Shown here one piece after another: positions 1-34,686 of a stretch of DNA of 34,686 nt (its first letter is position 1; each line of letters starts with the position of its first letter). The notes beneath the pieces are model-generated. The model did not search any database. It was not told where the DNA came from and was given only the letters and a program-made list of their open reading frames with translations. Position numbers and translations under genes: made by a program. Source of the stretch: an uncultured Pelagibacteraceae bacterium (GTDB taxonomy: Bacteria > Pseudomonadota > Alphaproteobacteria > Pelagibacterales > Pelagibacteraceae); contig CACLSS010000010.1 of NCBI GenBank assembly GCA_902609645.1, positions 1 to 34,686 on the forward strand, given 5' to 3'.

Positions 1-238
1 TGTGGGTATCTGTTTTGGTTTCAAAAACATCCGGCAGAGATGAGAAAAAAGATGGCCAACCAGAGCCACTTTCGTACTTCATTGTTGAACTAAAAAGTTT
101 TACTCCACACCCAGCGCAATGATAATCCCCTTCCCTTTTTTCCTGATTTAAGTGGCTAGATCCAGGGGCTTCTGTACCTTCTTCTTTTAAAATATAATTT
201 TGCTCAGGAGTTAAATCACTGTTCCATTTATTGCTCAT
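1..238 (-). CDS. msrB: Peptide methionine-R-sulfoxide reductase MsrB, truncated by the window edge
   Basis: Reduces methionine-R-sulfoxide in proteins, a cytosolic oxidative-repair enzyme. I translated the reverse strand from ATG at 238. The 79 residues visible match the MsrB N-terminal half: LTPEQ near residue 9, GTEAPGSSHLN near 21-31, KREGDYHCAGCG near 34-45 and YESGSGWPSFF near 55-65. C41 and C44 are the first zinc-binding CxxC pair. The second CxxC and the catalytic cysteine lie beyond base 1. No Shine-Dalgarno sequence precedes the ATG, and a TATAAT box ends only 8 nt upstream, so the message may be leaderless. It is divergent from metY. Family assignment is secure; completeness of the gene cannot be judged. 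Confidence 0.93.
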   Translation of the reverse strand, partial: MSNKWNSDLTPEQNYILKEEGTEAPGSSHLNQEKREGDYHCAGCGVKLFSSTMKYESGSGWPSFFSSLPDVFETKTDTH

Positions 239-246
239 TACAACAC

Positions 247-252
247 ATTATA
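247..252 (-). promoter_or_regulatory. Probable -10 box for msrB
   Basis: Reading the minus strand, a perfect TATAAT lies at 252-247. Only 8 nt separate it from the msrB ATG at 238, which puts the expected transcription start at or within a few bases of the start codon. The -35 region is poor (T-rich, no TTGACA-like hexamer at 16-18 nt). Confidence 0.45.
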
Positions 253-288
253 TCATTTTTGCTGTGTTAAAAATGGAGCAAATTGTTA

Positions 289-318
289 TTGACTTTGTCA
301 TGTTAAATCTAATATAAT
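289..318 (+). promoter_or_regulatory. Promoter of metY
   Basis: A -35 hexamer TTGACT (289-294) and a perfect -10 TATAAT (313-318) are separated by 18 bp, matching the sigma-70 consensus well. The predicted start near 324-326 falls 2-4 nt before the first base of the SAM-II aptamer helix at 328, so the transcript would begin with the riboswitch. Confidence 0.75.
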
Positions 319-327
319 TTCAAAATT

Positions 328-378
328 AGCGCTGATTTAAGACAAATTGCGAGCGCTTTAAAAAATCCGCTAAAGCGT
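328..378 (+). promoter_or_regulatory. SAM-II riboswitch aptamer upstream of metY
   Basis: The element begins AGCGCTGATTTAA, contains ATTGCGAGCGCT and ends with CCGCTAAA, matching what I remember of the SAM-II consensus (P1, the GAUUUAA loop, the GCUAAA 3' segment). P1 is AGCGCT 328-333 paired with AGCGCT 352-357. A pseudoknot is possible between GCG 349-351 and CGC 368-370. It lies directly downstream of a good promoter, directly upstream of an intrinsic terminator, and in front of a homocysteine synthesis gene. SAM-II binds S-adenosylmethionine and lowers expression when methionine/SAM is plentiful. A covariance-model scan against the Rfam SAM-II model would settle it. Confidence 0.85.
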
Positions 379-391
379 TAGATCTTTCGAG

Positions 392-420
392 ACCACCGCT
401 TTAGTCGGTGGTTTTTTTTT
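392..420 (+). terminator. Intrinsic terminator in the metY leader
   Basis: ACCACCG (392-398) pairs with CGGTGGT (406-412) around the 7-nt loop CTTTAGT, followed by an unbroken run of T from 412 to 420. This is a textbook Rho-independent terminator placed between the two SAM aptamers and 84 nt before the metY ATG, so it can only act as a regulatory attenuator. Bases 397-404 (CGCTTTAG) are an exact reverse complement of 370-377 in the SAM-II element, which gives a plausible antiterminator helix. Confidence 0.85.
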
Positions 421-442
421 GAAATAGTCTCAAATTAAAACC

Positions 443-497
443 GGGCATTTGAACTGTATTGTACGCCTGACATTTCGTCGAAGTACTAAAAAAGGAG
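443..497 (+). promoter_or_regulatory. SAM-V riboswitch aptamer covering the metY ribosome binding site
   Basis: The segment starting GGCATTTGAACTGTATTGTACGCC and ending GTACTAAAAAAGGAG closely resembles the SAM-V element known from Pelagibacter leaders (recalled, not searched). GGC 444-446 can pair with GCC 465-467 (P1). GTAC 461-464 can pair with GTAC 483-486 as the pseudoknot. GAC 469-471 and GTC 477-479 can form a small extra hairpin around ATTTC. The Shine-Dalgarno AAGGAG (492-497) sits immediately after the conserved CTAAAA, 7 nt before the metY ATG, so ligand binding would be expected to block translation initiation. The Rfam SAM_V covariance model would confirm it. Confidence 0.85.
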
Positions 498-504
498 AAA
501 AAAA

Positions 505-1800
505 ATGGGAAATAAAATAAAAAATCCAGAAACTATAGGTTTGCATGGAGGAGAATATAGAAGTGATCCTGCTACTACATCGGTAGCGGTTCCAATATAT
601 CAAACGACTTCATATCAATTTAAAGATACAAAAACAGCAGCAAACTTGTTTGCATTAAAAGAGTTTGGAAATATTTACACAAGAATAAATAATCCAACTT
701 GCGATATTCTAGAAAAAAGAGTCGCGGCACTTGAGGGTGGATTAGCTGCGGTAGCAGTTGGTTCAGGTCAAGCTGCCTCTGCATTCTGCGTTCAAAATGT
801 TTGTCAGGCTGGAGATAATATTGTCTCTTCAACTGACTTATATGGTGGAACAGTAAATCTTTTTAAAAATACTTTACGTATGCAAGGTATTGAAGTTAGA
901 TTTGCTGACCCTAAAGATCCTAAAAATTTTGAAAAACTAACAGATGAAAAAACAAGAGCTTACTACGGTGAGTCTTGTCCAAATCCTTCTCTTAGAATTT
1001 TTCCAATTAAGGAAGTCGCGGACATTGGGAGGAAGCACGGTGTACCATTAATAATTGACAATACTGCAGCTCCAGTTATTTGCAGACCATTAGAACATGG
1101 CGCTGCTGTGGTAATGCACTCTTTAACAAAATATATTGGAGGACATGGAACAACAATTGGTGGAATTATTGTTGATGGAGGAAACTTTGATTGGGCAGCG
1201 AACCCTAAAAAGCAACCTTTGTTTAATGAACCAGACCCGAGTTACAACGGAGCAATCTGGGGAAGAGATGTTCCAAAAATGACAGGAGCAAATGTTGCGT
1301 TTGCGATAAGAGCCCGTGTTGTTTTACTTAGAGATCTTGGAGCACCACTATCACCTTTCAACGCTTTCCAAATAATTCAAGGATTAGAAACTGTGGCTAT
1401 AAGAATGAAGCAACACTGTGCTAACGCAGAAAAAGTTGTTAAGTTTTTAGAGACACAAAAGAAAGTTAAGAACGTGATTTATCCAACAAATCACCAAGGT
1501 GAAATAAGAGATAGAGCTAAAAGATATATGAAGGGTGGTTATGGTTCTTTAGTTGGAATGGACTTAGGTAGTTTAGAGGCTGGGTCAAAATTCATAAACA
1601 ACCTTAAACTTTTATATCACGTTGCTAACATTGGAGATGCGAGAAGTTTAGCTATACATCCTGCATCTACTACTCATGGTCAGCTAAACGAAAAACAATT
1701 AGCTGAGGCTGGGGTTACACCTGGATATGTAAGACTTTCTATCGGTATTGAACATCCTGATGATATTATTGCCGATATCGAACAGGCATTAGCAGCATAA
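505..1800 (+). CDS. metY: O-acetylhomoserine sulfhydrylase (O-acetylhomoserine thiol-lyase)
   Basis: A cytosolic PLP enzyme of the Cys/Met-metabolism family that makes homocysteine from an activated homoserine and sulfide, the direct sulfhydrylation route to methionine. The 431 residues fit the MetY size class, longer than cystathionine gamma-synthase at about 390. Visible marks are the N-terminal LHGG and PIYQTTSYQF, the GSGQAASAF stretch, IIDNT before the active site, and K209 in HSLTKYIGGHGT as the Schiff-base lysine. The insert between about residues 225 and 260 is typical of O-acetylhomoserine enzymes. The ATG is fixed by AAGGAG 7 nt upstream inside the SAM-V element. Regulation appears to be at both transcription and translation through the leader. 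It is monocistronic up to the strong hairpin at 1812-1844. Confidence 0.93.
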   Translation: MGNKIKNPETIGLHGGEYRSDPATTSVAVPIYQTTSYQFKDTKTAANLFALKEFGNIYTRINNPTCDILEKRVAALEGGLAAVAVGSGQAASAFCVQNVCQAGDNIVSSTDLYGGTVNLFKNTLRMQGIEVRFADPKDPKNFEKLTDEKTRAYYGESCPNPSLRIFPIKEVADIGRKHGVPLIIDNTAAPVICRPLEHGAAVVMHSLTKYIGGHGTTIGGIIVDGGNFDWAANPKKQPLFNEPDPSYNGAIWGRDVPKMTGANVAFAIRARVVLLRDLGAPLSPFNAFQIIQGLETVAIRMKQHCANAEKVVKFLETQKKVKNVIYPTNHQGEIRDRAKRYMKGGYGSLVGMDLGSLEAGSKFINNLKLLYHVANIGDARSLAIHPASTTHGQLNEKQLAEAGVTPGYVRLSIGIEHPDDIIADIEQALAA

Positions 1801-1811
1801 AAAAATTCTTT

Positions 1812-1844
1812 TTAGTACGTCAAGTAGCACACTTGACGTACTAA
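1812..1844. terminator. Long perfect hairpin after metY
   Basis: TTAGTACGTCAAGT (1812-1825) pairs perfectly with ACTTGACGTACTAA (1831-1844) around the 5-nt loop AGCAC, a 14-bp stem. The downstream T content is only moderate (TTCTTTAAT), so it may work as a terminator for metY, as a 3' stabilising hairpin, or both. It begins 11 nt after the metY stop codon. Confidence 0.7.
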
Positions 1845-1866
1845 TTCTTTAATCTACAAACGTATT

Positions 1867-2331
1867 ATGCTCAAATTTCTTAAACTGTTTGTAATTATTT
1901 TATTTCTTAATCAAAGCTCAGCAAAAGCAGATTTTGTTAAACCAAATAGCGACATCAAGCCTGATGAAGTAATAAAAATTCAGCTTAAAAGTTTAATGAA
2001 AAATGATGTCCCTTCAAAAGATAATGGGATTAAACAAACGTGGGAGTTTGCTCACCCAAGTAATCAACGATTTACTGGTCCATTGGATAATTTTACAAAA
2101 ATGATTAAAGGTGACTCTTATAAAATGTTAATTGGTCATATTGGTCATGAAATTTCTGAAATAGATAATGACAATAAAAAGGCCTTGTATGAGGTAATTA
2201 TCTTGGGACCAGAAAAAAAATACTTTAAATTTAGATGGCAGGTTGAAAAGTTTTTAGAAGATGGTCCGTTGAAAAATTGTTGGCTAACTACGGTGGTTTC
2301 TCAGCCAATTCCAATGGGGTCTTCAACCTAA
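1867..2331 (+). CDS. Small exported protein, DUF4864-like
   Basis: The 154-residue product has a signal peptide: a basic start, a hydrophobic core over about residues 4-16 and a likely cleavage after the SSAKA segment near residue 21. The mature part resembles the DUF4864 family: an IQLKSLMKND helix, then GIKQTWEFAHPSNQRFTGPL, then a MLIGH segment, ending in a strand-rich region with FKFRWQVEKF. That family has no established biochemical role that I know of. It lies 41 nt upstream of the sarcosine oxidase operon on the same strand and could be cotranscribed, but no functional link is visible. The start is the only ATG ahead of the hydrophobic core; no clear Shine-Dalgarno precedes it. Confidence 0.72.
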   Translation: MLKFLKLFVIILFLNQSSAKADFVKPNSDIKPDEVIKIQLKSLMKNDVPSKDNGIKQTWEFAHPSNQRFTGPLDNFTKMIKGDSYKMLIGHIGHEISEIDNDNKKALYEVIILGPEKKYFKFRWQVEKFLEDGPLKNCWLTTVVSQPIPMGSST

Positions 2332-2340
2332 ATTAACTAG

Positions 2341-2376
2341 ATGAAATCAATATTTTTTGATAATTTTAAACAGTGA
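2341..2376 (+). other. Possible 11-codon leader ORF overlapping the soxB start
   Basis: ATG at 2341 opens an 11-residue frame ([11 protein letters not shown]) whose TGA stop at 2374-2376 overlaps the GTG start of soxB at 2373-2375 (a GTGA junction). No strong ribosome binding site precedes it. It might be a coupling peptide or chance. In AT-rich DNA short frames like this are common, hence the low confidence. Confidence 0.2.
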
Positions 2377-3623
2377 AAAAAAAATACTCCATATATAGCT
2401 TAGTAAAAAATTCACTTTCTGATAATCAAAATTGGAAAAAGATGTGGCGTAATCCAGAGCCTAGAAAATTCTATGACGTAATTATTGTTGGAGGTGGAGG
2501 ACACGGTCTTGGTACAGCTTATTATCTTGCAAAAGAACATGGTCTAAAAAATATTGCTGTTATTGAAAAAGGTTGGTTAGGCGGAGGTAATACAGGTCGT
2601 AACACAACAATTATAAGATCAAATTATCTTTGGGATGAAAGTGCACATTTATACGAACATTCATTGAAACTTTGGGAAAGTTTATCTTCAGAATTAAATT
2701 ACAACATTATGTTCAGCCAAAGAGGTGTTTTAAATCTTGCTCACAATGAGCACGACGTTAAAGAAATTAGAAGAAGAGTAAGTGCAAATAAATTAAATGG
2801 TATAGACTCTGAATGGGTTGATCCACATCAAATAAAAAAATTAGTACCGATAATGAATACTGAAAATTGCAGATATCCTGTCTTAGGGGCTTCTTATCAA
2901 CCACGAGCAGGTGTTGCACGTCACGATGCAGTTGCTTGGGGCTATGCGATGAGAGCGGATGAATTAGGAGTAGACATAATACAAAATTGTGAAGTTAAAA
3001 AAATAAGAACAGCTAAAGGAAAAGTGCAAGGGGTTGAAACATCCAAAGGTTTTATTAGATCAAATAGAGTTGGTGTTGTTGCTTCTGGTCACACAAGTGT
3101 TTTAGCAGCAACTGCCGGAATTAAATTACCGCTTCAAAGTAAAGCTCTGCAAGCATTAGTGTCTGAACCCATTAAGCCTGTGATCAATACAGTTGTTATG
3201 TCGAACGCTGTACACGCTTATGTAAGTCAATCTGATAAAGGTGAACTTGTTATTGGTGCAGGAACTGACGGATATAATTCTTACACTCAAAGAGGTGGTT
3301 ATAATATTATTGAAGATACGATCAGAGCAATAGTTGAGCTCTATCCGATCTTTGGAAAAATGAAAATGCTCAGACAATGGGGTGGCATTGTAGATATAAC
3401 TCCAGATGCAAGTCCAATACTTAGTAAATGTGAAGTAGAAGGATTGTATTTTAATTGTGGATGGGGAACAGGCGGTTTTAAAGCAACACCAGGAAGTGCA
3501 AATGTTTTTGCACATACAATAGCAAAAAACAAAGCTCATAAAATTAATGCTCCATTTAGTGTAGATCGATTTGTAAGTGGAAGATTAGTAGATGAACACG
3601 GAGCTGCAGCTGTAGCACATTAA
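2373..3623 (+). CDS. soxB: Sarcosine oxidase beta subunit, heterotetrameric type
   Basis: The flavin subunit of the SoxBDAG complex, which oxidatively demethylates sarcosine to glycine and passes the one-carbon unit to tetrahydrofolate. The 416 residues show a Rossmann FAD motif ([14 protein letters not shown], about 39-52), the family signature [13 protein letters not shown] (about 67-79), and H184 in [11 protein letters not shown]. By alignment from memory, H184 is the histidine that carries the covalent FMN in characterised TSOX beta subunits. The C-terminal [12 protein letters not shown] is also conserved. The GTG start is preferred because the N-terminus [13 protein letters not shown] matches homologues; the next ATG would remove about 25 residues of conserved sequence. 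A GATAAT box ends 8 nt before the GTG and no Shine-Dalgarno is seen. soxD follows directly. Confidence 0.95.
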
Positions 3624-3977
3624 ATGTTTACTATAAGATGCCCTTATTGTGGAGAAAGAGATCAATCTGAATTCTCTAATGGTGGTGAGGCTCACGTAGC
3701 AAGACCCAAAGACCCTGAACAAATAAGTGATAGAGAGTGGTCTGAATATGTTTTCATTCGTGCAAATCCAAAAGGAATTTATTACGAACGTTGGGTTCAT
3801 ACTCATGGATGCAAAAAATGGTTTAACGCAGTAAGAAACACTTCAACAGATGAAATATTAAAAGTTTATAAAATGGGAGAGGCCCCTCCTCCATTAAAAG
3901 GATTTAAAAATACAATAAAAACACCATCTGGAGAACCAGATGTTGGTTCAGGCAATTTTTCGGTGAAAAAACCATGA
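3624..3977 (+). CDS. soxD: Sarcosine oxidase delta subunit
   Basis: The small zinc-binding subunit of heterotetrameric sarcosine oxidase. The 117-residue product starts MFTIRCPYCGERD and carries C6, C9, H59 and C63 (in VHTHGCKKWF), the expected Zn ligands in this family. NGGEAHVARP and RDTSTDEI-like text near the middle match delta subunits. It starts at the base after the soxB stop codon, so translation is coupled. It is slightly longer than the roughly 90-100 residues usual for the family because of a proline/glycine-rich tail after about residue 90. Its last four bases form an ATGA overlap with the next small gene. Confidence 0.93.
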   Translation: MFTIRCPYCGERDQSEFSNGGEAHVARPKDPEQISDREWSEYVFIRANPKGIYYERWVHTHGCKKWFNAVRNTSTDEILKVYKMGEAPPPLKGFKNTIKTPSGEPDVGSGNFSVKKP

Positions 3978-4183
3978 AAAAAATTATAACTCTTTTTTTA
4001 ATCACATTTTTTTTCTCTTTATTCTCTGAAAATATAAATGCAGAAAAGTCTAATAAAGTAGAGACTAATAAAGCCACAAGCGATGAAGTTTCTGATCAAT
4101 TAAAAAAGCTTTTGGACCTTTATAAAGATGGCGTAATCACCGGATATGAATATGAAAGGGAAAAAAAGAAATTACTAAAGTAG
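3974..4183 (+). CDS. Small exported SHOCT-like protein inside the sox operon
   Basis: A 69-residue protein with a signal peptide (MKKIITLFLITFFFSLF core, predicted cleavage after ENINA near residue 23), a charged linker, and a C-terminal segment LKKLLDLYKDGVITGYEYEREKKKLL. That segment looks like the SHOCT (short C-terminal) domain, a two-helix motif with a conserved G(V/I)I(T/S)xxEYE core. The start overlaps the soxD stop as ATGA, and the stop lies 5 nt before soxA, so it is fully embedded in the operon. The sarcosine oxidase complex is cytosolic and has four known subunits, so an exported fifth product is unexpected. The function is unknown. No lipobox cysteine is present. Confidence 0.8.
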   Translation: MKKIITLFLITFFFSLFSENINAEKSNKVETNKATSDEVSDQLKKLLDLYKDGVITGYEYEREKKKLLK

Positions 4184-4188
4184 AAAAT

Positions 4189-7143
4189 ATGACTGAAAGT
4201 AAAATATATTTTAAATTTGATGGAAAAAAATATGCTGGTAATCAGGGCGATACTATTGCCGCTGCTTTATTAAGAAATAACGTAAGATTAATTGGACGAA
4301 GTTTTAAATATCATAGACCAAGAGGTATTTATACATGTGGAATTGAAGAGCCTAATGCATTAGTTCAAATTATAAACGAACATAATGAACCTAACGTAAG
4401 AGCGACTGTAAAAAAAATCTACGAAGGAATGATTGTTAAAAGCCAAAACCGTTGGCCTTCATTAAAAACAGATTTAGGGTCAATAAATAATATTTTATCA
4501 CCAATTTTTTCTGCGGGTTTTTATTACAAAACGTTCATGGGACCTAAGGGATTTTGGAAAAATGTATATGAGCCTTTGATCAGAAGAACAGCTGGGTTAG
4601 GAAAGCCTCCGAAAGAATTTAAATCAAAAAGCATCCATCAACATCATAACGTCGACATTATTATCGTTGGTGGGGGTTTAAGTGGTCTTTTAGCGGCTAG
4701 AAAATTTGCAGGTACAAATTATGATGTTTTGATGGTTGAAAGAGAAGATGCTTTGGGCGGTGTTTTAAAAAATGCGGATAAAATAAAATCTATCAACGAT
4801 CAACCTAAAGACGAATGGTTAGAAAAAACTGAAAGATTAATTAGGAATTCAAGTAATATAAAAATATTAAAAAATACTTTGGTCACCACATATAATTTTA
4901 GTGATCATCTAATTGCATTAGAGGATAAAAATGTTGGAAAGCCTCAAGATAACGAAAAACCAGAGTTAGTTTTACATAAAATTAGAACGAAGCACACTAT
5001 TTTAGCGAACGGGCATATTGAAAGATTTATTACTTTTAGAAATAACGATTTACCTGGAGTGATGCTTGCAGCATCTTTTGAAAAATATTTAAATAGATAC
5101 GGTGTTGTTCCTGATGAAAGCCCTGTTATTTTTACAAATAATTCATCAACCTATAGTCTATTAAAATCACTTACAGATCTAGGTCACAAGCCAAAAGCTT
5201 ATGTTGATATTAGAGATCAAAAAAATATTGAAAAAGAGACAATAGACCTTCTGGAAAAATTCAATATTCCTTTCTATCCAAAATCTGAAATTGAAGGTTG
5301 TGAGGGACAAAAAGAAGTTAAAAAGGTTTCTATAAGAACTAAAAAAAATCAAATTAGTAAAATCAAAACCTCAATGCTGTGTGTGTCAGGTGGTTTTAAT
5401 CCAGATATTCATTTGTTTACTCAATCAAAAGGTCTTTTAAAATGGGACAAGGAACATTTAACCTTTAAACCAGATAGAATTTTCCAAAAAACAATTACTC
5501 TGGGATCTGTAAGCGGTAACTTTAGCTACGAAAAACTTTTAGTAGAAGTTGAAAATAAATTAAGTGAATTTGAAGGTCTAAATGAACTCGAAGTAAAGTT
5601 TGAACTTAACGGGCCCGGAAAATTTCAAATTAAAGAGCTTTGGGAAACTAAACACGAAAAAAAATCACTATGGTCTAAATCATTTATCGATCTTCAAAAC
5701 GATGTAACTACGAAAGACTTAAGACAAGCAGTTAATGAAGGCTTTAATAGAATTGAACATTTAAAAAGATTTACAACAAATAGTATGGGAACTGATCAAG
5801 GAAAAATTAGTAGTATTAATGCACTTGGAATTGTCTCGAAAATATTAAAGAAAGATATTTCTGAAGTTGGAACAACAACTTATAGACCTCCTTATAGTCC
5901 TGTTAATTTTTCTGCTATAGCTGGAAGAAGTACATATGAATTTTATGATCCAGAAAGAAAAACACCATTACATTCTTGGCATGTGAAACAGAACGCTGTT
6001 TTTGAAAATGTTGGACAGTGGAAAAGACCTTGGTACTTCAAAAAATCTGAAGATGAAACGATGCATCAGGCTGTTCAAAGAGAAGCTGAGCAAGTTAGAA
6101 AGGCCGCTGGTATTTTGGATGGATCGACACTTGGTAAAATTGAAATTAAAGGTAAGGATGCCCTAACTTTTGTAAATCTAATGTACACAAATAGTTTTAC
6201 AAAAATGAAACCTAAGACAGGGAGATACGCTCTTATGTTGGGAGAAGATGGAATGGTTAAAGATGATGGAATTGTTTGTAAAATAAATGATCAACATTTT
6301 ATAGTCACTACAACAACCGGTAATGCTGCAAGTGTTTTAGCTCACATGGAAGAATACGCGCAAACCGAGTGGCCAAATTTAAATGTGTATATGAATTCAA
6401 TTACAGAACAATTTGCTACGTTTAATCTTAGCGGGCCAAAATCAAGAGTAATAATGAGTAGAGTTTTTAATGATATCGATTTTTCAAATGACCAGTTTCC
6501 ATTTATGAGCTTTAATAATTTTAAATATTTAGATACAGAAATTAGAATTTTACGAGCAAGTTTTACAGGAGAATTAGGATATGAAATCTACGTTCCACCT
6601 AGTCATGCTTTAAAACTTTGGCAGAAAATTTTTATATATAGTAGAGACTTTGATTTAGTCCCTTATGGAACAGAGACTATGCATCTTTTAAGAGCTGAAA
6701 AAGGTTACATCATTGTAGGTCAGGATACAGATGGAACCGTAACTCCACTTGATCTGAATTTGAATTGGATGATTGGTAAAAAGAAAAAGGACTTTATCGG
6801 TAAAAGATCTTTAACTAGAACTGATATTGTAAGAGAAACTAGAAAACAACTTGTTGGACTTGTTCCTATTGATAAAACTTTAGGAATTGAAGAAGGTCAG
6901 CATGTTATCGAACAAAAAGACTTGTCTTTGCCAATTAAAGATCCTGTAGATATGCTTGGTCATGTAACATCAAGTTATTTTAGTCCGAATTTAAATCACT
7001 CAGTTGCTATGGCTCTCATAAGAGGTGGTAAAAGAAAAATTGGTAGCCGTCTTTTTGTTTCAACAGAAAATTTAAATACTATTGCGGTTGAAGTAGTAGA
7101 ACCTAATTTTATTGATCCTAAAAATGAAAGGATGATGTTATGA
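4189..7143 (+). CDS. soxA: Sarcosine oxidase alpha subunit
   Basis: The large subunit of heterotetrameric sarcosine oxidase. It binds NAD+ and, through its C-terminal GcvT-like half, tetrahydrofolate, so formaldehyde equivalents can be captured as 5,10-methylene-THF. The 984 residues are normal for the family. Order: an N-terminal ferredoxin-like fold without a cluster (GDTIAAALLRNN near 20-31, RSFKYHRPRGIY near 38-50, EEPNALVQI), a Rossmann motif IIVGGGLSG (about 158-166), a second dinucleotide half with LANGHIERFITFRNNDLPGV, and a GcvT / aminomethyltransferase-type region from about 600 to the end (FTGELGYEIYVP, RAEKGYIIVGQDTDGTVTP). ATGA overlap with soxG. Convincing by length, order and neighbours. 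Confidence 0.95.
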   Translation: MTESKIYFKFDGKKYAGNQGDTIAAALLRNNVRLIGRSFKYHRPRGIYTCGIEEPNALVQIINEHNEPNVRATVKKIYEGMIVKSQNRWPSLKTDLGSINNILSPIFSAGFYYKTFMGPKGFWKNVYEPLIRRTAGLGKPPKEFKSKSIHQHHNVDIIIVGGGLSGLLAARKFAGTNYDVLMVEREDALGGVLKNADKIKSINDQPKDEWLEKTERLIRNSSNIKILKNTLVTTYNFSDHLIALEDKNVGKPQDNEKPELVLHKIRTKHTILANGHIERFITFRNNDLPGVMLAASFEKYLNRYGVVPDESPVIFTNNSSTYSLLKSLTDLGHKPKAYVDIRDQKNIEKETIDLLEKFNIPFYPKSEIEGCEGQKEVKKVSIRTKKNQISKIKTSMLCVSGGFNPDIHLFTQSKGLLKWDKEHLTFKPDRIFQKTITLGSVSGNFSYEKLLVEVENKLSEFEGLNELEVKFELNGPGKFQIKELWETKHEKKSLWSKSFIDLQNDVTTKDLRQAVNEGFNRIEHLKRFTTNSMGTDQGKISSINALGIVSKILKKDISEVGTTTYRPPYSPVNFSAIAGRSTYEFYDPERKTPLHSWHVKQNAVFENVGQWKRPWYFKKSEDETMHQAVQREAEQVRKAAGILDGSTLGKIEIKGKDALTFVNLMYTNSFTKMKPKTGRYALMLGEDGMVKDDGIVCKINDQHFIVTTTTGNAASVLAHMEEYAQTEWPNLNVYMNSITEQFATFNLSGPKSRVIMSRVFNDIDFSNDQFPFMSFNNFKYLDTEIRILRASFTGELGYEIYVPPSHALKLWQKIFIYSRDFDLVPYGTETMHLLRAEKGYIIVGQDTDGTVTPLDLNLNWMIGKKKKDFIGKRSLTRTDIVRETRKQLVGLVPIDKTLGIEEGQHVIEQKDLSLPIKDPVDMLGHVTSSYFSPNLNHSVAMALIRGGKRKIGSRLFVSTENLNTIAVEVVEPNFIDPKNERMML

Positions 7144-7661
7144 CAACCTTAACCTACAAAGATGGTATTGAAATAAACCAAGTTACACGTCAGCAAATTA
7201 CTTTAAGAGGTAAAGGTGATGGAGCTTTTGCATTTGCTGTTAACAAAGAAGTCTCACTCCTTCCGCCTTCAGACAACTTAAGGATGGTTGATAATGATCG
7301 TTTTATCTTTGCTAAGCAATCTTTTGACCAATGGGTATTGATTGCAAAGAATAAAGAGGAAGATCAAGAAATCTTAAGAATGGTTTCGGAGATTAATAAA
7401 AATGATGTAATGCTAGCCTCTAATTACTCTGAGGGTCAATCTTATTTTGAAATTAGTGGCGAAGATAAAGACCACTATTTAAATAAATTAACCCACTTTG
7501 ATTTTAGAAATAAAAAGTTTCCAGCCTCAACAATGGTCCAAACTTTAGTAGCCAGAATTGATTGCTGTATATATAAACTTGAAGATAAATATTTAATAAC
7601 TTGTGGTAAATCTTTTGAAGATTATTTAAGAGATCGCTTGTTAGACTCGGTAAACTTATAA
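7140..7661 (+). CDS. soxG: Sarcosine oxidase gamma subunit
   Basis: The fourth subunit of the complex. It is structurally related to the GcvT-fold tail and contacts the beta subunit, and has no catalytic residues of its own. The 173-residue length and position directly after soxA fit. The sequence is weakly conserved in this family; recognisable parts are LPPSDNLRMV near 40-50 and a C-terminal segment with GKSFEDYLRDRL where family members end. The start overlaps soxA as ATGA and the stop overlaps the next gene as TAATG, implying one translationally coupled block from soxB through the DUF2237 gene. The call rests mostly on operon position and size. Confidence 0.85.
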   Translation: MTTLTYKDGIEINQVTRQQITLRGKGDGAFAFAVNKEVSLLPPSDNLRMVDNDRFIFAKQSFDQWVLIAKNKEEDQEILRMVSEINKNDVMLASNYSEGQSYFEISGEDKDHYLNKLTHFDFRNKKFPASTMVQTLVARIDCCIYKLEDKYLITCGKSFEDYLRDRLLDSVNL

Positions 7662-8032
7662 TGAAAAAACAAAAAAACGTATTAGGTGAAATTTTAGAGA
7701 GCTGTTCAACTGATCCAATAACTGGTTGGTATAGAGATGGTTGTTGTAATACAGACGAAAATGACCGTGGACTTCATACAGTTTGCGTAAAAGTAAATGA
7801 TGAGTTTTTGAGATGGTGTAAGGAAGCAGGTAACGACTTAATTACACCTCATCCAGAGTTTGGTTTTCCAGGACTTAAAGATGGAGACAAGTGGTGTGTT
7901 TGTGCGAGTTGGTATGCAAGAGCACTTGAAGCAGGAAAAGGTTGTCCGATTTATTTAAAAGCCACACACGAAAAAACTTTAGAATTAGTAAAAATAGAAA
8001 AATTAAAAGAATTTGCAGTAGATCTTTCTTAG
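7661..8032 (+). CDS. DUF2237 family protein
   Basis: The 123-residue protein reads NVLGEILESCSTDPITGWYRDGCC near the N-terminus, then RGLHTVCVKV, then GNDLITPHPEFGFPGLKDGDKWCVCA (about residues 58-83), then ATHEKTLE. These are hallmark blocks of the DUF2237 (COG3651) family as I know it. It has six cysteines in conserved positions, no signal peptide and no known activity. It overlaps soxG by one base (TAATG), so it is the last gene of the sarcosine oxidase operon here, where other bacteria often carry folate genes such as purU or folD. The link to one-carbon metabolism is inferred from position only. Confidence 0.85.
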   Translation: MKKQKNVLGEILESCSTDPITGWYRDGCCNTDENDRGLHTVCVKVNDEFLRWCKEAGNDLITPHPEFGFPGLKDGDKWCVCASWYARALEAGKGCPIYLKATHEKTLELVKIEKLKEFAVDLS

Positions 8033-8038
8033 ATCTAC
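8018..8038. terminator. Hairpin spanning the two convergent stop codons
   Basis: GTAGATCT (8018-8025) pairs perfectly with AGATCTAC (8031-8038) around the loop TTCTT. It contains the stop of the DUF2237 gene (8030-8032) and the stop of the convergent ATP-grasp gene (8037-8035); only two bases lie between the genes. No T-run follows on either strand, so efficient intrinsic termination is uncertain. It may act as a 3' end hairpin for both messages. Confidence 0.45.
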
Positions 8039-9477
8039 ATATCAATTATCATTGTATCTTTAGATCCACCACCTTGTGAACTATTTACAATCGTACTTCC
8101 TTTTTTTAAAGCCACTCTTGTTAATCCACCCGTCGTAACCCAGGTAGACTTTCCACTTAATATAAATGGTCTTAAGTCTAAGTGCCGAGGCTCTATACTA
8201 TTATCAGTGATAGTTGGTGTTGTTGAAAGAATTTCCAAAGGCTGAGCAATATAATTCCTTGGATTTTTTAATATATTTTTTTTCATTGCTTCTCTATTTT
8301 TTTTAGAAGCATGTGGCCCAATTAAAATACCTGCGCCACCTGAGCCATTTGTTGGTTTTACAACGAACTTAGAAATATTTTCTATCACATGTTCTCTGTG
8401 AATTTTTTCACTACAAAGTAAAGTTTCAACTTGTTGTATTTTTGGTTGCTCTCCTAAATAATAAACAATCATTTTATCGACGTAAGAATAAATTGCTTTG
8501 TCATCTGCTATACCTGTTCCTGGAGCATTTAAAATTCCAACGTTACCTTTTCTCCAGGCTTTAAATAATCCTGGAACTCCAATCAATGAACCTTTGAAAA
8601 AGGCTTTAGGATCTAGAAAAGTATCATCAAGTCTTCTATAGATACAATCAACTTTTAATTTTCCTCTGACTGTTTTCATGTAAACAATATCTTTTTCTAC
8701 AAATAAATCTTTTCCTTCGACTAGCGCGATACCCATTTGCTCAGATAAAAATCTATGCTCAAAATATGCAGAGTTTGCTCTTCCTGGAGTTAAAACACAC
8801 ATGTGAGGATCTTTGGTTTTTTTTGGAATACATTCGAGCATACAGTGATAGAGTTTGTTTGGGTATTGATGAATATCTGAAACTTTATATCTAGTAAATA
8901 ATTCAGGGAAGACATCTCTCATTACCATTCGGTTCTCTAACATGTAAGAGATCCCTGAAGGGACCCGCAAGTTATCTTCCAAAACTAAAAAATCCCCTTT
9001 AATATTTCTTATTAAATCAATACCAGAAATATTTGACCACGCTTTATGCTTTGGGGAAAAACCGTCACACTCTTTTAAATAATAAGGGGATTTAAAAACT
9101 AACTCCTTTGGGATGACATTGTCTTTAAATATTTTTTTATCATTATAAACATCGTCAATAAAAAGATTTAAAGCTTTTACCCTTTGTAACAAACCTTTTG
9201 AAACTTTTGACCAATCTCTTTTTGGAATAATTCTTGGAATAATATCTAGTGGCCACTTTTTTTCTTGAGCTTTTTTTCCTGATGAATAAACACGAAAATT
9301 TATACCTCTTGCGTTAATAGTACTTGCGCAGTTCCTTTCAATTTCTTGTAGTTTTTTGCTGCCAATTTTTTCGAGAATATTTGAGATTACCTTAGCTTGC
9401 TTCCTAAGCTTATTGTCTTCACCTAGATATTCATCATAAGTGGTGTCCGAGTCGTATTTATCCCAAAGTGATCCCAT
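8035..9477 (-). CDS. Circularly permuted ATP-grasp protein (CP_ATPgrasp family)
   Basis: A 480-residue member of the permuted ATP-grasp group (old names DUF404/DUF407). These genes sit in many bacteria beside alpha-E, transglutaminase-like and Anbu genes and are predicted to form amide bonds or small peptide tags; the substrate is unknown. Recognisable text includes the aromatic/acidic start WDKYDSDTTYDEY, YLKECDGF, DFLVLEDNLRVPSGISYM, VLTPGRANSAYFEH, VDCIYRRLDD, GILNAPGTGIADDKA and the C-terminal KPTNGSGGAGILIG glycine-rich ATP-binding loop followed by RPFILSG. I choose ATG 9477 because GAAAGA lies 6-8 nt before it; the frame extends to a TTG at 9513 and an ATG at 9483. No alpha-E domain is fused and none is adjacent. 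Confidence 0.88.
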   Translation of the reverse strand: MGSLWDKYDSDTTYDEYLGEDNKLRKQAKVISNILEKIGSKKLQEIERNCASTINARGINFRVYSSGKKAQEKKWPLDIIPRIIPKRDWSKVSKGLLQRVKALNLFIDDVYNDKKIFKDNVIPKELVFKSPYYLKECDGFSPKHKAWSNISGIDLIRNIKGDFLVLEDNLRVPSGISYMLENRMVMRDVFPELFTRYKVSDIHQYPNKLYHCMLECIPKKTKDPHMCVLTPGRANSAYFEHRFLSEQMGIALVEGKDLFVEKDIVYMKTVRGKLKVDCIYRRLDDTFLDPKAFFKGSLIGVPGLFKAWRKGNVGILNAPGTGIADDKAIYSYVDKMIVYYLGEQPKIQQVETLLCSEKIHREHVIENISKFVVKPTNGSGGAGILIGPHASKKNREAMKKNILKNPRNYIAQPLEILSTTPTITDNSIEPRHLDLRPFILSGKSTWVTTGGLTRVALKKGSTIVNSSQGGGSKDTMIIDM

Positions 9478-9489
9478 AAACATTCTTTC

Positions 9490-9546
9490 ATTGTTAACAA
9501 TTATGCAAAACAAGCAATTGCATTAATTAGATAGCTGGCATGCTAT
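9490..9546. promoter_or_regulatory. Dyad symmetries in the ATP-grasp / Anbu divergent region
   Basis: The 112 bp between the two divergent start codons contain a perfect 12-bp palindrome ATTGTTAACAAT (9490-9501) and a second dyad ATAGC (9531-9535) / GCTAT (9542-9546) with a 6-bp centre. Either could be an operator serving both genes. Promoter hexamers are ambiguous here: a TATAAT on the plus strand at 9563-9568 lacks a good -35. Confidence 0.3.
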
Positions 9547-9589
9547 TATTAATTTGTATATTTATAATTTTTTAATTAAGTATTCGTAC

Positions 9590-10312
9590 ATGACATATTG
9601 TATCGGAATCAAGACAAAAGAAGGTTTAGTTTTTGCATCAGACTCAAGAACAAATGCTGGAATGGATAACGTCAATATCTATTCTAAGATGTTTACACAC
9701 GATGTTGATGATAGAACAATAGTTATAATTACTTCAGGAAACTTAGGCACATCGCAGGCTGTGTATAAATCTATAGAAAAAGATTTAAAAAGTAAGTCTG
9801 GAACGAATCTTAACACCTGTAAAGATTTTGAACAGATCGCAAGCTATTTAGGTAAATTAAACATAAAACATTCATCACCTGACGGTGTCAATACGGACAT
9901 ACTTACTCTTGGAGCAACATTTATTATTGGTGGCCAAATTAAAGGTCAACCTCAAGAAATTTATTTAGTTTATCCGCAGGGAAATTTTATTAGACCAGCA
10001 GATAGCAAACCTTATTTAGTAATTGGTGAGGTTAAGTATGGAAAACCTATTCTAGATAGAGTTATAACGCCGAGTGTAAAAATTGGTGACGCTGCAAGAT
10101 GTGCTTTAATTTCGATGGACTCAACTTTAAAAAGTGATTTAACCGTGGGGCCTCCGATTGATTTTGCTATTTACAAAAAGGATACAAATAAGATTGCATC
10201 ATTAAAGTGTTTAAATACTTCGGATGAGGATTATTACAAGGTCTGTAATCAGTGGTCAGACAAAGTTGTTAAACTATTCGATACATTTCCAAGATTTGAC
10301 TGGGAAATATAA
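9590..10312 (+). CDS. Anbu-type proteasome-related protease
   Basis: A 240-residue member of the Anbu (ancestral beta subunit, COG3484) branch of the proteasome/HslV N-terminal nucleophile hydrolase fold. The start MTYCIGIKTKEGLVFASDSRTN matches Anbu proteins, so I place the start at ATG 9590; the frame runs 12 codons further up to a TTG. Thr2 becomes N-terminal after Met removal and is the presumed nucleophile. D18 (in ASDSR) and K33 sit close to the catalytic Asp17/Lys33 of proteasome beta subunits. ITSGNLG near 60 and DILTLGATFIIGG near 112 are family-like. Divergent from the ATP-grasp gene, the usual genomic partner. Anbu proteins are reported to form rings, but the substrate is not known. 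Confident on family, not on function. Confidence 0.87.
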   Translation: MTYCIGIKTKEGLVFASDSRTNAGMDNVNIYSKMFTHDVDDRTIVIITSGNLGTSQAVYKSIEKDLKSKSGTNLNTCKDFEQIASYLGKLNIKHSSPDGVNTDILTLGATFIIGGQIKGQPQEIYLVYPQGNFIRPADSKPYLVIGEVKYGKPILDRVITPSVKIGDAARCALISMDSTLKSDLTVGPPIDFAIYKKDTNKIASLKCLNTSDEDYYKVCNQWSDKVVKLFDTFPRFDWEI

Positions 10313-10329
10313 AAATTTTTTTAATCAGA

Positions 10330-11223
10330 TTAGTATCTAAAAACATATCTTCTAGTATTAAATCCGTAAAAGATAATTGCTAGAGTAATTATAACCCCGC
10401 CAATAATTGTATTGTTATTTGGAACCTCATTAATTCCAAATAGAGGAAGCCAAACCCAAAAAATACCACCTAAAATTTCTGTAAGAGATAACAAAGTTAA
10501 GTCTGCAGCTGGTAAATATTTTGATTTTGCTGAATATAAAATTAGTGCTGAACAAACTATAAATCCATGTAGTGAAGAAAGTGAAGTATTTTTTAAAGAC
10601 ATTAAAACATTACTGTCATTAAAAAATATAACTAATAAAGAAATTATGGCTGCAAAAATTCCCGCTATAGATACGGTCGTAAGTTTAGGAGTATTTTTTT
10701 TCCATCTTAGTGTGACTGTAAATACGGCAAAACCTAAAGAAGATATTAAACCATTAACGAGACCAAAAAGTGTTCCAGTTTGGATACTATCAAAACACAT
10801 AAATATTATTCCAGCAGCAGCAATTATTATGGCTATAAAAGTTGTTTTAGATATTTTTTCATTTAAAAAAATATAAGCTATAAGTGCTGCTAAAAAAGGT
10901 AACGCGCCTAGCATTAAAAGTGTGACTGCAGCTGAAGTTGATGTTAATGAAAGAATAAAAGTTAAATTTGCAATACCAAGACTTATTCCGCCAATTATTC
11001 CTGAAAGACCTATTTTACTATAATTATTTGTAAACTTGCTGCCTTCAGTTAAAAATAAATAAATATTTAAGATTATAAAAATTGCTGATCCTCTTACTAA
11101 TGAATACTGCCATGGAACAAGTTCGGCATTGTCCATATTTCTTACTACTAATGGACCAAAAGACCAGATTAACCCAGCTAACAAAACAAAAAACATAGCT
11201 GAGCTAATTTTGTTTTTTGACAT
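10330..11223 (-). CDS. EamA/DMT-family membrane transporter
   Basis: The 297-residue product is a ten-helix drug/metabolite transporter-type protein with the usual duplicated EamA halves. The first ends near the basic-acidic LNEKISKTT region at about residue 140; the second starts LFGLVNGLISSLGFAVF. Start chosen at ATG 11223, which overlaps the stop of the upstream ETF-QO gene as TAATG; a 16-codon upstream extension lies inside that gene and is not transporter-like. Translational coupling places it last in the dimethylglycine dehydrogenase-ETF operon. The family moves amino acids, polyamines, nucleotides and others, so the substrate cannot be read from sequence. A role with methylated amines, glycine or a demethylation by-product is only suggested by position. 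Confidence 0.85.
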   Translation of the reverse strand: MSKNKISSAMFFVLLAGLIWSFGPLVVRNMDNAELVPWQYSLVRGSAIFIILNIYLFLTEGSKFTNNYSKIGLSGIIGGISLGIANLTFILSLTSTSAAVTLLMLGALPFLAALIAYIFLNEKISKTTFIAIIIAAAGIIFMCFDSIQTGTLFGLVNGLISSLGFAVFTVTLRWKKNTPKLTTVSIAGIFAAIISLLVIFFNDSNVLMSLKNTSLSSLHGFIVCSALILYSAKSKYLPAADLTLLSLTEILGGIFWVWLPLFGINEVPNNNTIIGGVIITLAIIFYGFNTRRYVFRY

Positions 11224-12830
11224 TACATATTGCCGTATTTTGGACCGCCACCACCTTCTGGTGCTACCCAATTAATATTCTGAGAAGGTTCTTTGATATC
11301 GCAAGTTTTACAATGGATACAATTTTGCGAATTAATTACAAATTCATTTTTTTGTATCTCATAAACACCAACAGGACAGTATCTTTGGGCAGGTTCATCA
11401 TATTCTTTTAAAGTATATTGTATGGGCAAATATTTATTTTTTAATTGAAGATGTACAGGTTGGTTTTCAGTGTGATTTGTACCTGTTAAATAAACCGAGC
11501 TTGTTTTATCAAAAGTAAGTTTACCATCAGGTTTTGGGTATTCAATTTTAGGCATTTTACTTGCAGGCTTTAAAGCTTCATGATCTGCATGTTTGTGCTT
11601 CAACGTGAAAGGTAGTTTGCCTCTAAATAAAATCTGGTCAATTCCTGTAAAGATAATTCCAAGTAATAAACCCCAACTAAAACTTGGTTTAACGTTTCTT
11701 GCTGCATGAAGTTCTTTGTAAACCCAACTTTTTTTAAATAATTCTTCGTATAGAGATAACTTTCTTTTTCTTTTAATATGTTCAACAATAGTCTCCGCAG
11801 CGATCATTCCACTTTTCATTGCAGTGTGAGTCCCCTTAATCTTAGGCATATTTAAAGTTCCTGCATCACAACCAACTAATAATGCTCCAGGCATATACAT
11901 TTTTGGTAAACTTTGAATACCGCCCTCAATTAAAGCTCTGGCACCAAAAGAAATTCTTTTTCCACCTTCAAACATTTTTCTTATTGCTTTATGTGTTTTA
12001 AATCTTTGAAACTCATCGAATGGAGATAGGTGTGGGTTTTGATAATCAAGTCCAATAACATAACCAAGGAAAATTTGTTTATTCTCAGCATGATAAATAA
12101 AACTTCCACCATATGTTTTGCTATCTAAAGGCCAACCTGCAGTATGCATTACTAATCCTTCTTGATGTTGTTCCTCACTAACTTCCCAAATTTCTTTTAG
12201 ACCAATACCGTATTGCTGTGGATTTTTTCCTTCATCTAAATTAAATTTTTTAATTAATTGTTTACCTAAATGTCCTCTACATCCTTCTGAAAAAACTGTA
12301 ACTTTTGCATGAAGTTCCATTCCTTCTTGGTATCCATCTTTTTTATTTCCTTCTTTATCTAATCCCATATCCAGAGTTGCTACTCCTTTTACAGAACCAT
12401 CTTCATTAAAAAGAACTTCGCTCGCAGGAAATCCTGGAAAGATTTCAACACCTAACTTCTCAGCTTGTTCCGCAAGCCAACGACAAAGATTAGCAAGACT
12501 AACTATATAATTATTATGATTTTTTTGTACCGCAGGTAAAAGCCAAGTAGGCCAACTTAATGATGATTTTTTTCCTAAAAATAAAAATTTTTCTTTTGTT
12601 ACTTTAGTTTTGACGGGAGCTCCCTCTTCTTTCCACTTTGGTAATAATTCATCAAGAGCTCTGGTTTCTAAAACATTTCCACTTAATATATGAGCACCAA
12701 CTTCGGCACCTTTTTCTAAGATGCAGATATTTAATTTTGGTTCTAGTTGCTTGAGTTTAATTGCAGTAGATAATCCTGATGGACCAGCACCAACTATAAC
12801 TACATCGTATTGCATTGTCTCTCGAGCCAT
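11223..12830 (-). CDS. etfD: Electron transfer flavoprotein-ubiquinone oxidoreductase
   Basis: Membrane-associated FAD and 4Fe-4S enzyme that moves electrons from reduced ETF to ubiquinone. The 535 residues are standard. The FAD Rossmann motif VVIVGAGPSGLSTA starts near residue 10; HILSGNVLETRALDELLP, KMPKIKGTHTAMKSG-type text and GGIQSLPKMYMPG are ETF-QO signatures. The C-terminal cluster ligands are C485, C504, C507 and C510 (NCIHCKTCDIKEPSQNINW), followed by the typical PEGGGGPKYGNM end. It follows etfA by 21 nt in the same operon. With etfA/etfB and the dehydrogenase it provides a complete path from amine demethylation to the quinone pool. Confidence 0.95.
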   Translation of the reverse strand: MARETMQYDVVIVGAGPSGLSTAIKLKQLEPKLNICILEKGAEVGAHILSGNVLETRALDELLPKWKEEGAPVKTKVTKEKFLFLGKKSSLSWPTWLLPAVQKNHNNYIVSLANLCRWLAEQAEKLGVEIFPGFPASEVLFNEDGSVKGVATLDMGLDKEGNKKDGYQEGMELHAKVTVFSEGCRGHLGKQLIKKFNLDEGKNPQQYGIGLKEIWEVSEEQHQEGLVMHTAGWPLDSKTYGGSFIYHAENKQIFLGYVIGLDYQNPHLSPFDEFQRFKTHKAIRKMFEGGKRISFGARALIEGGIQSLPKMYMPGALLVGCDAGTLNMPKIKGTHTAMKSGMIAAETIVEHIKRKRKLSLYEELFKKSWVYKELHAARNVKPSFSWGLLLGIIFTGIDQILFRGKLPFTLKHKHADHEALKPASKMPKIEYPKPDGKLTFDKTSSVYLTGTNHTENQPVHLQLKNKYLPIQYTLKEYDEPAQRYCPVGVYEIQKNEFVINSQNCIHCKTCDIKEPSQNINWVAPEGGGGPKYGNM

Positions 12831-12851
12831 GCGGGGACTATATCAAACTAA

Positions 12852-13805
12852 TTATTTTTGGATAGTGTTGAGTTTGTTTAACTCGGATAAAAATTCTGGA
12901 AGAGCTTTAAATAAATCTGCTTCTAAACCATAATCTGCAATACTAAATATCGGAGCTTCACCGTCTTTGTTGATTGCGACAATTATTTTGCTCTCTTTCA
13001 TGCCAGCTAAGTGTTGAATTGCTCCAGAGATCCCAACTGCTATGTATAAATCTGGGACAACTACTTTTCCTGTTTGACCTACTTGATGATCGTTACTTAT
13101 ATAACCTGCATCAACAGCTGCACGTGATGCACCGACTGCTGCATTTAATTTATCGGCAATATCATTAATGAGTTTGAAATTTTCTCCACTTTCTAATCCT
13201 CTTCCGCCAGATACAACTATTCTAGCAGTTCCAAGTTCAGGTCTTTCTGATTTTGTTTCTTCTCTTTTTACAAACTTAGAAAAGTTATGAACGTCAGCTG
13301 CATCTACTTTATCAATTTGTGCAGAGCCTCCAGTTTTTGAAGCAGGTTCAAATGAAGTAGGCCTAATTGTTACACATCTTTTTTTATCATTACTTTTTAC
13401 AGTCGCAAAAGCATTTCCTGCATAAATTGGTCTAACAAAAGTGTCTGGTGAGTTTACCTTTATAACATCACTCACTTGAGAAGTATCTAGCGCAGCCGCA
13501 ACCCTTGGCATAAAGTTTTTTCCAAAAGTATTTGCTGATGCAACAATATGATCATATTTTTCGGAATGTTTTGTTACAAGCGGAGCTAAGTTTTCAGGTA
13601 AATAATTTTGATAATTAGGAGAATCACAGTGTAAAACTTTTTTAACTAGAGGAACTGCTGCAGCTTCTTTAGCTACACTTTCTGATCCACTACCCGCTAC
13701 TAAAACATGAACTTCTGCATCAATTTTAGATGCTGCAGTTATTGCATTTAAAGTAAATGGTTTAAGGTTTTTATTATTGTGTTCTGCTATTAATAGTACT
13801 GACAT
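12852..13805 (-). CDS. etfA: Electron transfer flavoprotein alpha subunit
   Basis: Alpha subunit of ETF, the soluble FAD-carrying electron shuttle. The 317-residue length is normal. The N-terminal part reads [21 protein letters not shown]. The C-terminal FAD-binding domain is clear from about residue 195: VSGGRGLESGENF, then AAVGASRAAVDAGYISNDHQVGQTG, then PDLYIAVGISGAIQHLAGM and IVAINKDGEAPIFSIADYG. All FAD-contact blocks of group I ETFs are present. The start codon overlaps the etfB stop by one base (TAATG), so the two subunits are translationally coupled, as expected for a heterodimer. Confidence 0.97.
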   Translation of the reverse strand: MSVLLIAEHNNKNLKPFTLNAITAASKIDAEVHVLVAGSGSESVAKEAAAVPLVKKVLHCDSPNYQNYLPENLAPLVTKHSEKYDHIVASANTFGKNFMPRVAAALDTSQVSDVIKVNSPDTFVRPIYAGNAFATVKSNDKKRCVTIRPTSFEPASKTGGSAQIDKVDAADVHNFSKFVKREETKSERPELGTARIVVSGGRGLESGENFKLINDIADKLNAAVGASRAAVDAGYISNDHQVGQTGKVVVPDLYIAVGISGAIQHLAGMKESKIIVAINKDGEAPIFSIADYGLEADLFKALPEFLSELNKLNTIQK

Positions 13806-14554
13806 TAAATTACCTTTGCCTCGTTTTTAAGTTTGCTTACTAATTCTGCAACGTTTGCAACTTTAATTCCTGCTTTTCTTTTGGGTGGTTCTTCTACTTT
13901 CAATTGCTGAACTCTGTTTGTAATGTCTACACCCAAATCTTTCGCAACCATTTGATCAATTGGTTTTTTCTTTGCTTTCATAATATTTGGTAGTGATGCG
14001 TAACGTGGTTCGTTTAATCTAAGGTCACAAGTTACAACTGCTGGTAAATTTACCTCAACAGTTTCTAAACCTTCGTCGATTTCTCTTACTATCTCCATGC
14101 TTTTATCTTTCAAAGTCACTTTTGAAGAGAAAGTTGCTTGAGGCCAGTTCAACATTGCTGCAAGCATTTGACCTGTTTGATTGCAATCATCATCAATTGC
14201 TTGCTTGCCTAAGAAAACCATATCTGGTTTTTCTTTCTCAACTACTTTTCTTAAAATTTTGGCAATACCTAAAGGCTCTATATATGTATCAGACTTAACG
14301 TGAATTCCTCTATCTGCTCCAACTGCTAAAGCTTTTCTAACAGTTTCCTGTGCTTTGTCATCACCGATTGTAACTGCAACAATTTCTTTTACTTTTCCAG
14401 ACTCTTTTAATTTAACGGACTCTTCTGTTGCGTTATCATCTGGTGGGTTGGTTGACATTTTTACGTTATCTGTGTGAACTCCAGAGCCATCTTCTTTAAC
14501 TCTGATTTGTACGTTGTAATCAATAACTCTTTTAACAGCGACTAATATTTTCAT
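13805..14554 (-). CDS. etfB: Electron transfer flavoprotein beta subunit
   Basis: Beta subunit of ETF, binding AMP and docking the partner dehydrogenase. The 249 residues begin [20 protein letters not shown], the standard start of the family; [43 protein letters not shown] and the signature [21 protein letters not shown] near 175-195 follow. That last block is the ETF-beta recognition-loop region used for dehydrogenase contact. It starts on the stop codon of the upstream dimethylglycine dehydrogenase-like gene (TAATG), tying this ETF to that enzyme as its probable electron donor. Confidence 0.97.
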
Positions 14555-16986
14555 TATGCTCTTAGTAATTTATTTTCTGAGTCGTAGGGTGAGTCTTCAA
14601 TAATCGAAACCTCATGCATCTTACCTAGAATATCAATTTTTAGCTTTTGTCCAACTTTTGCATATTCAGGTTTTACCATTCCAAGTGCAATAGATTTGTT
14701 TAATCTAAAACCATAATCCCCTCCAGTTGCTCTACCAATTACAGATCCGTTTTCATATATAGGATTGTTACCTAGTACATCAGCATCTGAGACTCCGTGA
14801 ATTTCCATGGTTACTAATTTATTTGAAAAACCTTTTGCTCTCCATTGATCCAGTGCCGCACGTCCAATAAAATCTCCTTTATTTGGATGAATAAATCTAT
14901 CTAAGCCAGACTCGTATGGCGCGTATTCAATCGAAAGTTCTGTACCAACCAACTTGTAAGATTTTTCAACTCTTAAACTATTCATTGCTCTGATACCGTA
15001 TGGTTTAAGATTAAATTCTTTTCCAGCTTCCATAAGTTTATCAAATATATGATTTTGATATTCGATTGGATGATGTAATTCCCAACCAAGCTCGCCAACA
15101 AAATTTACTCTCATCGCATTACAAGGTGCTAAACCAATGTTAATATTTTGGGCACTCAACCATTTAAATTTTTCATTTGAAAAATCTGTTTTAGATACTT
15201 TTTGCATCAGTTGTCTAGCCTTTGGACCTGATACAACAAGTACTCCCATGCTATTAGTTAAATTTTCATATTGAACTGATCCATCTTTTGGCATCCATTT
15301 ATGAATCCAATCATGATCTAATCTTTGGTATGCACCAGCTGAAACTAAATAAAAACTATCTTCAGCCTCTCTCATTATTGTAAATTCAGAATGAACCCCG
15401 CCTTTTGTATTAAGTGCGTGACAAAGATTTATCCTACCAATTTTTTTAGGAAGTTTATTTGCAACAAGTTTATCTAAAAATTCTTCAGCTCCCGGACCTT
15501 TTATTCTGCACTTACCAAATGCAGACATGTCTAATAGTCCTACATTTTCTTTTACGTTTTTACATTCTTTCTCGACACTTTTAAACCAATTTGATCTTCT
15601 GAATGACCAATCATCCTCTTGTTTTTCTCCATCAGTTGCAAAAAAATTTGGTCTTTCCCAACCGAACTTTTGTCCGAAGACTGCTCCAAGTTTTTTCATT
15701 CGATCGTAGCAAGGTGCTTGTCTTAATGGTCTCCCAGCTTCTCTTTCTTCGTCTGGATAATGAATTGTAAATACATTTGCATAAGCTTCTTCATTTTTTT
15801 CCATTAAATAAGATTTAGTTACATAAGATCCGTACCTTCTAGGATCTACACCAAGCATATCTATTGTTGGTTCACCATCTATAATCCATTCTGCTAATTG
15901 CCATCCAGCCCCTCCTGCTGCTGTAATTCCAAAACTATGTCCGTCATTAATCCAAAAGTTTTTCAATCCCCACGCTGGTCCTACCAATGGACTTCCATCG
16001 GGTGTGTAACAAATAGCTCCGTTATAAACTTTTTTAACTCCAACCTCACCAAATGCAGGAACTCTTTTGATAGCTCCTTCAATGTGTGGTGCTAGTCTAT
16101 CTAAATCTTCCTGAAATAATTCATATTCACTATCTTTTGATGGGCCATCAACGTAACAACAAGGTGCACCTTTTTCATATGGACCTAAAATAAATCCACC
16201 TGCTTCTTCTCTCATGTACCATGCGTTATCACTATCTCTTAAAACTCCCATCTCTGGTTTTTTTTCTTTTTGTCTTTTTAAAACTTCTGGGTGTGGTTCT
16301 GTAACAATATATTGATGTTCAACTGGTATCGCTGGAATTTCAATCCCAACCATTTCCCCAGTTTGTCTTGCGAAATTTCCACTACAAGAGACGACATGTT
16401 CACATGAAATAGATCCTTTATCTGTTTCAACAGTCCAACCATCTTTTGTTTGTTTAATTCCCAAAACTGTTGTGTTTCTATAAATTTCTGCTCCGTGGTT
16501 CCTTGCACCAGTTGCTAACGCTTGAGTAAGATCTGCAGGTTGAATGTAACCGTCTTCTGGATGTTGAATTGCTCCTTCAAGTCCTTCTATATTACATAGA
16601 GGCCAAATTTCTTTTACTTGTTCCGGTTTTAAAAATTTAACTTTTACTCCAATTGTTTTGGCAACTCCTGCGTACTGATGATATTCATCCATTCTATCTT
16701 TTGTTTGAGCTAAACGTATGTTTGATACAACGCTGAAACCAACTTTTTTACCAGTTTCTTTTTCTAAAGATTTATAAAGTTGAACAGCATATCGGTGCAA
16801 TTGTCCGACAGAATAACTCATATTAAAAAGTGGAAGCAAACCTGCTGCGTGCCAAGTTGATCCTGAAGTAAGTTCTTTTCTTTCAACTAAAACAACATCT
16901 GACCAACCTTTTTTTGCTAAATGGTAAAGTGTGCTTACGCCTACAGCACCACCACCTACTACTACAACTTTGGCTTTAGATTTCAT
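14554..16986 (-). CDS. dmgdh: Dimethylglycine dehydrogenase-like FAD/GcvT protein
   Basis: A two-part oxidative demethylase: an N-terminal FAD amine oxidase domain (residues about 1-410) and a C-terminal GcvT-type folate-binding domain (about 430-800). The 810 residues match dimethylglycine/sarcosine dehydrogenases. [19 protein letters not shown] near 7-25 binds ADP. H46 in [13 protein letters not shown] corresponds to the histidine that carries covalent FAD in mammalian [17 protein letters not shown] and [14 protein letters not shown] are GcvT blocks. The coupled etfB-etfA-ETF-QO genes support an ETF-dependent dehydrogenase. Since a full sarcosine oxidase is encoded 7 kb away, dimethylglycine is the likelier substrate, but sarcosine dehydrogenase activity cannot be excluded. 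It is not DmdA, which is a stand-alone GcvT protein of about 370 residues. Confidence 0.88.
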
Positions 16987-17034
16987 CTTTAGAGAATATG
17001 ATATGTTGATATAGATTTAAATGATTAAAATTGG

Positions 17035-17454
17035 CTATTTTACTTTAGGCCAATAAGAATAACGAGGTTTGCTTGCTGGGAACGCATCTTTCTCCTTAAC
17101 GTTTTTGATATCTTTTAAATGTAAAACCCATCGTGTTTTTGCTTTAACACCTTTAGATTGCAAATTATTTTTTTGGTCAATAATATTTGTTTTGATCAAA
17201 TCTGATTTATCTTGAACTAAAGTTTCTATTGAATCAATTTTTTTTACAATTTTTTGTTTTTCTCTTTGAAACAAGTGTTCAACTGGGAACTTGCCTGTTT
17301 TATGTTTAACACCATAACTTAACCCAGTAGATGCTGCAGAATAGGCCAAGTTCCCTTGGGAAGCAGATGCTGCTGGCCCAAGCATTGGAGTTAAAGATGC
17401 TTGATAACATCCTGACAAAAAAAATAAGGATAGAATCCCTACGAAAATTTTCAT
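17035..17454 (-). CDS. Lipoprotein of unknown function, paralogue of the upstream gene
   Basis: The 139-residue product has a lipoprotein signal: MKIFVGILSLFFLSGC with the lipidated Cys at residue 16. The mature part starts YQASLTPMLGPAASASQGNLA, continues with a KHKTGKFPVEHLF block, then a charged helical stretch (REKQKIVKKIDSIETLV) and a basic/aromatic tail. It is clearly related to the protein encoded just upstream (17553-17927): GCYxxSLT, GPA, and the K(H/K)KTGKxPxEH motif line up. I use the ATG at 17454 to place the signal peptide correctly; an in-frame ATG also lies at 17469. I do not recognise a named family. Confidence 0.75.
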   Translation of the reverse strand: MKIFVGILSLFFLSGCYQASLTPMLGPAASASQGNLAYSAASTGLSYGVKHKTGKFPVEHLFQREKQKIVKKIDSIETLVQDKSDLIKTNIIDQKNNLQSKGVKAKTRWVLHLKDIKNVKEKDAFPASKPRYSYWPKVK

Positions 17455-17552
17455 AGGTGTCAGTAACATAATGTTTGAATTTTAAAAGAAAATTATGAGT
17501 GATATTTCGTTACAGGATATTACTTAGATTAAAAAGTAAACTTAAAGTTGTG

Positions 17553-17927
17553 TTATTTTTTTTTTTGTTTTCCTATAAGTTTCTTATGATTTTTTTCTAT
17601 TCTCGCTTGTAGATTTAGTCCCAAAAGTTGTTTTCTAGTTTTTTCTATCCTTTTATTTATCATAGAACAAAATTCAGGATTCTTAATGCATGGATTGATT
17701 TTAGATTTATTACTATCTAATGTTTTTAATTGTTTTTCACTTAAAACGTGTTCGAAAGGAGTTTTTCCAGTTTTTTTCTTAACTATGTGATTAATTGTTG
17801 TTGATGTTGCTGTTTCAGTTAATTTACCAGATGCGACACCTGTTGCAGGACCTACCATAGTTAACGAGTTGGTGTAACAACCAGTTAAAAATAAACCAAA
17901 AAATAATAACCCTAAGATTTTTTTCAT
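17553..17927 (-). CDS. Lipoprotein of unknown function, first copy of the tandem pair
   Basis: A 124-residue predicted lipoprotein: MKKILGLLFFGLFLTGC with Cys17 as the lipidation site, then YTNSLTMVGPATGVASGKL, the block VKKKTGKTPFEHVL, and a strongly basic C-terminus ending in a lysine run encoded by an 11-A stretch. Two further cysteines occur in PCIKNPEFC and could form a disulfide. The start is well supported by GGAG 7 nt upstream. A promoter candidate lies at 17969-17998. The shared motif with its downstream neighbour, 98 nt away, marks a gene duplication. The function is unknown; envelope location is inferred from the lipobox. Confidence 0.78.
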   Translation of the reverse strand: MKKILGLLFFGLFLTGCYTNSLTMVGPATGVASGKLTETATSTTINHIVKKKTGKTPFEHVLSEKQLKTLDSNKSKINPCIKNPEFCSMINKRIEKTRKQLLGLNLQARIEKNHKKLIGKQKKK

Positions 17928-17968
17928 TCCTTATCTCCAATAACGAATCAATCACAAATCTGGGGATA

Positions 17969-17998
17969 AATATACAGAAGTTTATGCTTTAAATACAA
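17969..17998 (-). promoter_or_regulatory. Candidate promoter for the lipoprotein pair
   Basis: On the minus strand TTGTAT (17998-17993) and TATATT (17974-17969) are spaced 18 bp. The predicted start near 17962 gives a leader of about 35 nt with GGAG before the ATG at 17927. It lies between the 2-hydroxyacid dehydrogenase stop and the lipoprotein start. Confidence 0.4.
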
Positions 17999-18011
17999 CT
18001 TATAGTTTAGG

Positions 18012-18962
18012 CTAATTTATTAGTCTTTTTGGTTTACCTTCAATGCAAGAATTTAAGTTTTCGATCATTTGGTCAAAAAAAATAGAATAATTTTCTTCTG
18101 TAACATAACCAAGATGCGGGGTTAATAATGCGTTAGGTAAAAATCTTAATTTGTGATCTTGAGGTAAAGGTTCTTTGTCAAAAACATCGAGGCCTACCCC
18201 TGCGATAACATCATCCTCTAATGCTTGTATTAAATCTTTTTCATTTATTATTGGTCCTCTTGATGTGTTAATTAAGAAACAAGTCTTCTTCATCATTTTT
18301 AATTCATTTTCAGTAATTAAATTTTTATACCTTTCGCCCAATACAACATGAAGAGATATAATATCTGATTGTCTAATCAATTCTTCTTTACTCATAGGTA
18401 ATACTCCAAGTTTGTCAGCTTCTGACAAATTTAAATTTTCACTCCATGCAACCACCTGCATCCCAAATGCTTTTCCAATTCTTGCTACCTGAGAACCAAT
18501 TTTTCCAAGACCGATTATTCCTAAAATTTTACCTTTTAATTCAAATCCAATAGTAGTTTGCCAATACCCTTGAAACATATTATCAATTTCCTGTTTCATA
18601 TTTCTTACTAAACCAAGAATTAAAGCCCAAGTTATTTCGGCAGTTGGATTGGAATTTATTTCAGTGCCACAAACAATGATTTTTTTACTTTTTGTATAAT
18701 CTAAATCAATTGACTTGTTTCTCATGCCACTAGTTAGGATATATTTTAAGTTTTTAAGTCCTTCTAATAGAGATTTGGTTAGAGGAGTTCTTTCTCTCAT
18801 TATAAATAAGGCATCAAACTTCTCTAAAGCTAAAATTGCTTCAGTTTCACTTTGGAAGGGTTCTTTAAAAATTGTAAATTCAAATTTATCTTTGTATTTA
18901 TCTATATCAATAAATTCCTCAAAAATATTTTGGTAGTCGTCCAAAACTGCAATTTTTATCAT
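18012..18962 (-). CDS. D-isomer-specific 2-hydroxyacid dehydrogenase family protein
   Basis: An NAD(P)-dependent reductase/dehydrogenase of the D-2-hydroxyacid group (glycerate, hydroxypyruvate, phosphoglycerate and similar substrates), 316 residues. The nucleotide motif GIIGLGKIGSQVARIG lies near 148-163. The catalytic set is R235 (in NTSRGPIIN), E264 (in FDKEPLP) and H283 (in LTPHLGYVTEE), all intact. It begins at the base after the stop codon of the upstream DadA-like gene, so the two are coupled and may act on consecutive steps, for example on the 2-keto acid made by amino acid oxidation. No ACT or extra domain is present, so it is unlikely to be the main SerA. The substrate cannot be assigned from sequence. 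Confidence 0.88.
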   Translation of the reverse strand: MIKIAVLDDYQNIFEEFIDIDKYKDKFEFTIFKEPFQSETEAILALEKFDALFIMRERTPLTKSLLEGLKNLKYILTSGMRNKSIDLDYTKSKKIIVCGTEINSNPTAEITWALILGLVRNMKQEIDNMFQGYWQTTIGFELKGKILGIIGLGKIGSQVARIGKAFGMQVVAWSENLNLSEADKLGVLPMSKEELIRQSDIISLHVVLGERYKNLITENELKMMKKTCFLINTSRGPIINEKDLIQALEDDVIAGVGLDVFDKEPLPQDHKLRFLPNALLTPHLGYVTEENYSIFFDQMIENLNSCIEGKPKRLIN

Positions 18963-20210
18963 TTAATTAAATCTCGATGAGCTATAGGGTGATAAATCTA
19001 AATTTGTTTTTTCATTTGCCAAAATACCAGAGACCACCTTGCCAGTAATAGCACCTAGGGTCCAGCCTAAATGTTGGTGGCCGAAAGCATAAACGATGTT
19101 CTTATAATTCTTTGAGGGTCCAATTACTGGAAGGAAATCTGGTAATGTTGGTCTAAAGCCTAACCATTCATCTTTATGTTCTTTTAATTGAGGCAAAAGT
19201 TCTTTTGCGCATTTAACGATATAGTCAATTCTTTTTTTTGAAATAGGATTTTTTAGTCCGCCAAGTTCTACAGTTCCTACAGCTCGAAGACCTTGATTCA
19301 TCGGAGTCAAACCAAATCCACGATCTAAAAAAATAACCGGTCTTGTTAAAAGATTTTCCATACCTTTAAAGTGAACATGATAGCCTCGCTCAGTATCTAG
19401 AGGAATTTTTTCATCAAGCTGATCTGTAAATTTTTTTGAAAAAGCTCCACATGCAATTACTGATTTTTCAAATTTATGATCATTATTTTCTGTTTTTATT
19501 ATAGTTTCATTGTTTGTAGATTGTTTTACTGTTTGAACACTTTCTTTAATATACTTCCCGCCCCTTTCTATAAATAATTCAAATAACTTTTTTACGATAC
19601 CTCCGGGATCTTTAGCGTGATAAGCGTAATCATAATATGCTCCACCATCAAATACTGGTTTCAAATTAGGCTCTAAATCTAAAATTTCCCTAGTATTTAA
19701 TAATTTTTGTTTAACTCCAAAATCTGATCTAACTTTAATCTCTAAATCTCTACTTTTCATGTTTTGATTAGTCCAAACGTAAATGATACCTTTTTTTTCA
19801 ACTAAGTTTGTAATGTCAATTTCTTGAAAAATTTCATCGTATGCATCTAAAGATAAATTTAAAATTTGATGCATGTATTTAGCAGTATGCATCATTGATT
19901 TTTTATTACAGTTTTTTAAATATCCGAGAAACCAAGGAATCATTTTTGGCACGTAGTTCCATTTGAGAGCTAAAGGACCATAAGAACTAAATAACATTTT
20001 TGGTATATCGTATAAAACATCAGGTCTATTTAATTGTAAGATCGCATATGGTGAAAAATGTCCAGCATTACCATATGAAGCCATACTTCCTGGATCTTTC
20101 GGGTCAAAAATAGTTGCCGGAATATTTTTTTTTAATAGTTGAAGTCCAATGCAAACACCTTGTATACCGGCACCAACTATACCAACTGATTTACAAGCGC
20201 TTGATGACAT
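18963..20210 (-). CDS. dadA: D-amino-acid dehydrogenase-like FAD oxidoreductase
   Basis: A 415-residue DAO-fold flavoprotein close to the DadA small subunit in length and layout. The FAD motif VGIVGAGIQGVCIGLQLL (about 8-25) is followed by DPKDPGSMASYGNAGHFSPYAI, a DadA-type block, and PVIFLDRGFGLTPMNQGLRAVGTVELGG further on. The C-terminal FRPTLPDFLPVIGPS and FGHQHLGWTLGAITG fit the group. Such enzymes deaminate D-amino acids at the membrane and pass electrons to quinone. In marine alphaproteobacteria related proteins also act on other secondary amines, so the gene name is tentative. It is 58 nt downstream of the bactofilin stop and abuts the dehydrogenase gene. Confidence 0.82.
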   Translation of the reverse strand: MSSSACKSVGIVGAGIQGVCIGLQLLKKNIPATIFDPKDPGSMASYGNAGHFSPYAILQLNRPDVLYDIPKMLFSSYGPLALKWNYVPKMIPWFLGYLKNCNKKSMMHTAKYMHQILNLSLDAYDEIFQEIDITNLVEKKGIIYVWTNQNMKSRDLEIKVRSDFGVKQKLLNTREILDLEPNLKPVFDGGAYYDYAYHAKDPGGIVKKLFELFIERGGKYIKESVQTVKQSTNNETIIKTENNDHKFEKSVIACGAFSKKFTDQLDEKIPLDTERGYHVHFKGMENLLTRPVIFLDRGFGLTPMNQGLRAVGTVELGGLKNPISKKRIDYIVKCAKELLPQLKEHKDEWLGFRPTLPDFLPVIGPSKNYKNIVYAFGHQHLGWTLGAITGKVVSGILANEKTNLDLSPYSSSRFN

Positions 20211-20268
20211 ATAAAATAGTTATTATGCTAATTCTTGCTTTATTAAATGTGGTGAATTGTACTTCTTT

Positions 20269-20745
20269 TTATGCGTTGCTAGCAACTATTTTAGGACGGC
20301 CTTTTTTAGCAACTTTTTCTTTTTCTTTGTTTTCTTTAGCTTCAATTTCTTCAAGCTTAAATTCATCTTGGGCTGCTTCTAAGCTAGTGCTTTCAGTTTT
20401 TTTAATATAACCATTTATATCAGCGCCTTCTTCAGTTTTTAAAGTTTCGCTAAATAAAATATCGCCTTTAACTACAGCTGTGTTTCCTATTACAATTGTT
20501 TTAGCAACAACTTTTCCCTCTAGATGTCCGTAAATTTCAATTTTATCAGTTTCAACTGGTCCTACAATTGAGCCTGTTTCTTTTATTACAAGATCGTTTG
20601 TGTAAACTGGTCCTTTAATTAAGCCAGCTATATCTATTGCCCCTGATGTTCTTAAAGTACCCTCTAGTGAAAAAGTTTCACTTATTAAAGATCGACCTGT
20701 GTCATTTAAAGGTCTCGGGGCATTTGATTTTTTTGATCCAAACAT
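20269..20745 (-). CDS. Bactofilin
   Basis: A polymer-forming cytoskeletal protein, 158 residues. The beta-helical bactofilin core covers about residues 18-115: SLISETFSLEGTLRTSGAIDIAGLIKG, then TGSIVGPVETDKIEIYGHLEG, then the short-period GNTAVVKGDILFSETLKTEEGADINGYI. Flanking segments are disordered: a proline-containing N-terminus and a charged E/K-rich C-terminus ending KKGRPKIVAS. It lies next to rodA and the mre operon on the same strand, consistent with a role in shape or cell-wall placement, although it is separated by 94 nt and may have its own promoter. Bactofilins assemble without nucleotide. Confidence 0.92.
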   Translation of the reverse strand: MFGSKKSNAPRPLNDTGRSLISETFSLEGTLRTSGAIDIAGLIKGPVYTNDLVIKETGSIVGPVETDKIEIYGHLEGKVVAKTIVIGNTAVVKGDILFSETLKTEEGADINGYIKKTESTSLEAAQDEFKLEEIEAKENKEKEKVAKKGRPKIVASNA

Positions 20746-20760
20746 AATTATAATTAATAT

Positions 20761-20829
20761 TATTTCACCAAATTATATTGATTAATGCAACTGTAGAATT
20801 AGGTTAATTTAGGTCTATTTCACTAAATT
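20761..20829. repeat. Direct repeat pair upstream of the bactofilin gene
   Basis: TATTTCACCAAATT (20761-20774) and TATTTCACTAAATT (20816-20829) differ at one of 14 positions and are 55 bp apart start to start. They lie in the 94-nt gap between the rodA stop and the bactofilin start, where a promoter is expected. A paired binding site is possible; chance in AT-rich DNA is the alternative. Confidence 0.35.
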
Positions 20830-20839
20830 TTAGGTTGTA

Positions 20840-21964
20840 TTATCCTAAAGCTTGATCTTTATGTATCTTGCAACTCATAACAATTCCCAGGCCTATCATT
20901 ATAGCCATCATTGAGGAACCGCCGTAAGACATTATAGGTAAAGGCGCGCCCACTATAGGTATCAATCCTAAAACCATACCCATGTTCACAGCAACATAAA
21001 TAAAGAAAGCTGTAGCAAAACTATAACAATATAATCTACCAAAGCTTGTTCTTAGGGCGTGCCCTATGTTTACAATTCTCCAAGTTATTAAAATATAAAT
21101 TAGTAAAATGCTCATCGAACCAAAAAAGCCAAATTCCTCAGAAAATAATGTAAAAATAAAATCAGTGTGTTTTTCTGGTAGGTAATCTAGATAACTTTGT
21201 GACCCATCTAAAAAACCTTTTCCAAAAAGACCACCAGAACCAATCGCAATTTTTGATTGTGTAATTTGGTATCCTGCACCTAAAGGATCCCTTGATGGAT
21301 CTAAAAAAGTTAAAATTCTTGATTTCTGGTAAGGTTTAAGAAATGAAATAGCTACTGGTGCTGAAAGTAAAAATAGTCCGCCAAGATATGCAAAAAATTT
21401 CATTTTTACACCAGCTAACCAAACAACTATTACACCACCAACTGCAATTAAAAAAGATGTTCCGAGGTCTGGTTGTGTTACCACTAATATTACTGGGAAT
21501 AAAAGTGCTAATAAAGGTTGGGCTAGGTATCTAAATTTATTCACATCGCCTGAAGAAATCTTATGATAATACTTAGCTAAAAATAGTATAAGTCCGATTT
21601 TCATTAATTCAGATGGCTGCAGGTTTAAAAAATAAAGATCTAACCATCTTTGAGAACCTGACGATGTTAAGCCAACATATTTAACTAAAATTAACAAAAA
21701 TAAAACTCCTAGATAAAAAAGTGTAGCAGAACTGTACCAAAAACTTGTTTTTATAAAAGATATAATAAAGAATAATGTAAAAAATATTATAAATCGAATT
21801 ATATGGCTTTTAGTGTGATAGGCAAAATGACCTCCATCAGTAGAATACATTGCAAAAAAACTAATTATACCTATTAAAAAAATACAAATTGTTAAGGTGA
21901 GATCAAGAGAAAATATTTTATCCCTTAAAGTCAAGTGTGATTGTATTGAGCCAGATCTAAACAT
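20840..21964 (-). CDS. rodA: Rod shape-determining peptidoglycan glycosyltransferase RodA
   Basis: SEDS-family glycosyltransferase that builds glycan strands during elongation with its partner PBP2, in the inner membrane. The 374 residues show about ten transmembrane helices and the SEDS signatures: DLYFLNLQPSELMKIGL near 105-120, VVTQPDLGTSFL near 160, SQSYLDYLPEKHTDFIF near 255-270 and the C-terminal GAPLPIMSYGGSSMM near 335-350. The start codon lies inside the end of the PBP2 gene (8-nt overlap), giving tight coupling to that partner. It is the last gene of the leuA-mreBCD-mrdA-rodA run. Confidence 0.97.
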   Translation of the reverse strand: MFRSGSIQSHLTLRDKIFSLDLTLTICIFLIGIISFFAMYSTDGGHFAYHTKSHIIRFIIFFTLFFIISFIKTSFWYSSATLFYLGVLFLLILVKYVGLTSSGSQRWLDLYFLNLQPSELMKIGLILFLAKYYHKISSGDVNKFRYLAQPLLALLFPVILVVTQPDLGTSFLIAVGGVIVVWLAGVKMKFFAYLGGLFLLSAPVAISFLKPYQKSRILTFLDPSRDPLGAGYQITQSKIAIGSGGLFGKGFLDGSQSYLDYLPEKHTDFIFTLFSEEFGFFGSMSILLIYILITWRIVNIGHALRTSFGRLYCYSFATAFFIYVAVNMGMVLGLIPIVGAPLPIMSYGGSSMMAIMIGLGIVMSCKIHKDQALG

Positions 21965-23909
21965 CTTCGCCTTTATAATTATCGTGAATTTTTTGTCTTA
22001 AAGGATGTCTCTCTAATAATTTTTTTATTACTTTCTTTGCGATCGGCGCTGCACTTTTACTTCCAGATCCTCCATGTTCGACGACTACACTAATTGAATA
22101 CTGTGGATCATTATAAGGAGCAAAAGCAACATAGAGTGCATGATCTCTCTGTTCATAAGGTAAATCCTCATTTTTTATTTCAAGTTCTCTTTGTTTTTCA
22201 GTTATTCTTCTCACCTGCGATGTCCCTGTTTTACCTGCAAACATGAATTCTTTTTTGCTTAATCTTGATCCATAAGATGTTCCTCCAGGTTCGTTTGTGG
22301 CTCCAAAAAATGCATCTTTTACAAAATTTATATTTTCTTGATTTTTAAATAACGACTTGTAGCCGAAATCAATTGTTGTATCATCAAATTCATTCGATAA
22401 ATCACTATTGAAAAATTCCTCAAGTGATTTTGGATTCTTCTTTTTTTCAGCAAATATACTAAATTTACTTTTCTCACCTAAAACTATTCTAGGTTCTACA
22501 TCATATCCACCGTTAGCAATTCTTGCTGTCATCAAACACAACTGCATTGGCGTTGTTTGCCAATAGCCTTGGCCGATACCGCTGTGAAGTGTTTCACCTA
22601 AATACCAAGATTTTCCTATTCTTTGTTTTTTCCATTTTGTATTTGGCACAACTCCTGTTTTTTCTTCATGAAAACCTTTGACCATAGTGTCACCTAATCC
22701 ATATGCTCTTGCAGTTTCTGAAAGTCTATCAATACCTAATCTTCTTGCTACTTCATAAAAATATACATCACAGGACTCCTTAATTGCTTTCCGCATATCG
22801 ACAAATCCATGACCTTTTTTCTTCCAGCAATGAAATTTTTCTCCATAAAGTTCTATACTTCCACTACATTGTTGAACCATTTTCGTGTTTACAACATCAT
22901 TCTCCAATGCACTTATTGCGACCAATCCTTTAATGGTAGATCCAGGCGGGTACAATCCTGATATGGCTTTATTAACTAAGGGCTTATCTCTGTGATTAAT
23001 TAACTCTTTCCAATCTTTCGTATTAATACCATGTACAAATTTATTAGGATCAAAAGTTGGTGAGGAAACCATTGTAATAATATCACCTCTATAAATATCC
23101 ATTACACATATTGCTCCTGCTTTATCTTTTAATAAATTTGCAGAAAGATTTTGAAGTTCTAAATCAAGTGTTGTTTTATAGCTTTTTCCATTTTTTCCTT
23201 GATCGATAGAAACCTCTTTAATTCGTTTTCCAAAAGCATTTACTTCGTATCTTTTGTGCCCTATATCACCAATAATTTCGGAGTCTAGTTTATTTTCTAA
23301 ACCAGTTTTTCCAACTCTCATACCTGCAGCCTTCATGTTTGCTAAATAATTTTTTTGCTGCAAATCTCTTTTACTTATTTTAGATACATATCCAATAACA
23401 TGTGATGAAGATTGTTCACGATAAACTCTAGCTACTGATATTATTGGTTCAACTCCCTGTAGTTCATGTAAAAATAAATTTATCCTTGAAAATTCTGCCC
23501 AAGTTAAATTATCTGAAATGATAACTGGATCCCAAGGTTTCTGAGATTTAATTTTTTTCTGAATTTTAGAAACAGCTTTATCAGACATTTTTAAAATATT
23601 TTTTAATCTGAAAATTAATGCTGATAGATTCTCTGCATTTTCTGGAATTAAATGAAGTTGGAAAACTTTTTCATTAGATGCTATTTCCTCGTCAAAATAA
23701 TCTTTGATAACACCGCGTGGAGGAGCAAATTTCCATTCTCTAAATCTATTTTTATCAGATAGGGTTTTATATTTTTTACTTTCATTGATTTGTAAAGAGA
23801 TCAATCTTCCAACAACTCCAAAGACAACTACTGCTTTGGCAGCAGTTAGAATAAACATTCTTCTTCCTATTAACCTTATTTTGCTACCACCACCAGAATC
23901 GCTAATCAT
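21957..23909 (-). CDS. mrdA: Penicillin-binding protein 2, elongasome transpeptidase
   Basis: Class B PBP that cross-links new peptidoglycan with RodA. The 650 residues have one N-terminal membrane anchor (about 18-36), a PBP dimerisation domain with FAPPRGVIKDYF and VGKTGLENKLDSEI, then the transpeptidase domain. The catalytic motif is STIK in YPPGSTIKGLVA (Ser about 324), followed by ESCDVYFYEVARRLGID (the SxD-type second motif) and AGKTGTSQV as the third motif. I start at ATG 23909 because GAGGAG sits just before it and the reading frame otherwise begins at a TTG four codons earlier. It overlaps mreD by 8 nt and rodA by 8 nt. Confidence 0.96.
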   Translation of the reverse strand: MISDSGGGSKIRLIGRRMFILTAAKAVVVFGVVGRLISLQINESKKYKTLSDKNRFREWKFAPPRGVIKDYFDEEIASNEKVFQLHLIPENAENLSALIFRLKNILKMSDKAVSKIQKKIKSQKPWDPVIISDNLTWAEFSRINLFLHELQGVEPIISVARVYREQSSSHVIGYVSKISKRDLQQKNYLANMKAAGMRVGKTGLENKLDSEIIGDIGHKRYEVNAFGKRIKEVSIDQGKNGKSYKTTLDLELQNLSANLLKDKAGAICVMDIYRGDIITMVSSPTFDPNKFVHGINTKDWKELINHRDKPLVNKAISGLYPPGSTIKGLVAISALENDVVNTKMVQQCSGSIELYGEKFHCWKKKGHGFVDMRKAIKESCDVYFYEVARRLGIDRLSETARAYGLGDTMVKGFHEEKTGVVPNTKWKKQRIGKSWYLGETLHSGIGQGYWQTTPMQLCLMTARIANGGYDVEPRIVLGEKSKFSIFAEKKKNPKSLEEFFNSDLSNEFDDTTIDFGYKSLFKNQENINFVKDAFFGATNEPGGTSYGSRLSKKEFMFAGKTGTSQVRRITEKQRELEIKNEDLPYEQRDHALYVAFAPYNDPQYSISVVVEHGGSGSKSAAPIAKKVIKKLLERHPLRQKIHDNYKGEDV

Positions 23910-24417
23910 TTCTCCTCGCAAAAGTCATTTTTTTATAAACTTCAAAGATTGACCAAAATAAAGGATACAAAATAAAAGTGAAAAGAGAATTATAAAATAA
24001 TGTTGCGTATTCAATTTCTGCATCAGCAAATCTATTCATTAAAAAAAAATAAATAAAATTACCAATAAATACTGCAACAACAAAGGTAAACCAGTCAGTG
24101 AATAAAGAAGTTCTGACAGTTGCATTTCTTACATATGCAGCAACTAGTGAAACAAATAAATAAGACAAAGCACTTGTACCAAGAGGTAAACTAAGTACAA
24201 CATCGTTTATAAATCCACATATAAAAACAAAACCGTAACCTAAAATATCTGGATCTCTTAAAATCCAATAATAAATTACTATGAATTGTAAATTAAAAGA
24301 AAATATTGCCCAATAATAAAATTGTGTATGGAATTCTGAAATACAAATATAAATTAATAGAATTAGAGGACCAAGCCTAAATAATGAATCTCTAAATTTT
24401 GATAGTACAAGCGCCAT
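23902..24417 (-). CDS. mreD: Rod shape-determining protein MreD
   Basis: A small inner-membrane elongasome protein, 171 residues with five or six hydrophobic helices and no catalytic motif. GYGFVFICGFINDVVLSLPLGTSALSYL near the middle is the recognisable MreD part (a polar Asn-Asp in a membrane stretch followed by LPLG). I prefer ATG 24417, one base after the mreC stop; the frame also allows a GTG at 24432 inside mreC. It overlaps the PBP2 gene by 8 nt. Assignment relies on hydropathy, this motif and fixed position between mreC and mrdA. Confidence 0.9.
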   Translation of the reverse strand: MALVLSKFRDSLFRLGPLILLIYICISEFHTQFYYWAIFSFNLQFIVIYYWILRDPDILGYGFVFICGFINDVVLSLPLGTSALSYLFVSLVAAYVRNATVRTSLFTDWFTFVVAVFIGNFIYFFLMNRFADAEIEYATLFYNSLFTFILYPLFWSIFEVYKKMTFARRND

Positions 24418-24418
24418 T

Positions 24419-25276
24419 TTATCTTGCCCCACTATCTTCTTGCTGCTTTAGAGCAACGCTTACAAAATTTATTTGATCTGGATTTGCAAAGAGATTTACC
24501 ATTTTCTTATTGTCATCAATAACTACTTTGCCAACAGCAATACCTGGAAAAAGAACACCATCTTTTCCAGAAGTAAAAACTAAACTGTCTTTTTCGCCTA
24601 ACATAAAATTATCTGGTAAGTATTCTAAGCTTGGTTGTCTTTTGCCGGCTCCTGATAATATAGCTTGTGTTCCTGAAGGAGAAATTACTACTGGTATCCT
24701 ACTGTTAAGATCATTAAGAAGCAAAATTCTTGAGGACACAAAATTTACCTCTACAATTCTACCTGCAAGATAACCCTCGTTGAGAACAGGCATACCTAAT
24801 TTTATTCCTGAATTGCTCCCTTTATTTATTATAACAGAGTTTAAATAAGGGCTATTTTTATCTAAAATTACTTTTGCGTTTATAACAGAATAAGGGGATT
24901 TTTTTTCCAACCCTAAAACATCCTGTAACTTATTATTTTCAGCCTCCAAGAAAGAAGTTTGAAAGTCTTTGCTTTTTAAATCCTCTAATTCTTTTCTTAA
25001 TCTTTCATTCTCTTGGTAAGTGAAAATATGTTTTACAAAAAAGTCTTTTGATGCACCTGAAAATTTAATAGGAGAAGATGAAACGGCAGATAATCTATAT
25101 ACACCGTCATTAATAAGACTGCGTAAAACTTTAATAGGTTTTAAATTTGAGTTATCTAAAATAAAAATAAATAAAGAAAGTAAAATTAAAACAAATAAAG
25201 AAAACTTTTGTTTTGCTCCTCTTTGTAAAAGAGCCGAACGAATAACTATACCAAAATCATCTCGGCTTGTAGACAT
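24419..25276 (-). CDS. mreC: Rod shape-determining protein MreC
   Basis: Periplasmic scaffold of the elongasome that links MreB to PBP2. The 285 residues have an N-terminal cytoplasmic stretch, a single membrane helix (FSLFVLILLSLFIFIL, about 26-41), a coiled-coil region (YQENERLRKELEDLKSK and EAENNKLQDVLGL, about 92-125) and the beta-rich MreC domain beginning with VINAKVILDKNSPYLNSVIINKG, then GMPVLNEGYLAGRIVEV and SRILLLNDLNSRIPVVI. It follows mreB by 18 nt and precedes mreD. Length and order are typical of alphaproteobacteria. Confidence 0.96.
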   Translation of the reverse strand: MSTSRDDFGIVIRSALLQRGAKQKFSLFVLILLSLFIFILDNSNLKPIKVLRSLINDGVYRLSAVSSSPIKFSGASKDFFVKHIFTYQENERLRKELEDLKSKDFQTSFLEAENNKLQDVLGLEKKSPYSVINAKVILDKNSPYLNSVIINKGSNSGIKLGMPVLNEGYLAGRIVEVNFVSSRILLLNDLNSRIPVVISPSGTQAILSGAGKRQPSLEYLPDNFMLGEKDSLVFTSGKDGVLFPGIAVGKVVIDDNKKMVNLFANPDQINFVSVALKQQEDSGAR

Positions 25277-25294
25277 TTTTTAAACTCGATAGTC

Positions 25295-27896
<2,602 letters not shown>

Positions 27897-27917
27897 TTTT
27901 CCTTATTTTGGTGTCTT

Positions 27918-27947
27918 GCATAATACAATTTATGCGTTAATTTGCAA
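27918..27947 (-). promoter_or_regulatory. Promoter candidate of leuA with overlapping dyad
   Basis: On the minus strand TTGCAA (27947-27942) and TATTAT (27925-27920) are 16 bp apart, with the expected start near 27913 and AAGGA before the leuA ATG at 27896. The dyad GCATAA (27918-27923) / TTATGC (27930-27935) overlaps the -10 box and could be an operator. No leader peptide rich in leucine codons and no terminator hairpin was seen, so attenuation is not supported. Confidence 0.4.
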
Positions 27948-27989
27948 AATAATTATTTAAAAAATTAAAAAATTACGAACTAGATTGGC

Positions 27990-29021
<1,032 letters not shown>

Positions 29022-29024
29022 TTA

Positions 29025-29573
29025 CTATTTAAATATTTCAGAGCCTCTTGTCATTGCAACAGCACCAGTTCTTGACGTGCTAACTAATCCAAGCGGGCTT
29101 AGTGTCTCGATTAGTTTATCAATCTCTCTTCTTAAAGCAGTTACTTGAATAACAAAAGAGTTTTTTGATTTATCTAATATAAAAGAATTATATTTTTTGC
29201 ATAATTTTTGAGCTTTCTCCCTATTTTTCTTGGATGAAACAACCTTAAATAAGGCTAACTCTTTAAACAAAATATTTGGATCATTTCGTTTAAAATCAGC
29301 AACTTTATGAACTGGTATCAGCTTTTTTAGTTGAAGTTTAATTTGTTCAACAACTGAAGGTGTACCAGAAGTAACAATAGTTATTCTAGATATATGTTTT
29401 TTTTTATCAACTTCTGCAACGGCTAAAGACTCTATGTTGTAACCTCTACCAGAAAATAGACCAACAACTCTTGCTAATACTCCAGCCTCGTTATCAACCC
29501 AAACTACAATTATATGGTGCTCAGATTTTCCAAGTTTACCAGGCTCACTATAAGCTGATTTTGATTTTGGCAT
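29025..29573 (-). CDS. ilvN: Acetolactate synthase small (regulatory) subunit
   Basis: Regulatory partner of the IlvB catalytic subunit, conferring valine feedback inhibition. The 182 residues have an N-terminal ACT domain: HHIIVVWVDNEAGVLARVVGLF near 17-38, GRGYNIESLAV near 41-51 and ISRITIVTSG near 62-71. A second ACT-like half follows, ending LGLVSTSRTGAVAMTRGSEIF. A short N-terminal extension (MPKSKSAYSEPGKLGKSE) precedes the ACT domain and may be disordered. The start overlaps the ilvB stop as TAATG, the coupling expected for a stoichiometric complex. Confidence 0.96.
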   Translation of the reverse strand: MPKSKSAYSEPGKLGKSEHHIIVVWVDNEAGVLARVVGLFSGRGYNIESLAVAEVDKKKHISRITIVTSGTPSVVEQIKLQLKKLIPVHKVADFKRNDPNILFKELALFKVVSSKKNREKAQKLCKKYNSFILDKSKNSFVIQVTALRREIDKLIETLSPLGLVSTSRTGAVAMTRGSEIFK

Positions 29574-31345
29574 TATACTAAAGTCTTACCTTCATCTGTT
29601 ACTTCTTCTTTTTCATCCTCAGGACCTAAGAGCATTTGGTTGTGAGGTTTTCCAGATGGTATCATTGGATAACAATTCTCTGCTGGGTCAACTCTACAGT
29701 CAAAAATAACTGGTTCTTTTGTGTTTATCATTTCGTTTATTTTTTCATCTAATTCATCTGGTTTTGTAGCTTGTATACCAACACAACCGTATGCTTCTGC
29801 TAATTTAACAAAATCAGGTAGAGCTGCAGTGTAACTTTCAGAATAATTTTTTTCATGTAGAAGTTCTTGCCACTGTCTGACCATTCCCATGTACTGATTA
29901 TTTAAAATAAATATTTTTATAGGAAGCTTGTACTGCACAGCTGTTGACATTTCTTGCATGGTCATCAAAACTGATGCCTCTCCAGCAATATCTACAACTA
30001 ATTTATCGGGATGAGCAATTTGGACTCCTACTGCAGCAGGCAAACCGTATCCCATTGTACCAAGTCCGCCTGAGGTCATCCATCTGTTTGGTTTATTAAA
30101 TTTATAATGTTGGGCAGCCCACATTTGATGCTGTCCTACCTCGGTTGTTATAAAAGTATCTTTATTTTTTGATAATTCATAAAGTCTTTGTACTGCGTAC
30201 TGTGGTTTGATAACCTCTTTGCTATTCTTGAAGCTTAAAGATTTTTTTTGTCTCCACTTATCTATATCCTTCCACCATTTAGAGATATTTTGTTTATTAG
30301 AGTTTAAAAAATCTTTATGTTTTTCTTTTATTCTTTTATTTAAGGCTTTTAAAAAACTGCCAACATCACTGACAACTGCTAAATCTACTTTAATATTTTT
30401 ACCGATAGACGATGGATCAATATCCACATGAATTTTTTTTGACTTAGGTGAAAACTCATCTACTTTTCCAGTTATTCTATCATCAAACCTTGCTCCGATG
30501 TTTATCATCAGATCGCAACTATACATAGAATTGTTTGCCTCATATGTTCCGTGCATTCCTAGCATTCCTAAAAATAAAGGATCGTCACCAGGGTAAGCGC
30601 CAAGACCTTGTAAAGTAGAAGTTATTGGGAAACCAGTTATTGAAACAAGCTCTCGTAATGACTTACTTGCCTCAGGACCTGAATTAATTACGCCTCCTCC
30701 AGTATAAAAAATTGGTTTTGATGACTTCTTCATCAAATTTATAACTTTGTCTAAATCACTAGAGCTTATTTTTCCATTTGGTTTAGATTTTCCATTTAGC
30801 TTTTTCTTATTTGAACTTTTTAAAACAAAATTTGTTTTTTTAAATTGAATATCTTTTGGTATGTCGACTAAGACTGGTCCAGGTCTACCAGTTGTTGCAA
30901 CTTCAAATGCTAAATCCATTACTTTGGCCAAATCATTTACATCTTTAACTAACCAATTATGTTTTGTGCAAGGTCGCGTAATTCCAGTTGTGTCGCATTC
31001 TTGAAATGCATCTGTTCCAATTAAATGAGTTGGGACTTGGCCGCTTATGCAAACTAACGGAACTGAATCCATGTAAGCATCTGTGAGAGCGGTTACAGCG
31101 TTAGTTGCTCCAGGTCCAGAAGTAACTAATAGAACTCCAGGTTTTCCAGATGAGCGTGCGTATCCCTCAGCTGCATGACCCGCGCCCTGTTCATGACGTG
31201 CTAGAATATGTTTTATTGTTTTATGGTTTTTAAGTTCGTCATAAATTGGCAATACTGCTCCACCTGGATATCCAAATATATGTTCAACTTTATGATGCTC
31301 TAAAACTTTAAAAACTATTTCAGCCCCAGATATTAATTTTCCCAT
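29573..31345 (-). CDS. ilvB: Acetolactate synthase large (catalytic) subunit
   Basis: Thiamine-diphosphate enzyme that joins pyruvate to pyruvate or 2-oxobutyrate, first common step of branched-chain amino acid synthesis. The 590 residues are standard. The catalytic glutamate is E52 in ARHEQGAGHAAEGYA; GYPGGAVLPIYD near 25-36, SGPGATNAVTALTDAYMDSVPLV near 83-105, and the ThDP/Mg motif beginning VVDIAGEASVLMTMQEM with NNQYMGMVRQWQEL near its end are present. The motif reads D-I-A-G-E where most homologues have G-D-G-S-F/A. It starts 30 nt after the miaA stop without an obvious Shine-Dalgarno; a TTGACC/GATTAT pair lies just upstream but so close that it would give a leaderless message. Confidence 0.97.
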   Translation of the reverse strand: MGKLISGAEIVFKVLEHHKVEHIFGYPGGAVLPIYDELKNHKTIKHILARHEQGAGHAAEGYARSSGKPGVLLVTSGPGATNAVTALTDAYMDSVPLVCISGQVPTHLIGTDAFQECDTTGITRPCTKHNWLVKDVNDLAKVMDLAFEVATTGRPGPVLVDIPKDIQFKKTNFVLKSSNKKKLNGKSKPNGKISSSDLDKVINLMKKSSKPIFYTGGGVINSGPEASKSLRELVSITGFPITSTLQGLGAYPGDDPLFLGMLGMHGTYEANNSMYSCDLMINIGARFDDRITGKVDEFSPKSKKIHVDIDPSSIGKNIKVDLAVVSDVGSFLKALNKRIKEKHKDFLNSNKQNISKWWKDIDKWRQKKSLSFKNSKEVIKPQYAVQRLYELSKNKDTFITTEVGQHQMWAAQHYKFNKPNRWMTSGGLGTMGYGLPAAVGVQIAHPDKLVVDIAGEASVLMTMQEMSTAVQYKLPIKIFILNNQYMGMVRQWQELLHEKNYSESYTAALPDFVKLAEAYGCVGIQATKPDELDEKINEMINTKEPVIFDCRVDPAENCYPMIPSGKPHNQMLLGPEDEKEEVTDEGKTLV

Positions 31346-31375
31346 AAATATAATCTATCTTAGGGAAATTTTGGG

Positions 31376-32299
31376 TCAAGTTTTAGATAAATAACTTAGA
31401 ATTTTTTTTCTTAAATCAAGATAATTGGTATCAGTGAACTGCTTCCAATCCTTCATCTGGCCTCTTTGCCAGGTATATTGCCTCTTAGCATATTGCCTAG
31501 TTCTGATAAGAACTCTATCTTTAAGATTTTTAAGAGTAATAGATTTTTGCAGATACAAACCAATTTCATAAATACCTATTATCGAGTTAGCAGAAATATG
31601 AGAGGCAGGTACAAAAAATTTTTTATTGTAATTTCTTACTTCATCTAGGGCTCCTTTTTTTAACATTTGGATAAATCTACTATTTATTTTTTTTTCTAAA
31701 TCGTCTTTTGGAGGTAATAGACATAATTTAATAAAGTCAGGTGATTTAAAGTATTTTTTATTTTCTTTATTTTGCCATTCCTTTAGAGTTAAACCTGTCC
31801 CTTCGTAAACTGAAATAGCTCGTGAAACGCGTTGAATATCATTTCTATTTATACCTTCAAAAATTGTTGGGTTTTTTCTATGATAATGATTTCCCATCAT
31901 CCATCTTCCAAGAGGACTTAGATGAGAATAATCTAATTTTTTAACTTTTGGTATTTTAACTAAACCCTCAGTTAATGCTCTAAAGTAAAGCCCAGTTCCA
32001 CCAACTACAATGGGAGTTTTATTTTTTTTTTGTATCTCTTTTATTTTTTTTGCTACTAACTTGCACCATTTACCTACTGAAAAAGTATTCTTTGCTGATA
32101 TGAAACCATAAAAATGATGTTTAATTTCACTTTTATCTGGTCGCGCAGAAAGTATTTTAATTTCTTTATATACCTGCATGCTATCTGCATTTAAGATTTC
32201 TCCACCATATTTTTTTGCTATATCAATCGCTATTCTTGATTTTCCAGATGCTGTAGGACCAAATAAAAGTATTATCTTTCTTTTTAATTTTTCAGGCAA
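31376..32299 (-). CDS. miaA: tRNA dimethylallyltransferase
   Basis: Transfers a dimethylallyl group to N6 of A37 in tRNAs reading codons that start with U. The 307 residues show the P-loop GPTASGKS (14-21), NADSMQVYKEIKILSARPD near 36-54 (with the general base Asp), FYGFISAKNTFSVGKW, VVGGTGLYFRAL near 97-108, and TRQYAKRQYTWQRGQ near 263-277, the C-terminal tRNA-contact block. The start is a TTG one base after the upstream protease stop; no ATG or GTG occurs before the P-loop, so the TTG is likely real. That unusual start may keep expression low. Cotranscribed with the hfl-protease block. Confidence 0.95.
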   Translation of the reverse strand: MPEKLKRKIILLFGPTASGKSRIAIDIAKKYGGEILNADSMQVYKEIKILSARPDKSEIKHHFYGFISAKNTFSVGKWCKLVAKKIKEIQKKNKTPIVVGGTGLYFRALTEGLVKIPKVKKLDYSHLSPLGRWMMGNHYHRKNPTIFEGINRNDIQRVSRAISVYEGTGLTLKEWQNKENKKYFKSPDFIKLCLLPPKDDLEKKINSRFIQMLKKGALDEVRNYNKKFFVPASHISANSIIGIYEIGLYLQKSITLKNLKDRVLIRTRQYAKRQYTWQRGQMKDWKQFTDTNYLDLRKKILSYLSKT

Positions 32300-32300
32300 T

Positions 32301-33389
32301 CTATTTGTCTTTAAATTCTTCTGCTGACTCCATTCTACCTAATGTAAATTTTTTTGATATCAGCTTCTTTTCTCTCCAAATTTTTACGTTTACTCTTTTA
32401 TTGGGTTTTGTATTGGCAACTACTCTTGGGAGATTTCTCATTGTTTTAATTTTTTCTCCATCAAATTCTAAAATAATATCTCCTGATTTAATTCCACCTT
32501 TATCTGCTGGGCCGCCTTCAGATACTCCACCTATAAAAGCCCCTTTGGGTTCTTTTAAACCTGCAACTGATGCTATCTCTTTCGTAACTTCTTGAATTCT
32601 TACACCAAGCCATCCTCTTTTAGTTTCTCCAAACTCAATTAATTGATCGATAATTGTTGAGGCATAATTCGAAGGTATAGCAAAACCTATTCCACTACTT
32701 GCACCTGAAGGACTTATAATCGCTGTATTAATTCCAATTACATTTCCATTCATATCAAAAAGAGGTCCGCCAGAATTTCCTTGGTTAATAGATGCATCTG
32801 TTTGAATAAAATCATCGTAACGAGTTAAGTTTATGTCACGATTTCTTGCTGAAATAATTCCCGAGGTTACCGTGCCACCCAATCCAAAAGGGTTTCCTAT
32901 TGCCATGACCCAGTCTCCAACTCTTGCTTTATCTGAGTTTCCAAACTCAACTATCTCAAAGTTTTCCTTTGTATCAATTTTTAAAACAGCCAGGTCAGAA
33001 TAAGGATCAGCACCAATAACTTTAGCTTTATACTCTTTATTGTTTATTCTAACAATTATATCCTCTGCGTTAGCAATAACGTGATTGTTTGTAATTACTG
33101 TTCCATTTTTTTTAATAACAAATCCTGATCCTAGCGATGTAGCTTTTCTTTCAGTTGGTCTATCAAATTCTTTAAACATTTCTCCAAATGGTGAGCCAGG
33201 AGGAAATTGAAATGGAAATGGATTTGCTTGAGTTTTAACAGTTTGAGTTGTTGAAATATTCACAACAGACGGCATTAGTTCCTCAGCAAGATCTGCGAAC
33301 GATTCTGGTGCTGCCTTTGACCAAAGATTTGTATTTATAAGAAAAACTAATATGAAAACTTTAGTCGCAATATGTTTTAAAAATTTCAT
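32301..33389 (-). CDS. Do/DegP-family periplasmic serine protease with one PDZ domain
   Basis: Envelope quality-control protease of the HtrA group. The 362 residues start with a signal sequence (about 1-26, ending NLWSKA). The trypsin-like domain carries H103 (in TNNHVIANA), D132 (in DPYSDLAVLKI) and S206 (in QGNSGGPLF), all intact. One PDZ domain spans about 250-345 (RGWLGVRIQEV, then GGPADKGGIKSGDIILEFDG). DegP and DegQ usually have two PDZ domains and about 450-480 residues, so this copy is DegS-sized, although its N-terminus looks cleavable rather than like a membrane anchor. Start overlaps the DUF2065 stop as TAATG. It sits beside hflKC, as in many proteobacteria. Confidence 0.94.
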   Translation of the reverse strand: MKFLKHIATKVFILVFLINTNLWSKAAPESFADLAEELMPSVVNISTTQTVKTQANPFPFQFPPGSPFGEMFKEFDRPTERKATSLGSGFVIKKNGTVITNNHVIANAEDIIVRINNKEYKAKVIGADPYSDLAVLKIDTKENFEIVEFGNSDKARVGDWVMAIGNPFGLGGTVTSGIISARNRDINLTRYDDFIQTDASINQGNSGGPLFDMNGNVIGINTAIISPSGASSGIGFAIPSNYASTIIDQLIEFGETKRGWLGVRIQEVTKEIASVAGLKEPKGAFIGGVSEGGPADKGGIKSGDIILEFDGEKIKTMRNLPRVVANTKPNKRVNVKIWREKKLISKKFTLGRMESAEEFKDK

Positions 33390-33574
33390 TATCTTTTAAT
33401 ATAACAAATAATTATAAATCCAATTATTGTAAATACCACTCCTAGAATTCTTAAACTATTAGCTGGCATAGCTTGAATTAATTTAGACATATTCTTGATT
33501 TTTGACGGAAACAAGGCGCATATCAGCCCCTCGATGAATAATATCAAACCAATGGCAATAATGAATTCCTTCAC
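33389..33574 (-). CDS. DUF2065 (YjeT-like) small inner-membrane protein
   Basis: A 61-residue membrane protein with two hydrophobic helices: EFIIAIGLILFIEGLICALFP at the start, and RILGVVFTIIGFIIICYI at the end, separated by a short polar loop. This is the DUF2065/YjeT pattern, which is commonly found next to hflC. I use the GTG at 33574, 7 nt after the hflC stop, because it gives the family length of about 61-65 and begins exactly where homologues do; an ATG at 33631 would add 19 residues that overlap hflC. The function is unknown. Confidence 0.85.
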   Translation of the reverse strand: MKEFIIAIGLILFIEGLICALFPSKIKNMSKLIQAMPANSLRILGVVFTIIGFIIICYIKR

Positions 33575-33581
33575 TCCTTGA

Positions 33582-34448
33582 TTATTGTTTTTTTGAAACT
33601 CCTGCTTTACCGAAGAATTTAAAGAAATCACTATCGGGTGATAGGATTAGTGAAGTGTCTCCACCGATTAAAGCTTTTTCATAGGACTGCATTGCTCTAT
33701 AAAACCCGAAGAACTCTGGGTCACGGCCAAAAGCTTCTGCAAAAATTCTATTTCTTGTACCGTCGCCTTCACCTTTCATAATCTCAGATTGTTTATTAGC
33801 AGTTGCTAAAATAACTGTCACTTCTTTATCAGCTGTTGATGTAATTTTTGCTGCTATTTCAGCACCTTGTGCTCTAAATTCCTTTGCTTCTCTTTCTCTT
33901 TCAGTTTGCATTCTTTTAAAAATCGCTTCACTGTTTGCTTGGGGTAAGTCAGCTCTTTTAATTCTCACATCAACAATTGTAATTCCAAAGTTTTGGGCTT
34001 CAATGTTAACATCATTTTGAATTGTTGCCATATGCTTCGATCTATCTATCGACAAAAGTGTAGCTAGGTTTTGAGTACCCAATACACCTCTAATTCTTGA
34101 ATTTATAATTGTAGCAAGCCTTGATCTTGCAACATTCTCGTTACCTACTGAAATATAAAATTTTAATGGATCAACAATTCTAAAACGCGCAAATGCATCA
34201 ACAATAAGTCTTTTTTGATCAGCAGCAATAACCTCTTCTGGTGGTGTGTCTAAATTTAATACTCTTCTATCAAGATAAGCAACGTTTTGAATAAAAGGTA
34301 ATTTAAAATTTAATCCAGGTTTGGTGATAATTTTTTTCGGGTCACCAAATTGTAAAACGATAGCTTGATTAATTTCCTGAACGATAAAAAGACTTTGGTA
34401 ACCAGTTACTGCTAGAACTACTATTAATGGTATTAAAAATTTTTTCAT
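33582..34448 (-). CDS. hflC: HflC, SPFH/band-7 membrane protein
   Basis: Partner of HflK in the inner-membrane SPFH complex that encloses the FtsH protease. The 288 residues show an N-terminal membrane helix (MKKFLIPLIVVLAVTGYQSLFIV), then the SPFH domain: QAIVLQFGDPKKIITKPGLNFKLPF near 29-53, DRRVLNLDTPPEEVIAADQKRL near 60-81, FRIVDPLKFYISVGN. A long helical region follows with MQTEREREAKEFRAQGAEIAAKI near 185-207 and TANKQSEIMKGEGDGTRNRIFAEAFGRDPEFFGFYRAM, an HflC signature. The start overlaps the hflK stop by one base (TAATG). Coupled expression fits the hetero-oligomer. Confidence 0.96.
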   Translation of the reverse strand: MKKFLIPLIVVLAVTGYQSLFIVQEINQAIVLQFGDPKKIITKPGLNFKLPFIQNVAYLDRRVLNLDTPPEEVIAADQKRLIVDAFARFRIVDPLKFYISVGNENVARSRLATIINSRIRGVLGTQNLATLLSIDRSKHMATIQNDVNIEAQNFGITIVDVRIKRADLPQANSEAIFKRMQTEREREAKEFRAQGAEIAAKITSTADKEVTVILATANKQSEIMKGEGDGTRNRIFAEAFGRDPEFFGFYRAMQSYEKALIGGDTSLILSPDSDFFKFFGKAGVSKKQ

Positions 34449-34686
34449 TAGTTCGCTTTCTTCTTAATTTCTGGAAGAGGTAGATAAGGTACTACTCCTG
34501 ATCCTGATTCTTTATCTATGATTACTTTGTCAATATCTGCTAAAACTTTTTCCATTGTTTCTAAATACATTCTCTCTTGTGTAACTTTTTTTGCTTTTGC
34601 ATACTCAGTGTATATAGCTAAAAACCTACTTGCTTCACCCTCAGCTTTGGCAACTACTTCTTTTTTATAAGCTTCGGCTTGTTGTA
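34448..34686 (-). CDS. hflK: HflK, C-terminal end only (truncated by the window)
   Basis: Translating the reverse strand from the window edge gives 78 residues before TAA at 34450-34448: QQAEAYKKEVVAKAEGEASRF at the start, then YTEYAKAKKVTQERMYLETMEKVL, then DKVIIDKESGSGVVPYLPLPEI near the end. The alanine/glutamate-rich helix and the RMYLETMEKVL block are typical of HflK C-terminal regions. The SPFH domain and membrane anchor lie beyond base 34686. The overlap with hflC and the order hflK-hflC-DUF2065-protease support the call. Confidence 0.93.
   Translation of the reverse strand, partial: QQAEAYKKEVVAKAEGEASRFLAIYTEYAKAKKVTQERMYLETMEKVLADIDKVIIDKESGSGVVPYLPLPEIKKKAN

Follow-up and report, generated by a model that had tools for sequence, protein, structure and literature searches.

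The metY leader in the window carries two RNA sensors for the same molecule before one gene, with a predicted stop to the making of the message and a predicted stop to its reading. The window is the whole analysed stretch of 34,686 nucleotides and corresponds to contig C10 in a SAR11-type assembly (897,699 bases, 82% complete). We consider it likely that this leader is a bi-mechanism SAM off-switch for metY, in which SAM-II acts on transcription and SAM-V acts on translation. SAR11 are abundant ocean cells with few regulators. Their methionine genes are described as largely under RNA sensors (PMC5069961). SAM-II, a terminator and SAM-V at the ribosome site of metY follow each other in the window, which is the tandem SAM-II/SAM-V arrangement as defined in PMC9481103. 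This architecture is already published, and the window adds a clean further case, in which metY is the gene and has a direct ribosome site. Of the parts described below, those that merit further attention are the antiterminator and the short-P1 element.

Parts of the metY leader and identity of the two aptamers

The leader and its neighbors contain the following features.

1 to 238, minus strand: SelR-domain gene (methionine sulfoxide reductase B-like) with divergent start, cut by the contig edge
289 to 294, plus strand: -35 box TTGACT, read from the sequence, conserved in 18 of 18 genus loci
313 to 318, plus strand: -10 box TATAAT, 18-nt spacer from the -35 box, SAM-II P1 about 10 nt downstream
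319 to 393, plus strand: covariance-match span of the SAM-II (SAM_alpha, RF00521) aptamer, 29.8 bits, E 4.1e-5
328 to 357, plus strand: SAM-II P1 helix (328-333 with 352-357) enclosing L1, paired in 100% of cells across 35 distinct sequences
367 to 378, plus strand: SAM-II 3' strand CCGCUAAAGCGU, SAM-binding GCUAAA and pseudoknot P2, or predicted 5' strand of the antiterminator
392 to 420, plus strand: intrinsic terminator, stem 392-398/406-412, loop CUUUAGU 399-405, T-run 412-420
397 to 408, plus strand: predicted antiterminator 3' strand CGCUUUAGUCGG, 397-404 with 370-377, 406-408 with 367-369, U405 bulged
434 to 500, plus strand: SAM-V (RF01826) aptamer, 72.5 bits, E 3.4e-10
494 to 497, plus strand: Shine-Dalgarno GGAG at the 3' end of SAM-V, 7 nt upstream of the ATG at 505
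505 to 1800, plus strand: metY, O-acetylhomoserine sulfhydrylase, 431 aa, TIGR01326, 562 bits (cut-off 495.1)

An earlier sequence-only reading had proposed a promoter, a SAM-II-like fold, a 7-bp terminator with a T-run, a SAM-V-like fold and a Shine-Dalgarno 7 nt before the ATG of metY, and all of these parts were recovered. The promoter boxes and their 18-nt spacer are identical in 18 of 18 genus loci. Because P1 begins 10 nt past the -10 box, the transcription start probably lies no more than a few nt from P1. The terminator has a stem of 7 bp and a T-run of nine T. The SelR-domain gene shares its intergenic region with the metY promoter; it is divergent, on the minus strand, so the terminator does not belong to it. 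The open reading frame at 505-1800 matches O-acetylhomoserine aminocarboxypropyltransferase/cysteine synthase (TIGR01326), which is MetY.

The identity of SAM-V is beyond doubt, with 72.5 bits against the RF01826 gathering score of 41 and a full-length match (1-66) in the whole-window scan. SAM binding with exclusion of SAH is reported for the SAM-V RNAs of HTCC1062 metY and bhmT (PMC6061858). The SAM-II match had 29.8 bits when 4227 families were searched against 291 nt, which is under the RF00521 gathering score of 36, a threshold set by curation rather than a feature of the structure. The expectation that covariance models would recognize both aptamers thus held for SAM-V above its gathering score, and for SAM-II only below it. 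For this reason a default Rfam scan lists SAM-V alone, and a permissive scan of the 291 nt was needed to detect SAM-II. Searched across its own genome, the SAM-II of the window had E 3.1e-5 and the next-best place reached 14.6 bits. RF01726 likewise matches the region, with 23.3 bits. GibS and the remaining families of the permissive scan were rejected as chance matches, their scores lying far under the cut-offs.

P1, the GAUUU third strand and the AUUGC and GCUAAA strands stand in pseudoknot order, as is characteristic of SAM-II, and L1 of the window consists of the GAUUU third strand and the AAAUUGC strand of P2. P2a is weak: it is formed by A342-U378 and C343-G377, and the A-U pair is missing in four of 18 genus loci, which read GCGA. 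The RNA fold of 322-425 is only mildly stabler than shuffles (z -1.83), so the case stands on homology and conservation. The bhmT SAM-II of HTCC1062 (L073) is likewise unlisted by the Rfam scan at E 0.5, and its KD for SAM is given as 1.2 uM (PMC5069961, citing Poiata 2009). By its E value in its own genome and the constant order of parts in 18 of 18 genus loci, the SAM-II-type aptamer of the window is real despite the sub-threshold score.

Proposed choice between antiterminator and terminator

The strand CCGCUAAAGCG (367-377) is complementary to CGCUUUAG-CGG (397-408) and forms with it a duplex of 11 pairs (-15.3 kcal/mol). Its partner is composed of the end of the terminator 5' arm, the loop and the start of the 3' arm. 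As modeled, the SAM-binding strand can therefore serve the SAM-II pseudoknot or the antiterminator, and the two pairings are mutually exclusive.

We propose that at low SAM the strand 367-377 would pair with 397-408 as the latter emerges, so that the terminator would come too late and read-through would occur. At high SAM the same strand would be captured by the SAM-II pseudoknot, the terminator (392-412) would close and transcription would stop in the T-run. Transcripts that escape would carry SAM-V, whose SAM-bound fold would hold the Shine-Dalgarno at 494-497 and block translation of metY. SAM binding by both aptamers, and the dependence of termination and translation on SAM, are what we infer from these parts.

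The antiterminator pairing was present in 95.6% of cells among 35 distinct leaders, against 20-51% when the partners were slid by 1-3 columns; for the former figure the register at 405-408 differed slightly. Of 500 random loops of local composition put in place of the terminator loop, no more than 2 paired as strongly in 34 of the 35 distinct leaders; the exception was L129, with 30 of 500. Covariation of the antiterminator was sought in these leaders and not found, since 147 of 500 shuffles reached the observed count of double changes. The strand is near-invariant because the SAM site constrains it, and therefore covariation cannot prove this pairing. Outside the tandem set, six of 12 distinct SAM-II leaders had at most 15 of 300 random loops as strong, and one had 121.

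The predicted order of folds during transcription was followed in window transcripts starting at 316, in calculations that ignore pseudoknots and kinetics. With ends at 380-395, the SAM-binding strand was instead predicted to pair locally with 353-361, in a hairpin that is mostly kept among relatives (93.9% of cells). The antiterminator was the minimum-energy fold at ends 405, 408, 410 and 412, and the terminator was the minimum-energy fold at ends 416 and 420. Without SAM, the complete 316-420 RNA already favored the terminator (-26.0 kcal/mol) over the antiterminator (-24.5 kcal/mol), which means that the ON state has to be kinetic and depend on timing. L1 contains another local hairpin (GAUUU/AAAUU and three outer pairs); it was 98.9% paired and showed a double change from U-A to G-C in 10 of 35 leaders. 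This hairpin would be the closed, SAM-free form of the loop.

Conservation among relatives and comparison with the bhmT tandem

SAM-V was found in 18 of 31 genomes of the genus, only two of which are at least 90% complete. The order of promoter, SAM-II, terminator, SAM-V and metY was constant in 18 of 18 genus loci. In alignment A1, which holds the 35 distinct SAM-II-to-terminator stretches out of 37 loci, P1 pairing was complete (100% of cells) and included two pairs with double changes, and the terminator was paired in 97.6% of cells. The exact genus SAM-II core occurred in 21 Pelagibacteraceae stretches of genome contigs, all 21 with the terminator; in 19 of them SAM-V and metY followed. 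One SAM-V core pattern had no exact match in viral contigs.

In the other two stretches (L154, L159) SAM-II and the terminator stand directly 5' of a BhmT-like gene without SAM-V, which means that the first module can stand alone. The gene of L159 belongs to the homocysteine S-methyltransferase family (PF02574), and that of L154 begins with a near-identical protein. A GGAG follows immediately after the T-run in both. The earlier assignment of the first aptamer to transcription control is strengthened by this standalone module together with the conserved antiterminator.

Poiata et al. 2009 is reportedly the primary report of the SAM-II/SAM-V tandem. The precedent in Pelagibacter that the earlier reading had named is indeed on record, as the pair at bhmT of HTCC1062 (PMC2704228, PMC5069961); in the former paper, metY and mmuM are listed with SAM-V. 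PMC9481103 counts 149 SAM-II/SAM-V tandems, with predicted control of transcription and then of translation. Under sulfur limitation, expression of metY (mRNA and protein), mmuM and bhmT went up in HTCC1062 (PMC5069961).

The bhmT tandem of HTCC1062 resembles the window in having SAM-II, a terminator with a T-run, SAM-V and the antiterminator complementarity: its CCUGCUAAAGCG is complementary to CGCUUUAG(A)CAGG (-17.0 kcal/mol). According to PMC11508383, the SAM-II domain of this tandem answers SAM when alone and hardly does so in the full-length RNA. Its authors traced the loss of response to the linker, described the cause of the lost binding as not understood, and noted a predicted hairpin ahead of poly(U); the words terminator and antiterminator are absent from the main text. 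We suggest that in the complete RNA the linker would compete with the pseudoknot for the SAM-II strand, and that SAM-II would decide only before the linker emerges. The antiterminator is thus a concrete candidate cause of the apparent inactivity of SAM-II in full-length RNA. Overall the two-stage-filter reading is supported; the non-response of the bhmT SAM-II (PMC11508383) counts against a simple form of it and calls for caution.

That non-response also bears on the possibility of a relic first aptamer, with the terminator as a constant attenuator and SAM-V as the sole responder to SAM, which we think improbable. The SAM-II score under the Rfam cut-off, the folding of the complete leader into the terminator without SAM, the little SAM-II response of the full-length RNA in the literature (PMC11508383) and the change of GAUUU to GAGUU, which affects 11 of the 37 related leaders and is confined to genus g6, would agree with a relic. 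However, the RNA that failed to respond was complete, so that its linker was already able to compete. A relic is also at odds with the GAUUU, AAUUGC and GCUAAA strands, which are intact in 18 of 18 genus loci, with the retention of P1 and the antiterminator, and with the occurrence of SAM-II and terminator without SAM-V 5' of a BhmT-like gene. It is quite improbable that the loop of an intact terminator contacts the SAM-II strand and modulates SAM binding more than termination: such contact is sterically conceivable, as C397 and G398 are the sole 5'-arm bases that the helix 370-377/397-404 would use, but the best duplex includes 406-408 of the 3' arm, and the antiterminator is the predicted best fold at transcript ends 405-412. 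That the SAM-II-like match and the complementarity arose by chance in A+T-rich DNA is hardly credible, for the low z-score of the 322-425 fold against shuffles is outweighed by the E value in its own genome, its presence in 18 of 18 genus loci, the double changes in P1, and a core, P1 and terminator conserved across 35 distinct leaders.

Besides the proposed SAM off-switch at metY, leaders with SAM-II and a terminator without SAM-V share the same core followed by a terminator with the window, whereas their complementarity between loop and strand is weaker. The published HTCC1062 case of SAM-II without SAM-V is metX (PMC2704228).

The 11 leaders with GAGUU as third strand (L115, L117-L120, L122-L124, L126, L128, L130) are 11 of 11 g6 SAM-V loci surveyed, and the facing AAAUUGC has become AACUUGC in 10 of them. 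By our alignment with SAM-V (PMC6061858), the changed U pairs with the base that holds the adenine of SAM, so the ligand specificity of the g6 SAM-II may have changed. L076 has a complete tandem leader, and an ATG-started open reading frame of 120 aa was not found within about 260 nt downstream. It is perhaps an orphan leader left after gene loss.

The window differs from the bhmT leader in its ribosome site. At metY of the window the SAM-V GGAG lies directly before the ATG, whereas the bhmT gene starts 70 nt past the GGAG with a CUCC strand between. In 14 leaders (L073, L089, L104, L115-L120, L122, L123, L126, L129, L130) the SAM-V GGAG is not the ribosome site of the gene, which starts 65-94 nt past it. 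Pairing of the CUCC-type strand with the SAM-V GGAG strand passed the shuffle control in 14 of 14, and pairing with the next downstream GGAG passed in only five of 14. On these pairings the arrangement looks like a decoy relay, which the window lacks, unlike these 14 relatives. In the metY leaders L115, L119, L120, L126 and L130 what the next GGAG precedes is not metY but a short open reading frame upstream of it. PF02574 was found for the genes of L073, L104 and L117; the other BhmT-like genes of this set were named by similar N-termini, and the L129 gene had no Pfam match.

A short-P1 SAM-II-like element before SAM-V

We surveyed 101 SAM-V loci, namely the 18 of the genus and 83 of 85 matches in 148 genomes of the order, the other two matches being genus loci. 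By pattern, 37 of the 101 have SAM-II and a terminator. Sixty have a short-P1 element directly before SAM-V, in the form GCC-GAUUUGAUCCUAUUGC-G-GGC ... GCUAAAAnGGA. The 60 copies comprise 50 before metY, nine before mmuM and one before a metY whose assembled sequence has a frame shift close to its start. Four loci have neither: L136 in HTCC1062, before an OsmC-like gene, and L137-L139 before metY.

P1 and P2 of the short-P1 element were paired in 94.7% of cells among 57 distinct copies, against 33-61% when slid. Double changes occurred in three pairs, one of which is a doubtful fourth P1 pair holding in only 28 of 57. The GAUUU, AUUGC and GCUAAA strands were invariant across the 57 copies. A terminator hairpin with a T-run between the element and SAM-V was seen in none of the copies inspected. 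Rfam models alone gave low scores, all below cut-off: RF00521 was the best family for the HTCC1062 metY copy (G041:C1:1005758-1005831) with 16.3 bits, and the L057 copy had 18.1 bits for SAM-V, 16.0 for RF00521 and 13.5 for RF01726. We take G041 to be HTCC1062, since its SAM-V places lie within intergenic regions that PMC2704228 gives for HTCC1062.

Model R2 was made from 23 SAM-II aptamers, the window included (alignment A4: 21 of the 35 tandem aptamers and two others). It matched 57 of 57 short-P1 copies as its top 57 (E 4.6e-5 to 0.31, over 120 kb), and its next match, with 10.1 bits, lay inside SAM-V itself. Conversely, model R1 was made from the short-P1 element. It found 60 places in the 148 genomes, every one of them overlapping a SAM-V match at its 5' edge and belonging to a single genus that includes HTCC1062. 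Since the copies behind R1 were SAM-V-linked and the model extends into the first SAM-V bases, this linkage is in part built in. In 27 other sources, of which 23 have a SAM-II aptamer, 10 of the 12 R1 matches with E of at most 1 fell on SAM-II aptamers (10 of the 23, E 0.006 to 0.27), and the two further matches were not SAM-II. Against the window, R1 did not find the window's own SAM-II. On these matches and the shared strands, the short-P1 element is very probably a SAM-II-class aptamer unannotated by Rfam.

The 5' strand of the element, UGCCGAUUU, is also able to form a helix with AAAUCGGUA, which lies immediately 5' of SAM-V; 87.5% of cells were paired, compared with 20-47% when the partners were slid. 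This helix had no double change and is therefore only a lead.

We think it reasonably likely that SAM-V is almost never alone in SAR11, with 97 of 101 loci being double sensors and with two mechanistically different tandem designs for metY. The second design, in metY and mmuM leaders of Pelagibacter proper, would place a further SAM-II-class aptamer, short in P1 and lacking a terminator, directly 5' of SAM-V; the 5' strand of this aptamer would alternatively pair with bases abutting SAM-V P1.

The metY leader of HTCC1062 has the same gene and the same SAM-V class as the window. It is listed with SAM-V only in PMC2704228, whereas the short-P1 element adjoins SAM-V on its 5' side; a terminator was looked for in this leader and not found. 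The 53-nt SAM-V crystal RNA was taken from it (PMC6061858). No description of the short-P1 element at metY or mmuM was found in the available texts of PMC11508383, PMC2704228, PMC9481103, PMC5069961, PMC6061858, PMC8632094 and PMC4239095, a scope that excludes the primary report and supplements. If the short-P1 element binds SAM, leaders that have been treated as single SAM-V, including that of HTCC1062 metY, would be double switches and would deserve re-measurement with their natural 5' end.

Among the four loci with neither upstream element, the metY leaders L137-L139 have weaker SAM-V matches (52-57 bits). L136 (801-865, minus strand) is a fourth SAM-V match in HTCC1062, with 57.6 bits, before the OsmC-like gene and without a SAM-II-like element; osmC is named among the genes downstream of SAM riboswitches in PMC5069961.
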